This document shows positions 1 to 64,000 of a stretch of DNA of 64,000 bases, piece after piece. Below the pieces are notes generated by a model. The model did not search any database. It had not been told where the DNA came from and worked only from the letters and a program-made list of their open reading frames with translations. Position 1 is the first letter of the stretch. Every line of letters starts with the position of its first letter. Where the stretch lies: NCBI GenBank assembly GCA_030683605.1, contig JAUXPL010000011.1, forward strand, positions 1-64,000. Direction: 5' to 3'. Origin of the DNA: Candidatus Altimarinota bacterium (GTDB lineage: Bacteria > Patescibacteriota > Gracilibacteria > BD1-5 > UBA6164). The position numbers and the translations under genes were made by a program.

Positions 1-1
1 A

Positions 2-301
2 AATACAGCACCAACTTCAAGTGATGCAACTTTTGATATGTTACTTGTTGATTCTACACAAACTTTTGATTTAGCACCAGTTATATGAGATGCAGAAACT
101 CCAGTAGGAAGTTTACAAATAGTTATAGTTTCAGCACCTACTTATCTAACTTTGACTCAAAGTTGAACTAGTTTTTCAGTAACACCTATAGACTCAACAT
201 GACATAATGGAAATGATAGTTTTACTTATAAGGTAGTTGATTCAAATTGAGCAGAAAGTCCAGTAAGTACAGTTACTATATTAAATGTAAGTGATATATA
301 A
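2..301 (+). CDS. C-terminal end of a large cadherin-like surface protein (partial)
   Basis: Only the last 99 codons lie in the window; the reading frame is open at the left edge and ends at TAA 299-301. The closing stretch NDSFTYKVVDSNGAESPV followed by a short beta strand is the typical end of a tandem-95/cadherin-like (Big_9-type) bacterial Ig domain, as seen in long secreted adhesins. Three or more glycines are encoded by TGA. The protein ends right after the domain, with no sorting signal or C-terminal membrane anchor visible. It converges with the prepilin-like gene on the other strand, and the two share a terminator. Exact function unknown; a role in cell-surface contact is an inference from the domain type. 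Confidence 0.7.
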
Positions 302-334
302 AAAAATAAAACCTTTAATAGGTTTTATTTTTTT
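300..334. terminator. Bidirectional terminator between convergent genes
   Basis: An A-run, a stem AAAATAAAACC / GGTTTTATTTT around the loop TTTAAT, then a T-run. It overlaps the stop codons of both flanking convergent genes and can serve both strands. Confidence 0.8.
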
Positions 335-2418
335 AATATTTTAACATAGTCGATTACTCAATTTATTTGAAGAGTTTTATTACTTTTTCCACCAATATAT
401 AGATATGTAGAATTACTAATACTACTAGACAAATTATATTCTTTATTATTTGTACCATCTGTAATTTTAATTTTTTCTCAATTTATAACAGTAATATTTA
501 TAAAATCTCAAAAAGTATTTAAATTTAAATTACAATCTGTCGTACAAATATTTACTCATCAATAATATATATTATTGATTATTCAATTTATAGAATTTCA
601 AATCATTAGTCAATTAGAATTATTATCAAAAACATATTTATTTCATGTTTGAGTTTTCCATACATTTTGTAAATTCATCTCAATAGCAAAATCATCTCAT
701 AAATCCAATCATGAATATTTAATAAAATCATTTATTTTTGTATCATTAGTACTATTTATATTATCAATAAATACTCATTTTGTATTATCATTTATATAAC
801 AAAATGAATTTGATTTATTATCACCAGTATATAAACACTGATCTGGAAGATTTACTCAGTTATTCAAAATACTTGAGCTTGATATTCAAAATTTTCAATT
901 TGTAGTATTTGATCAAGTTCCATATAAATTTATATCTCAAGCAACATCATACGGAGCATAAGCATATAATATATATCATGATGCTGTTAATCATGCATCT
1001 GCAATATCGTCTTGACATACATCATTTATATTGAAACTCTTACATCTTACAGCATCAACTCTTTCCTCTTCTGGATCGGGAGTCAAATCTGAGTAATCAG
1101 GATTTATTGATATGTCATTAATAGGATTTAATAATGTTTCATTGAAAATTTCTATTCTTTTCTTGTATTCTTCAGTTTGAGTTTTTGGATCTACACTATA
1201 TTTAGGTATTTTGAAAATATTTTCTCATATTTTTATTGTAGATTCAGTAGAATTATAATAATCACTTGTAGCAACTACAGTAGTTTTAGCTACCAATTGA
1301 TTATTATCATCTTTATATAATCTCTTCATTTTAGGATAATCATTTATATCTACTATCAATCTATCTATTATCTTTATTCATTTATATTTTTTTATTTCAG
1401 TTCACTCATCAATACCAGTAGTTCAACTTGTAACTATAACAGTTTCTTCTAGACTTACAGTTGCATCAATTGTTTCATCTTGGTTAATTGTAGCTGTTTC
1501 TAATATTGCTAGTTCTCACTCTATTACTATTACATCAGTATTATTTCATATTTTTATTACTCAGAATATTGTTCATCTAACTGCGGCACTAGAGTCAGAA
1601 GTATATACTTCGAATTCTGATTTATCATTTAGTTTTGTTGCTTTTGTCCAGATTTGTCATGCTTCTAGTCATAGTTGTACTAGTGTATTTAGATTGTCTT
1701 TTCCTTTGAAATTCAGTTTATTCAGTGTAAGTACTGTTTGAGATGTTGGTTCTCATAATACAGATACACTTCAATCTGAGAAAAATATTTCCAATTCCTG
1801 TCATGCAGCCACTGTAATAGTATCTCATTCTCTATATACATTTTTATCCTTATCTGTTGCTATCATTATTAGCTCATCTGGATTGTATGGGAAATTTGTT
1901 TCTGATCAATTGTATACGAAATTTGGTCAGTTATATTCTCTGATTAGATTATAGGGTCAGTTTTCTGCTGTGTAGTTTCATATTACTTTTGATACAACCA
2001 CTCAATCTATCATTTGTATAGAAGCCACTTCAAATTCATTAGTATTTTTTGTTTTACCATATGAGTAATAAGAATTTGTTCTAGGATCTAGAGGTAATAT
2101 ATCTAAATATTGTTTTGGTAAAGTTTCTTCAGTTAGACTACCATATACTCCAAAAGTACCTACATCTTCATAAGCATGAGCATAACTAGTATCTATTTTG
2201 AAATAGTTTATATTTCATCCTGGTGTAGGCAGAGTCTTGTTTTCCTGTATATATTGTTCTAGGGCATTATTGATAGTTTTTGTATCTGCTACTACTTTTG
2301 TATTTGATACATTTTCATCGTATCATCTCTTTGATGATATTCATATTACTGCTAATAATACAATTATAGATATTGTTATTATTATCTCTATTATAGAAAA
2401 TCATTTTTTGTTATTCAT
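325..2418 (-). CDS. Prepilin-like protein with FecR-like middle and LamG-like C-terminus
   Basis: 697 residues. The N-terminus MNNKKGFSIIEIIITISII is a type IV prepilin signal: basic leader, Gly before Phe for cleavage, Glu5 of the mature protein, then a hydrophobic helix. Residues 40-140 look like a pilin head. Residues about 186-306 contain YREGDTITVAAGQELEIFFS, a FALVTSRA-like stretch VYTSDSSAAVRGTIFGV and a second beta block, resembling FecR-type beta domains. Residues about 470-697 contain a cysteine-bearing segment and a concanavalin/LamG-like region (FAIEMNLQNVW ... YLYIGGKSNKTLQINGVIDYVKI). Ordinary pilins are 120-200 residues, so this is a very large minor pilin or pilin-anchored adhesin. 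The pilin call rests on a clear motif; FecR and LamG calls are by pattern only. Confidence 0.75.
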
Positions 2419-2527
2419 AATTTGTTGTTAAAAATTATTGTTTATCATTTTATATATTTTTTTCATAAAATAAAGCTAATAAAATAAAACATTTTGACAA
2501 AAACTTATAATGTTTTATGAATATTTT

Positions 2528-2555
2528 TTGACAAAATCATTAAAACTAATATATT
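2528..2555 (+). promoter_or_regulatory. Sigma-70-like promoter for the thrS leader transcript
   Basis: TTGACA at 2528-2533 and TATATT at 2550-2555 with a 16-bp spacer. The predicted start near 2562 lies about 20 bases before the leader peptide start. A second TTGACA at 2494 may add to promoter strength. Confidence 0.65.
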
Positions 2556-2582
2556 GAATTTAATATTTCTTAACAAGGCACC

Positions 2583-2642
2583 GTGAACCTAGCACAACTT
2601 GTAACCATAACTACTACAACTACTACTTCTATACTCAAATAG
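2583..2642 (+). CDS. Threonine-rich leader peptide controlling thrS
   Basis: A 19-codon reading frame, GTG start and TAG stop, giving M-N-L-A-Q-L-V-T-I-T-T-T-T-T-T-S-I-L-K. Seven of the nine codons from 2604 to 2630 are threonine. An in-frame TAA lies upstream at 2571, so the GTG at 2583 is the only plausible NTG start; AAGG five bases upstream is a weak ribosome binding site. The frame sits just before a terminator hairpin and the threonyl-tRNA synthetase gene. This is the arrangement of the Escherichia coli thr operon leader, where ribosome stalling at Thr codons decides whether transcription continues. The sequence pattern is seen directly; the stalling mechanism is inferred. Confidence 0.85.
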   Translation: MNLAQLVTITTTTTTSILK

Positions 2643-2715
2643 GGGATTTTTGTTTGGTGAAATATGAAATAAATATAACAAAAACTCTTATTTAGCAATA
2701 AATAGGAGTTTTTTT
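2637..2715 (+). promoter_or_regulatory. Transcription attenuator of thrS: antiterminator and terminator
   Basis: Terminator: AAAAACTCTTATTT (2680-2693) pairs with AAATAGGAGTTTTT (2700-2713) around loop AGCAAT and runs into Ts. Antiterminator: AAATAGGGGATTTTTG (2637-2652) pairs with CAAAAACTCTTATTT (2679-2693), with one bulged A. Both structures compete for the same CTCTTATTT segment, because AAATAGGGG mimics the terminator's AAATAGGAG. The antiterminator's first arm includes the leader's last codon and its TAG stop, so a ribosome that finishes the leader would cover it and let the terminator form; a ribosome stalled at the Thr codons would leave it free. Confidence 0.85.
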
Positions 2716-2723
2716 GTAACTAA

Positions 2724-2815
2724 ACCCCTCACAATTCTCCCCTTGTCAGGGGAGATGAAGCTACATCTAAATTCCTCCCCTGACAAGGGGAGGTGGCTGA
2801 AAGCCGGAGGGGTTT
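2724..2815. repeat. GC-rich inverted repeat in the thrS 5' region
   Basis: Two inverted palindromic cores, TCTCCCCTTGTCAGGGGAGA and TCCTCCCCTGACAAGGGGA, face each other, flanked by CCCCTC and GAGGGG ends. GC content is far above the surroundings. It resembles the other palindromic elements in the window but has its own core. It lies between the attenuator and the thrS start, so it would be part of the mRNA leader. Confidence 0.75.
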
Positions 2816-2835
2816 TAAATTTTAACCACAATACT

Positions 2836-4731
2836 ATGACACTTTTATCTACAAAGAGACATTCTCTAGCGCACGTGATGGCGCAAGCAGTGAAACAATT
2901 ATATCCTGAAGCAAAAATAGCTACTGGTCCAGATACTGAAGACGGGTTTTATTATGATTTCGATTTTGGAACTACTGAATTTTCAGATAAAGATTTGAAA
3001 GAAGTAGAAAAAACTATGAAAAAAATCATTACTCAAAATCAAGATTTTAGAAAATTTGAAGTAAGTATCTGAGAAGCTAGAAAAATATTGAATGAAATGT
3101 GAGAATGATTCAAAAATGAATTAGTGGACAAAATTGAAGCAGGTGATATGAAAAAACCTCACCCTAACCCTCTCCTTAAAGGAGAGGGTATAAATGGAAA
3201 ACCTATATCATTTTATTTGAATATTTCAAAATGAGCTAAAGAAACTGATATGCAAATATTTTTGACAAAGGAAGGGGTTTTTCCTGTAGAACTAGATTGA
3301 GACCAAGTAAAAAATCTGAAATTTATAGATATGTGTACTGGTCCTCATGTAGAAAATACTAAAGAATTAGATGCAAACAGTTTCAAATTGGTAAGAGTAG
3401 CTTGAGCTTATTGGCTTGGTAATAGTGATAATCAACAATTGACTAGAATATATGCTTATGCATTTGATAACAAAGAAGATCTAGATAAGCATGTAAATAT
3501 GATAGAAGAAGCAAAGAAAAGAGATCATAGAATAATAGGAGCTAAACTTAAACTTTTTACTATTTCTGATTTAGTTTGACCAGGTTTACCACTATTGCAA
3601 CCTGCTTGAATGATTATTAGACAATCTATAGAGAATTATTTATGGGAATTGCATTCACAAAGAGGATATCAAAAAGTATGGACTCCACATCTAGCAAAAG
3701 AAGCATTGTATGAGACTTCATGACATGCAGGGCATTATTTGGATGATATGTTCAAAGTATATGGAGGAACTAGTAAAGAAACATTTTTCTTGAAACCAAT
3801 GAATTGTCCTCATCATATGCAATTATTTGCTGATAATCAATTCTCATACAGAGATATGCCTGTTAGATATTTCGAACCTGCAACTATTTATAGAGATGAA
3901 AAATCAGGACAATTATCAGGTCTTACTAGAGTAAGAGCAATTACACAAGATGATGGACATTTATTCTGTAGAGTAAGCCAAATAAAAGATGAAGTAAAAA
4001 CTATTACAGATATTATAAAAGAATATTATAATACTCTTTGAATGACAGATGATTATTGGGTATCTCTATCAGTTAGATGAGAAGATAGAACTAAATATTT
4101 ATGAGGTGATGATGTTTGGGAATTAGCTGAATGAGCATTAGAACAAGCAGCAAAAGAAAACAAATTACCGTACAAAAGAGTAGAATGAGAAGCGGCATTT
4201 TATGGACCAAAATTAGACTTTATGTTCAAAGATGCAATAGGTAGAGAATGGCAATTAGCAACTATTCAATGTGATTTCAACTTACCAGTTAGATTTGATT
4301 TGAGTTTCACTAATGAAAACAATGAAAAAGAAAGACCAGTAGTAATTCATAGAGCTATTTCAGGATCATTTGAAAGAGGTATGTGAGTACTTATTGAACA
4401 CTTTGCTGGAGTATTCCCACTATGGATGTCACCTAGACAAGTAATAATTGTACCAGTTTTACCTAAGTTTGATGATTATGCTCAATCAGTTTTAGATACA
4501 TTGAAAACTGCATGAATTAGAGCAAGTGCTGATTTTTCAACTGATTGATTGAATAAAAAAGTAAGAAATGCTGAAAAAATGCATAACAATTACATATTAG
4601 TAATAGGGGAACAAGAAGAAAATGACAAAACAGTTTCAGTAAGAAATTACAAGACTAAAGAGCAAACAGTAGAATGATTAGAAGAATTCAAAACAAGAAT
4701 TTTAACTGAAATAAATACAAGAAGATTGTAG
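2836..4731 (+). CDS. thrS: Threonyl-tRNA synthetase lacking the TGS domain
   Basis: 631 residues. Charges tRNA-Thr with threonine. The protein begins directly at the editing domain (HSLAH near residue 9; the second zinc-type motif CTGPH near 167-171), so the usual N-terminal TGS domain of about 60 residues is absent. The catalytic core has motif 2 ([17 protein letters not shown]), zinc ligands in MNCPHH, DDGH and [13 protein letters not shown], and an anticodon-binding domain at the C-terminus. Start chosen at 2836 because the open frame farther upstream consists of a repeat element. A palindromic element at residues 108-118 adds an in-frame peptide in the linker of the editing domain. Expression is probably controlled by the threonine attenuator just upstream. 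Confidence 0.95.
3157..3188. repeat. Palindromic element inserted in frame in thrS
   Basis: CCTCACCCTAACCCTCTCC then TTAAAGGAGAGGG. It encodes [11 protein letters not shown] and keeps the frame. The same core recurs at 7978, 8045, 23373, 25445 and 46966. Confidence 0.85.
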
Positions 4732-4766
4732 TAAAAAAACAAGTTATTTAAATTTTTAAAAAAAAC

Positions 4767-4794
4767 TTGACATTTAATTAAAAAAACTTAATAT
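4767..4794 (+). promoter_or_regulatory. Promoter of the PEP-CTERM-like gene
   Basis: TTGACA at 4767-4772 and TAATAT at 4789-4794 with a 16-bp spacer. The gene start follows 36 bases later. Confidence 0.6.
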
Positions 4795-4830
4795 ATGTTT
4801 TTCTAACTAGTGATAATAAGGGGTGATTTT

Positions 4831-5439
4831 ATGAAACGTTTTATACAAAACGTGTTGTTTTTAAATATGTTATTGTTGATGTCTTTTTCATCACATGCAG
4901 CATTTGATGGTACTTGGTCAGCATGTGCACAAGATAATGCATTGACACCAAATTCAGGATGTTCTGTATATTCTTATACAGATACTCCTGGAGTAAACTG
5001 GAATTCAACAAAGTCAAATGGAGATCCAGTTGTATATGGAATGCATGGAGTTAACGTATGGGACTTTATTGAAAATGATGATTTAGGTTCTGGTTCATCA
5101 GGTTTTTTTCAACATGATGGTGATGCCCAAGCTGGAACATGGTCTATTAATGCAAGTTTGTGGAACTTGTTTGATGATATTGCTTTAGTATTCAAAGATG
5201 GTAACGGTACATCACTTGTATCATATCTACTTGCAGATAATTCTGTATCTGGTAGTTATACTTCACCATTTACCACGGTTATGTTTCCGAATGCTCCTGG
5301 CAGGAATACAAAAGACATTTCCAATATGTCATTGTGGGGTACTGAAAAAACTGTTACAGTTGATGAGCCAACTACATTACTCTTAATGTCTTTAGGAATG
5401 ATTGTTTTTGGTTATTCACATAGAAAATCCTTGGGTTAA
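4831..5439 (+). CDS. PEP-CTERM-like secreted protein, probably foreign
   Basis: 202 residues. An N-terminal signal peptide (MKRFIQNVLFLNMLLLMSFS, likely cleaved after SHA) is followed by a beta-rich Gly/Ser/Asn body and a C-terminal tail: DEPTT, hydrophobic LLLMSLGMIVFGY, then basic HRK. This is the layout of PEP-CTERM exosortase substrates of Gram-negative bacteria, with DEP in place of PEP. All 19 glycines use GGN; none uses TGA, unlike every long neighbour. It also has a strong ribosome binding site (AAGGGG at 4818-4823), which native genes here lack. These features together suggest recent transfer from a standard-code bacterium, possibly a host or prey. No exosortase is visible in the window, so sorting is doubtful. 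Confidence 0.75.
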   Translation: MKRFIQNVLFLNMLLLMSFSSHAAFDGTWSACAQDNALTPNSGCSVYSYTDTPGVNWNSTKSNGDPVVYGMHGVNVWDFIENDDLGSGSSGFFQHDGDAQAGTWSINASLWNLFDDIALVFKDGNGTSLVSYLLADNSVSGSYTSPFTTVMFPNAPGRNTKDISNMSLWGTEKTVTVDEPTTLLLMSLGMIVFGYSHRKSLG

Positions 5440-5474
5440 AAATTTTTAGAAAAAATTAAAAAAAGGAGAAAAAT

Positions 5475-5504
5475 AAAAGGGTATCTATAAAAAGATATCC
5501 TTTT
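5475..5504 (+). terminator. Hairpin after the PEP-CTERM-like gene
   Basis: AAAAGGGTATCT pairs with AGATATCCTTTT around a short A-rich loop; the T-tract after it is weak. Confidence 0.5.
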
Positions 5505-5582
5505 ATGTATTTTAAAATTTTAATTTCCTAATGTAGATTATATTTTTATAATGGATTAAAGATTTATATTAATTATATAATT

Positions 5583-6884
5583 ATGATATACGATATAATA
5601 ATAATTTGAGCTTGAGCTGCCTGATTGTTTGCTTGAATAAATGCACCTAAAAATTTAAATAAACTAATTCTAGAAAAAAATGATAAACCTTGAATAAAGG
5701 TTTTATTGTCGTGAGGAGAAAGAGCTAATGTTTCAAATATTGATATAGAACCAGAGAGAGATTATTTTACTCAGAATAAAAAATCACTATTAAGCGTGTT
5801 CAAAAAATATAATCAATGGGATATTATGAGTTTTTTTGCTTCAGTATGAGTAAATATAGTAGAAGAAGATAGAGGGAGATTGATATTAGAAAGTGGAGAT
5901 AGTAAAGAATTGTTATCAGTATTATTAAGAGAAGTGGAAAAAAATAATTGTGACTTGAGAGTGAAACAAGATGTGAAGAGAATATTACCACCTTATAAAC
6001 AACAGGACCAACCTCACCCTAACCCTCTACTCCGTTCTAACTTCGAAGATAGTCGTGCAAGCACTCCTGTCTCAGTTATCCTTAGAGGAGAGGGAATAGA
6101 AAGATTATATGAAATAATTACAGAATCATGAGAAAAATATCATACAAAAAATGTAATTGTATCTAGTGGATGAAAGAGTTTTTTTCAAGTATGAACGACT
6201 TGAGAATGATATAATTTTGCAAAAGATTTGTGAATAAATATTATTACTCCATATAGAACTCTTTGCGGTATGAGTACAAAAAGAGATTTGAGTGAGATAA
6301 GCTGAGTAAGTAGTGATTTGGATATGAGTTTGATAACCTCACCCCCAACACCTCTACTCCGTTCTAACTTCGAAGATAGTCGTGCAAGCACTCCTGTCTC
6401 AGTTATCCTTAGAGGAGAGGGGAGTAAAAAGGAAGAAATTATTTATCAAGAAGTTTGACCTATGCTTTTTACTCATTTTTGAGTAAGTTGACCAATAATT
6501 CACAATGTTTCAAATGCTATATGAGAATATTTGAATAAATTGTGATTAGAAGAAGAATTATTTGAGAAATATATACTTGATAATCTGAGTTTGAAATTGG
6601 TATTTGATATAGAAAAAACTCCTAAAAGATTAGTTAAATTTTTTGAATTATCAGAACAAAATACTGAGATAATATTAGAATTACAAAATTGGAGAAGCTG
6701 GAAAGAAGCAAAAGCAACATGAGGATGAATAGATATGAATGAACTCGATAAAAATATGCAGTCAAAGAAATATCCATGATTGTATTTCATATGAGAAGTT
6801 GTTGATATTACAGGGAAAACTTGAGGATTCAATCTACAATGGGCATGGAGTAGTGCCTATGTGTGTAGTAAAAGTTTTAATTAG
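5583..6884 (+). CDS. BaiN/HI0933-type FAD-dependent oxidoreductase
   Basis: 433 residues. N-terminal FAD-binding motif MIYDIIIIGAGAAGLFAGIN, the family motif LSGGERANVSN (normally GGGRCNxTN), and the C-terminal signature GGIDMNELDKNMQS ... YFIGEVVDITGKTGGFNLQWAWSSAY identify the HI0933/BaiN flavoprotein family, whose members reduce diverse substrates in the cytosol. Most of the glycines in these motifs are TGA codons. Two nearly identical 83-86 bp palindromic elements are inserted in frame at residues 144-171 and 252-280; both encode LLRSNFEDSRASTPVSVILR. The physiological substrate is unknown. It lies upstream of the ABC exporter genes, separated by repeats. Confidence 0.88.
6012..6094. repeat. 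Long-form palindromic element, copy 1 in baiN-like gene
   Basis: Starts CCTCACCCTAACCCTCTACT and ends TTAGAGGAGAGGG. About 50 extra bases, including TTCGAAGATAGTCGTGCAAG, separate the two palindrome arms found in the short form. About 70 bp are identical to the copy at 6337. Confidence 0.85.
6337..6422. repeat. Long-form palindromic element, copy 2 in baiN-like gene
   Basis: Same core as the copy at 6012, also in frame; only the first 15 or so bases differ (CCTCACCCCCAACACCTCTA). Confidence 0.85.
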
Positions 6885-6910
6885 AATTAACTTACTATAA
6901 CCCACAGTAA

Positions 6911-7008
6911 ACAAAACATAGTAACAGACCACCTCCTAAACCAAAACATAGTAACTATCAAGGCAACAGACCACCCCCTAGCCCCCTCCTTACTAAGGAG
7001 GGGGGATA
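6911..7008. repeat. Degenerate intergenic repeat cluster
   Basis: AAAACATAGTAAC occurs twice (from 6914 and 6943), each followed by a CAGACCACC-type stretch; the second runs into the palindrome CCCCCTCCTTACTAAGGAGG. It fills most of the gap between the flavoprotein and ABC genes. Confidence 0.65.
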
Positions 7009-7033
7009 ATACAAATTATAAAATAATAAAATT

Positions 7034-7942
7034 ATGAAAGCAATAAAAATAGAGAAATTAGTGAAAAATTATTGAAATAACCAAGTTTTAAAAGAGGTAG
7101 ATTTGGAAATAGAACAAGGTGATTTTTTTGCATTGTTATGACATAACTGAGCAGGTAAGACTACAATGATTTCTATAATGACAAATCTAGTAAATAAAAA
7201 TAGCTGAAAAATTGAGATTAATTGAGTAGATATAGATAGTGATTTTGCTTTGGCTAGAAGCTATATTTGAGTTGTACCTCAAGAGTTCAACTTTGATATT
7301 TTTTCAAAAGTTAGGGATATTTGTATGACACAAGCTGGGTATTATGGTATAGCAAAAGATGTAGCAAGTAAGAGAGTTGATTATTATTTAGCTAAGCTTT
7401 GATTAACAGAAAAAGCAAATGCAAAAGCTAGAGAACTAAGTGGTTGAATGAAAAGAAGACTTATGATAGCTAGAGCACTTATTCATGAGCCAAAAATATT
7501 GATATTAGATGAGCCTACTGCTTGAGTAGATGTTGAGCTAAGACAATCTATGTGGGAATTTATAAAAGAGCTAAATGCATCAGGTACTACTATTTTGCTT
7601 ACTACTCATTATTTAGAAGAAGTAGAAGCATTGTGCAAAAATGTAGCTATAATAAACAAATGACAAATCATCGAAAATACATCTGTAAAACAGTTACTTA
7701 CTAAACTCGATGAAGAAATAATTGTACTTAATACTCTAGAAGATATAACTGAAATAAACAAAGAATTATTAGAAAAGTTTCATGCAGTAATATTGAATAA
7801 AAATGAATTAGAAGTAACTATTTCAAAAAAATACAGTTTAAATGATTTGTTTGTTGCATTAAATAATTCTCAAATCAAAGTAACAAGTTTCAGAAATAAA
7901 GTAAATAGATTAGAAAAATTGTTTATTGATATGACAAGGTAG
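7034..7942 (+). CDS. ABC-2 type exporter ATP-binding protein
   Basis: 302 residues. Walker A is GHNGAGKTT (residues 35-43, two glycines as TGA), Q-loop VVPQEF, signature LSGGMKRR, Walker B ILILDEPTAGVD and the switch histidine TTHYLEE are all present, so the ATPase should be active. The C-terminal 80 residues resemble the regulatory tail of YadG/CcmA-like exporters. The membrane subunit is the next gene on the same strand, 198 bp away beyond an inverted pair of palindromic repeats. Substrate unknown; members of this group export drugs, lipids or polysaccharides. Confidence 0.92.
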
Positions 7943-7977
7943 AGAAAAATAACAAAACCAACATTAGCCACAAGAAC

Positions 7978-8081
7978 AACCTCACCCTAGCCCTCTCCTT
8001 AGAGGAGAGGGGATAAAATGAAAACAAATAATTAAATCTTTATGCTTCCTCTCCTTTAAGGAGAGGATTGAGGTGAGGTTG
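7978..8081. repeat. Inverted pair of palindromic elements between ABC genes
   Basis: Copy one (7978-8012) reads CCTCACCCTAGCCCTCTCC; copy two (8045-8081) is its inverse, ending GAGGTGAGGTTGG. Together they could form one long hairpin in the mRNA between the ATPase and permease genes and might uncouple their expression. Confidence 0.8.
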
Positions 8082-8140
8082 GTTTGTGTAGGGTATGGTT
8101 GATTTACATCATTAATTTTATAATATTTCACAAAAAAATC

Positions 8141-8896
8141 ATGACAGATTTAATAACATTAGTAAATAAAGAGGTTTCTAGATTTATTAGAATATGGAAA
8201 CAAACATTGCTACCACCAGTGATTACAATAGTATTGTATTTACTTATATTTTGAAAATTTATATGAGAAAAAATACAGATAATAGAATGAGTTAGTTATA
8301 TAGATTTTATTTTTCCAGGACTTTTGATGATGTCAGTTATAACATCAAGTTATTGAAATACATCTAGTTCATTTTTTGGTTCAAAATTCCAAAAAAGTAT
8401 AGATGAACTTTTTGTTTCACCAATAAGTCATTGGAAAATATTACTTTGATTTTGTATTTGATGAATACTTAGATGAGCATTAGTAGGATCACTAGTTTTT
8501 GTAACTGGATTTTTTATGGTAGATATTCATATTTATAGTTTTTTCTACACATTTTTGTTTATTATTCTTACTTCTATGTTATTTTCATTAGCAGGTATTT
8601 TAAATGCGATTTATGCTAAGAGTTTTGATGATATAAACATTATTCCATCATTTTTCATTACTCCTATGATTTATTTATGATGAGTATTTTATTCTATTAG
8701 TTTACTTTCTGATAATTGGCAAATTATTAGTAAATTTAATCCTATCTTGTATATGGTGAATTGACTTAGATATTGATTTATAGGTATCTCAGATGTAAAT
8801 ATATATGTATCTATTTCTATTATATCAGTTTTTATTATTATATTTTCATTTTTTAGCCTACATTTGCTAAAAAAGTGATATTGAATCAAGAATTAG
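8141..8896 (+). CDS. ABC-2 type exporter membrane subunit
   Basis: 251 residues with about six hydrophobic segments. The pattern IDFIFPGLLMMSVI, the amphipathic FQKSIDELFVSPISHWKI and a C-terminal NPILYMVNGLRYGFIG are typical of ABC-2 permeases of the YadH/NodJ type (usually 250-260 residues). Located in the inner membrane, partner of the ATPase encoded upstream. Several glycines in membrane segments are TGA. It ends before a bidirectional terminator shared with the convergent small-protein operon. Confidence 0.88.
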
Positions 8897-8908
8897 AAAT
8901 TTTATAAA

Positions 8909-8943
8909 CAAAAAAGCAATTTATGTTAATTGCTTATTTTTTT
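8909..8943. terminator. Bidirectional terminator
   Basis: Stem AAGCAATT / AATTGCTT around TATGTT with A- and T-runs on the two sides. It serves the exporter operon on + and the small-protein operon on -, whose last stop codon lies inside it. Confidence 0.75.
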
Positions 8944-9514
8944 CATTTATATTATTCGATAGTTCTTTATTTGTTTTATCTTCTATACTTAGTTTTCTAA
9001 TTATGTTTCAATTTTCAGTTTCTTTTATATCTATAACTAATATTTTGTCACTATGGTCATTTCAGTCTATTAAAATATTAGAGTATCATTCTCAATACAT
9101 TGCATCCATTAGGTAATTTAAACTAATAATTATTGATTTTATATCATTTATATTTTCTTTAGATAATACAAAAGTAAAATATAAGTTTCAATTTTTTATA
9201 TTTCATCTAGATAATCTTAATATTTTTTTTTCATGTTTTTTTAAATCTTTGTTTAATATTTGTTTCGGATCTTTGTCTTCAATTGTTCTTATAAATCATC
9301 TATCTGAGAAAGAAAATTCATTTTTTATTTGTTCATATCTTTGTTTATCTATTGGGTTTTCAAATGAATAATCTTGTTCTATTGATGATTTTATATTTCA
9401 TCAGACAATTAATCAAGATAAAGTAGAAACAGCAAAAATAATTCATCTAGTTTTATTTGATAATGAATTTTTTATTGTATTTGTTTCAGTATTTCTAGAT
9501 AATTTGTTTTTCAT
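8921..9514 (-). CDS. Single-pass membrane protein, last gene of small-protein operon
   Basis: 197 residues, family not recognised. A basic, polar N-terminal 22 residues precede one hydrophobic segment (GIIFAVSTLSGLIVG, residues 25-39); the remainder is charged, mixed helix and strand, and contains LYFTFVLSKENINDIKSIII and YSNILIDGNDHSDKILVIDI, which look like alternating strands. Topology suggests anchoring with the bulk either outside or in the cytosol. It follows the previous gene by 8 bp, the fifth and most distal gene of the cassette and the only one with a membrane segment, so it may tether the others. Confidence 0.6.
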
Positions 9515-9522
9515 ATAATTTA

Positions 9523-9954
9523 TTAATAATTATTTTTTGCTATTTCATTAGCTGATTTATTTACCCATCTTGATAATAAGCTTCATTCATTTTTTTCAGA
9601 TTTTTGTGTCAGCATATTTTGAGCTTTTACTTCATCTATATATTCATCCAAATTAACTCATGTAAATAATTCTGAGAATTGTTCATTTAATTCATCAAAA
9701 TTTTTGATAGTTCAAAGTCAATATTTTTTTACTAAATCTTGTATATCATCATTACTATTTTCTACTATTTGTCTAGTTATTTCATCAGATAGTCATTCAT
9801 CATCTATTTTTTTAGTCAATGATTTACTCAAAGTATCAAGACATTTATGAAATTCTTCTTTATCTACTTCATCTGCTAAAGTATGTAATCACTCTCAAGT
9901 AGTTTCTACTTTATCATCTCAAATTTTTGAGATTTGTTTTAAAAATTCTCACAT
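9523..9954 (-). CDS. Small helical protein, small-protein operon gene 4
   Basis: 143 residues, no recognised family. Strongly acidic and helical, starting MGEFLKQISKIGDDKVETTG; includes DDIQDLVKKYGLGTIKNFDE and ends SLLSRWVNKSANEIAKNNY. No signal peptide or membrane segment. Glycines are mostly TGA, so it is a native gene that standard-code annotation would miss entirely. Spacing to the genes on either side is 16 and 8 bp. Confidence 0.6.
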
Positions 9955-9970
9955 ATTATTATGTTAAAAA

Positions 9971-10273
9971 TTAAATATTATTAATTAATTGTTCTGATTC
10001 TTTATAATCCTTATAATTATCTATTTTTTCACTTGTAACTATTCTAACTTTTGTTATTTTTTTTGTTGTATTTTCCAATTCAGTTTTTGTATCATTTATT
10101 ACTTTTGATATTGATATTACTAAATTTTCTAGTATTTTTTCATCTTTAGTTATTTCAAGCATTACGTATGTTTTTTTTAAAGCATGTGCATCTATAGAAT
10201 TATTTTCTAATAATTCTATTAGCTCTAAAAGTATAGATTTTAAATTTTTAACTTTTGTATTTAAATCTTGCAT
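9971..10273 (-). CDS. Small coiled-coil protein, small-protein operon gene 3
   Basis: 100 residues with no glycine or tryptophan. Predicted almost all-helical: MQDLNTKVKNLKSILLELIE, then LKKTYVMLEITKDEKILENL with leucine/isoleucine heptads. No export signal. Its size and layout resemble genes 1 and 2 of the same operon, so the three may be distant paralogs or subunits of one helical assembly; this is inference. Confidence 0.6.
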   Translation of the reverse strand: MQDLNTKVKNLKSILLELIELLENNSIDAHALKKTYVMLEITKDEKILENLVISISKVINDTKTELENTTKKITKVRIVTSEKIDNYKDYKESEQLINNI

Positions 10274-10285
10274 ATTTTTGTATTA

Positions 10286-10522
10286 TTAATTATTTTTATT
10301 TAAATCAAACAATGTTTGTTTTAATATTTGATTTATGATAATTCATGTTTTCATTTTCTCATTTTTTTTAAATTCCTCTATTTCTATTTCAGTATTATTT
10401 TTTGTATTTAATATGAGTTCTATTTTACTTTTGTTTCAATCTAATATATTATTAATATCATTACTTAATATTGTTTTTTCTTTTGAATATAATCAAGAAT
10501 TTAATGTTTTTAAATTTTCCAT
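10286..10522 (-). CDS. Small helical protein, small-protein operon gene 2
   Basis: 78 residues, no recognised family. Starts MENLKTLNSGLYSKEKTILS and has a charged central helix (EIEIEEFKKNEKMKTG) and an isoleucine/leucine-rich C-terminal helix (IIINQILKQTLFDLNK). Contains three TGA glycines. Twelve base pairs separate it from gene 3 and nine from gene 1, consistent with one transcript. Confidence 0.55.
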
Positions 10523-10531
10523 TTTTTGATA

Positions 10532-10837
10532 TTAATAATTAAATTTAGTTTTACTTAGAGCTGATAAGTTTATTTTTTTTACTCATGTATTTTCTATATA
10601 TTTTATTTTTTCTATATTTTCAATTTTTTTTCCTAGTTTTTCTAGTTCCAGAAATATTTTAGCTAGATTTTCAATTATCGCTTCATATGTGATTTCAAAA
10701 CTTTCTGTATCACTTATACTTGATAAAATAGTATATAATTCATATAAAATTTTTTTATTTATTCAGTATGAACTATCTAGTTTTTGAATTGTTTCTAGCT
10801 GTTCTTTTACATTTTGTAATTTTTGTTCTCTGTTCAT
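10532..10837 (-). CDS. Small coiled-coil protein, small-protein operon gene 1
   Basis: 101 residues, no recognised family. Two long helices are evident: MNREQKLQNVKEQLETIQKL and FEITYEAIIENLAKIFLELE followed by KKIENIEKIK. No signal peptide. It is the promoter-proximal gene of a five-gene minus-strand operon preceded by a near-consensus promoter (10864-10892), so the set is probably well expressed. ESX-like WXG100 proteins have similar size and helical content, but no WXG motif is present here. Confidence 0.6.
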
Positions 10838-10863
10838 AACTAGTATTATAAATTATTATAATT

Positions 10864-10892
10864 ATTTTATCATATCTATAATAGTGTGTCAA
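10864..10892 (-). promoter_or_regulatory. Near-consensus promoter of the small-protein operon
   Basis: Read on the minus strand: TTGACA (10892-10887), 17-bp spacer, TAAAAT (10869-10864). It lies 27 bases upstream of the first gene of the operon. Confidence 0.75.
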
Positions 10893-10906
10893 ATATATAG
10901 ATTGTC

Positions 10907-10934
10907 TTTACAAATAAGTAAATAAAATTATAGT
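10907..10934 (+). promoter_or_regulatory. Promoter of trpS
   Basis: TTTACA at 10907-10912 and TATAGT at 10929-10934 with a 16-bp spacer, back to back with the operon promoter on the other strand. Confidence 0.5.
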
Positions 10935-10964
10935 AATTGAAATAAAATATTTAACAATTTAAAA

Positions 10965-11933
10965 ATGACAAAAATATTAACGGCAATTAAACCTACTTGA
11001 AATGGTATGCATATATGAAACTATATGTGAGCATTTAAGCCTTTTTTAGACTTAGCAGAGGGTAAGGAAGCATTTATATTTATAGCTGACTATCATAGTT
11101 TGACTTCAGTACATGATGCAGAAACTATGAAGAGAAATAAATTAAGACTTTTGAAAGAATATTTCGCTTTATTACCAAAAAATACAAAAATTACAGTTTT
11201 TGAACAATCAAAAGTGAATAGAATAAATGATATTACTTGGATATTATCTAGTGTTACAGCTCTTAGTTTAATACTTAGATGACATAGTTTCAAGGATTCA
11301 AAAAATAAAAATAGTGAAATAAATATGGCAGTTTTTAACTATCCTATACTGATGACAAGTGATATTATCTCTTATGATATTGATATAGTGCCAGTATGAA
11401 AAGACCAAGTACAACATATGGAATTCGCTCGTGATATAGCTTGAAATTTCAATAAAACTTATAATACTGATTTATTCAAATTGCCATGATATCATGTAGA
11501 TAAAAATCTACAAACAATTCCATGAACAGATGGTAGAAAGATGAGTAAGAGTTATGATAATTTTATATGAATATTTGATGATGAAAAGACTCTAAAGAAA
11601 AAAATAATGTCTATAATAACTTGAAGTGAAACACTAGAAGAGACAAAAGACCCAAAAAAATGTAATGTTTTTGCTTTGATTAAGCTATTTGCAAGTGTAG
11701 ATAAACAAAAAGAAATAGCAAAAAAATACAAGGCAGGGAATTATTGATATGGTCATGCAAAACTAGAATTATTAGATATTATTTTGGAGTATTTCAAAGA
11801 AGCAAGAGAGAGATATAATAGTTTTGAAAATGATATGAGTTATATAGAAAAAAAATTATCAGAGTGAAATAAAATAGCCAATAAAATGGCTGATAAAAAG
11901 TATTCTGATATGATGAATGTTATCGGATTGTAA
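10965..11933 (+). CDS. trpS: Tryptophanyl-tRNA synthetase
   Basis: 322 residues, the usual length for a compact TrpRS (320-340). Class I signatures: the HIGH-type motif GMHIGNYMGAF (residues 14-24), the KMSKS loop GRKMSKSYDN, the tryptophan pocket region NYPILMTSDIISYDIDIVPVG and KDQVQHMEFARDIA. Charges tRNA-Trp in the cytosol. Because UGA is glycine here, all tryptophans are UGG. Expressed from its own divergent promoter and followed by a strong terminator, so it is a single-gene unit. No leader-peptide or T-box control like that of thrS is visible upstream. Confidence 0.95.
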
Positions 11934-11951
11934 TATATTAAAAGTATTGCA

Positions 11952-11990
11952 CATAAATAGTCAAAAAATAATTTGACTATTTATTTTTTT
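11952..11990 (+). terminator. Terminator of trpS
   Basis: AAATAGTCAAA / TTTGACTATTT stem around AAATAA, then seven or more Ts. Confidence 0.85.
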
Positions 11991-12031
11991 GTTTTATATT
12001 TTAAACCTAATTAAACATTAACTTTAATAAT

Positions 12032-15000
12032 ATGTCAAATATATGAGTTTCTTTATATTGAGCAGTTCCAGAGTATTCATCTGTTCCAGAAATTATTTGA
12101 AAACAAGAGCTTGTTAGTTTAACTTGATCTGCTTCTATTTTAACTATATCTTGAAAAAAAATTCTAATAGATATTTGACTTTTTCAATGAGGAGAATGAT
12201 CTGATTATTATAATAGAGAAAATATAAAATTTATAAATGATTTAGATGCTGTTTTTATTACTCATTCTCATATAGACCATATATGAAGATTACCTTTATT
12301 ATATAAATTGTGATTCAGGTGACCAATTTATATGACGGGAGCTACAAAAGAAATCACATATGAAATGCTATTAGATTGTGTAAAAATTCAAGAATGAGAT
12401 GCTATTATTCGATTAAAAAAAAGTGAACCATTAGTTTCTAGATTAAAGAAATCTTTAAAATTGAAAAGTGAATTAGTAAAGAAGAAAAGATTAAATGATT
12501 CGGAACAAAATGATTTAAAAGAGATAGAAGAATATCTAAAATTTTATAAAATTGAGTCTGAACACGATATAGAAAAATATTTATCTGATTTGAAACAAAC
12601 ATTATATAAAAGAGAAGATGTAGATTTAGTAATGAAACTAATAAATATTGTTGAACATAATATGGAATTATATTTTGAGACAAAAATAATTAATGCACAT
12701 AATAATAATAGAGAAGATCAAGATGATTTAAATAATTTTCCTAGTAAAATTGCTGATTGATTTAATAATATACTGAAGGTAGATAAGGAAAATGAGTTTA
12801 AATACTTGAAAAAAAAATGGGTTGTTGATTTAATTAATGAGGTACAAAAATTATTAAAAGATAAAACTTTAAAATACAATGACATAAATTTGGATTTATC
12901 TAAATATTTACAGGAGGCATTTACTTTTTGTAATAAAGAATATGTAAATTATCTAAATTGAATAAATAATTATAATAATAAATGAAATAAATCTCACAAA
13001 AAATCATATGATGATAGATATATAGAGTATAAAAAAATATTAGATTTTTATGGTATTAAATCTAGAGAAGATATAAATAGATTATATATAAATACTAAAT
13101 GAAATATAGATTTATTAAATATAAAAAATGCTACTTCAATAGTTAAGGAATGATTTGAATCTAATTCTAATTTAGATAATACAATTTATATACTTAATAA
13201 ACTGATTAATATCTTTGATTTGAAGCTTCCGTTTGATACTAATCATATAGATAAAGCAATAGATCGTTTGGTAGTTTTAAATAAAAAGAGTACTAGTATT
13301 CAAGACTTAAGTTTTATATTTACAGATGCTGCTCACTTGGTTTGAGCTTCAAGTGTAACATTTACGTCGAAATTAATAAGAAAAAAAGTAAAAGAAATAC
13401 TGGATATAGATTCTGATTCTATAAGTGTATTTTTTTCATGAGATATGTGAAGAATAAAAGATAATAGATTATGAAGACCACAATTACCAGCTAAACCAGT
13501 AAATTATTTACAAATAGAAAGTACTTATTGATGAAGAAATCATAGAAATAGAGAAGAATCAGTAAAAGAGTTGATTGATATGATAGAAAAATCTGAATGA
13601 AATGTACTTATTTCTGTATTTTCACAGCAAAGATTACAAGAAATATTGTTGACAATATACGAAGAAAAACAAAAAAGATGAGAAGATTTTTTGGATTATG
13701 ATATTTTGGTAGATTGACCACTATGAGAAAAAGTTACTGATAAATATATAAAATTTAAATGAGATGTATATGAACCACTTAAAAAATGATTTTATAGATT
13801 TTTATGAGAAAATGAGTGGCAATTATTATATATGGATCAAATTGAACAATGAGAAGATTTCATAGTTCCTAAAAAAAGTATAATTTTATCATCGTCAGGT
13901 ATGATGGATTGATGAGCAATTACAAATCATTTACCATTTATTTTAACTGATCCTAAAGCTACATTATTAGCACCATGATATTTGTCTAGGTGAACTCTTT
14001 GAAATGAAATAATTTGGTGAGATAAAAAATATGTAACAGTAGATTGAACTAAATGTGAAATAAAATGTAACAAGAAATTTATAGATGGTTTTTCTTCACA
14101 TATATGACATGATGAAATTACACAATATATAGATGAAACACTTTACTCTGGAAAACTTAAAAATTCATCAACTATTGCATTGACACATTGAATCAAAGAA
14201 TGACAATTATTGTTAAAATCAGATATCGAAAAAATAATTTTAAATTATAATAAATATTTAGAATATGAAGGTAAAGATAAAATAGATGTAGTGGTAACTA
14301 TTCCTGAAAAATTTAAAGTTTATGATGTAATTGATAGAAAAATTAATGATTCTAATTTAATAGATGATGATATTGTAGATCTTGCCATTGAATTTTCAAA
14401 TGATAAACTAATTAATAAAAAACCAAATATTCCCAAGAAGGTAAATGAATTAGAATACGTTGAGGTAAAAAAGGAACAAGAAAAAATTCCACAAGAAATA
14501 TTAGAAGAAATCGAAAGAAATAAAAAAGAAATACTTCAAGTAAAACTTTTATGAGATATTATTTCAAAAAGGAGAAAAGCTTTTACAGAAAAATATCTAG
14601 ATAAGTTATTACTTTTGTTTAAAAATGAATACATAAATAGGGCAGAGTCAAAGATTTCTAAATTGTCAGTAACTCAAAGAAAAGAATTTTATTATAAAAT
14701 AGATAAAAAACTTACTAGAACAGATAATATAGATAAACAAGTTAATAATATTTGAAAGAAAAATACTAAATTAAAACTTATTATTGATGATATAATAAAT
14801 TTTTTTAAAACTGAAAAACAAGTAATATCTAACAAAATCAATGATATAAAAAAATTAATAGAACAATTAGAACTAGATAAAAATGAATTAAAATCAAGAT
14901 TATATGATTTAGAAAATTTTAAGTGAGAAAAAGATGCTGATTACAAGAAAAAATTATCTGATTTAAGAAATAGAATTAGATCAAAAGATAAAAAGATAAA

Positions 15001-15886
15001 AATACATGAAAATGAAATAAAAAATCTAAAAAATGTAATAGTAAGTACTCAAAACGAAATATATAGAGAATCAAAATCATTGTTTTCTGATTCAAATTTA
15101 GATTGATTTAAAGAAATATACAATAATTTATTAGTAGAATATAATTCAGATTTATGAAACAAGTTAAATGAATTATTTGAGAAAAATATAAAAGAAAATG
15201 ATAAAAATATATATGAATTAAATAAAGAAAAGAAACATCATATAAGCATAAATATGAAAAAAAGAAAAGCAAATTTTTGATGAAGAAATTTGTATGAAGA
15301 ATTATATGATAATTTAGAAAAAGAGATAGATTTAGTAAAACTACAATTATTAATAAATGAATGATTTTTCAATACACAAGAACTTTCATATATTAATTCA
15401 AAATTATCTATAATTAAATCATCTGATTGAGAAAAAAGAAACAAAGTATGATCTATGAACCACTTGATTTCATATTTCAAAGAAAAAAGAAATGAAAATA
15501 GAGATAGATGAATTAATTTTATATTTTTTATAGATGATTTAAATAAACGAATTTTAAAATTATTTAATACAATTTTTGAAAAGGAGGAATTTAATAATTC
15601 AATTAGTGAAGATTTTGATATATATTTATTTTTGAGATCTAAGATGAGCTTGAGAGAATATATAAGTACTAAGTATAATCTTGAAAAATTAGAATGAATA
15701 GATGTTTATTTAAAAGAATTCGATGAGAAACAAGAAAATATAGATTATGTATCAAGAGATTTAGATATATTAGAATCAACAAACACTTCAAAAAACAACA
15801 TAACAGTATTAAAAGATTTGAATAAATGAATATTATCGACTAGATATGAAGTAGAAGATATACTAGGAATTAATAGAGATAAATAA
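12032..15886 (+). CDS. Giant MBL-fold/beta-CASP nuclease-like protein
   Basis: 1284 residues. The N-terminus has a metallo-beta-lactamase fold with the metal motif HSHIDH (residues 73-78); further motifs follow after a large gap: DAAHLVGAS (about 429), FFSGDMGR (467), SSSGMMDGG (620) and the HGE-like THGIKEG (717). These are the marks of beta-CASP RNA-processing nucleases such as RNase J and CPSF73-like enzymes (usually 450-650 residues). Two additions stand out: about 290 charged residues inserted between residues 135 and 425, inside the MBL domain, and a C-terminal lysine/glutamate-rich coiled coil from about residue 800. Likely an RNA nuclease; the extensions may bind partners. One of two CGA codons noticed in the window lies at each end of this gene. 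Confidence 0.85.
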
Positions 15887-15887
15887 G

Positions 15888-15916
15888 AAAAATAGCTAAG
15901 AAATTAGCTATTTTTT
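15888..15916 (+). terminator. Terminator after the beta-CASP gene
   Basis: AAAATAGCTAA, loop GAAA, TTAGCTATTTT and a T-run: a GNRA-tetraloop intrinsic terminator. Confidence 0.85.
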
Positions 15917-16028
15917 GTTTTTATATAAAAATATGTTAAAATTAATTAAATAGTTTTTCTTTTTTATTTCAGTTTTTGTCTTTTTTATTTTTTATAAAAT
16001 CACATCATTATTTAATTAACCAAAAAAT

Positions 16029-16682
16029 ATGACAAATAATATGCACACTTTTGATGAGGAAATGATTGATGTTTATGATCTAGAATGAAATTTTGTAAGA
16101 ATACAGAATAGAAAGGAGTTTAATAATGAAATAAAAGAGGATTATCAATTAACATGAGAAGTAAAATATACAGTTAGAAGTGTATGAGCTCTATTATTAA
16201 ATAGTGAAGAAGATTTTCTGTTAGTACAGAGATGAAATACTTTTGATTCTCCATGACTTATAGATAAAACAATTTGATGACATGTTTCATCTTGAGAATC
16301 ATATGATAGTACAGTAGTAAGAGAGTTAGAAGAAGAAATATGAGTAGAATGAGTAGTAGCAAAAAATAGTGATGAATTTAAAGAATTATTAAAAACATTA
16401 GATACTACAAAAATTGCAGTACTATTATTGTTAGATAACAAAAATATACTAGTAAATGTAGAATGAGATAAACAATACAAAAGAAGTTTTGATGCCTGAA
16501 TATATATGTGAGTTTATAATTGAGAAATCAATAATTTTCCTGATTGATCTGCTAAATCTAGTGTGAATATTCCTTCAAATGTTTTATTAGAAGAAATAGA
16601 AAAAAACAAAGAAAAATTCACAAATAGTCTACCAACTTTGATAAAAGATTATAGAGACTTGATTTTATCAAAAATTAGATAA
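16029..16682 (+). CDS. Nudix hydrolase, isopentenyl-diphosphate isomerase-like
   Basis: 217 residues. The Nudix box GHVSSGESYDSTVVRELEEE followed by IGV (residues 79-101) fits GX5EX7REUXEEXGU exactly; three of its flanking glycines are TGA. The N-terminal part (EEMIDVYDLEGNFVRIQNRKE) is the opening seen in IDI-like Nudix proteins that share the type 1 isopentenyl-diphosphate isomerase fold. The true substrate cannot be read from the sequence; nucleotide diphosphate derivatives are as likely. It is followed by its own hairpin and then by a GHMP-kinase-like gene, an association that might hint at isoprenoid or sugar-phosphate metabolism. Confidence 0.85.
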
Positions 16683-16711
16683 TAATAGTAACAATATTTG
16701 TTACTATTATT
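16681..16711 (+). terminator. Hairpin after the Nudix gene
   Basis: AATAATAGTAACA / TGTTACTATTATT stem with a short loop and a few Ts; it ends just before the next start codon. Confidence 0.6.
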
Positions 16712-16713
16712 TT

Positions 16714-18468
16714 ATGAATACACAATCGTTACAAGAAATGTTTCCAGAAGTTTATAGAGATTTTTATTCGAGGAATCCTATTGTTTTAAGTTGATGTTAT
16801 GTTTTCCCATGGTGACCAATGTGATGAAAACATATTTCTCATAGTATAAGAGTAAAATCTAAAATCCCATTAAAATGTTATGTATGATTCAATAAAAATT
16901 CCTCATGAAAGATTACATTTTGATTATGTGATTTTTATGATATATCAAATAAAAATTTTATAAGGCAGGATTTTAGTATTGTCGTTAAAGAGTTTAAATG
17001 AGTGTGTGATATTTTAGATTCTTTTTTAACAGATAATGATATTGTTGATTGATGTGAAATATCAGTTTTGTCAGAAACTTCTAGATGACATTCATTTGGT
17101 TTATCATGAACTCTATTTGCAGTACTTGTATCGTGACTTTTTGAGATTTTTGGTTTAATAAATTTTAATAAGTATTCTGATTATACTGAGTTATTGAATT
17201 CCGAAATTATTAATGATATATTTAAAATTTCATTATCTTTAGAATTAAAATCTAGGTATTGAAATACAATATGACAAAATATTTTAAGCACTTTAAGTAA
17301 TTATAGAGAGCCAACTGTTTTAATATCTGAAATGTACTGAAATGAAATTAAAAATGAAGAAATTTCAAATATATTTAGAAAGCATATACTCTTAATGTCT
17401 TCTGTAGAAAATTACGTTACAAAAGATATATCATTAGATTTTTGAATGATTTTTCCATGAATTTCTTGAGATACTAAACAGGTAGAACAATATAAAGTTG
17501 CTGATAAAAATTTACTAAATGATTATAAAATTAGTTTTTCTGATTTTTTGAATAATTTTAATTTAAATAATAAAAAAATATATTTAAAAGATTTTGTTGA
17601 TAGTAATATTGACATATATAATCATATAGCTGATACAATTTGAATCCTAAATTTTAAAACTGTTTATTTGTTTCAAAAAATGGCAAAATCTTGATATAGG
17701 GATGACATAATTGATGATTTTATATATCATGTAAATCAATATAGATATGCTTTATCATTATTAGAAAATCAAAACTCATTTGCTGAAGATTTTATATTTT
17801 ATTTTAGAAAAAATAGATCTCATTCAGATGAAAAAATATGAATAATGCCTACTGCATCTGGTAAAATATGATGATGATATGTGATTGTAACTAAATTGTG
17901 ATTATCTAGAAACACATTGGAAAAAACTATTTCTGATTTAAGGTATTTGTATCCCAATATTGAAGTTGAATATTCTTCTTTTATTGATTGAAGTACAAAT
18001 GATTGAATTATATTGGAACAATCTATAAATAAGTGAATATTTTCACAATATATAAATAGAAATTTGTATGTTTATTCAGATAATTTGTGAATAAACTATT
18101 TTTGAAATTATGAAGAAATATTTGTTAAGGAAACAAATTGAGTTCTTTTAGACACTATTAGTAATAAAATATATATATATTGAAAGAAACTTACATCTAA
18201 AGATATTCATTCTCAAAATGCAACTATTGAAATTTTATCAATTTTGTTGAATAATCTATGAAAAAATATATCTAATCATGATTTACCTTTATCTAGTTAT
18301 AGTAAAAATAAGAATGAAATGGTTTGAAAAATTGTTATACCATTTTTAAAATTAATTGAGAATAATTTTAATATAAAATTAGATTTTGAATGTAAATGAT
18401 GAATAACGGATTTTTATCTAAAGTTGGAGAAAATAGATATTAAAATTTGAAAAATATCTAGAATTTAA
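16714..18468 (+). CDS. Divergent GHMP-kinase-like protein with extended C-terminus
   Basis: 584 residues, family uncertain. Residues 24-58 (VLSGCYVFPWGPMGGKHISH ... IPLKCYVGF) and 120-140 (SETSRGHSFGLSGTLFAVL) resemble GHMP motifs 1 and 2 (the SSA phosphate loop region); MPTASGKIGGGYVIVTKLG near residue 385 resembles motif 3. If correct, it would phosphorylate a small molecule such as a sugar or mevalonate derivative. The C-terminal 100 residues look like a helical, winged-helix-type domain, which ordinary GHMP kinases (300-400 residues) lack. The similarity is weak and by eye; it could instead be an unrelated hypothetical protein. Confidence 0.5.
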
Positions 18469-18473
18469 TTATA

Positions 18474-18501
18474 TTGACAAGTAAAGATTATTATGTATAC
18501 T
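18474..18501 (+). promoter_or_regulatory. Promoter upstream of the PhzE-like genes
   Basis: TTGACA at 18474-18479 and TATACT at 18496-18501, 16-bp spacer; the start codon follows 32 bases later. Confidence 0.65.
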
Positions 18502-18532
18502 TTATCAATATTTTATAAAGTATACATTTTTT

Positions 18533-18718
18533 ATGTCTTTAAATTTACCTGAACATTCAATAAGTACTTTAATTGGACAAAATCTAGAAAATTGAAAAAT
18601 AGATGATTCTATTAATCTAACTAAAAATCAAGTATGAGAAACTCTAGAATCTCAGAATAATAAATATAATATAAAGTCTATCTATGGTTATTGATGAAGA
18701 ATTGAAAATGATGTCTAA
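18533..18718 (+). CDS. Short reading frame, possible 5' part of a frameshifted PhzE-like gene
   Basis: 61 residues if translated alone (MSLNLPEHSISTLIGQNLEN ...), directly downstream of a good promoter. It overlaps the next gene by 35 bases in another frame. A +1 shift at about 18682 would join its residues NKYNIKSI to MVIDEELKMM of the next frame, matching the continuous ...EELFMVVDEELKMM stretch I recall from PhzE-type enzymes. So it is either the 5' end of a gene that needs frameshifting, a decayed gene or the site of a sequencing error. No independent function is recognised. Confidence 0.45.
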
Positions 18719-19826
18719 AATCACTAAATCTTGAAATATAGAAGTTCCATTATTAAAAGAAGTATGAGCAGTAATACATACAGAAGCAAATCTGAATTGA
18801 ATGATAAAAGATAATATTTCTATTTTAGATGCATTCAAAGAAACTATATTTGCTCCAACTCTAGTTTGATGACCAATTGAATCAGCATTTAAAAATATTA
18901 AAAAATATGAAAATGATTCTAGATGATATTATTGATGAGCATTTGGTATTTTGTGAGAAGATTTTTTGGATTCATGTATAGTTATTAGAACTGCATTCAT
19001 TAATAAATTAAATTCAATATTAGAAGTCAGGGCTTGAGCTTGAATTGTTAAAGATTCTCTACCAGAAAAAGAAACACAAGAAACAATTCATAAATCAAAT
19101 TGATTTTTTTGATCATTGTTATGAAAAGCTAGTCCTAATTCTAAGAATTATTTATCATCTTTAGATAATGATGAATTGATTAATTTAAATGAATTACTTG
19201 AAAATAGAAAAAAGCAATTATCAAACTTTTACTTAAATTCACATTTAAACGAAAATTTAGAAGTAGAAGAAATAAAAGATAAGAATTTTGTGCTTGTAAA
19301 TAATTGAGATGATTTTGTATATTTAACAGGTTTTATGATAGAAAGAATGTGATGAAATGTTAAAATTGTAAATAACTGAAATTTTGAGTTTAATAAAATT
19401 AATGCTAGTGATATAGTATTGTTATGACCATGATATGGTGATATAAATGATGAAAATGATTATAAAATGATTAAATTATTAGATATAACTGATAGATTAA
19501 TTTCAAATAATAATAAAATTATATGAATTTGTTTATGACATCAAGCTATTTGTAAAACTAAGTGATATCAAATAGAAAAACAAGATAAAATAACTCAATG
19601 AGAACAACTAGAAGTATTAATTAATTGAAAATATGAAAAACTATGATTTTATAATTCTTTTTCACCAGTAAATAATTGAACAAATAATAATATAGAAATC
19701 TTTTTGAATAACAGAATATTAAACTATAAAGATAGCCATATTTCATCTACACAAGCTCATCCAGAATCAATAATGAGTATTAATTGATTTGAATTACTTA
19801 AAAATATGATTTTAGAAATACTTTAA
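18684..19826 (+). CDS. PhzE-like chorismate-binding and glutamine amidotransferase protein, 5'-truncated
   Basis: 380 residues in this frame. The first half (VIDEELKMMSKI, IHTEANL, TLVGGPIESA, SRGYYGGAFGILGED, VRAGAGIV) matches the C-terminal half of the chorismate-binding domain of PhzE/anthranilate-synthase-type enzymes. The second half is a class I glutamine amidotransferase with the nucleophile in GICLGHQAI and the His/Glu pair in QAHPES. PhzE turns chorismate into 2-amino-2-deoxyisochorismate. About 190-240 N-terminal residues of the chorismate domain are missing even after adding the upstream frame, so the synthase activity is doubtful. An aromatic pathway is unexpected in such a reduced lineage. 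Confidence 0.7.
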
Positions 19827-19889
19827 ATCAATAATTTCTTGCCAAATAATCTACTATATGTTAATATATAAATGGTAATATAAATAATA

Positions 19890-19932
19890 TTTCTCCCTTT
19901 TCCAAAGGGAGTACCCGAAGGGGGAGGGAATA
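19890..19932. repeat. Family-B palindromic repeat, intergenic
   Basis: TTTCTCCCTTTTCCAAAGGG then AGTACCCGAAGGGGGAGGGA. Close copies occur inside the 23400-23516 element and, inverted, in galE at 47362. Sequence to its right (TTTAACTTAAC) is reminiscent of the inverted end of that element, so this may be a decayed copy. Confidence 0.7.
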
Positions 19933-19987
19933 GAAAAAAATGTACCTAAATTTCCTAAAAATTATAATTTAACTTAACAAAATTCTA

Positions 19988-21541
19988 ATGTTCCAAATAA
20001 AAAATATTAAAATAAAAAATTTTAGAAATATAGTAGATGAAACGATTAATATATGAGTTAATAAAACTGTTTTTGTATGAAAAAATGGTAGTTGAAAAAC
20101 AATTGTTTTAAAAGCGATTGAGAAACTTTTTAATTCAAAAGAAATAAAAGAAAAGGATTTTAAAAATATTGAAGAAGTTTTGATATTGGAGTCTATTTTC
20201 AACTATGAATGAAAGGATTATATTATTAGAACAGAAGCATTTTATGATGGGAAAAAAGTTATAACAAGAAACTTAGAATTAGAAAAAGATATCAAAAAAA
20301 TATTAGAAAAATTGAATATTATTTATATTCCTAGTGATAGAAAAATAAATAAAAATAAAAAAGAGAATTGATATATGAAATTGATTGATTTGATACTAGA
20401 AAACAAGGAAAAATCAAAAGTTATATTAAAGAAAAAGAAAGCAAAATTAGAATCACTAGATTTACAGTCAGGTAAGAGAAAAACTACTCTATTAATTAGT
20501 TTATTAGAGTTGTATTTATACAGTATAAATAATACAAATAATGATGATTATAATGTTTTTTTAATAGACCAACCTGAGAATTTTTTGCATCCACATGCTA
20601 CACAGATGATTGACTCAATTCTACAACAAATATGAGAATTAGAAAATACCCAAATACTTTACTCTACTCATTCTTGAGAATTAGTTTCAAATTTCAAAAA
20701 ATGAAAATATGAGATTTCTGATATTATTTTTGTAAAAAATATTGAAGGTAATACAGTATTAAAATCTATAGATAATAGATATGGTAGATATAATAAAATA
20801 ATGATAAATTTGATATTCAAAAATAGTGCTATATTTTTTTCTGATGCTGTTATATTAGTAGAATGAGAAACTGAGAAAATATCAGTACCAAATATATATG
20901 AAAATATTAATACTGAAAAATTTATAAAATCATCAAATCTTAAATTATCAAGAGAAGATAAAAAGAATTATTTTAATCTAAATTATAAAAACATAAGTGT
21001 AATAGATGTAGGAGGGAAATGAGCATTACATGAATGGTATATGTTTGCATCAGATTTATTCGGAAAACAAAATGTAGTAGCAGTAATAGATAGAGATGAA
21101 AACTATGAACTAGATTATGAAAAAATAGAAAAATCTATCAAAAAAGTTCATCATATAGAATCAGTAAATGAAAAAGAATTCAAAAATTATAATTGGATAG
21201 TACTAGATTGAGAATTTGAAAATTATTATAAAATAGAATCAATTAAGAAATATTTAACAGAAAAAATAAATAAAAGAAAAGAGAGATTTTGAGCAGATTT
21301 CGACCCAAAAGTTCATGAAATGAGTTTGAAACATTTGGATGATATGTTAGAAAGACTTAAAACAGCAAAAAAAATATCATCAGAGTACGAAAGATTATTT
21401 AATACATATTTTTATAAATATTCTAAGCCAACAATAGCATTTAATTTATCTATTTGGTTAAGCCAAAATAATTGATATGATGATAATTTATACAAAATAT
21501 TTGCTGAAATAATTGAAAAATTTGACCACAAAAAAAGCTAA
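19988..21541 (+). CDS. OLD-family ATP-dependent endonuclease (AAA and TOPRIM)
   Basis: 517 residues. ATPase domain: Walker A VGKNGSGKT (residues 30-38, two TGA glycines), Walker B-type FLIDQPENFLHP (about 191-202) and the H-loop STHSGEL. TOPRIM domain from about 285: ILVEGETEK with the catalytic Glu, then VIDVGGK and VVAVIDRDE supplying the acidic metal ligands. This is the class 2 OLD arrangement. Such nucleases nick or cut DNA; several act in phage defence, alone or with a UvrD-like helicase, which is absent here. Flanked by a decayed repeat upstream and a shared terminator downstream. Confidence 0.85.
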
Positions 21542-21559
21542 GTAACACCTAGCTTTTTT
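21533..21559. terminator. Bidirectional terminator between OLD and SIS genes
   Basis: AAAAAAAGCTA / TAGCTTTTTTT around GTAACACC, overlapping the OLD stop codon. Confidence 0.75.
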
Positions 21560-22488
21560 TATTCTACAATAATATTTAATCCTTTTCAGAATTCATATTT
21601 ATTTAAGTTTTCTATATAAGTTTTTATATTTTCTTTAAAATACTGTGGGTATGAATTTTGTATTCTTCATATTACATAGTATCAAATAGCCATTATTCAT
21701 GCTAAAGAGCAATTTTCTGGTAAAGGGAAGTTCAATAATTCTCAATATAAACATTCAAGTTCTCATTTTCAAAATGTAATAGATAATTCTTTTGAGTGAG
21801 GTACTACAGTAGTTGCATGTTTCATTTGTTCGTATGAGAATACATCACGAGCTATTTTTCTACCAAATAATTCTATGAATTTTACTATAAATAATTGATT
21901 TACTCATGCAAATTTATCAGGAGTTACTAGTAAATATGAATCATATTTAGAAAAATCTGTCTTATTCAAAATTGGATCAATATATTCTTGAATGTATTTT
22001 TTTATAATACTTGGATTTTCTCAAGTATAAGCGATTACCCATCACATATATGTTGAAGTGTTATATGTATATGGTTCTCTATTTTTAGCTGTTACTATTG
22101 TATTTTCTTCTCATATTATTTTACTTGCTGTTGAGTTTTTACTACATGTTAATAATTTTGCTTTTATTCATTTTTCTATAGCTTTTTTAGCAAAAACTAT
22201 AGCATGTTTTTCACCTGATGCAGATAAAATAACTAATCAATCTACATCTTTATTTATACTTTCTTCAAAATTAGTCTCATCACAAAATATTGCATCTATT
22301 CATCAAAATATTATTTTCGCTGTTACAATAGCATTTCCAGAACCGGCTATTAATGGTCTTTTAAAATCGGAAATATCCAATCTTTTCATATCAGTTATTT
22401 CAAATAATTCTAATGCTCACATTACAATATCATCTAGTGATAATAAACTGTCATCAGAAAAATCTTTAATTGTATTCAAATAATTCAT
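21559..22488 (-). CDS. SIS-domain protein (sugar isomerase-like)
   Basis: 309 residues. SIS fold signatures: LIAGSGNAIVTAKII (residues 46-60) and the second loop LVILSASGEKHAIVFAKKAI followed by a strand AKLLTC; a C-terminal GKGELECLYGELLNFPLPEN resembles the substrate lid seen in bifunctional GlmS/phosphoglucose isomerase-type proteins. It probably binds or isomerises a phosphosugar in the cytosol; the exact sugar is unclear. Sequence coverage is full length for a two-SIS-subdomain protein. Single gene on the minus strand. Confidence 0.75.
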
Positions 22489-22556
22489 TTTTTATGTTAT
22501 AATATATAATTGTGTTTTTATTATATTCAAAATTCATTAAAAAGTAAGTCTTTTTT

Positions 22557-22585
22557 TTGACAAATGTTTCAAAGTGTAATACTAT
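22557..22585 (+). promoter_or_regulatory. Promoter of a 48-residue gene
   Basis: TTGACA at 22557-22562 and TACTAT at 22580-22585, 17-bp spacer. Confidence 0.5.
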
Positions 22586-22614
22586 TTATATATATTATTA
22601 GTTAACGAATAAAA

Positions 22615-22761
22615 ATGATTTGAAATAGTAATAGTTTAAAAAATGTATTTAGTTCAAAAAATACATTAAATGATACAAATGTATTAAGTAATGATGTGCA
22701 AAAAGAAAGAAAAAGATTTTCAGATAAAGTGAGTGCAAGATTAGAGTGAATATTCTTTTAA
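22615..22761 (+). CDS. Small basic protein, 48 residues
   Basis: MIGNSNSLKNVFSSKNTLND ... KERKRFSDKVSARLEGIFF. No family recognised. It has its own promoter 30 bases upstream and a strong terminator 4 bases after the stop, so it looks like a true small transcription unit. Two TGA glycines are used. Polar and basic with a hydrophobic C-terminus; it might be a small regulator or nucleic-acid-binding peptide, but nothing in the sequence proves it. A structured small RNA is an alternative reading. Confidence 0.5.
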
Positions 22762-22764
22762 TAC

Positions 22765-22796
22765 AAAAAATATCTATTATAGATATTTTTTTAATT
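22765..22796. terminator. Bidirectional terminator
   Basis: AAAAAATATCT / AGATATTTTTT around ATTAT, serving the 48-residue gene and the convergent YrdC-family gene. Confidence 0.8.
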
Positions 22797-23354
22797 CTTT
22801 CTTAAATAATTTAACTCTAGGCTATCTCACTCAAATTCAAAAATATCAGAAGGTGGATTTTTATCAGGATTTCACATATTTTCTCATAAAAATTGAATAG
22901 TTCATTTTTCTAGATAGTAGGCAAATTGTTCTTTTATCTCATTTTTGAAATATATTTCAGGATTATTAGATATATTTGCACTAGTTAAAAACATAGGTCA
23001 ATTTTCTTTTAATAATCTTTTTTGTATAGAGTTATTAGCTACTCTAAAGGCAAATTTTTCATATATATCTCTATTTAAAAATTCATTATTATCTTCATCT
23101 ATATAGTTTATCCATATTTTCAAGCTATTACATTCTGTAATTATTGTAAATGGTTTTTCATAATTTTCTAAAAACTCTATTTGTTCTTGAGTTAACTCTG
23201 TATTATCTCTCAGCCATTTAAAATCTGGAACTAATATAGCAATAGCTTTATCAAGACTTCTTTTTTTTATTTTATATATTCAGTCATATGCTTTTAAATC
23301 ATGAATAGGACAAGCCATTCAATAACATGTATCAGTAGGTATTATATATATCAT
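22791..23354 (-). CDS. YrdC/Sua5-family threonylcarbamoyl-AMP synthase
   Basis: 187 residues, the size of TsaC/YrdC. The N-terminal strand-loop IIPTDTCYGMACP (residues 4-16), the basic motif YKIKKRSLDKAIAILV and the C-terminal FAFRVANN ... GPMFLTSANISNNPE are the ATP/bicarbonate/threonine-binding motifs of this family. The enzyme makes threonylcarbamoyl-AMP for t6A37 modification of ANN-decoding tRNAs. The protein ends without the extra Sua5 domain. Downstream of it (upstream in coordinates) is the shared terminator; upstream is a repeat cluster. Confidence 0.85.
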
Positions 23355-23372
23355 CTTATTTTATTGGGTTAT

Positions 23373-23601
23373 AAACCTCACCTCAATCCTCTCCTTATAG
23401 GACAATATCATTAAGTTAAGGAATTAATTAAATTTCTCCCTTTTTCAAAGGGAGTACCCGCAGGGGGAGGGATTAGAAGCAAAGTACAAAATTATCCTTA
23501 ACTTAATGGCATTGCCTTATAGGAGAGAGGAAGCATAAGGATTTTTTAAATTATTTTTTCTTTTATTCCCTCTCCTTGAGGAGAGGGCTAGGGTGAGGTT
23601 A
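23373..23601. repeat. Repeat cluster with a split palindrome
   Basis: A family-A palindrome CTCTCCTTATAGGAGAG is interrupted by a 117-bp element (23400-23516). A second, inverted family-A copy follows at about 23566-23600 (CCCTCTCCTTGAGGAGAGGG then CTAGGGTGAGGTT). TTATTGGGTTA occurs on both sides of the cluster. No gene is present in this gap. Confidence 0.8.
23400..23516. mobile_element. MITE-like 117-bp element with 22-bp inverted ends and TTATA duplication
   Basis: Left end GGACAATATCATTAAGTTAA (with GGA following) and the inverse of the right end, GGCAATGCCATTAAGTTAAG (with GA following), match at most positions. The flanking 5 bp are TTATA on both sides (23395-23399 and 23517-23521), and removing the element and one TTATA restores the palindrome CTCTCCTTATAGGAGAG. 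The interior carries a family-B repeat (TTTCTCCCTTTTTCAAAGGG). It encodes no transposase, so it would be moved by one encoded elsewhere. Confidence 0.85.
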
Positions 23602-24288
23602 CTATTTTATTGGGTTAGCTAATGGAACTCATACTTTTCTAGGATATTTTATATGAGTTTTATTTAATTTTTCTATTAAAACTATAGTTCTATCTTGTCA
23701 TGCTAGGTTATAATTTTTTACTTTTAATATTTTAGCAGATAATCTAGAAAGTGCTTTTTTTGCAGATTTTAATTCTTCTTTGTCATCTAATTTGTATGCT
23801 GCAAATATTCAACCTTCCTTTAGTAATGGAATTACATATTCTAAAAGTGTAGGGAAGAATGCTGTAGCTCTACTAGTTACGAAATCAAATTGTTCTCTAT
23901 AATCTAGATTTTGTCATATTTCTTCAGCTCTACCACTGATTGTAGTTACATTATTTAGCTCCAATTTTTCAGCGAATTCATTTACAGCTTTTAATTTTTT
24001 TCATACAGAATCAATTCAAGTAAATTTAACATTTGGATTTGTAATAGCGAGAGGAATAAGTGGAAATCATCCACCAGTTCACATATCAGCAACTTTTCAT
24101 TCTAATTCAATAAATACATTCAACATTATAGAGTCAATAAAGTGTTTTTCTATTATTCATTCGTCATCTCTTATCGCAGAAAGGTTTATTTGACTATTTT
24201 TTTCTTTGAATAATTCTAAGAATTTTTGAAATTTTGCCAACTCTTCTTTATCTAATTCTATGTTGTATTTCTTTAAAAGTTCTTTCAT
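23602..24288 (-). CDS. rsmG: 16S rRNA (guanine527-N7) methyltransferase RsmG
   Basis: 228 residues. N-terminal helical region then the SAM-binding motif GKVADMGTGGGFPLIPLAI (four TGA glycines), FTGIDSVGKKLKAVNEFAEK, and the family stretch FDFVTSRATAFFPTLLEYVI with LKEGGIFAAYK. Methylates G527 in the 530 loop of 16S rRNA; loss gives low-level streptomycin resistance in other bacteria. Length is normal (200-240). The stop codon abuts a family-A repeat. Confidence 0.92.
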
Positions 24289-24433
24289 TTTATTTATTAA
24301 TTATGTATAAAAATTTTGCTTTGTATAGATTATATGAGTATTGATTTTTATGCAAATGTATTTTAAATTTTTTCTAGACATTCTTTAAATCTTGTATATT
24401 ATCTGTATATAATACATATTTATAATAAATTTT

Positions 24434-26632
24434 ATGTTAAATACTAAGTTAACAAAAATCCTTTTACATACAACTGATAATTATATAAAAGCTCTTGAAA
24501 AAGGGTGATTTTCTACAGTACAAGATTTATTGTATCATTTTCCTCGTGAATATGAAGATAGAACAAATGTATTAGATAATTTTTCACTTGTAAATATAAA
24601 GGATAAAAATACTATTTTAGTTACACTAGTATCTATAAATACTCAGATGACTTGATGATGAAAGTTGGTATCTAAAGCAGTTTTAGAAGATAAAAATTGA
24701 TTTTTATCAGAAGCTGTTTGGTTTAATAGAAAGTATTTAGCAACTACGCTTCAAGTTTATCAAGGTAAAAAAGTAATTGTATCTTGAAAAGTGAAATATG
24801 CATTTTGAAAAGTTACATTTCAGTCTCCAGAAGTAGAAACAGATTTATCAAAAGTATCATGAGAAATAGTTCCAGTTTATTCAGATATTAATTATATACC
24901 TAGTAAATGGACTGCTTGAAAGATTGAATTACTTAAAAAATATATATCAGAAATAGTAGAAGATATTCCTGAAAATATCATAAAAAAATATAATTTTATT
25001 CCCAAAAAAGAAGCTGTTTACAAAATTCATTTCCCAAAAAATAAAAATGATATAGAACAAGCTAAATATAGATTAGCATATTGAGAATTATATGAAATTA
25101 ATTATAAATCACTTTCAGTAAAACATGAAAATTTCAAGAATTCAGAAGGTAAATCATTAGCTCTGAAAATGAATGTAGATTTAATAAAAGATATTATTTC
25201 AAATCTACCTTTTGATTTAACAGATCATCAAAAAATAGTATTATTTCAAATACTAAAAGATATGGAAAAAACTCATTCAATGCAAAGACTTTTAGAATGA
25301 GATGTTTGAACATGAAAAACAGCAGTTGCTCTTATAGCTGCAATTCATGCGATAATAGAGTCAGATAAAAATCCCACTATTCTTACTCAAAACAGTCCTC
25401 ACCCTAACCAACAGGAACAACCTCACCCTAGCCAACAGGAACAACCTCACCCTAGCCCTCTCCTACAGGAGAGGGGAGAAAAGGTTTGAATAATAGAAAA
25501 ATTCCTTAATTCCCCCTCTCCTGTAGGAGAGGGGGCTAGGGGGTGAGGTTCTTCTCGCATCCAAGCTGCAATTATGGCTCCTACTGAAATACTTGCTAGG
25601 CAACATTTTGAGTGAATGCAGGAATTGTTTATGAAATATAATATTAGTTCACATTTACTAGTTGGTAGTTTATCAAAAAAACAAAAAGATTCTGTAAAAG
25701 CAGATATTGGACATTGAAATATAGATATAGTTATTTGAACACATGCTTTAGTTCAAGAAGATGTTTTATTTCATAGATTATGATTTGTTGTTGTTGATGA
25801 ACAACATAGATTCTGAGTAAAACAAAGGGAAGTATTAGAAAAATATGTTAGTTGACATAATTCTGAAACTGCTCTTAGTCCTCATGTATTAAACATGACT
25901 GCAACACCTATTCCTAGAACATTAGCTCTTACTCTTTATTGAGATCAAGATTTGTCGATTATTTCTCAGTATCCAAAAGGTAGAAAAGATATTTATACAA
26001 AAGTAGCAAAAAATGATAATCAGAGAAACGAAATAGAGCTTTTTGTTAGGTCACAATTAGAACAATGAAGACAAGTTTTTTGGATATCACCGCTAGTTGA
26101 AGAATCAGAAAAAATAGATTTAGCTAATGCTATTCATACATATGAAAATTTAATTGAGATTTTTCATCCATTTAGAGTATGATTGTTACATGGTAAAATG
26201 AAACCAAAGGAAAAAGATGAAGTTATGAGAGACTTTTCAGAGAATAAAATACAGGTTCTATCTAGTACCTCAGTTGTAGAAGTTTGAGTAAATATTCCAA
26301 ATGCTACAATTATGTGTATAGAATGAGCAGAGAGATTTGGATTATCACAATTACATCAATTCAGATGAAGAGTAGGTAGATGAGCATATCAATCATATTG
26401 TTATTTATTTCCAACTAATTGAAATCAAACTGATAGATTGAAAGCGATGGAATCAACAAACAATTGATTTGAATTAGCTGAAATAGATTTAGAGCTTAGA
26501 TGACCATGAGAAGTTTACTGAGTTAGGCAATCATGAGTTCCAGATTTAAAAGTAGCAGATTTGAGAGATTTAGAACTTATTTCTCAAATCAGAGAGGATA
26601 TAGAAGAATTATTTGAAAAAAGTGAGAAATAA
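24434..26632 (+). CDS. recG: ATP-dependent DNA helicase RecG with an in-frame repeat insertion
   Basis: 732 residues. N-terminal wedge/OB domain, then helicase motifs: I GDVGTGKT (about 289-296), Ia [11 protein letters not shown], Ib [23 protein letters not shown] (about 454), [12 protein letters not shown], and V/VI STSVVEVGVNIPNA ... HQFRGRVGRG. It remodels stalled replication forks. Between motifs I and Ia lie about 54 extra residues (320-374; [20 protein letters not shown] ... EGARGGSS) encoded by palindromic repeats, in a position that should sit on the surface of RecA-like domain 1. All motifs are intact, so activity is plausible. No other gene is close enough to suggest an operon. Confidence 0.93.
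25391..25553. repeat. Complex palindromic insertion inside recG
   Basis: A 24-bp unit, CCTCACCCTA(A/G)CCAACAGGAACAA, is tandem at 25397 and 25421. A third start leads into the palindrome CCCTCTCCTACAGGAGAGGG, and an inverted copy follows at 25513-25550 (CCCTCTCCTGTAGGAGAGGG then GGTGAGG). The insertion is free of TAA and TAG and keeps frame. Confidence 0.85.
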
Positions 26633-26673
26633 ATATAATCAATTTTAAATAACTTTAATTAACTCCACATTCC

Positions 26674-27705
26674 ATGACTTTAATAGAATTCTTTTTTACA
26701 ATATCCTGAGTAATTATACTGATACTAGCTATTGATATTGCTAAAAAACAGAAGTTTAATGCACTTCATTTTTTGGTATTTATTTGAGTTTGAGCGGGAT
26801 TACTTACTTTTACATATTTTCCTAATGTACTTTCTTCTATCTGAGACTTTTTTTGATTAGCCAGATGAGCTGATGTTTTGGTTTATGCATCGATAATATT
26901 TTTATTATATTTTGTATTATTATTGCTTACAAAACATGTAGAGAATAAAGAATCATTAACAGATCTTACCAGATGAATTGCATTAGAGTTATCTCCCAAA
27001 AAGGATATTCACTGAAAAGAAGTTTTTATTATTCCTGCATATAATGAGTGAAAAGTAGTATATGAAACAGTTAAAAATATATTAGACCACTGATATAAAA
27101 ATATTATAGTTATAAATGATTGATCAAAAGATAAAACAAGACATCACTTAGAAAAATTTGCTGATAGAATTATTCTAATAAATCATTTAAAAAATAGATG
27201 ACAATGAGCAGCTCTAGAGACTTGATTTGAATATGTTAGAAGATATTGAGAACATGTTAATTATGTTATTACATATGATGCAGATTGACAACATTCATTG
27301 GATGACTTGAAATCATTTGAACATATTTTGAAAGAACATCATAGTATAGATGTACTATTATGAAGTAGATTTTTATGAGCAAAGCAGGTATGAATACCTT
27401 TGATTAGAAGAATTGTATTGAAATTGTGAATTTTGTTTACTTATTTTGTAAGTAATATAAATTTAACTGATACTCATAATTGATATAGAGTAATTAGAAC
27501 TAAAACATTAAGTAAAATAAAAATAACTCAAGATTGAATGACTCATGCTTCTGAAATATTAGATATAATTTCAAACAAAAAAATTCCATACAAAGAAGTA
27601 CCAGTAACAATTAAATATACTGATTATTCATTAAATAAATGACAATCTTCTACTAATGCTATAAATATAGCTTTAAGAATTATTTGGACTAAGTTTTTTA
27701 GATAA
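26674..27705 (+). CDS. DUF2304 membrane domain fused to a GT2 glycosyltransferase
   Basis: 343 residues. Residues 1-85 hold three hydrophobic helices of DUF2304 type (VIILILAIDIAKKQKFNALH ... GLLTFTYFPNVLSSIGDFFGL). A GT2/dolichyl-phosphate-mannose-synthase-like domain follows: VFIIPAYNEG, INDGSKD, GQGAALETGFEY, the metal motif TYDADGQH (about 210) and GSRFLG. Such enzymes transfer a sugar from a nucleotide donor to polyprenyl phosphate at the membrane. DUF2304 and this GT are often separate neighbouring genes; here they form one chain. It starts 41 bp after recG and may be cotranscribed. Confidence 0.85.
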
Positions 27706-27754
27706 ATTTTTTTTAAAATTACATTCAAATTTTAAGGTTGTATTAAGGTCATAT

Positions 27755-27788
27755 GAGTAATATAAGTTTTTATATTACTTTTTTTATT
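27755..27788 (+). terminator. Terminator after the DUF2304-GT2 gene
   Basis: AGTAATATA / TATATTACT stem around AGTTTT, then eight Ts; it ends just before the next start codon at 27791. Confidence 0.7.
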
Positions 27789-27790
27789 AT

Positions 27791-30439
27791 ATGAAATTTA
27801 GAAAAATATTTATTTTTTTGTTATTCTTTTTGATTTTACTTAATCAAGTTTTTACTAATCTGAAATTTTCAGAAATACTACCTAATACTATAGATGATGC
27901 TAATTTAGAGTATATTGAATTGCATAATTCTTGAGATTTAGTCTTGTATTTAAGTTGATATATATTAAAAGATAAATCCTGAAAAGAATTTATTTTTAAT
28001 GATAGTTATTTTTTAAATCCGCTAGAAAAGAAAAAATATTATAGACCAGAAACTAAAATATTATTAAATAATACTGATGAGCAGTTATTTTTGTATGATA
28101 ATTTTTGAAATTTGATAGATTCTTATAGTTATACTAATTCTGAAAATTGAAAAGTTATAATTATAAATCAAATTATAGTTGATACTCAAACTTGAAGTGT
28201 AGAAGATAATTCTGATGAATTATTAACTCAAACTTGATCTAATAATAATATAGATTTAGAATCTTCTCAATTATGAGTTACTGAAAACGATACTAATGAT
28301 AGTATTATTGATGATAATAATATTAATACTAACTCATGAGTTTTAGATATTAGTAATGATACTCAATCTTGAGTTTTAGATTCTTTTACTTGATCAATTA
28401 ATAATTATATTTTAACACCAGAAGTAAAATTTGTTTTTCAATCACCGAGTTATATATTAGAAAAAGATGAAAAATTAACTATTTATAATTGTGATACAAG
28501 TAAAGAAGAATGTAAAATAAATCTAGATTTAAGTAGTAGTTTTACATGATCTTTTAAGTCAAGTGATTTTAGTTGTGTAACAAGTTTTTGATTTGTTACA
28601 TGAGAAGAAAACAAATGCAATCCATGAACAATAATTGTTCCAGAATGAAGCTATGATTTTAACTTTAAATTAATACATAAAATCAATTCTGATATATTTT
28701 CAGAACTACAAATCCAAATATTAAATAAATGATATATAAAAACATCTATCACTTGATGAAATACATTTATAAATAATGTGTACAATGATTCAAATCAAAT
28801 AAATATTGAAAAACCTGAAATAGTAGTGCAAAGCTGATTAGATAAAAATAATGAATGTACGAATAAAAAATCTTGTAGTGTAAATTTTTTGTATCAGACT
28901 AAAAATTCAAAAGAAAGATGTTTATGGGATTTTTGATGAGCTATTTATGATATATGACTTGAAAATAAATGTAATCCTTGATATGTTAAATATAATAATT
29001 GAAATTATATAGTAAAATTGAAAGTATACCAAGATACAAATCCTAATAATTATAATGCAAATGAAATTAAATTTACAAATATTATTGTTGAAAATAATGA
29101 TAAAAAACTAGAACAGTCTTTTGTTGAATTAAAAAATGATATTATAGAAAATGTATTTATTGATTTAAAAAAGGAATTAGTTTTTAATTATAATAAACTT
29201 AAAATTAACAAAGTACTTCCTAATCCAATAGGTAGTGATGATTGAGAATTTATTGAATTAATTAATAAATGAAATATAGATATTGATTTATCAAAATGTA
29301 TTTTGGATGATATATTAAATTGATGAAGTAAGCCATATAAATTTAAAAATACAGATTTTATTAAAAAGTGAGAAATCAGAATATTTAATAAGGAAGTTAC
29401 TAAAATTAATTTGAATAATGACAAGGATGAAGTAAATATAATTTGTGATTGAATTTTGATAGATAAATTAACATGGACTACAAATGTTAAAGAATGAGAA
29501 TATTTGGATCATTCAAATCTAGATGTTTTGTTGTGAAAAGCCTTGGTTATTGAAGTAATAGAAAATAATTTATTAAAAATACAGTTTTTAAATTCTAAAA
29601 AAATAGAAAAATTGAATTTCTTATGATTGAATATTTATGATAATCAAGAACTAACTGATTATTTAAATGATACTCTCACATCAGAAGAAATAGAGGTTGA
29701 GTTAGATTCTAATAAATTAAGAGATAATAATAATAATTTACTTTGAACTGTATATATTTGATGAAATAGTTTAAATAAGAAATTAATTGAACAATGATAT
29801 GCTAAAACTATATCAGATTATGATTTCAAATATAAAGATGACTATATAAAAGCTGAAACAATTGCTAAAAAAAATAATATTTGAATATGGACTTCAAATA
29901 ATGAAATCAAAAAAATAAATGAATCCAAAACAGTAACTGTAAAAAGTCAAAAAAAACTAGAAGCTATTATAACTGTTCAATGAAAAATGACAGCAAAAAA
30001 AATATTAACCTGAAATATTATTACATGTTTTGATACTTGTAGTATTAATTTTGATTGAACAAATAGTACTTGAAATATAAAAAAATACAACTGGGATTTT
30101 TGAAATTCTAAGAAATTTGATTGAAAAAACCCACCAAGTATTAAATATGAAAAATTTTGAAATTATAAAGTATATTTAGCTGTATCAAATGATACTTGAG
30201 AAATAAATATGAAAACATTTAATGTTAATTTTTATAAATCACCTAAAGTAGAAAAAAAATCTTCAAAAGTTACCAAAGTCTCATCAACTTGAAAAACTTT
30301 AAATACTAATGATAAAATAATTGAACAAGAATTTATAGATATTGAAACAAATAATAATTCAATTTATTATTACATTTTTTTAGCTATTTTTTGAATTATA
30401 TTAGTTGTAATTCTACTAAAAAAAGAAAAAATGATCTAA
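27791..30439 (+). CDS. Exported multi-domain protein: two lamin-tail domains, degenerate SNase domain, C-terminal anchor
   Basis: 882 residues. Signal-like N-terminus (KIFIFLLFFLILLNQVF). A lamin-tail-like domain at about 20-117 (SEILPNTIDD, LEYIELHNSG, LYLSGYILKD), a Ser/Thr/Asp-rich linker, paired-Cys beta domains (about 230-420), a second lamin-tail domain at 470-561 (VLPNPIGSDDGEFIELINKG), a staphylococcal-nuclease-like domain at 582-701 (NSLNKKLIEQGYAK, AKKNNIGIW), a PKD-like domain and a C-terminal membrane helix (860-875) with a basic tail. The SNase domain lacks the usual catalytic residues: RLIGIDAPE reads KLNFLGLNIYDN and the YGR arginine is Asn. Probably a surface protein anchored in the membrane, binding rather than cutting DNA. 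Confidence 0.75.
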
Positions 30440-30444
30440 ATGAA

Positions 30445-30490
30445 TTTCATAACTCACACTTGTCCACTAGGGTAGGATAGAGTTATGAAA
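30445..30490 (+). other. Stem-loop between the lamin-tail protein and gpsA
   Basis: TTTCATAACTC pairs perfectly with GAGTTATGAAA over a 24-base loop. No T-run follows, so it is not a normal terminator. It might be an RNA-processing or regulatory hairpin, and its right arm overlaps the start of a 26-codon frame of unknown meaning (30485-30565). Confidence 0.4.
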
Positions 30491-30580
30491 ATAATTTGAT
30501 TAGTATGAACAATTACGTTTTTAAATTTACATTTAGATATTTTTATATATAATCTAGCTCATTAATTTAAATAAATATAT

Positions 30581-31537
30581 ATGAAAATACTTACACTTTG
30601 ATTATGAGCATTTGGTTTTGCTATGAATAAGCTTTTATGAGAAAATAAACCAGATCATACATTTTATGCATTTGAGCTAAATAATGAGATAACAAATAGA
30701 GTAAAATTGGATAGACAACACCCTTATTTTTTTCCTTGATATAAATTACCTGATAATATTAATATAATTGATGATTATACTGATATTATTAGTGATATTG
30801 ATTTATTAATAATAGCAATTCCAGTACAATTTATTTCAAGTAGTATAGCTTGATTAAAAGATAATTTAAAACCAGGAGTTACTATTCTGAATTTAGCTAA
30901 ATGAATTGATATAAAATCTAATAAATTAATAAGTGAATTGGTTGATGAATTATTAGTTTGAAAAGATTATAATTATTCAGTTTTATCATGATGAATGATA
31001 GCTGCAGAAGTAGTAGAATGAAAAACACTATGAGCTGATTTATGAATAAAAAATATAGAAATATGAAATAGAATAAAATCATTTTTGGAAAATGATCATC
31101 TAAAAGTAAAAGTACAAACAAATATATTGAACATTGAATTATATTGAAGCTTAAAAAATATTATGGCAATAATGGTATGATATTATGAAGGGAAGTGAGA
31201 ATGAAAATCTAGTATATGATATCGTTTATTAAGTTTTTATGATGAAATGAAAGAAATAATCAAATTATATTGATGAAATGATAATCTTGATTTTTCTTAT
31301 TATTCGTTATGATGAGATATTGTAGCGACATGTTTCTGAAATTCAAGAAATCATTATTTTTGACAATTATTGTGATCTTGAAAGAATATTAGTCTTGTAT
31401 TAGAAATACTTAAATCTGAGAATAAACATGCTGAATGATATGAAACATTAAAAGCAGTTTATGATAAAGTAAAAGATGAGTTATGATTTGAAAATATTAA
31501 ATTGCTTTATAGTTTAATTCAACAAAAAAATATCTAA
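30581..31537 (+). CDS. gpsA: Glycerol-3-phosphate dehydrogenase, NAD(P)-dependent
   Basis: 318 residues, normal for GpsA (310-340). N-terminal Rossmann loop LGLGAFGFAM (three TGA glycines), PQ-like LLIIAIPVQFI, the catalytic region ILNLAKGID and NIELYGSLKNIMAIMVGYYEG (containing the catalytic Lys), and C-terminal GDIVATCFGNSRNHYFGQLLG are the GpsA signature blocks. Reduces dihydroxyacetone phosphate to sn-glycerol 3-phosphate, the backbone for phospholipids. Its presence suggests the cell can still make a lipid precursor although CPR bacteria often rely on host lipids. Confidence 0.92.
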
Positions 31538-31561
31538 ATCCTTAGGATTTAGATATTTTTT
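31525..31561. terminator. Bidirectional terminator
   Basis: AAATATCTAAATCC / GGATTTAGATATTT around TTA with A- and T-runs; it covers the gpsA stop codon and reaches the stop of the convergent gene. Confidence 0.85.
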
Positions 31562-32717
31562 ATCTTTCTAGATTTTTAATAGTCATTTTTAAAAGAAAAT
31601 ATTGTCTTATATATTGATTTTTTAAAGTTATACTTTTCTTTTCTACTATATCTAAATTGTATTTAGATACTAAAAATTCATTTACTCTGTTAATAAAATT
31701 TTGTTTTTCTGATAAACTCATTTTATTATTTTCTATGATTTTTTTAGTAATTATAGCTGTTTTTGTAGATAATTTGTATCAATCAATAACAATAATATTC
31801 ATTCATTTATAATTAACAATTCTTTTTTTAGTATCTTTTAAAATTAATTCTTCATTAATAGAAGATCCTGTTGAATTTACTAAAGTACCAGAATTGTTAT
31901 TAATTGAACTAGTATTATTAGAATTTACATTACTAATAATAGTTGCATTTCAACAATCTTTATCATAGTAACTTTTAGAAAAATCTCAATTTGGGCAAGA
32001 ATCTTTTACTAATATTTTGTATCATCCTCCACCTCAACCAGATCATCCACTTGAAACTACAATATTTTTATCTGTAAGAGCTACGAATTCTGAAGCTGAA
32101 CAAGTATAGATTATAGCAAATCAGTTAACTACTGGAGCAATATTTGAAGATGGATTAGCTATTCAATTATTACAACTAGATGCAACAATATCTGTAAGAG
32201 ATGATGTTTGGTATGTAGTATTTCAAAAATGTTTTACTTTAATTCTAACACTTGTTTTATTAGTATTTACTGGAATTAATAATTTAACAGGTTTAGAAAA
32301 ATTTAATTTCATTCAATTTATTCAAAATTTCACTTTTCATACATCCTCTTCATTAGTATTAATTGATAAAGGTAATGTATTTAAATTACTTGCTCAAACT
32401 GAAGTAACATCAAAACTAGTTCAGTTAGAGTTAGTTATTTGAGTATTTAATGGAACTATAGCAGTTATTGAACCACTTGAGAATTGTACAGCATTTGTAA
32501 ATGTAAATACTACAGCTCAAGTCAATGTCTCTCAAGTTCATACTTGAACAGATCATGATAAAGTAGTATTAGGATTATTGTAATCACTATCACTTCAATA
32601 TCATAATATTCATGCTATTGCAGGTAGATTTGAAGAAAAAAATAGTCCAAACAATAGAATTATTCAAAATATTAATCAACTGTTTTTTGTTAATTTTTGA
32701 ATATATGCATTTTTCAT
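31560..32717 (-). CDS. Exported glycine-rich surface protein of unknown family
   Basis: 385 residues. An N-terminal hydrophobic segment (LIFGIILLFGLFFSSNLPAI) is a signal peptide or anchor. A beta-rich domain of about 170 residues follows (TFTNAVQFSSGSITAIVPLN ... SVRIKVKHFG), then a glycine linker VVSSGGSGGGGGYKI, a cysteine-bearing motif KDSCPNGDFSKSYYDKDCG (about 238-256), an Asn/Ser linker and a charged helical C-terminus. The layout suggests a cell-wall or surface protein with protein-binding modules; I do not recognise the family. It is separated from the downstream glycosyltransferase genes by a 129-bp gap with no feature seen. Confidence 0.6.
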
Positions 32718-32846
32718 AATAATTGGATTATAAAAATAAATAATATCTTATAATAATATAAACTATATTAATTATATATAGTTTTATAATAAAGTCAAGT
32801 ATTTTGCATATTTTTTTACAAAATATTATTATTTTTATCAATTTAG

Positions 32847-34382
32847 TTATTTACAATGCCATATTCATAGAAAATTGCTTGGTTCATTATTTCAAATATC
32901 TTTATAAATCAATTGACAATTATTAATGATATTATTAATAAATTGCTTATTTAATGAATTTTTTATTGTTAAGTCATCTAAAACAAAATAGTATTTTTCA
33001 ATATTATCTATTTCTTTTATATCATTTAAATAAGAAATGTTAGTATAATTTTCATATTTAGCATCAATTATGTTTTTGTCTAAATTTTTACTTCATGTTA
33101 GATTAATTTTTATTCAATACTTACATATATCTACATTTTTTAAGTTGTACCAATAACATAAGTGAGGGAATCAAGATACTATAAATGATTTAGGATGATT
33201 TTTTTCTAAATAACTATAAGCCATTTTGAAATTAGGTTTAGGTGATGTATAATCTATATAGTAAAATCTTTGAGCTAATATTGTTAAATTATAAGATTTG
33301 TATATTCATACTATTGATACTATAATTGTAATTATTATCAATGATTTTTTAAATTTACCTATATAATCATCTAACAAATATCAAATAATATTAATTATGC
33401 TATATCATCAAATAAGAGTTATTATTGAATATAGATGGAACATATATCTAGTATGGGCCATATAACCATATGATATAAACAATATATTAATAATTATTAG
33501 TAATCAAAAAATTATAAATTCTACGACCTTTCATTTATAAATATAATATCAGATTCATATAATATAAGATATAAATATTATTCATAATTGATTATATATA
33601 CTTTCTATGTAAAAATATAAGTATGTAATGTAGTTAAAATCTCATAAACTATTTAGTAAAGGTATTGAATTTGTTATATTTAAATTTTTAATTGATATAT
33701 ATTTAAATCATAAATCAATAATTCAATAAATTAATAATACAATAATTAGTCAAAATAAGCTTATATATTTATTTTTTTCTCTTTCTTTAATTATTTTATA
33801 AATAAATAGTATTAATCATACAATAAAAAATCAAAAACAAAATGGATGAAATATTACTCATATAAGTGTTAATACTAGGAACCACAAATAATATTTGAAA
33901 TCATTATTTAATGAATATTTCCATAATAAATATGTATTAGATAAGTATATGAATGATAGTAATTCATAGAATCTTGCTTCACGACTCCAAATAATTTGCC
34001 AAGTAGAGAATGTAAATAAAAACATCATAAATAATAAGGCAATATTTTTATGTTTATTATTTTTTAGTAATTCTTTTGAAAAAATGAAGTAAATAATCAT
34101 ATTTAAAATACCTAATACAAAACTAGGAATTCTTGCTGAATAATCACTTATTCAAAAATTTTTAAAACTAATATTTTGTAAGAAAGTAAAAATATAATTT
34201 CAAAAGTCATATTTATCATTTGGTAAGAATGGTATAAAATTATTTAGATATGAAAAATATGATACAATAGAGCTATATCATTCATCTATCCAAAATGATC
34301 ATGTTCATAGTTCATAATATCTTATATATACTCAATAAATGAATATAAACAATAATATGATGTAGAAAATTATTTTTTTCAT
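32847..34382 (-). CDS. Multi-spanning GT39/PMT-like glycosyltransferase (GT-C)
   Basis: 511 residues. After a first hydrophobic helix comes the GT-C acidic motif GTGSFWIDEGYSSIV (Asp-Glu near residues 33-34), then about ten more membrane helices (for example IIWSREARFYELLSFIYLSN), and a C-terminal extracytoplasmic domain. This is the shape of ArnT/PMT-type enzymes that use polyprenyl-phosphate sugars and act on the outer face of the membrane. Acceptor unknown; the neighbourhood points to a surface glycan. Confidence 0.75.
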
Positions 34383-34493
34383 AATATTATTAATGTTGTT
34401 AATGATTCTTTAATTGATTAAATAAATACCTTAAATTTGCAATAAATCAAGATTTAATGTATTATATTTATAATATATTTTAAAAAAAAATCA

Positions 34494-34694
34494 ATGAAGA
34501 ATGATATATTCTTGTTTTTTATATTATTATTAATATTTGTAATATTAATATTTCTTTGAAACTTAGACTTAAATTTGAATAATTTGTTTCTTTGAACTGT
34601 TTTATCAAATAAAATATGGCTTACGATTATTATTTGATTATCAATATTTATTTATTGAAAAAAAATTATAGATGGTTTTGACGAATATAAATAA
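34494..34694 (+). CDS. Small two-helix membrane protein
   Basis: 66 residues (MKNDIFLFFILLLIFVILIF ... WLTIIIGLSIFIYGKKIIDG), two hydrophobic segments and a short polar tail. No family recognised. It starts the plus-strand pair with the large membrane glycosyltransferase that follows 27 bp downstream, and may assist it; this is inference from position. Confidence 0.5.
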
Positions 34695-34721
34695 TGAATT
34701 TTTAATAACTAAAATTAATTA

Positions 34722-36635
34722 ATGATATCAAAAGAAAATTTTATTAAAATTATTTCAAATATTTTTTGGATATGTTTTGGCTTATTCATTTATAGTCAGA
34801 TTTTTGATCAGACTATTTTTTGATTTGATTTAAATACAAATCCATTTTTTTCTAGGTTTTTATTAAATTTAAAAAATATATGATATTGAATAATTATTCT
34901 ATTAGTTTCTTTAGGGAGTTTGTTAATTTATAATAATAGGAAATCATTTATAGATTTAAATTTTAAAAAGCAAAATGAAATAGAATTGGAACAAAAAAGA
35001 AAAGATGATTTTCCAACTAAGTTTCCAATATTAAACAGAATTTATTGAATTAGATACATTGCAAAAATTATTTATATAGAATGATATATTTATTCATTAG
35101 GTCTTTTTCTAATAATAATACTTGGGTTAATATTAAAATATTATATATCACAAAATGTTTCACCAGAAAATGATGAGACATATACATATATGGTCATAGA
35201 ATGATATAATAAGTTCAAGAATATGTGAGTTACACCTTCATGAGAAATGTATGATAATACTCATGTATTATTTAATTATTTTACTACATATTTTTATAAT
35301 TTCTTTTATGATAACTGATTCAATAAATTATTTGCACTTAGGTCATTTAATATTGTCTTATGAAGTATCTTAACCTTACCTTTATATATATTTATTAAAA
35401 AAATTACAAATAAAAATATAGCATTTTTATCTGTATTTTTAACTACATTTAATTGGTATTTACTATTAACATTTATTACTGCTAGGCCATATGTGTTATT
35501 TACTGTATTTTCTGTTATAGGATCTATATTACTCATTTTTTGATTTAATGATTTTATAAAAAATCAAAAAATAACTAAAATATCAATTATTTATATTTTT
35601 TGATGATTATTGTTATGATTAGTTAATTTTTATGAATGACATATATTATGATTGTATCATAATGTTTTTTTAATTATAATACTTTGATTCTATGTATTAT
35701 TTAATACTAGATTTGAAAAATCTATTAAATTGTTATGATCTTGATTAATTTTAGGACTATTATTTATTTCTTTTTTATATTTTTTCAAACCTACATTTTT
35801 AGAATTTATTATTAAAACATTTAATCCAGTATTTTCTTCTATATTTGTAACTATTTCATATAATCAATTCTCATATTTTACATGATTTGGTTTATTAATA
35901 ATTCTATTATTAATTTCTTATATTTTTATATATAATAATAATGATTATAAAATTTTAGCTATTTATTTAATTTTTTGAGCATTATTGTTTCATGCATATT
36001 TGTTTTGAACTAGATTAAATAGTTTTAAATATTTAGTAGATTATTTAGTAATATTGTTAATTATTTTTTCTATTTTTATTTTTACTTTTAATAATAATAA
36101 AATTAAAGCATGATTATTATTACTTGTATTATTTACTAATATCTATTGAATAATAAAAGTATACAATGATGATATTACATTAATTGTATTATATAACGAA
36201 AATTCATTAAAAGAATTTGATTTATGTAAAAATTACAATGTTATAGCAACTGATTCACCAGGAAGGGCATATTTCGCATATTGAAATAATAAAGAAATAT
36301 ACTCTCTACCATCATTTAAAGATAGCTATCATGTAAAAAATGATAAATATTTATATTTGGATATATATTCTATAAAGGATATCAATCATCTAAGAAATAT
36401 AGTCAAAAAAAGTTGACCTGTTTGTTTTGTATTTAGCCACAATATGTTCAATGAGTCATGAATGTTTTGAAATAAAATATTGTTTGATTTTGTAATGTAT
36501 AAATGAAATAAATTAAAAGAGAAAAATTTATATGATAGACCATTTGGAACTTGAAAATATCCTCTTACAAACAAAAATAATTGAGTTGTATTAGTTATTG
36601 ATAATTCTATTTTTGATATAAAGTCACAATATTAG
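34722..36635 (+). CDS. Large polytopic membrane protein, GT-C glycosyltransferase-like
   Basis: 637 residues with roughly a dozen hydrophobic segments and a C-terminal soluble part. The loop after the early helices contains PENDETYTYMVIEGYNKFKN, SWEMYDNTHVLFNY-like acidic residues and ALRSFNIVLGSILTLPLYIF, resembling GT39/GT83-type enzymes, but no decisive motif is visible. The C-terminal region (about 500-637) ends VVLVIDNSIFDIKSQY. It overlaps the convergent flippase gene by 45 bp at the 3' end, which is unusual and is seen with both frames intact. Confidence 0.65.
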
Positions 36636-37811
36636 TATCCAGATTCAATAACTAATTATTGTAGCAATACTTATTCATATAAGTCATAATAAATTAACAA
36701 GAATAAAGTTCAAAATTATATTTAAAATAGCTATAAATATTGAAATAATCATAATTGTTTTATAATTTCAGTAATTTGTTAATATACCACTAAAAAAACT
36801 TTGTAATACTGCAAATAATGGAAATAAAGATAATATTTCCATTATTTTTATTGATGATTCAAATCATTTTCAATATATTAAATTAATTCAAAAATCTGAT
36901 AAATATATTATTGTAATAGTTATAATTAAATTCAATCAAATTATCCATTTTAAATATTTTTTGAATAATTCTTTGATTACTATTTTATCTTGGTTTATAT
37001 TAAATAATGGAAGTATTCACATAACTATGGCAATAGTAAAAATTGTAGATTTATTTACTATGTTAGTTGCTATATTATAGTATCATAATTCTTTATTTGA
37101 GAAGAAATAAGATATCATTACATTATCTATACTTGTGAGTAATATAAATGAAACTGATGATAAACTTAACCAAATATATCTAATAATTAATGTTTTAGAT
37201 ATATCGTAATTAAATTCAAAAATTTTTATCTTATTTTTTATAAATATGTTAAAACTATAATATATTGTTGGAACAGCATATCAAATAACAAATGCAATTA
37301 TAATGTCATTAATTGAAAGATTTTTATCTGTAAAATAAAATATTAATAATAAAATTATTTGTAAAAAGTATTCTATAAAAACAAAGTGAAAATTTGTTTT
37401 ATTATCATGTAGTGCATAAAATATATTTTGAGGCATTCAACTAATATTTACAAATAGAAATATCAGAATCAAGTATATATAATTTATATCTTTTATTCAT
37501 TCAATATTATTGTATAAAAAATAAAATATCATAAAAAATATTATATTTATTACTATTCTTAGTATATACCCATTAGCTATTATCTCTTTTCATTTATTAT
37601 TTAATTTTTCTTCTACTAGTTCTTTTTTTATTGCATCTTGAATAGGTACTCATAAAAATATTCAAAAAAGTGAAACATATGTAAGTATAAGCATAAATAG
37701 TCAATAATTTTCAACTCAAACAGATTTAGGTAAAAATATCAAAAAAAACACTCATCATATAAGTGTGATTAATTGAGATAAATATCCATAAATTAGTTGT
37801 TTTTTAATCAT
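36591..37811 (-). CDS. Polysaccharide flippase (Wzx/MATE-like)
   Basis: 406 residues, about twelve hydrophobic helices. The opening LIYGYLSQLITLIGGVFFLIF with PKSVGVENYGLFML, and the central LLTSIDNVMISYFFSNKELG YYNIATNIV are the typical start and mid-protein pattern of Wzx/MVF-family lipid-linked oligosaccharide flippases. It would move the glycan repeat unit made by the neighbouring glycosyltransferases across the membrane. First of several minus-strand genes at 36.6-43.2 kb (last in transcription order) that are closely packed, in parts overlapping. Confidence 0.85.
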
Positions 37812-37816
37812 AAGAA

Positions 37817-38770
37817 TTATTTAGTTTTATAGTATATTTTTAAAATAAATGGTAATGCAAAAGAGGGAATTAAAAATAAAAATCAGAATAATAGTATTTT
37901 TATTTTTTTTGTATTATTTTTTAAGGATTTTAACCATATATTAAATCATTTTTTTAATTGTCTATCAATTATACACCATTGATAATATTCAAAATACCAT
38001 TTTCATAAAATATTTTTATCTATTTTATTAATGTTTTCAAAGTTTTCTTGTATTAATATATCATATCAAATAATCATTTGTTTTGCTCTTTTATATATAT
38101 TAGAATATGATGTTAGGTTATCTTTTTGTTCTCATTGAATTCTAGAACTATCAACTAAAAATCAATATTTATTTATATATTTAGAGCTTCATATTTTGTA
38201 TAATCTAAGCCAAAAAATATTTTCTAATCAATTAGGACATTTTTCTTCAAATCTAATGTTTCATAATTTATGTAAATTTATGAATCATGGAAAATCTCAC
38301 TTGTGAGATTTTCCTGTAATCAATTTTTCATAATCAACTATTATATATTCATTACTATTATCTATTAATTCACTTTTTCTATTTGTTATATGTTTTGGTA
38401 AATTAGATTTATAATGATAAGATACATATTCATTACTTTTAGAATATTCAATAGAAACATCATTTAATACTCATTTTTGAAATTCATCATCACTATCAAG
38501 AATACATAGTAAATCACTATCTTTTGAAATTAATTTATCTATAGCATAGTTTACACTTTTTAATTTTCAACTATTTTCTTTGTATATATATTTTATTTTA
38601 TTATTTATGTATTTTTCTATTTTTTTGTTAGTATTATCACTTGATCAATCATCAACAATAAATAACTCAAAATTTTCATAATTTTGAGTTATTACACTTT
38701 TTATAGCATTTTCTATACACCATTCTCTATTGTATGTAGGAATAATTATTGATATTTTATAGTTTTTCAT
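37817..38770 (-). CDS. GT2 family glycosyltransferase
   Basis: 317 residues. Begins MKNYKISIIIPTYNREWCIE, the GT2 nucleotide-binding start, followed by FIVDDGSSDNTNK, KENSGKLKSVNYAID and the metal motif CILDSDDEF near residue 99. The last 40 residues carry one hydrophobic helix (LLFGFLFLIPSFALPFIL). Cytosolic transferase of the inverting GT-A type; donor and acceptor cannot be read off. Start overlaps the next gene's end by 14 bp. Confidence 0.85.
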
Positions 38771-39830
38771 AAATATCTGATAGTTTTATAATGTATTTTT
38801 CTAAACTATACTTTTTTACTTCTTCTAATCAATTTTTTATTAAATTATCTCTTAATTTTGTATTGTTAAATATTTTTTCTATTTTTTCTGATAAATCTTT
38901 TGAATCTTTTTTTATAAATAATAAAGCATTTTTTTCATTTATCATTATTTCATTTAATCCTTCTATATTTGATGCTACAACTGGACATGCACATGCATTT
39001 GCTTCAATACCTGTTAGTCACAATGATTCTCTATGACTTGGAAATACAAAGCAATTTATAGAATTATAAAATATTATCATATCATTTACGTAACCTATCA
39101 ATTTTATAGATTTTGATAAATCATTTTTATTTATGAAATCAATTATATAATTCTTATCTGGTCAATCTCATGCTAATATAAATTTCAATTTATATCATTT
39201 TTTTAATAATATATCTGCAGATTCAATAAATTCTTTATATCATTTTCATTCATATAATCTACTTGCGAATCAAACTATTAAATCATTATTTGTAAATCAA
39301 TATTTATTATTCTCTATTTCTATTTTTTTGAATTTATTTAAATCTACAAAATTATACAATATTTCTATTTTATTTGAATCATATTTTGTTTTTTCTAGTA
39401 TTTTATTTTTTGTAGCTTCAGATACAGCAATAAATAAATCTACTTTTTTTCTAAAACTATTCATCAAAAACGGATAGATTTTTCATTCTTGGAAAATCTG
39501 TCAATGTTCTTGTAAAATCAATTTTATATTTGGAAAAAATAGTTTTTTTAACAAATATCATATTATTTGAGATTTAGCTAAATGACAATGAATTACTTCT
39601 ATTTTGTTTTGTATTATTATGTTTCTGAGTTGATTTATAGGGAAATTATATTTATTATTAGAATCATTTAATATTATATTTCTATTATTTATTTTTGTAT
39701 TAATATCAACTTTTCTTAAAGCATACAATAAAATATTGTTATTCAAATTTTGTATTTCAAAAAATCATTTAACAACAGTTTGAGCTCATCATAATCATAA
39801 ATGATCAATTATATGTAATATTTTTTTCAT
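38757..39830 (-). CDS. GT4 family glycosyltransferase
   Basis: 357 residues. GT-B fold: N-terminal HIIDHLGLGGAQTVVKGFF (glycine-rich acceptor loop) and VIHCHLAKSQI; C-terminal IVGFASRLYEGKGYKEFIES, KFILAGDGPDK and the retaining GT4 motif FPSHRESLGLTGIEANAC with its Glu pair (E-x7-E type). Uses a nucleotide-activated sugar in the cytosol. Part of the closely spaced glycosyltransferase operon. Confidence 0.88.
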
Positions 39831-39833
39831 ATA

Positions 39834-40976
39834 TTATATGCTATTAGTTAAAATTTTTTCATACTCATTTGCTATGTTTGTCCAACTTTTATTTTTTACT
39901 ATTTCAAATGATTTTTTTCACTTTTTATCTAGATTTCAATTTTGCCATTCTAAATATGCTATTTCCAATTTATTAGTTATATCACTTGAATCATTTACAT
40001 TAATTAACCATCAATTATCATTAAATAATTCACTAGTTCAACCTACATTTGTAATAATAATTGGTAAACTGCTTGCTAATGCTTCTAATAATGTATTACT
40101 CATTCATTCATTTTCACTTGCTAGAACATATATATCATTATTATTGTATTCTTTTGCTAGTTCTTTGTGTTCTTTTTTTCATTGAAATATAACTTTATTT
40201 TCTATATAATATTTTTTAGATAATATTAATAAATTATCATATTCTTCTCAAGTTCATATTATATTTAATACTACATTTTCTTTATTATTTGAAAATGTTT
40301 TGAATCAATCTAATAAATAATGAATTCATTTTCTTTGTGTTAATCTTCAAACATACAATATATTAAAAATATTTTTATTTTTATTTTTTTCTATGTTAAA
40401 TTCTTCTAAATTTATTCAATTTTCTATTATTTCAATATTTTGATTTGCTAAAATATTTAGTGCTAAATCTTTTAATCAATTAGAGTTTGCTATTACTTTA
40501 TATGAATTTTTCCAAAAAACTGGAGCTAGATACTGAAATATATATTTGTCTAATTTCTCCCATTTTTTTTCATAAAATGGAGTTTCAGCTCATCTTAATA
40601 GAGAAATATATGGTAAATCAAAAATTTTTTTATATAAATATCATATTCAAATAGCTGGATATGACCAACACATAAGTAAATCATATTTGTTATTTTTCAT
40701 TAATATATAAGATTTTATCAATGTTTTAAATGTATAACAAAGTAAATCTTTAATTGATTGATTTTGACTATTTTTTCATTTTTTTCATATATCTAAATAT
40801 ATTATTTTTATATTATCAGAAAAAACTTCTTCAAAATATTTGTGACTTGAAGAAGTAATTAAAGTATAATTGAAATTATTATTTTTTGAGAATTCTTTAA
40901 ACAAATAGTAGTTTGCATTTGCTTGTCCTCATCATAGAGGAGGGAATTCATAATTTAAAACTAATATATTTTTCAT
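39834..40976 (-). CDS. GT4 family glycosyltransferase
   Basis: 380 residues. Start MKNILVLNYEFPPLGGGQAN is the classic GT4 opening. LLMCWSYPAIGIGYLYKKIF and YVGRLTQRKGIHYLLDGF follow, with IIGTGEEYDNLL, VIFQGKKEHKELAKEYNNND and the C-terminal SENEGMSNTLLEALASSLPI. Retaining cytosolic sugar transferase of the surface glycan locus. Three base pairs separate it from the next gene in the operon. Confidence 0.88.
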
Positions 40977-40978
40977 AT

Positions 40979-41914
40979 TTATTTTTTAAAATTTATTTTT
41001 TCTGAAATTATATATAGAGGTCTTCATCTAGTCTCATTATAGATTCTTCAAATATATTCTCATAAAATCCACATAAATATAAAGAGTAATCACATAAAAC
41101 CTAGTAGTACTACATTTATCCATTTATATAATGGATAATCTGTTCAATTTATGAAAAAATCATAAGTAATATACAAGAAAAATATACTAGATAGAATAAT
41201 TATAAAAAATCATATTATTGCTCATAGTTTTAATGGAAAAGTAGAAAAATTAAGTATTCAATCCATTGCTAATTTAATCATTTTTTTCCATGTATATCAT
41301 GTTTCTCAATAGATTCTTTCAGGTCTATCAAAGTCTACAAAAGTAGTTTTAAAGCCTACCCAAGCAAACATTCATCTAATATATCTATCTTTTTCTTTTA
41401 GTTTATTAAATGTTTTTAAAACTTTTTTATCTATTAATCTGAAATCTCATACATCTCTAGGAATTTGAGTATCTGATACTTTTGATAGTATTTTGTAGTA
41501 TAATATTGCAGTATATTTTTTCAAAAATTTATCATTTCTGTTTCTTCTTCTAGCATATACTACTTCGAATCATTTCTCCCACTCTTTTATCATTTTAAGA
41601 ATTAGAATAGGTGGATCCTGCATATCAGCATCCATACTAACTATTAAATCTCAACTTGCTTTCATATATCAAGCTGTTAGAGCTTGTTGATGTCCGAAGT
41701 TTCTACTTAGATTTATTCATTTTACATTTTCATTTAATTTTGTTTTTTTTAATATTTCTTTCCATGTAGAATCATTACTTCAGTCATTTACAAATATAAT
41801 TTCATAATTATATTTTTCTGAAATACTTGATAATATTTTTTTTAGAGCTAAATAAACCAAAGAAATGTTTTTTTCTTCTCTAAAAGCAGGAATTATTATA
41901 GAAACTGTATTCAT
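40979..41914 (-). CDS. Polyprenyl-phosphate glycosyltransferase (DPM1/GtrB-like)
   Basis: 311 residues. N-terminal GT2 domain: SIIIPAFREEKNISLVYLAL, IIFVNDGSNDST, GHQQALTAGYMKA and the metal-binding VSMDADMQDPP (about 94-104). Two C-terminal membrane helices (IIGFFIIILSSIFFLYITYD and WINVVLLGFMGLLFIFMWIL) are typical of GtrB/ArnC-type enzymes, which load a sugar onto undecaprenyl phosphate. The product would feed the PMT-like transferases encoded at 32.8-36.6 kb. Confidence 0.85.
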
Positions 41915-41939
41915 ATTATTTGATTAACTAATATTTATT

Positions 41940-43238
41940 TTATCTCACCCATATTACTCTTGTATTATCCCAATCCCATTTTGAAGTAATTGAATTATCT
42001 TTCTCTGTATAGTCATTACAAGTTCAATGTATGAATTCTCATTTATGAACTGCTCATTTTTCATTTACAAATCATCAAATTCTTAATACAGTATCATCTC
42101 ACAATGTTTTTTTAGTATTACATCAGTAAAACATATCTTTCCATTTTCACATTGTAGATAATTTTCATTGTATGTTTACAAATCATCAAATATAATCACT
42201 AGTCCATTTTTCTCAGTTTGGAGCTTTACAATTAATAATATTTTTAATTTTTTCATAATCAAAATTTTTATTTTCAAAGTTTACATTATTTATTAGCCAT
42301 GATCATTCACTATTTAAACTTTTTAAATTATCACTAACAGCAAAATCTTTAGTAAAAATATTTTTTATTGTATCCAATTCATAATTAATACTTCAATTCA
42401 AACACATATTTTTTCAAATTTTGTAGTATATTCTTGTCCATCATCCTCAATTACTATCCATATCACAATAAGCTGTAATAGCCTTTCTTTCAGTTTTTCA
42501 AGCTAATTTATTAAAAGGTTTAATATAGTAAAATCATGTTTCATTCCATCATCCATTTTTTATTTCTAGACATGACATTGCTTGTGTATCAAGTGTTTTT
42601 ACAAAATGTGTATAATTTAATAGCTTATTTAGATTTGTTTTATCTCATATATATTTTGTTTCATCATCCATATATATTGTATATGCTTCAAGCGTATTTA
42701 ATACATCTACTCATAGTTTAGTTTCTTGAATAGGCCTTTCGCTCTTATTTTCTATTGCAATTCATACTTTATCTCAATAATTAAATGCTTTTCTAACTGT
42801 ATTTGGTTGATATTTAGTATTTTTATCTGATTCATAAAATCACATTAATTGATATTTTTGTTTTTTTTCATCAGTAGCATATGTGTAATTATTTAGGTAT
42901 TTATAATTCTTATTTAAAAGAGGGTCTTTTATTTCAGATATTCATAAGTCAGAAAATACTTTTGTTCATGCAAATCATTGATAAGTAATAATCTCTCAAC
43001 TAGCAGTAATACTTACTGATTCATCAGATAATGGGTAAGTTTTATTTTTTGTATAGTATATTTTTAAATTATCATTTATTTTTAAAATATCTGTATATCT
43101 TTTTACATCTCTAGTATTTTCATTTCATGATAAAAAATACGAATATACGATTGTTAATGAAATAATTAATAATCATATAGCAATCAATATTTCTCATTTA
43201 TTAGTTAATGCATTTTTTAAATTATTTAATTTAATCAT
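41940..43238 (-). CDS. Pilin-like protein with a fibrinogen-like C-terminal region
   Basis: 432 residues. N-terminal hydrophobic helix ILIAIGLLIISLTIVYSYFL, followed by RDVKRYTDILKINDNLKIYY and TKNKTYPL, the helix-to-head pattern of type II secretion pseudopilins. From about residue 235, TQAMSCLEIKNGGWNETGFY and AITAYCDMDSNGGGWTRIYY match the opening of fibrinogen-like/COLF1 domains (CxxI...YxI.P...YCDM..GGGWT). Cysteines are frequent in the remainder, suggesting disulfides outside the cell. Such domains bind sugars or proteins in eukaryotes. It has its own good promoter and is not obviously a glycan enzyme although it starts the glycosyltransferase operon. Confidence 0.7.
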
Positions 43239-43277
43239 ATTAATTTTGTAAAAATAAGTAAATAAATATATACATAT

Positions 43278-43306
43278 ATTATAAAATATTAATTTTTAAA
43301 AGTCAA
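43278..43306 (-). promoter_or_regulatory. Promoter of the pilin-like/glycosyltransferase operon
   Basis: On the minus strand: TTGACT (43306-43301), 17-bp spacer, TATAAT (43283-43278). The start codon is 40 bases downstream. The adjoining TTGACA at 43313-43318 on the plus strand may serve the divergent gene at 43424. Confidence 0.75.
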
Positions 43307-43423
43307 TTATCTTTGACATAATAATAAATAAATGATAACATTATTATAAAGAAGGCTTGAAAAACTCACATCTTGAAAAAAATATTCTTTTTTGCTTTCT
43401 AAATTAATACTAAATTAATAAAA

Positions 43424-44269
43424 ATGTTAGATAAATTGTATATCAAATTCTATTTTTTACTCTTTTTCATATTTGTATTTTTATTATCTTTGAACAAATT
43501 TTTTTCAGAAGAGTTTTTGTATGTAATTATTAGTATATACTGACTTCTACTTATTCCATTAAAGCATAATTTTTCAAATTATTTTGAGAAATTATTAAAT
43601 AATTTTTGTATAAAAAATTTATTTCTAAACAATTGATTTATTATATTAATAGTTTGTATTTTATTTTGATACTTATTAACTTTAAATTCTATATTATTTG
43701 TACTAATTATAAGTTATATTTTATTATTAAGTTTTAGAATTAATTCTGATATATTGTTTTCAATATGAATATGATTTTTCTGATTTTTTTTATTTAATTA
43801 TTTATTTAGTACATATAGCTATGATTATATTAATTATTTAGCATTTTCATTTTATTTTATCATACTTTGAGTTTTATATTTCTTTATAGATATGTATTTA
43901 AATATCGACTCATTTATGAAAAAAAATTGATCACAAATAATAAAAATACTAATTAATTTATTTTTATTATTATTTATTATAAGTATTTATTTTATCAAGG
44001 TATTTTATTTTTTACCATATATTTCTTTTATTATTTTACTTTTTTTTAGTTTATATGATACAATTAGATTAGATATGGATTCAAAAAATGAATATTATAA
44101 AAAAGATTTATTAATATTTTGATATTTTATAATAATCTTTATCCCACTTATAAATGATTATTTTATTCTTTTAGAAAAAAATAAGATTTTATTATTAACT
44201 ATTTTATGTTTTATATTTATTTATGTATGATTTAATACAAAGATAAATAAATACATAAAAATTATATAA
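43424..44269 (+). CDS. Polytopic membrane protein of unknown function
   Basis: 281 residues, almost entirely hydrophobic with about eight to nine helices (for example LFFIFVFLLSLNKFF, FYFIILGVLYFFIDMYLNID). Few charged residues, mostly in short loops. No diagnostic motif; a polymerase, acyltransferase or flippase partner in the glycan locus is conceivable but unsupported. It is 14 bp upstream of the epimerase gene on the same strand. Confidence 0.55.
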
Positions 44270-44283
44270 ATTAAACATTTTTT

Positions 44284-45234
44284 ATGAATATATTAGTTAC
44301 ATGAACCAGTTGATTTATATGATTTTTCTTAGCTAAGAAACTATTAGAATTGTGATATAGTGTTATTTGAGTTGATTGTGAAAATGATTATTATGATGTA
44401 AATTTGAAATTAGATAGAAGAAAAATATTACAAAAAAATAATTATTTCAAATTTTATAAAATAAAATTAGAAAATTATAATGATTTAGAGAAAGTCTTTA
44501 TAGAAAATAAAATTGATAAAGTATGTAATTTAGCAGCTCAAGCTTGAGTTAGATATAGTATTGATAATCCTTTTGTATATATAGAATCAAATATTATTTG
44601 ATTTCATAATATCATAAATTTAGCAGCAAAATATAAAGTAGCAAATTTCGTTTATGCATCTAGTTCAAGTGTATATTGAAAAAATGAAAAACAACCATTT
44701 AGTGTAGAAGATAAAGTAGATAATCCTGTTTCACTATATGCAGTTACTAAAAAAACAAATGAGTTAATAGCTCACACTTATAGTCATTTGTATGATTTAC
44801 CAACTACTTGACTAAGATTTTTTACTGTGTATTGACCATATAGTAGACCTGATATGGCAATGCTAAAGTTTGCATTAAAGATGCAGAAATGAGATAAAAT
44901 AGAAGTTTATAATAACTGAGATATGCTAAGAGATTTTACATATATTGATGATATAATTGATTGAATAATATTATCATTAAATCAAATTAATAATTATGAA
45001 ATATTTAATCTTTGAAACGATAAACCAGTTAAACTAGAGTATATGATAGATTCTCTAGAAAAACATCTATGATACAAAACTAACAAAGTTTATCTACCTA
45101 TGCAAGATTGAGATTTGAAGTCAACTTGGTCAGATATTGATCATACTTATGAAAAATTATGATGGAGACCAAAAATTGATTTGGATCAAGGTATTGAAAA
45201 ATTTTGTATTTGGTTTAAAGAATATTACAAATAA
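44284..45234 (+). CDS. UDP-glucuronate 4-epimerase-like SDR
   Basis: 316 residues. Extended short-chain dehydrogenase fold: NAD loop [20 protein letters not shown], the family-specific [31 protein letters not shown], catalytic Ser/Tyr/Lys in YASSSSVYG and YAVTKKTNE, and [16 protein letters not shown]. The [10 protein letters not shown] and GPYSRPDMA pieces are those of UDP-glucuronate 4-epimerases (CapI/GAE type), which make UDP-galacturonate. Supplies a sugar precursor for the glycan locus. Confidence 0.82.
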
Positions 45235-45256
45235 AAATCCCAAAAGGGATTTTTTA
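45233..45256 (+). terminator. Terminator after the epimerase
   Basis: AAAAATCCC / GGGATTTTTT around AAAA with a T-run. The rest of the gap to 45394 shows nothing further. Confidence 0.75.
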
Positions 45257-45393
45257 TTATATATTTGCAAGGTATCATATTCATTTTCTATTTTCAGATT
45301 CTTCTATAAATTTAGTTAATTATTATATTATAACTATTTAATGATTCTATATAATTATTTATATATTTATTTAAATAATTTAGTTTGAAATGT

Positions 45394-46299
45394 CTATTTA
45401 TCGTTAATAGGTAAATTGAAATTTAATTTAATTTTATTAATTATTTCAGAATCTATATTATCATCAAATTTGCGAGCAAATAGATTATCATTTATTGATA
45501 AATAGTCTATATCAGTATTATCAAATGTTTTAGGTCTGAGTTTTATATCTCAATCTGCTACCCAAATAATACTTCTTTTATCATCATTAATAATTTTTCA
45601 TGTAAATGATGAATTCATGAGTAGTGTTTGAAAAAATGATTCATCGGCAATTAATGTATTTATATAGAATTTTTCGAATTTTTTTGTTTCTAAATCATTT
45701 ATTATAAATTCACAACATTTTCTAGTAAGTATCATCCATTGACCTCCAATATATGGAGTTACATTGTCTAAGAATTCTCTTTTTTTACTTTTTATTTCAG
45801 ACATATTTGTACCATTATCTACAAAATAATTATCAATTCTATTCATTGTTTCAGGTCTTTCTATTAATTGGTCTGCTACTTTTAAAAAATTATTATTTAA
45901 GTTTTTAGATAAATAATTAGTTATTTCTTTTTGTGATTTCAAGGGATAATCTTGCCCACTTAAATTTATGAAATAATCCCACTTATCACTTATTTCTAAT
46001 AATTTTTTTATTCCATTTAATTCTACTTGTACCATACTGTATCATCACCATACTATATTTTCACTTTCTAATATATATGTATTTTGAAAATCATTTATAA
46101 ATTCTTTTATTTCTTCATGTAAATCTTTGTCTGCTTTTTTATCTATATGTATTAGATAGTAATTATTAGGAGAATATATAGCTTTGAATAATCTTTTAAA
46201 TTGTTTTGGTAAACGATGTACTAACACTAAATAAGCAATATTTATCTGATTATTATCATTTAAGTTTTCAATTTCATTGACATGTAGTTTTTTTATCAT
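45394..46299 (-). CDS. Core-2/I-branching-type glycosyltransferase (GT14)
   Basis: 301 residues. INIAYLVLVHRLPKQFKRLF and YYLIHIDKKAD at the start, NIVWGGYSMVQVELNG and WDYFINLSGQDYPLKSQKEI in the middle, and GGQWMILTRKCCEFI with IADESFFQTLLMNSSF later are the Branch (GT14) motifs, known from animal beta-1,6-N-acetylglucosaminyltransferases, xylosyltransferases and some bacterial glycan enzymes. Glycines in WGG are TGA. A single minus-strand gene between plus-strand units. Confidence 0.85.
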
Positions 46300-46437
46300 A
46301 TTCTTTATGATTAAGTATTTATAAGAGAATGTTAGAATATAAAATTACTAATAAAATTTATTAGTTAAGTAGTTTATTATAATTAAAAATTCATTTTTTC
46401 CTAATTTATAAATTTATTGTAATTAAAAAATAATTTA

Positions 46438-46465
46438 TTGAGTTATTTTAATTTTTTTATATAAT
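46438..46465 (+). promoter_or_regulatory. Promoter upstream of galE
   Basis: TTGAGT at 46438-46443, 16-bp spacer, TATAAT at 46460-46465. It gives an untranslated leader of about 80 bases, in which I see no clear riboswitch or terminator. Confidence 0.55.
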
Positions 46466-46551
46466 TCTAAAAATAAAAAACTCTATACTGACTCCTTTCT
46501 CTGATTTTATAGAATGGGGCTCAAAATAGTATTAAATTATAAGAATTTTAA

Positions 46552-47643
46552 ATGAAAAAGACTATATTAATTACATGATGAACTGGTTATATTTGAAGTC
46601 ATTGAGTAGTAGCATTTGAACAAGCATGATACAAAACTGTTATTGTAGATAATTTATCTAACTCATCTATAAATACTTTAGATTGAATAGAAAAAATATT
46701 ATGATATAAACCTGATTTTTATCAAATAGATTTGAGAGATATTTTGTCACTAGATGAATTATTTAAAAAGTATGATTTTGACTGAGTTGTACATTTTGCA
46801 TGATTAAAAGCTGTAGGGGAGAGCTGTGATAAGCCACTTGAATATTTTGATAACAATATAGTATGAAGTTTGAAACTTTTTGAGTTGATGAATAAATATG
46901 ATGTTAAAAATATTATATTTTCTAGTAGTGCTACGGTATATGATATGAGTACTACTCAGGATAGCCCTCACCCTAGCCCTCTCCCAAGGGGAGAGGGGAT
47001 AGACCAATTAGGTATATCAGAAAATAATGCAACTTGAAATACAACTAATCCTTATTGAACAACTAAGTATTTATTAGAACAAATATTAATTGATTTATCT
47101 AAATTTAGTGCTTTTAAAGTTATGAATCTTAGATATTTTAATCCTATTTGAGCACATAATAGTGGTTATTTATGAGAAGATCCATTTGGTATTCCAAATA
47201 ATCTATTACCATATATTATGAAAGTTGCAAATGGTGAATTAAAACAACTTCAAGTTTTTTGATCAGATTATGATACAATTGATGGTACTTGAGTAAGAGA
47301 TTATATAGATGTTGTTGATTTAATAGATTGACATCTGAAAGCATTTGAGAAGTTAATAACACATCCCCCTGCGGGGACTTCCCTTGAAAAGGGAAGAAAT
47401 TTAGGACAATTTGAAGTATATAATTTATGAGTAGGTAAGTGAGTGAGTGTACTTGAAATGATTAGTGAATCTGAAAAAGTAACATGAAAAAAAATTGATT
47501 ATAAATTAGTAGATAGGAGACCAGGTGATGTTGCTCAAGTTTTTTGTGATCCAAGCAAAGCATTAAATGAATTATGATGGAATTCTGAGACAAGTTTGGA
47601 GAATAGTTTGAAAAATAGTTGGAAGTTTTATAGTAGTAAATAG
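46552..47643 (+). CDS. galE: UDP-glucose 4-epimerase with two in-frame repeat insertions
   Basis: 363 residues (typical 330-340). NAD loop ILITGGTGYIGSHGVVAFEQ with six TGA glycines, VDNLSNSS, HFAGLKAVGES, catalytic SSSATVY and Tyr-Lys in NPYGTTK, RYFNPIGAHNSGYLGEDP and VRDYIDVVDLIDGH are the GalE signature blocks. It interconverts UDP-glucose and UDP-galactose. Two palindromic elements are inserted in loops: residues 139-149 (PHPSPLPRGEG) just after the catalytic Ser block, and 271-283 (HPPAGTSLEKGRN) before FEVYNLGVGKG. Both keep the frame and avoid core strands. Confidence 0.95.
46966..46998. repeat. Family-A palindromic element inside galE
   Basis: CCTCACCCTAGCCCTCTCCC then AAGGGGAGAGGGG, in frame. 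Confidence 0.85.
47362..47400. repeat. Family-B palindromic element inside galE
   Basis: CATCCCCCTGCGGGGACTTC then CCTTGAAAAGGGAAGAAAT; it is the inverse of the 19890 and 23432 copies. In frame. Confidence 0.8.
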
Positions 47644-47745
47644 ATAAATTAAATTGAGAATATTTAATTCAGATTTTAATATTCTTAAATAATTTTAAAA
47701 TGAATGAATTAAAATTAATTTTTTAAAATAATTATATTAAATAAC

Positions 47746-49092
47746 ATGAACAACTCTCAACTAGAAAAGTTTTTAAATAGACAGACAGAATTAGAAAACG
47801 ATATGAAAGATATTCATAAATTGATGATTAAATTCGAAAAATCAGAAAAAATATCAATTCAAAATTTTTATGATAATAGGGATAAATATGAAGTTATGAT
47901 TGAATATTCAAAAAAGTTTAATTTGTATAATTATTCAGAATTTGATTATTTTTATAATTATGTAAGTGATTCTAATTTGGACAATAAAAAAATATTAATT
48001 AGTATTTTAAATTCATTTATTAAACAATTTCAAGAATTAAATTTTAATCTAAATTTATTTGTAAATACATATATTGAAAATATTATAAATTATAAAATGA
48101 CTTTATTATTACTTCCAAGTGAGGAATTAAATATAAATGTTAGAGACAATTCATATAAATTGTGAGATATTAATGTATTTGAGAAAAATAAGTTTGTAGA
48201 AAAAGAGTTATGTGAATTAATATGAGTGAAAACTTTTAAATGATCATTAAAAACATTATTAGATTCATGATTAAATGATAAAATATCTTACTATTATTTT
48301 ACTAAAACTTCTTGAAAATTTAAGAAACTTACCGATTATAAATCTTATTTATTTTTTAGACAATTGTATTTTAGATATTCAAATTATCAAGAAGAGTTAT
48401 GAAAAGTAGATAACAATGAATTATTTGATATATTTTATCAATATTTTTCACAAAATTATTTATTACATCACGATATTAATTCGTTAATAAAATTTGCAAC
48501 TAAATTTTATGAAATATTACATCATTATCATATAACTGGAGATTTAAAAATTATATTTAGATCTATGTTTTCATTATTTGATATTAAATATTTACTAAAT
48601 TGAGAAGTAGATGCTTGAATAATAGATGCAATATTAAAAAATAAAAATGTAGATAAAAATTTTATAGAGGATCTTATTAATTTAAAATGATTATTAAGAG
48701 AAATTATTGATATGTTATATTTATCTACTTATTCAAAAGAAATAGAAGATTACAAATTAAAAAATGATTTATCAGATGATGAATATGAACAATTTAAGGA
48801 TTTTAGATTTGCTTGTTTATATTTGACTTGAAATGCTATATTTAATGCACATGATAAACTTGATAAATGAATAAAAAGTAAATTAAAAGATGAACAATAT
48901 TTTTCAATTATTTATCAATATTGAATTGATGTTAGCTCTGTTTATTGAACATATGCTAGATTTAACAAATCTGATATTGATGAATTAAAAGAAAAAGTAA
49001 AAGTTTTTGATAGTAAGTGATTGTCGAAATTATTTATATATGATATTGATTATATTAGTAGGGAAATATCAATGATTAAGATAAGGAAATAG
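47746..49092 (+). CDS. Unknown helical protein, 448 residues
   Basis: MNNSQLEKFLNRQTELENDM and then a long, mostly helical, aromatic- and charge-rich chain (YSKKFNLYNYSEFDYFYNYV, FYEILHHYHITGDLKIIFRS, FACLYLTGNAIFNAHDKLDK). No signal peptide, membrane helix or catalytic motif recognised. It lies between galE and an AAA ATPase gene, 102 bp from the former. Codon use and TGA glycines are native. Could be a structural or regulatory protein; nothing more can be said. Confidence 0.55.
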
Positions 49093-49163
49093 ATAATATT
49101 ATATTAAAATATTTATTTAAAAAATCTTTATTTATTTTATAATACATACAAAATAATTTGCCT

Positions 49164-49219
49164 AAAAGTAATAAATACATACAATGTAATGTATTAAAAA
49201 GTAATAAATACATACAATG
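49164..49219. repeat. Two direct copies of a 23-bp sequence at a start codon
   Basis: AAAAGTAATAAATACATACA followed by ATG occurs at 49164-49186 and 49197-49219, period 33. The second copy's ATG is the start of the ATPase gene; the first copy's ATG is followed at once by TAA. A local duplication of the gene's translation start region. Confidence 0.8.
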
Positions 49220-50443
49220 GACTTAATAAATTTCAATAAACATTGGATTAAAGAATATTATTATAATTTTGAAAAGAAAAGAAATTATTATGATAAAATG
49301 ATAAAAAATATAGATTCTAAGTATATTGATTTGATTATATGATTAAGGAGAGTATGAAAAACTACCTTGATGTTTCAAGTTATAAATTACTTAATAAAAC
49401 AATGAATTAATAGGGATAATATATTGTATTATTCTTTTGATTTATGAAATGAAATAGAAAATGTAATTAATGATTATTTAAGAGTTTCAAATAAAGATAT
49501 ACTAAAAGATAAAATTTATGTCTTTTTTGATGAAATACAAAAAGTTAATGATTGGCAAAATAAAATAAAAATATATTATGATTTGTACCCAAATATAAAA
49601 ATCTTTTTATCTTGATCTTCATCATTATTTTTAAAATCAAGTGAGAGTTTGGCATGAAGAATAGTAATAACTAATATTAAAACATTATATTTTGAAGAGT
49701 ATTTAGAATTTAAAGATTTAAAATATTATTTAGATAAGCCTAGATTGTATGAGAAAAATCTGATTTTAGAGTTTGAAAAGTATTTATATAGGCAGTATTA
49801 TGATATAATTAATTCTAATTTATTTGATGCTAAAGATTATGTTTTTAATCTAAAAAATAAGATAATTAAAGAAGATGCTAACGATTTTTTTAATGTAAAT
49901 TATCCTGAGTTATTATTAAAATTATTTGATATTGTTGCAGCTAATCCTTGAATTACAATAGATTATCATAATTTATGAAATGATTTAAATGTAGATTGGA
50001 GAACTATACAAACTTATATTTATTATTTAGAAGAAAGTTTTTTAATAAATAAAGTTTATAATTATTCAGCAAATTTGCTTTCTTCAGAGAAAAAACAAAA
50101 AAAAGCATATTTAAACTGTAGTAGCTTTTTTAGTTGAAATTGAGAAATTTCATGAGAATTATTTGAAAATTATATACAAAATTATTTTGATTTTAAATAT
50201 TTTTATAGACACTCTAAAAATGAGGTAGATTTTGTATGAGTTACACAGCAATGAAAAATATATGCTATAGAGGTAAAATATAGAGAAAATATAAAAAAAG
50301 AGCATATGAAATGACTGAGTTACTTTCAAAAAAAGTTTAAAGTTGATAAAAAAATAATTATATCAAAAAATGTTGATGAAATATTTTGAGATGTTATTGT
50401 AGTACCATTTTGGAAGTTAGAAAGTATAAATATGAATAATTAA
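49217..50443 (+). CDS. AAA ATPase with DUF4143 domain
   Basis: 408 residues. Walker A GLRRVGKTTLMFQ (about 37-49, three glycines of which two are TGA), Walker B IYVFFDEIQKV, then sensor-type KIFLSGSSSL. This is the AAA_14 type. The C-terminal DUF4143 part has a restriction-endonuclease-like pattern: GELFENYI, NEVDFVG and YAIEVKY. Such two-domain ATPases are widespread and poorly characterised; toxin-like or chaperone roles have been suggested. Directly preceded by a duplicated start region. Confidence 0.82.
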
Positions 50444-50572
50444 TAATATTTCTTTTATAGATTATGGGATAATAATTAAATTAATTTTGAATTATTTGTG
50501 ATTTAGTTATAATTATTTTAATGTTTGATTGAATGACCGTTTAAGAAATACGTTAATGAATAACAAAAAATA

Positions 50573-51727
50573 ATGACTAAAAAAATAAATATTATTCAAT
50601 TTTTACCATATTTCCCACCTCATAAATGATGAGTTGAAACAGTCTGACAAGAGATAGGTAAATATTGGTGTAAAAAAGAATATTGATCGTTTATAAATGT
50701 TGTTTTTGATGTATGACAAGAAAATAAAAGTAATTATGAATTAGATTGATATAAAGTACATTTACTTCCAAGTTTTGATATAATAGCTAATTTTCCATTT
50801 CCTAAATTTTGGAAAAAACAGTTTTGGGTTATATTAAAAGAATTGAAAGAATTGCAAGCAGATTTTGTTTTTACTCATACTAGATTTTTTTTATCATCAT
50901 TTATTTGATGAAAATTTGCTACTAAAAATTCTATTAAATGGGTACATATTGAACATGGAAGCGATTATGTAAAATTGTGAAGTAAATTAAAATCAAAAAT
51001 TTCATATATATATGATAAATCAATTTGAAACTGGATTTTTAAAAGAGCTGATAAATTAATTGCAATAAGTAGTGCATGTAAAAAATTTATTTTAACTGAA
51101 TTTATAGATAGAGAAATAGGTGTTATTTATAGAGGATTGGATATAGAATTAAACAAAGAAATTCAGATAGAAAATTTAAAAAATAAATTTGATTGAAAAA
51201 TAATTATTTGATTTGTTTGAAGATTATTAAAATGGAAAAATGTTGATAGTTTAGTTAATTCATATTATTTATTAAATGATAATATAAAAGATAAAATTCA
51301 AATTGTAATAGTATGAGATTGAGAAGAGTTGAATAATTTAAGACAGCTGGATATAAATAATAAAATATATTTTACCTGATGAAAATCATTTAAAGAAGCA
51401 TTACTTTTACAACTACAATTTGATATTCATTTTCATACATCAAGCCCTTGATGATGACTTGCAACTACATTACTACAAGCAATGTATTTATGATGTTTTA
51501 TAATAGCTACTCCGTATGAATGAGCAGATGAAGTAATTATAAATTGAGTAAATTGAATTTTAATAGAAAATGATTCAGTAGAATCAATAAAAAAATGAAT
51601 AGAAGTTTGAATAGAAAATATAGTTAAAAAATCAGAATATAGTGAAATAAATAAAAAAATAATAAATGAAAAATTCGATTGGAATAGGAATATTGAGAAA
51701 ATTTATGAAATATTAAATAATATATAA
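50573..51727 (+). CDS. GT4 family glycosyltransferase
   Basis: 384 residues. Opening INIIQFLPYFPPHKGGVETV with the glycine-rich acceptor loop; HIEHGSDYVKL, KLIAISSACKKFI, IIGFVGRLLKWKNVDSLV, IVIVGDGEELNNL and the C-terminal FHTSSPGGGLATTLLQAMYL. The last stretch has the GT4 site shifted (PGGGLATTLLQA instead of E-x7-E), so donor handling may differ. First of a three-gene plus-strand unit with a methyltransferase and another GT4. Confidence 0.85.
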
Positions 51728-51731
51728 TAAA

Positions 51732-52454
51732 ATGTTAAACAAATTAATACAATTATTTAAAAAATCAGCATTTATACCAAATCTTTTTAGTTTATTGCAT
51801 CATAGTTATATAATAAGAAAGTGAATATATAAGTGAATAATTAATAATTCTTCATATATTTATTGAAAGGTACTTGATTTTTGATGTTGAGAAAAACCAT
51901 ATAAAAGTATATTAAATTTTGATGAATATGTATGAGTAGATTTTAAAAGTTCTGGTCATGATAATTCTCAAAATGAGGTAGATTTTTTTTGGGATTGAAA
52001 AATATTACCATTCGAAAATGATACTTTTGATAGTATAATTTCTACTGAAGTATTTGAACATATTTTTAATATTGATGAAGTATTATTAGAATTAAATAGA
52101 GTATTAAAAAAATGATGAAAAATTGTTATTACTATTCCTTTTGTTATTCATGAACATGAATCACCATATGATTATGCTAGATATACTCATTTTTGACTAA
52201 GTTCTTTACTAGAAAATCATGGATTTAGTGTTTTAAAAAATGAACAATATTGAAGTTATTTTGATACTATATTACAGTTAAATATTTGGTTTTTGTGAAA
52301 AATAACAGAAACAAATAATAAGTACATAACATTATTATTAAGAATTATTTTCGCTGCACCATTAATGATTATTATTAATTTAATATCATTATTTAGTCCT
52401 AGAATGCAATCTGGACTATATTTAAGTAATGTAATAGTATGAGAAAAAATTTAG
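51732..52454 (+). CDS. SAM-dependent methyltransferase (class I)
   Basis: 240 residues. Motif I YWKVLDFGCGEKPYKSIL-like glycine-rich loop (V-L-D-F-G-C-G-E, two TGA glycines), VGVDFKSSGHDN, LPFENDTFDSIISTEVFEH and LNRVLKKGGKIVITIP are the Methyltransf_11 blocks. The C-terminal portion ends in one hydrophobic helix (IIFAAPLMIIINLISLF), which may put the enzyme at the membrane. Starts 4 bp after the GT4 gene. Probably methylates a glycan unit or lipid-linked intermediate; acceptor unknown. Confidence 0.85.
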
Positions 52455-52470
52455 ATTTTAATAATATTTA

Positions 52471-53481
52471 ATGAATAATATATTATATATTACACAGAAA
52501 AGTAGTAATGCAATATGAATAGTAGATAATTCTATTTTAAAGGAGTTATTAATAATAGATCATAATTTTGATTTTTATTATTTAAAAGAAAAGTGAAATA
52601 AAAAATATGAAATTATAATAAATTATATATTCAATATTATTTTATTACTTTTGAAGTGTATATTTTATAAAAAAATTTATTTTTCATGGGAAAATCCTTA
52701 TGTTATTTTTGTTAAATTTCTTTTTCCATGGAAAAAAATCTATATGTGTGTAATGCATGTAGAAGATTATTGGTGAAAATCAATAATATGAAAATTAATA
52801 TTTAAATCTGTAAAAAAATATGTTGTAATTTCAGAATTTACAAAGAATCAACTTATAGAATATTGAATAAAATCAGATGATATTTTTGTAAATTATTTAT
52901 GAATAAGTAAAGAATTTTTCCCAGAAAAGATTAATAATTTTACTGACTTTAAATATATATTATATGTTTGAACTGAATTAGAAAGAAAAAACATTAAAAA
53001 TTTATTATTAGCATTTAATGAAGTAATAAAAAAGTATCCTAAATTAAAATTAATAAAAATTTGAAAACCAGTTATTTGAAAAGAGACTACAGATAATTTG
53101 GTAAATGAATTATGATTGAAAGATTATATAATTTTTAAAAGAGAATTTATATCAGAATCTGAACTCAGAAAATACTATTCAAATTCAATATGTTATATTT
53201 CTGTTGCAACTCTAGAATGATTTTGAATGACTGTACCTGAAGCAATGTCTTGTTGATGTCCTGTGGTTGTATCTGATATATGACCATTTAATGAAATTGT
53301 ATTAAAATCACAAGTTATAGTAAATCCTTATGATATAAACAGTATTACAGAATGAATTTTTAAATATATCGATGATAAAGATTTTAGAAATAAGATGATA
53401 GATGAGTGACTTATTAATTCAATGAGATTCAATTGGAAAACTAATGCTTGTAAAATAATAAATATCCTTAATAATTATTAA
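52471..53481 (+). CDS. GT4 family glycosyltransferase
   Basis: 336 residues. YVVISEFTKNQLIEYGIKSD, YILYVGTELERKNIKNLLLA, LIKIGKPVIGKETT and the C-terminal ISVATLEGFGMTVPEAMSCG with CPVVVSDIGPFNEI identify a GT4 enzyme with an intact E-x7-E motif. The N-terminal domain is shortened and less typical. Its stop codon overlaps by 4 bp the stop of the convergent GMD gene. Confidence 0.85.
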
Positions 53482-53496
53482 GGATATTTATTATTT
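53455..53496. terminator. Bidirectional terminator
   Basis: AATAAATATCCTTAATAATT / ATTAAGGATATTTATT with a T-run; it contains the stop codons of both convergent genes. Confidence 0.8.
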
Positions 53497-54461
53497 TTAA
53501 GTCTTTTTATATCTTCATCAATCATTATTTTTACTAATGAATCAAATTTAACTTTTGGTGACCATCATAAAATATCTTTAGCTTTACTATTTTTTCAATA
53601 TAAATTCATTAAATTTATTGGTCTATTATATTTTTCATCAATTTTTACATATTTTTCCCAATTATCTATTCAAACATGTTTAAATCAAATTTCTAGAAAA
53701 TTAGAAATAGTATGTATTTCTCAAGTAGAAAAAATATAGTTATCTGCTTTATCTTGTTGTAGAGACATCCAAAATCATTCTACAAAATCTCAAGCAAATC
53801 ACCAATCTCTTTTTGAATTTATATTTCATAGTGTTATAAATTCTTCATATCATAATTTTATTTTAGCAATTCAGTCTGAGATTTTTCTAGTAACAAATTT
53901 TATATTTCTTAGAGGTGACTCATGATTAAATAATATTCAATTTACAATATATAGATTATTGCTCTCTTTAAAAATATTAGTCATCCAATATCAAAATAAT
54001 TTAGTAACAGCATAAGGATTTGTTGGGTGGAATGGTGTATTTTCAGTCTGCAATCATAAGTTATTACTATTTCAAAACATTTCGCTCGTAGATGCTTGAA
54101 AGATTTTTATTACTTTATTACTATTTTTAACTCAATTAATTATTCATAAAATACTATTTATATTTACATTTACATATTCATTTACTTTTAACCATGATTC
54201 TCAAGGCGAAGTAAGTCATCATAAATTATATATTTCATCAGGTAATGTTTTTAAAATAATTTCTTCTATTTTTTTAGAATCTGATAAATCTGAATATTGA
54301 AAATGTATTAATTTTTCAATATTAAAATATTTTAAATTATCTAGATTACTATTTTTACTTTTTAATATTCAAATAATTTTATATCATTTTTCTATTAAAA
54401 AATTCGATAAATAAGCTCAATCCTGTCAATTCACTCATGTAATTAATGCAACCTTATTCAT
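53478..54461 (-). CDS. gmd: GDP-mannose 4,6-dehydratase
   Basis: 327 residues (typical 320-370). Opening ALITGVNGQDGAYLSNFLIE is the GMD NADP loop; ASTSEMFGNSN carries the catalytic Thr/Ser-Glu, NPYAVTKLFGYW the Tyr-Lys, and ILFNHESPLRNIKFVTRKIS with LGNINSKRDWGFAGDFVE are family hallmarks. It converts GDP-mannose to GDP-4-keto-6-deoxymannose. With the fucose synthase gene at 63434-64000 it can supply GDP-L-fucose. Confidence 0.93.
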
Positions 54462-54462
54462 A

Positions 54463-55230
54463 TTATTTTTTGATTAATATTTTTTTTAATATTTTATATA
54501 TTAAATTCATAAAATTTCCAGACATATTTCAAAATACATTTATTCTAACTTTTTCTAATTCGTTTTCTTGTAAATTACTATTTTTAGATGCACTTCAGTC
54601 ATGCATTCTAAAATTTGCGATTACTTTATTATAAAATTTATTTGATATATTTAATTTTGCTAATTTTACGAAAAACTCAGCATCTGATACAAGTTTTAAA
54701 TTTTCATTATATAATCAATATTTATCATGTAGTGATTTTTTATACAATGTATTAGATTGAAATATATAACAAGCCATTGCTAAAATATATTTATTTAATC
54801 ATTTTTTGTAAATTCATTTATTAGGATATTCAGTTTTAATATTTCCTACATTATCTACAATATTATTTATTCAATAATATAAATCTTTATTTCAATCATT
54901 TTCAACAAAATTTAAATAATCATTTAAAACATCGTCATTATAATAATCATCAGAATTCAAGAATGTTATATATTCTCATTTTGAAATATTTATTCATGTA
55001 TTCATTGCATTATATATACCTTTAGGTACTTTTTGTACAACTTTAATAATTGTATTAATATTTTCTGACATATAATTATTGATTATATTAATTGTATTAT
55101 CATTAGAATATCAGTCTATGAAAATATGCTCATATATGTCATTATTTACTTTTTGATTTTTTACACTTTCTATACATTTTTCTAAGTATTTTTCACTATT
55201 ATATGTACATGTTATTATTGATAGTTTCAT
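54463..55230 (-). CDS. GT2 family glycosyltransferase
   Basis: 255 residues. MKLSIITCTYNSEKYLEKCI, EHIFIDGYSNDNT, VPKGIYNAMNTGINISKGEY and the metal motif FLNSDDYY (about 96-103) are typical of small WcaA/FkbM-region GT2 enzymes that act on fucose-containing glycans. It ends 2 bp before the GMD gene and is likely in the same operon. Confidence 0.87.
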
Positions 55231-55262
55231 ATTTTAATTTAAAAGTATTAAATCATTATAAT

Positions 55263-56174
55263 TTATATTATTTTATTTTTTATTGCTAAATATATATTAC
55301 TAAATACCTTTTTAAAAAAATAATTAAAATTTATATTTCATTCTGTTGATAAATTGATATTTTTATAATTTTTAAAAAATATACTTAATATATATATTTT
55401 TGTTTTAAATTTATTTTTTAATTTTTGATTATTATAAATTATACTTACATATTTTCTAGCCCATTCATAATATAAATTAATATCATTTGTACATGAAATT
55501 GATCATTTATGAGCTCTAAAATATGATTTTACCTCTTGAATATGTTTAACATATTTATAATTAATTGCAGTAAGTAAAAATATTAATAAATCATTTCCTG
55601 CTCAATATTTATTAAATATTAATCAGTCATTATTATCTATTTCTATAATTAAATTATTTTTTACATCTATAGTTCTAAAAATTGCACATCATGGTGATAA
55701 GGGGAAATCTGATTCATTCAAAACAGATTTTTCTATATAATTTTTAGAACTAATAATCGTATTTTTTTGTAAATATGCAGAGTGTTTTTTTCAATCATTA
55801 TAAAATATTTCTGTAGTTGTAAATACAAAGGCAGTATCTTTATCAAATAATTTTATTGTTTCTTCAATAAAATCTTTAGATATCAAATCATCAGACCATA
55901 ATATTTTTAAATATTTTCATTTTGCTTTATTTATACATTCCTGCCAATTTCTTACTGGTCATAAATTTTCTTTATTCTTAAATAAAGTTATTCTATTATC
56001 ATTTTTCGCATATTTTTCAATAATAGAAAAAGTATTGTCAGTACTATAATTATCTCATATAATAATCTCTATATTTTTATAAGATTGATTTATTGCACAT
56101 TCTATAGTTTCTCATATAATTTTTTCTCTATTGTATGTAGGAATTATTATAGATACTAATTCATTATTATTCAT
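55263..56174 (-). CDS. GT2 family glycosyltransferase
   Basis: 303 residues. LVSIIIPTYNREKIIGETIE, IEIIIGDNYSTDNT, KNKENLGPVRNWQECINKAK and LKILWSDDLIS (metal site DD near 102) with SPGCAIFRTIDVKN and WARKYVSIIY. Cytosolic GT-A sugar transferase. Thirty-two base pairs upstream of the previous gene's start; same transcript probable. Confidence 0.86.
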
Positions 56175-56178
56175 AATT

Positions 56179-57207
56179 TTAATTAATTATAGATTCAATC
56201 CATTTTAACATGTCCTTTAATCCCTGTTCCTTACTTATTTTAGGCTCCCATCAAGTTAATTTTTTAATTTTTGATATGTTTGCTATAAAAGATTTTTGAT
56301 CAGATTCTCTCCATTCTTTATGTTCGATTTCAATTTTTATATTTAATTCTTTTTCCAAAAAATTGAAGAGCTCAATTAAGGATAAACTATTTTTTTCTCA
56401 TCATCAAATATTAAACACATTTCAAGTACATTTATCTATATTGTCTAAGGTAGTATAGTATAAGTTCATCATATCATTTGCATGAAGTAAATCTCTAACT
56501 TGTTTTCAATTTCAATGTATTGATATATTATTTATTTCTCATTTTTTTAATTTTAAAGATTGTTCTATAAACCAACCAATCCATCATTGATCATAACTTG
56601 CGAATTGTCTACCTCAATACATTGTAGAATGTCTAAAAACAACTGTTTTTATTCAAAAAATTCTATGATAATCTAATAAATATTGATCTGCAGATCATTT
56701 GCTACATCAATAAGGGGAATGAAAATCAAGAGTAATATTTTCATCAAATCAATTAGGATAATCAGGATATATGTATCTTTTTTCTTTTTCTTCTAATTTT
56801 AAATTAGAGAAATCTCAGTATACTTTATTTGTAGAAGAATAGAGTATAATAGTATCTGGTGAATATAGTCTAACAGATTCTAGTAAATTAAATGTTCATA
56901 ATGTATTTACTTCGAAGTCAAGTCTAGGATTTTCTATTGAAGTAGTCATTGCTACTTGTCAAGCAACATGGAATATTACATCAGGTTTATATTTTTTTAT
57001 AACTTTTTCAACATCATTTTGAATTCTAATATCTTTATTTTCAAAAATAAATTTAATTTCTTTTTTTAACCATTTATAGTTAATAATATTTCAATCTGTT
57101 TTAAAAAAATTATCTAAAACAATTATTTCATAACATTTCCTATATCATTCAAATGCTAGATTAGATCATAAAAATCATAATCATCATGTTATAAGTATTT
57201 TTTTCAT
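56179..57207 (-). CDS. CDP-paratose 2-epimerase-like SDR
   Basis: 342 residues. NAD loop MKKILITGGLGFLGSNLAFE with six TGA glycines, FHVAGQVAMTTSIENPRLDF, and the diagnostic YSSTNKVYGDFS (catalytic Thr-Lys variant), DFHSPYGCSKGSADQYLLDY and [20 protein letters not shown]. The STNKVYGD and DQGWIGWF pieces are those of CDP-tyvelose/paratose 2-epimerase (RfbE type), which turns CDP-paratose into CDP-tyvelose. With the dehydratases upstream, it would complete a tyvelose branch. Confidence 0.82.
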
Positions 57208-57212
57208 TATTA

Positions 57213-58382
57213 TTAAATTATTTTTATTAAATTTTCTTTTAATTTTAGTTTAAATTTTTTTATACTATTATTTTTCAAAGTTTCTTCTTTAATTTTCTTG
57301 CTAAAATTTATTATCTCTAAATTATTTAGTTTATTAACTTTATTTATTGAGTTTATAATTTCATATTTATTTAATGAATCTATATTAATTGCTAAATCTA
57401 AATTTATTCATGATTCTTTGGTTACAATTGGAATTATTCATAATGACATTAAATTAATAATAGAACTTGGTTCTCACTCTGCACATGAAGGAAAAATAGA
57501 GAAAGCACATTTATTAACAATACTTTTGAACTTATAAGAATGTATATCTACAAATCAGTAATTAAAAATATTTTTAGTTTCATAAAGTTCACTATAAAAA
57601 TAGTCTTTAAATATTTTTTCATTATCAATTGGTCAACATATATGTAAATTTAAATCTCACTTTTCCTTAAATATTTCAAGTAGTAAGTCTAGTCATTTAT
57701 GAATAAGCCCGGAACTTCAAAACCATATAAAATTTAATTTTTTTTCTTCAATATTATTTGAAATATCATAATTTATATTTTCTATATTATAGTATGTTAC
57801 AGGTATAGAATATATACTTTTGTCATAAAATTGTTTATAAGAATCTATAATAGTATTGTTTCATAATGTAATTATAGCATTAGATAATTGAGTTTGTATA
57901 TTCCAAGATTTAAATACTAACCTACTAGATTCAACAATTAATATTCATTTTTTATTGTATAATCATCATATTCTTTTTATAGTATTATAATTTTGTATAA
58001 ATAAATGCATTCAAGTTCAGTAATATATTCTTTTTAAGTTATTAATGTTGAAATAAAAGCTCTTTTCTAATGGTTCTCAAAATCAAAAAATTATATTATA
58101 TTTTTCATAATTAATTTTTCATTCATAATCATAATTTACAATATCAACATTATATCATAATTTATTAAATACCTCTCATATACTAATTGCTTCAATATTA
58201 TTTGTATGTGAATAATTTACTCATTTTATAAAAGGATATTTTATATAGCTTATTAGTACATTTTTTTTATAATTAGTTTTATAAAAATTTATTATAGGCT
58301 TATCAAAATATGTTTTATATATTAATAAAAGTATTTTTTTAAATTCATTATTTATATGATTATTTATTATTTTTTTATACAT
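57213..58382 (-). CDS. GT4-like glycosyltransferase
   Basis: 389 residues. Start chosen at 58382 (ATG); a TTG 24 bases farther upstream is the alternative. LISYIKYPFIKGVNYSHTNN, LNFIWFGSSGLIHKGLDLLL, LHICGPIDNEKIF and FSIFPSCAEGEPSSIINLMS mark a GT-B retaining enzyme of GT4 type, although the N-terminal half is divergent. Overlaps the upstream GT2 gene's end by 16 bp. Confidence 0.75.
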
Positions 58383-59182
58383 TTTAAGTAAGTTTTTAAA
58401 GTACAATTATAAAGTCATAATTTTACAAGAATATATATTATAATATATATTAATAATAATTTTATATAAGATAATAAATTATAATAATATCATTTATGTT
58501 TATTAAATATGTATAATTTCATTTTTTTATCATCTATTCAATTTATTGAATTTGTTATTTGATTATTGTGAATTCTATATATAAAAGTATCTTTATCTAT
58601 ATATAATATATTACCTCAAATTACATATTCTAAATTAAAATCATAATCAGCATAAGATCAAGCTTTTAAATCATAATTATATCATTTATTTTTATATAAT
58701 GTTCATCAAAAAGAAATACAATTATTTTTAAACATTTCATATACATTTGTTAAATGAAATTTTATATATTCTAATTTTCAATTTCTATCTATGAAACTAT
58801 TTCAATAAACTAAATCTCATTTTTTATCTATTATTAAATCATACAATATTTTTAAACTATTATTATTATAAAATTTATCATCATCTGATAAAAATATAAA
58901 ATATTTTCAAGATTTTAATTCTAAAAGCTTATTCCAATTTCCTATCATTCATATATTTGAACTATTTTTGTTGAAAATTATTTTTTTATATAAATAATCA
59001 ATAATAACTTTTTCTACAATTATTTTAGTATCATTATTTGTAGAGTTATCTGAAATAATAATTTCTAATTCATTATTATTAAATCATTTTTGAGATAAAA
59101 CACTATTAATACATTCTTTTAAATATTCAGGTCTATTGTAAGTAGGTATTAGAATACTAATTAGTGGTAGTTTATTTTCCAT
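58367..59182 (-). CDS. GT2 family glycosyltransferase
   Basis: 271 residues. PLISILIPTYNRPEYLKECI, IIISDNSTNNDTK, NIGMIGNWNKLLELKSGKYF and LSDDDKFYNN (metal motif DDD near 105) are GT2 signatures. The 3' end extends past the downstream gene's start by 16 bp, a translational coupling pattern frequent in this operon. Confidence 0.87.
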
Positions 59183-60470
59183 TAACAAACTCTTTAAATT
59201 TTAAAATTACGTACTCTAATTTTTCTTCATTTAATCATTGAAATAATCAAATCCAAAAACTATTATTCATTATATAGTCAGTATTTTTTAAATCTCATAT
59301 AATTCTATAATCTTCTACATAATCAATAAATGCTGGATGTTTTAAGAAATTTCAGGCGAATAAAAGTCTTGTTCAAATTTTATTCTCATTCAAAAACATC
59401 ATTAATTCTTCTCTTGTGAATTTTGAATTTTCTTTTAAACTTAACACATAACCAAACCAACTTGCTTCTACTTTTTCAGTAGCTTTTGGTAATATAAAAT
59501 ATTTATCTAATCATTGTTCTATAAATTTTTTCGTTAAATAAGCAAAATTATTTTTTCTTATTTGTATAAAATTTTCTAATTTTTCTAGTTGAGCTAATCA
59601 GATAGCAGCTTGCATATCAGTTATTTTTAGATTGTAACCAATTCTTGAATAAGTGTATTTATGATCAAATCCTTTTGGTAAATCTCATAATTGCCAATTG
59701 AATCTATTATTACAATTATTATCTTCTCATGTACCACACCAACAATCTCTTCACCAATCTCTATACGATTTAATTATTTTATTTAATAAGGCATTATTAG
59801 TTGCTAAAGCTCAACCTTCTCACATTGTTATATGGTGAGCAGGATAAAATGAAAAAGTTGCTATATCTCAAAATGTTCAAGTGTATTTTCAATCATATTT
59901 CGTACCCAAAGCATCACAACTGTCTTCTATTAACCATAGATTATTTTCTTTACATATTTTTTGAACTTCTCATATATTGAAGGCATTTCATAAAGTATGG
60001 GCAATCATAATTGCTTTTGTTTTTGGAGAAATAGCTTTTTTAATTTCGTCTATATTTATTTCATATGTTTCTAAATCTACATCTACAAATACTGGAACAC
60101 ATCCATTTTGTATTATTGGATTAATTGTAGTAGGGAATCATGCAGCTACTGTAATTACTTCATCTCATTTTTTAATTCTTCTTTCTTTTAATTCTTTAGC
60201 TGTTAGTGCTGTAAAAGCTAATAAATTTGCACTACTTCAAGAATTTGTAGTCGCAATAAATTTTACTCATAAAAAAGAAGCTAATTTTTCTTCAAATTGC
60301 TTATTAAATCTTCATTCTGTCCAATGACAGTCTAGTATTGATTCTATTGCATATTCAAGTTCCTTTTCATCAAAAACTTTTCATGATACAGGTACATTAT
60401 TTCAAACTATTTTAGCTTTTTGTAATTCAATTATTTTACTAATATATTCTTTAAAATCAGGAGTTAACAT
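59172..60470 (-). CDS. rfbH: CDP-4-keto-6-deoxyglucose 3-dehydratase (RfbH/E1)
   Basis: 432 residues. Fold type I PLP enzyme of the DegT family: TNSGSSANLLAFTALTA, GFPTTINPII, EDSCDALGTKYDGKYTGTFG and SFYPAHHITMGEGGAL. The usual PLP lysine (SFHxxKxxTTGEGG) is replaced by His (about residue 212), the hallmark of this dehydratase. RDWGRDCWCGTGEDNNCNNR is the cysteine-bearing Fe-S region, though one expected Cys reads Glu. It removes the C3 hydroxyl in 3,6-dideoxyhexose synthesis, with an E3 reductase not seen here. Stop overlaps the next gene by 11 bp. Confidence 0.9.
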
Positions 60471-60526
60471 TTATTTTTTATTATATTATAAATTATTGCA
60501 TTATTATAAAGAAAATATATTTAAAA

Positions 60527-60573
60527 CAAAAAAAATAAATTATTTTATGTTAATAATTTATTTTTTTTGTTGG
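60527..60573. terminator. Hairpin terminator between RfbG and RfbH genes
   Basis: AAAAATAAATTA / TAATTTATTTTT-type stem with an A-run (T-run on the minus strand). It suggests that the RfbF-RfbS-RfbG genes and the RfbH group are separate transcripts. A possible minus-strand -10, TATAAT, lies at 60508-60503. Confidence 0.55.
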
Positions 60574-60597
60574 TTAATATTAGTTATTAAAATATAT

Positions 60598-61638
60598 TTA
60601 TATAAACATATTTATTTCATTTAAACAAATATTTTCCATGTTTTTTCACTCATAATAATCTTTGTACCAATTTAAAGTTCTATTTAATACTTCATCAACT
60701 TTGTATTTAGGTTTCCATCATAATAATGTTTTAGCTTTTGTATTATCTAACAATAATAATCATGCTTCATGAGGATTATTCGAATCTTTTTGTATTTCGA
60801 AGCTTCACTTTCATAATATATTAATACTTTCGTTAACTATGTCCAAAACTCTTAAGTTATCAGATAAATCTGGTCAAAAATTATATGATCATAAATATTT
60901 ATCATCTTCAAAAATTTTCTTTCAAATTATTAAATATCCATAAAGAGCTTCTAATACATATTGCCATGGTCTTACACTTTCAGGATTTCTTATAATAAGT
61001 TTTTCATCTTTTAATATAGACTTTATTACATCAGGAATTAGTCTATCTTTTGACCAATCTCAACCTCAAATTACATTTCATGCTCTTACTGATACAATTT
61101 TTTTATTACTTTTTTGTAAAAATGATTTGAAATAACTATCAATTGCTAATTCACACATGGCTTTACTACTACTATATGGATCATATCATCATAATCTATC
61201 ATTTTCTCTGTATGGATATATCCATTCATTATTATGATAAACCTTATCGGTAGTAATAAGTATAGCTCATTTTACACATTCATTATTTCTAATTGTGTCT
61301 AGAACATTAACTGTTCATATAACATTTGTTTGAAAAGTGTAAACTGGATTATCATAACTATCTCTTACTAGTGGTTGAGCAGCAAGATGAAAAATTATTT
61401 CAGGTTTATATTTATTTACTACTTCATTCATTTTATCTAAATCATTAATATCTCAATATATTTGAGTAATTTTACTATCTAGATTAAGAATTTCAAAATT
61501 ATTTGGAGAAGTATTTGCTTTTAAACTATATCAAATAACATTAGCTCATAAATTATACAACCAAAAAGCTAACCAGCTTCATTTAAATCAACTTGTTCAA
61601 GTTATAAGAATTGTTTTATTTTTGTAGAAGTTTTTCAT
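60598..61638 (-). CDS. rfbG: CDP-glucose 4,6-dehydratase
   Basis: 346 residues. TILITGTSGFKGSWLAFWLY (NAD loop with the GFKGSWL of this enzyme), FHLAAQPLVRDSYDNPVYTF, catalytic TTDKVYHNNEWIYPYRENDR, GYDPYSSSKAMCELAI and RAGNVIGGGDWSKDRLIPDV are diagnostic. Produces CDP-4-keto-6-deoxyglucose, substrate of RfbH. Three base pairs separate it from the reductase gene upstream. Confidence 0.93.
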
Positions 61639-61640
61639 TT

Positions 61641-62516
61641 TTATTTAAAATATTTTATAGTTTTTATTAATCATTCATCTAATGATTCAAATTTATAATT
61701 TTTAAAAACTTTATTAAGTTTAGCAAAAGATATCATTTGTTCTCATTTTCTGTATTCTATCTTTCAAAAATTTAGTTGTATTTTAGACTTAAGTATTTTT
61801 TTTATTTTTTTTACTAATTCCTTTATTTCAATTGTATTTCATGTTCATATTTCATATTCTTGAAATCAATTAATATTAATATTAATATTAAGATTAATTA
61901 ATATTAACAACATATTTATTACATCATCTATGTAAATAAAATCTCTTTTTTGTTCTCAAAATGTTAAATCTATATAATTTTCATTATTTTTTATTTTATT
62001 AATTATCATTCACACAAATTTACTTTCATCATCTCAAGGTCAGAATATATGCTCTAATTTAATATTAATAAAATTTAAATCAGTGTCATCTGAAAATTTT
62101 TTTCAATATTCTAACAATTGTTTTTTTGATATTACATAGTAATTAATTCAATTTGGTAAAGTTGTATCAATATTAAAAAATGTTGAAACCCTATATTCTG
62201 TACATAGTTCTAAAAGTTTTAATGGTAATATTAAATTACTTTCTATTATTTTAGTTATTTTTTCATTATTTCTTCAATAACATGTAGCAGTATGAAAAAC
62301 TATATCAATTTTATTATCTTTAAAAATATCATTTAAATCAATTTGATCAATATTATATATTTTTAAAGATTCATTTTTTAACAATAATTTTATATTTTCA
62401 GTATTAGATGTAGATCTTTTCAATAAAACAATATTATAAATATTATTTTCTAAAATTTTTCTAATTATATTAGAACCTAGAAATCAAGTTCATCATGTTA
62501 TTAAAATTGTTATCAT
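61641..62516 (-). CDS. CDP-paratose/abequose synthase-like reductase (RfbS/RfbJ type)
   Basis: 291 residues. ITILITGGTGFLGSNIIRKI, FHTATCYGRNNE, NIDTTLPNGINYYVISKKQL with the Tyr-Lys pair, IKLEHIFGPGDDESKFVG and RDFIYIDDVINML. The T-x-L-P-N...YYVISKKQ region resembles CDP-paratose synthase and CDP-abequose synthase, which reduce the 4-keto group of the 3,6-dideoxy intermediate. Because a CDP-paratose 2-epimerase is nearby, paratose synthase (RfbS) is the more likely role. A short ATT/AAT repeat encodes NININING near residue 206. Confidence 0.75.
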
Positions 62517-62526
62517 ATTTTTTTTA

Positions 62527-63300
62527 TTACCATATTTTCCAAGGAATACTTCAATTTTTCCACATTTCTTCTAAATCATGTTTGTTTTTTAAAGTATCCA
62601 TTGCTTGCCAAAATCATTTATGTTTATAAGCTATTAATTCTCATTTTTTTGCTATTTCTTCTAATGGTTCTTTTTCAAATGATATATTATCGCCAGAAAT
62701 ATATTGTACTATTTTTTTATTTAATACCATAAATCATCAATTAATATAAGAATCTTCATTGTCTTTTTTTTCAGCAAATTCATGAATTATATTTCATTCC
62801 ATTCAAAGTTTTCAAAATCTTCATTCAGGTTGTACAGCTGTTAAAGTTACCAATTTTCAATTATTTTTATGTAAATCGACTAACTCCTTAATATTTACAT
62901 CACTTACACCATCTCAGTATGTCATCATGAATTCATCTCAATTAATAAATCATCAATCTATAACCCTTTTTATTCTTCATCAAGTCAGAGTATCATCTCA
63001 AGTATTTACTAAAGTCACTTTCCAATCTTCACTATTATTATTATGAACAGTCATTTGATTATTTTTTAAATCAAAAGTTACATCACTATTATGCAAAAAA
63101 TAATTAGCAAACCATTCTTTAATATAATATCATTTATATCATAGACATATCACAAAATCTTTATATCAATAATGAGAATAAATTTTCATTATATGCCATA
63201 AAATTGGTTTTCATCATATTTCTACCATTGGTTTAGGTTTTAATGTTGTTTCTTCTGATAATCTAGTTCATAGTCATCAAGCTAAAATAACTACTTGCAT
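62527..63300 (-). CDS. rfbF: Glucose-1-phosphate cytidylyltransferase
   Basis: 257 residues, exactly the usual length (255-260). [20 protein letters not shown] with [20 protein letters not shown] is the nucleotidyltransferase loop with six TGA glycines; [20 protein letters not shown] carries the metal-binding Asp, and AVQPEGRFGKLGMEGNIIHE with [20 protein letters not shown] and WKNGSIPWK are specific to RfbF. Makes CDP-glucose, the first step of CDP-dideoxyhexoses. First gene in transcription order of the rfbF-rfbS-rfbG unit. Confidence 0.95.
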
Positions 63301-63394
63301 AAGTTAATAATTAATAATATATTATATAATAAATTTATACTAAAAAACATATAAAATACAAACTTATTATAAAAAACTTGTTAAAAAGTTTTAT

Positions 63395-63435
63395 AAAAAA
63401 TAGATGTACAAATTTTGTACATCTATTTTTTTTTT
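63395..63435. terminator. Strong hairpin terminator
   Basis: AAAAAATAGATGTACAAA / TTTGTACATCTATTTTTT with long A- and T-runs. It would end the minus-strand fucose-synthase transcript before rfbF. Confidence 0.85.
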
Positions 63436-64000
63436 AATTATTTAAAAACCAATCATAACTCATTTTTATTCAATCTTCTAGTTCTATCTTATATTTCCAT
63501 CATAAATTATTTAATTTCGTTACATCTTGAAGTTTTCTTGGTGTTCCATTTGGTTTTGTTATATCCCATATTATTTTTCAATTAAATCAAACTATATTTT
63601 TAACAGTTTCAGCTAATTGTTTTATAGTTACATCTTTACCAGTTCAAATATTTAAAAATATGTCACCTAATTCATTTTGCTCTTTAGTAGGATTATATGT
63701 GTTCATCAAATTTATACATGCATCTGCCATATCACCTACAAATAAAAATTCTCTCATAGCTGAACCATCTCACCATAATGTAACTTCTTCAGATTTATTC
63801 ATTTTTGCTTCATGAAATTTTCTAATCATAGCAGGAAGAACATGACTTGAAGTTAAGTCAAAATTATCATTTGGTCCATAAAGGTTAGTTGGCATACAGG
63901 CAATAAAATTTGTAGCATATTGTCTATTGTAACTTTGACACATTTTTATTCATGTTATTTTAGCTATTGCATATGGTTCATTTGTAGGTTCTAATAATCA
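63434..64000 (-). CDS. fcl: GDP-L-fucose synthase (partial, N-terminus beyond the window)
   Basis: C-terminal 188 residues. [20 protein letters not shown] (catalytic Tyr-Lys helix), [54 protein letters not shown] and [20 protein letters not shown] are diagnostic for the GER/WcaG epimerase-reductase. It makes GDP-L-fucose from the GMD product. The start lies to the right of the window. Confidence 0.92.

Follow-up and report, generated by a model that had tools for sequence, protein, structure and literature searches.

Comparative evidence for a threonine-codon leader-peptide attenuator upstream of thrS in a UGA-glycine bacterium of the Gracilibacteria

Control of the threonyl-tRNA synthetase gene thrS takes different forms in different bacteria: in Firmicutes it is usually exerted by a T-box, and in Escherichia coli by a translational operator to which the enzyme (ThrRS) itself binds. 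Both systems have the same target gene as the locus described here, but they rely on protein binding or on direct sensing of tRNA and not on a translated leader. The E. coli thrL leader of thrLABC (Rfam RF00506, Thr_leader) resembles our locus in combining a short leader that carries a run of Thr codons with a mutually exclusive antiterminator and terminator, and it contains a NusA-responsive polymerase pause, thrL1 (PMC9291695). It controls threonine biosynthesis, however, and senses isoleucine as well, whereas the target here is thrS. Leader-peptide attenuation of an aminoacyl-tRNA synthetase operon is exemplified by E. coli pheM of pheMST (PMC9291695), which differs from our locus in its Phe codons and its lineage and has no sequence relation to it. 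Leader-peptide attenuation in general has been described mainly from Proteobacteria, Actinobacteria, and some Firmicutes (PMC2965389). The same source offers a comparison-predicted attenuator before a synthetase gene outside the Proteobacteria, the histidine leaders of Bacillus hisS and hisZ (Naville and Gautheret 2010, PMC2965389), but these involve His codons, Firmicutes, and gene duplicates, and no covarying 5′ hairpin is reported in the accessible part of that paper. The openly licensed literature yielded no report of a leader-peptide attenuator in Gracilibacteria, Patescibacteria, or CPR, in line with the initial annotation of this locus, which knew of no ribosome-stalling attenuator of thrS in CPR bacteria; such an absence is not proof.

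The window, that is, the whole stretch of DNA that was analyzed, comprises 64,000 nucleotides of a Candidatus Altimarinota bacterium (contig JAUXPL010000011.1, positions 1 to 64,000). The initial annotation had proposed that a promoter, a leader, a terminator, and an antiterminator precede thrS, and all four were recovered at the positions it gave (Table 1). Its 19-codon frame, which has no UGA, stands, but the seven Thr codons that it counted among nine are in fact seven of eight consecutive codons (leader codons 8 and 10 to 15); at a Thr rate of 6%, the chance of at least 7 Thr in 18 residues is 5e-5. The promoter matches at 11 of 12 positions and was the top sigma-70-like site in a pattern scan of the first 6 kb, and its position predicts a transcript start at about 2562. 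In homologous leaders, the best upstream promoter site scores at least 10/12 in 80% of cases versus 5% of shuffled upstream regions, with the −10 element at a near-constant distance. The annotation had also proposed that an antiterminator arm overlapping the leader stop copies the terminator arm, and indeed AAATAGGGG (2637-2645), which overlaps the stop, duplicates AAATAGGAG. The folding check that it recommended gave −16.1 kcal/mol for the terminator (z −6.6) and −11.7 kcal/mol for the antiterminator (z −3.5). The leader terminator, whose stem is A+T rich, was not listed by the pattern scan and is shown by direct folding and comparison. The identity of the ThrRS was confirmed by Pfam and PDB comparisons, in which its N terminus gave no match to a TGS domain.

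Table 1. Features of the predicted thrS attenuator and its target gene (positions in the window)
Feature	Position	Strand	Description
Promoter	2528..2555	+	−35 TTGACA 2528-2533, −10 TATATT 2550-2555, spacer 16
Hairpin P1	2576..2590	+	AGG 2576-2578 : CCU 2588-2590, 3 bp; 9-nt loop holds start codon
Leader peptide gene	2583..2642	+	GTG 2583 to TAG 2642, 19 codons, (M)NLAQLVTITTTTTTSILK*; homologous leaders in relatives
Near-invariant CANNACUU-G motif	2592..2601	+	CA 2593-2594, ACUU 2597-2600; predicted polymerase pause
Thr-codon run, putative sensor	2604..2627	+	ACC ATA ACT ACT ACA ACT ACT ACT
Possible protector hairpin 1:2	2626..2645	+	CUUCUAU 2626-2632 : AUAGGGG 2639-2645; RNAfold of 2562-2650
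Antiterminator segment 2	2637..2654	+	AAATAGGGGATTTTTGTT; overlaps leader stop; folding and covariation
Segment 3	2677..2693	+	AACAAAAACTCTTATTT; common to antiterminator and terminator; folding and covariation
Intrinsic terminator	2680..2715	+	stem 2680-2694/2699-2713, T-run 2709-2715; folding and covariation
thrS, threonyl-tRNA synthetase	2836..4731	+	631 aa, 18 UGA read as Gly

We consider it highly probable (about 0.9) that positions 2528 to 2715 form a ribosome-mediated transcription attenuator through which thrS would be transcribed when charged tRNA-Thr is scarce. The locus holds a short open reading frame rich in the cognate codon, a terminator before the gene, an antiterminator that uses the 5′ arm of the terminator, and a geometry in which segment 2 is covered by a ribosome at the stop but not by one at the sensor codons. 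RNA polymerase would start near 2562 and would pause at U2600 behind P1 until a ribosome initiating in the P1 loop opened the hairpin and went on to translate the leader. With plentiful Thr-tRNA the ribosome would reach the stop and cover segment 2, the terminator (3:4) would form, and transcription would end at about 2715; with scarce Thr-tRNA it would stall on the Thr run, the free segment 2 would pair with segment 3, the terminator would not form, and thrS would be transcribed. The direction of regulation, tRNA-Thr charging as the signal, and the polymerase pause are what we infer from this arrangement.

Both competing stems covary. When arms were exchanged between genera and duplex energies compared, the native terminator duplex (3:4) had −10.4 kcal/mol versus −4.7 kcal/mol for swapped arms, and the antiterminator duplex (2:3) had −12.2 versus −8.4 kcal/mol. 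Across a 36-sequence alignment, 91.1% of terminator cells were paired, with 73 double changes, versus 45 to 64% when the arms were slid, and the antiterminator was paired in 75.3% versus 48 to 58%; no shuffle reached the covariation score of either. In a further fold, the RNA ended at segment 3 and the stretch occupied by a ribosome was masked. Antiterminator pairing was 0.54 with the ribosome on a Thr codon, 0.31 without a ribosome, and 0.02 with it on the stop, the last because the stop lies over segment 2, a position that is itself a conserved feature; pairing was higher in the stalled state than at the stop in 41 of 42 cases. The 1:2 protector hairpin, which would secure termination of untranslated RNA and was absent from the initial annotation, is predicted in the fold of the window and has a weak comparative signal (swap test, p=0.07). 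Compared across relatives, the overlap of the stop codon with segment 2, the Thr run, the two exclusive stems, the promoter, the linkage to thrS, and P1 with its spacing are conserved, and the proposed reading of a Thr-codon leader-peptide attenuator before a UGA-glycine ThrRS gene thus gains comparative support, its Thr codons, competing stems, and promoter sequence all being kept in related genomes. The loss of codons and stems among relatives, which the initial annotation had named as refuting its proposal, was thus not seen.

In the order to which the window belongs, thrS was located in 71 of 77 genomes, and leaders upstream of it were found in nearly all genomes of the family of the window and in most of a second family. 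A 45-nt model (R1) of the 5′ part of the leader matched 46/48 family genomes, in essentially one copy each, and upstream of thrS wherever leader and thrS share a contig. The idea of a generic 5′ module common to other leaders was rejected on this distribution. Second R1 matches in G060 and G043 were weak, and the two second matches that were inspected (G024, contig C12; G060, contig C15) have no terminator and were taken as chance. The leader peptides range from MNLAQLVTITTTTTTSILK through MLALLVTTTTTTLY to MVAQLETLTTLGHLS. In 42 leaders with 654 residues in all, 175 residues are Thr (26.8%, versus 5.9% in thrS of the window), and the Thr codons vary synonymously among ACT, ACA, ACC, and ACG. 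Leaders with one or two Thr codons exist as well (L064, MLAKLDTIILA; L175, MVAQLDTKIFDFSHKK; L179, MRLALLDTLSYFYLLK), and no leader was found before thrS in some genomes of families f3 and f2 (e.g., L032-L034, L047, L049, and L056). In several genomes leader and thrS are separated, over as much as about 4 kb, by repeats or further genes. At L171-L178, from several genomes, additional genes (e.g., small lipoprotein-like and GIY-YIG-like) come between the terminator and thrS; these too may be controlled by the attenuator, or its connection with thrS may have been lost.

The leader matched no Rfam family, and with 14.9 bits against a cut-off of 55 it has no detectable homology to Thr_leader. The Rfam T-box model matched neither the window nor any of 20 further loci from the class and the order, and GGGTGGNA words of T-box type that precede thrS in other classes were discarded, none being confirmed by Rfam. 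R2, a covariance model of the entire leader that was trained on a single family, found the leaders of the other family, which it had not seen, and also those of family f13 of another order (MMHLGTTTTTTTSQ, MHLETTTTKTTSTTA). In 380 genomes of the phylum, R2 gave three matches at E<=1e-3 besides that of the window itself; these lie outside the class and were provisionally treated as chance. In a sample of 60 genomes from the rest of the class, the DNA before thrS was screened for short frames that contain a Thr run and have a T-run behind them. Such leaders were detected in 23 of the 60, versus none in 10 × 60 shuffles and 3/60 reversed sequences; they occur in families f4, f7, f8, f9, f13, and f17 (e.g., MSYSTTTTTTTTTD, MKHIHSTTTTTTTTTIV, and MKSTTTTTTTTTE). 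Outside the class, a short Thr-run frame precedes thrS in 2 of 60 loci. In one of these, from a genome of another class of the phylum (L362, G520), the Thr-run leader MSTTTRTTTTILPL lies just upstream of thrS and is followed by a strong terminator; it looks real, and its design suggests an independent origin of the same arrangement. Being common in the class and rare outside it, the predicted control of thrS by a Thr leader is a trait at the level of the class, either old or repeatedly gained. The initial annotation had found it striking that so reduced a genome should hold an attenuator; the proposed attenuator stands, but it is no peculiarity of a single genome: it extends through the order and reappears elsewhere in the class. 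A search of five genomes for amino-acid-run leaders before other synthetases (Ile/Leu/Val/Met; the Ser/Pro/Gly/His class; Trp/Tyr; Phe) found none that was convincing. The comparison genomes are mostly draft assemblies and are related to each other, and the between-genera swap and slid controls offset this kinship only in part.

The arrangement is like that of the E. coli thr leader, as had been proposed, but that comparison did not predict an additional conserved RNA element at the 5′ end: unlike in thrL, the N-terminal codons and the hairpin P1 are conserved here. P1, too, was absent from the initial annotation; it surfaced unprompted in RNAalifold as a 3-bp stem between the SD-like AGG and a CCU just past the start codon. 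It covaries across relatives, where it takes five versions (AGG/CCU, AGC/GCU, ACC/GGU, AAG/CUU, and AGU/ACU), and is paired in 95.4% versus 12 to 53% when slid; these counts were made on alignment A1 and without an alignment, as the MAFFT alignment A2 of the 5′ module puts P1 in the wrong place in some rows. In 50 of 60 leaders, the distance from the end of a 3-bp Watson-Crick stem to the last U of ACUU is exactly 10 nt; at the other offsets tried (4 to 19), such a stem is present in 0 to 14 of 60. G follows ACUU in 55/60. In 53/60 leaders the Thr codons begin with ACC or ACG, a pair that accounts for 13% of the Thr codons in twelve thrS genes. In hairpin-stabilized pauses, the hairpin lies 10 to 13 nt from the paused end, position −1 is a pyrimidine, and position +1 is G (PMC12288461, PMC9291695). 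The distance of the P1 duplex falls within this range for an RNA duplex upstream of the paused 3′ end of a his-type pause, and the leader fits Y−1 and G+1 of the consensus G−10 Y−1 G+1, its G being at −9 and not at −10. The P1-ACUU-G geometry thus appears to be that of a hairpin-stabilized polymerase pause, with a predicted RNA 3′ end at U2600 and G2601 next, which would explain why the N-terminal codons of the leader are conserved at the nucleotide level. We tentatively propose, at close to even odds, a ribosome-loading checkpoint in which P1, its loop containing the start codon, holds polymerase at ACUU-G until initiation, coupling every transcript to a ribosome before the Thr test.

The main alternative to a polymerase pause is a purely translational role of P1. 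The attenuator would be the same, but P1 and ACUUG would mask the start codon, slow initiation, or contribute to stalling through the nascent MxLAQL peptide. That the stem encloses or overlaps the start codon, and that even the diverged family f3 retains the motif A-x-L-x-T in its peptides, would fit such a role, and we regard it as a serious contender, if one that we would not bet on. Against it, the Leu is CUU in 58/60 leaders although CTT supplies only 31% of the Leu codons in twelve thrS genes, and the constraint is therefore on nucleotides and not on the amino acid; the spacing from P1 to ACUU is fixed, and many leaders no longer have the SD-like AAGG (AAGC, AAAG, and AACC instead).

Two further readings would dispense with the Thr codons as the sensor. 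ThrRS, or another protein, might bind the leader RNA, much as the E. coli enzyme does at its operator, through P1 and ACUUGUAAC, which resembles the anticodon loop of tRNA-Thr(UGU), and so alter termination, with the Thr codons secondary. The likeness to the CUUGUAA loop is visible in the sequence, and GCACAACUUGUAACC is conserved at the nucleotide level, CTT included. However, the third anticodon-like base varies, the codon after CTT being GTA, GAA, GAT, GGT, GGA, GTT, AAC, or others; Thr-run leaders elsewhere in the class occur without the motif; and the Thr run is left unexplained. We find such binding very improbable, and mimicry of the anticodon loop by CUUGUAA was rejected on the variation at the position equivalent to U36. 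That the short open reading frame is incidental, and the terminator a plain intergenic or constitutive one, for instance at the end of an upstream unit, is harder still to credit: the repeat that separates the terminator from thrS and the leaders with few Thr codons agree with it, but two families conserve the Thr enrichment, the reading frame, the position of the stop, and a second stem that competes with the first, and the upstream neighbor gene in the window is on the opposite strand. Ribosome-mediated attenuation remains our preferred reading. Its type is known, that of the classical attenuation of thrL and pheM in E. coli; the gene and the lineage are apparently new, and the 5′ module apparently a variant.

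The surroundings of thrS have features of their own. The repeat between the terminator and thrS is a long and near-perfect palindrome (about 2721-2817, −57 kcal/mol) with CTCCCCTTGTCAGGGGAG in both orientations; it is not part of the attenuator device, and in relatives this site is occupied by different repeats or by genes, or is empty. An element, CCTCACCCTAACCCTCTCC, is present in 8 copies in the window (0 expected), at 3157-3190, 6012, 7980, 8060, 23376, 23580, 25445, and 46966; it lies in frame within thrS and a flavoprotein gene (5583-6884) and therefore adds peptide segments to proteins. Directly 3′ of thrS, positions 4831-5439 encode a secreted-looking 202-aa protein, without UGA codons, whose C terminus resembles a PEP-CTERM sorting signal (VDEPTTLLLMSLGMIVFGYSHRK; TIGR02595, 15.9 bits against a cut-off of 16); its gene was possibly acquired from a bacterium with the standard code. 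On the minus strand, 325-2418 encodes a 697-aa protein with UGA as Gly and a pseudopilin-like N terminus (TIGR01710 GspG, 35 bits), a region of which weakly matches models of the leptospiral surface proteins Lsa33 and LipL45. The number of in-frame UGA codons per thrS in the order runs from 0 (e.g., G020, G023-G027, G029, and G004) to 33, and the use of UGA as glycine would accordingly be very uneven within the order, or gained or lost there.

The leader could serve as a compact natural reporter of Thr-tRNA charging, and its fixed P1-to-ACUU-G geometry makes pausing in a CPR leader directly testable in vitro with one short template. The checkpoint, if true, would make this a novel form of attenuator and would indicate that ultra-reduced CPR bacteria exploit transcription-translation coupling. 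An attenuator on thrS that is conserved through an order and recurrent through a class of genome-reduced bacteria would imply working transcription-translation coupling and amino acid sensing in organisms credited with little regulation.
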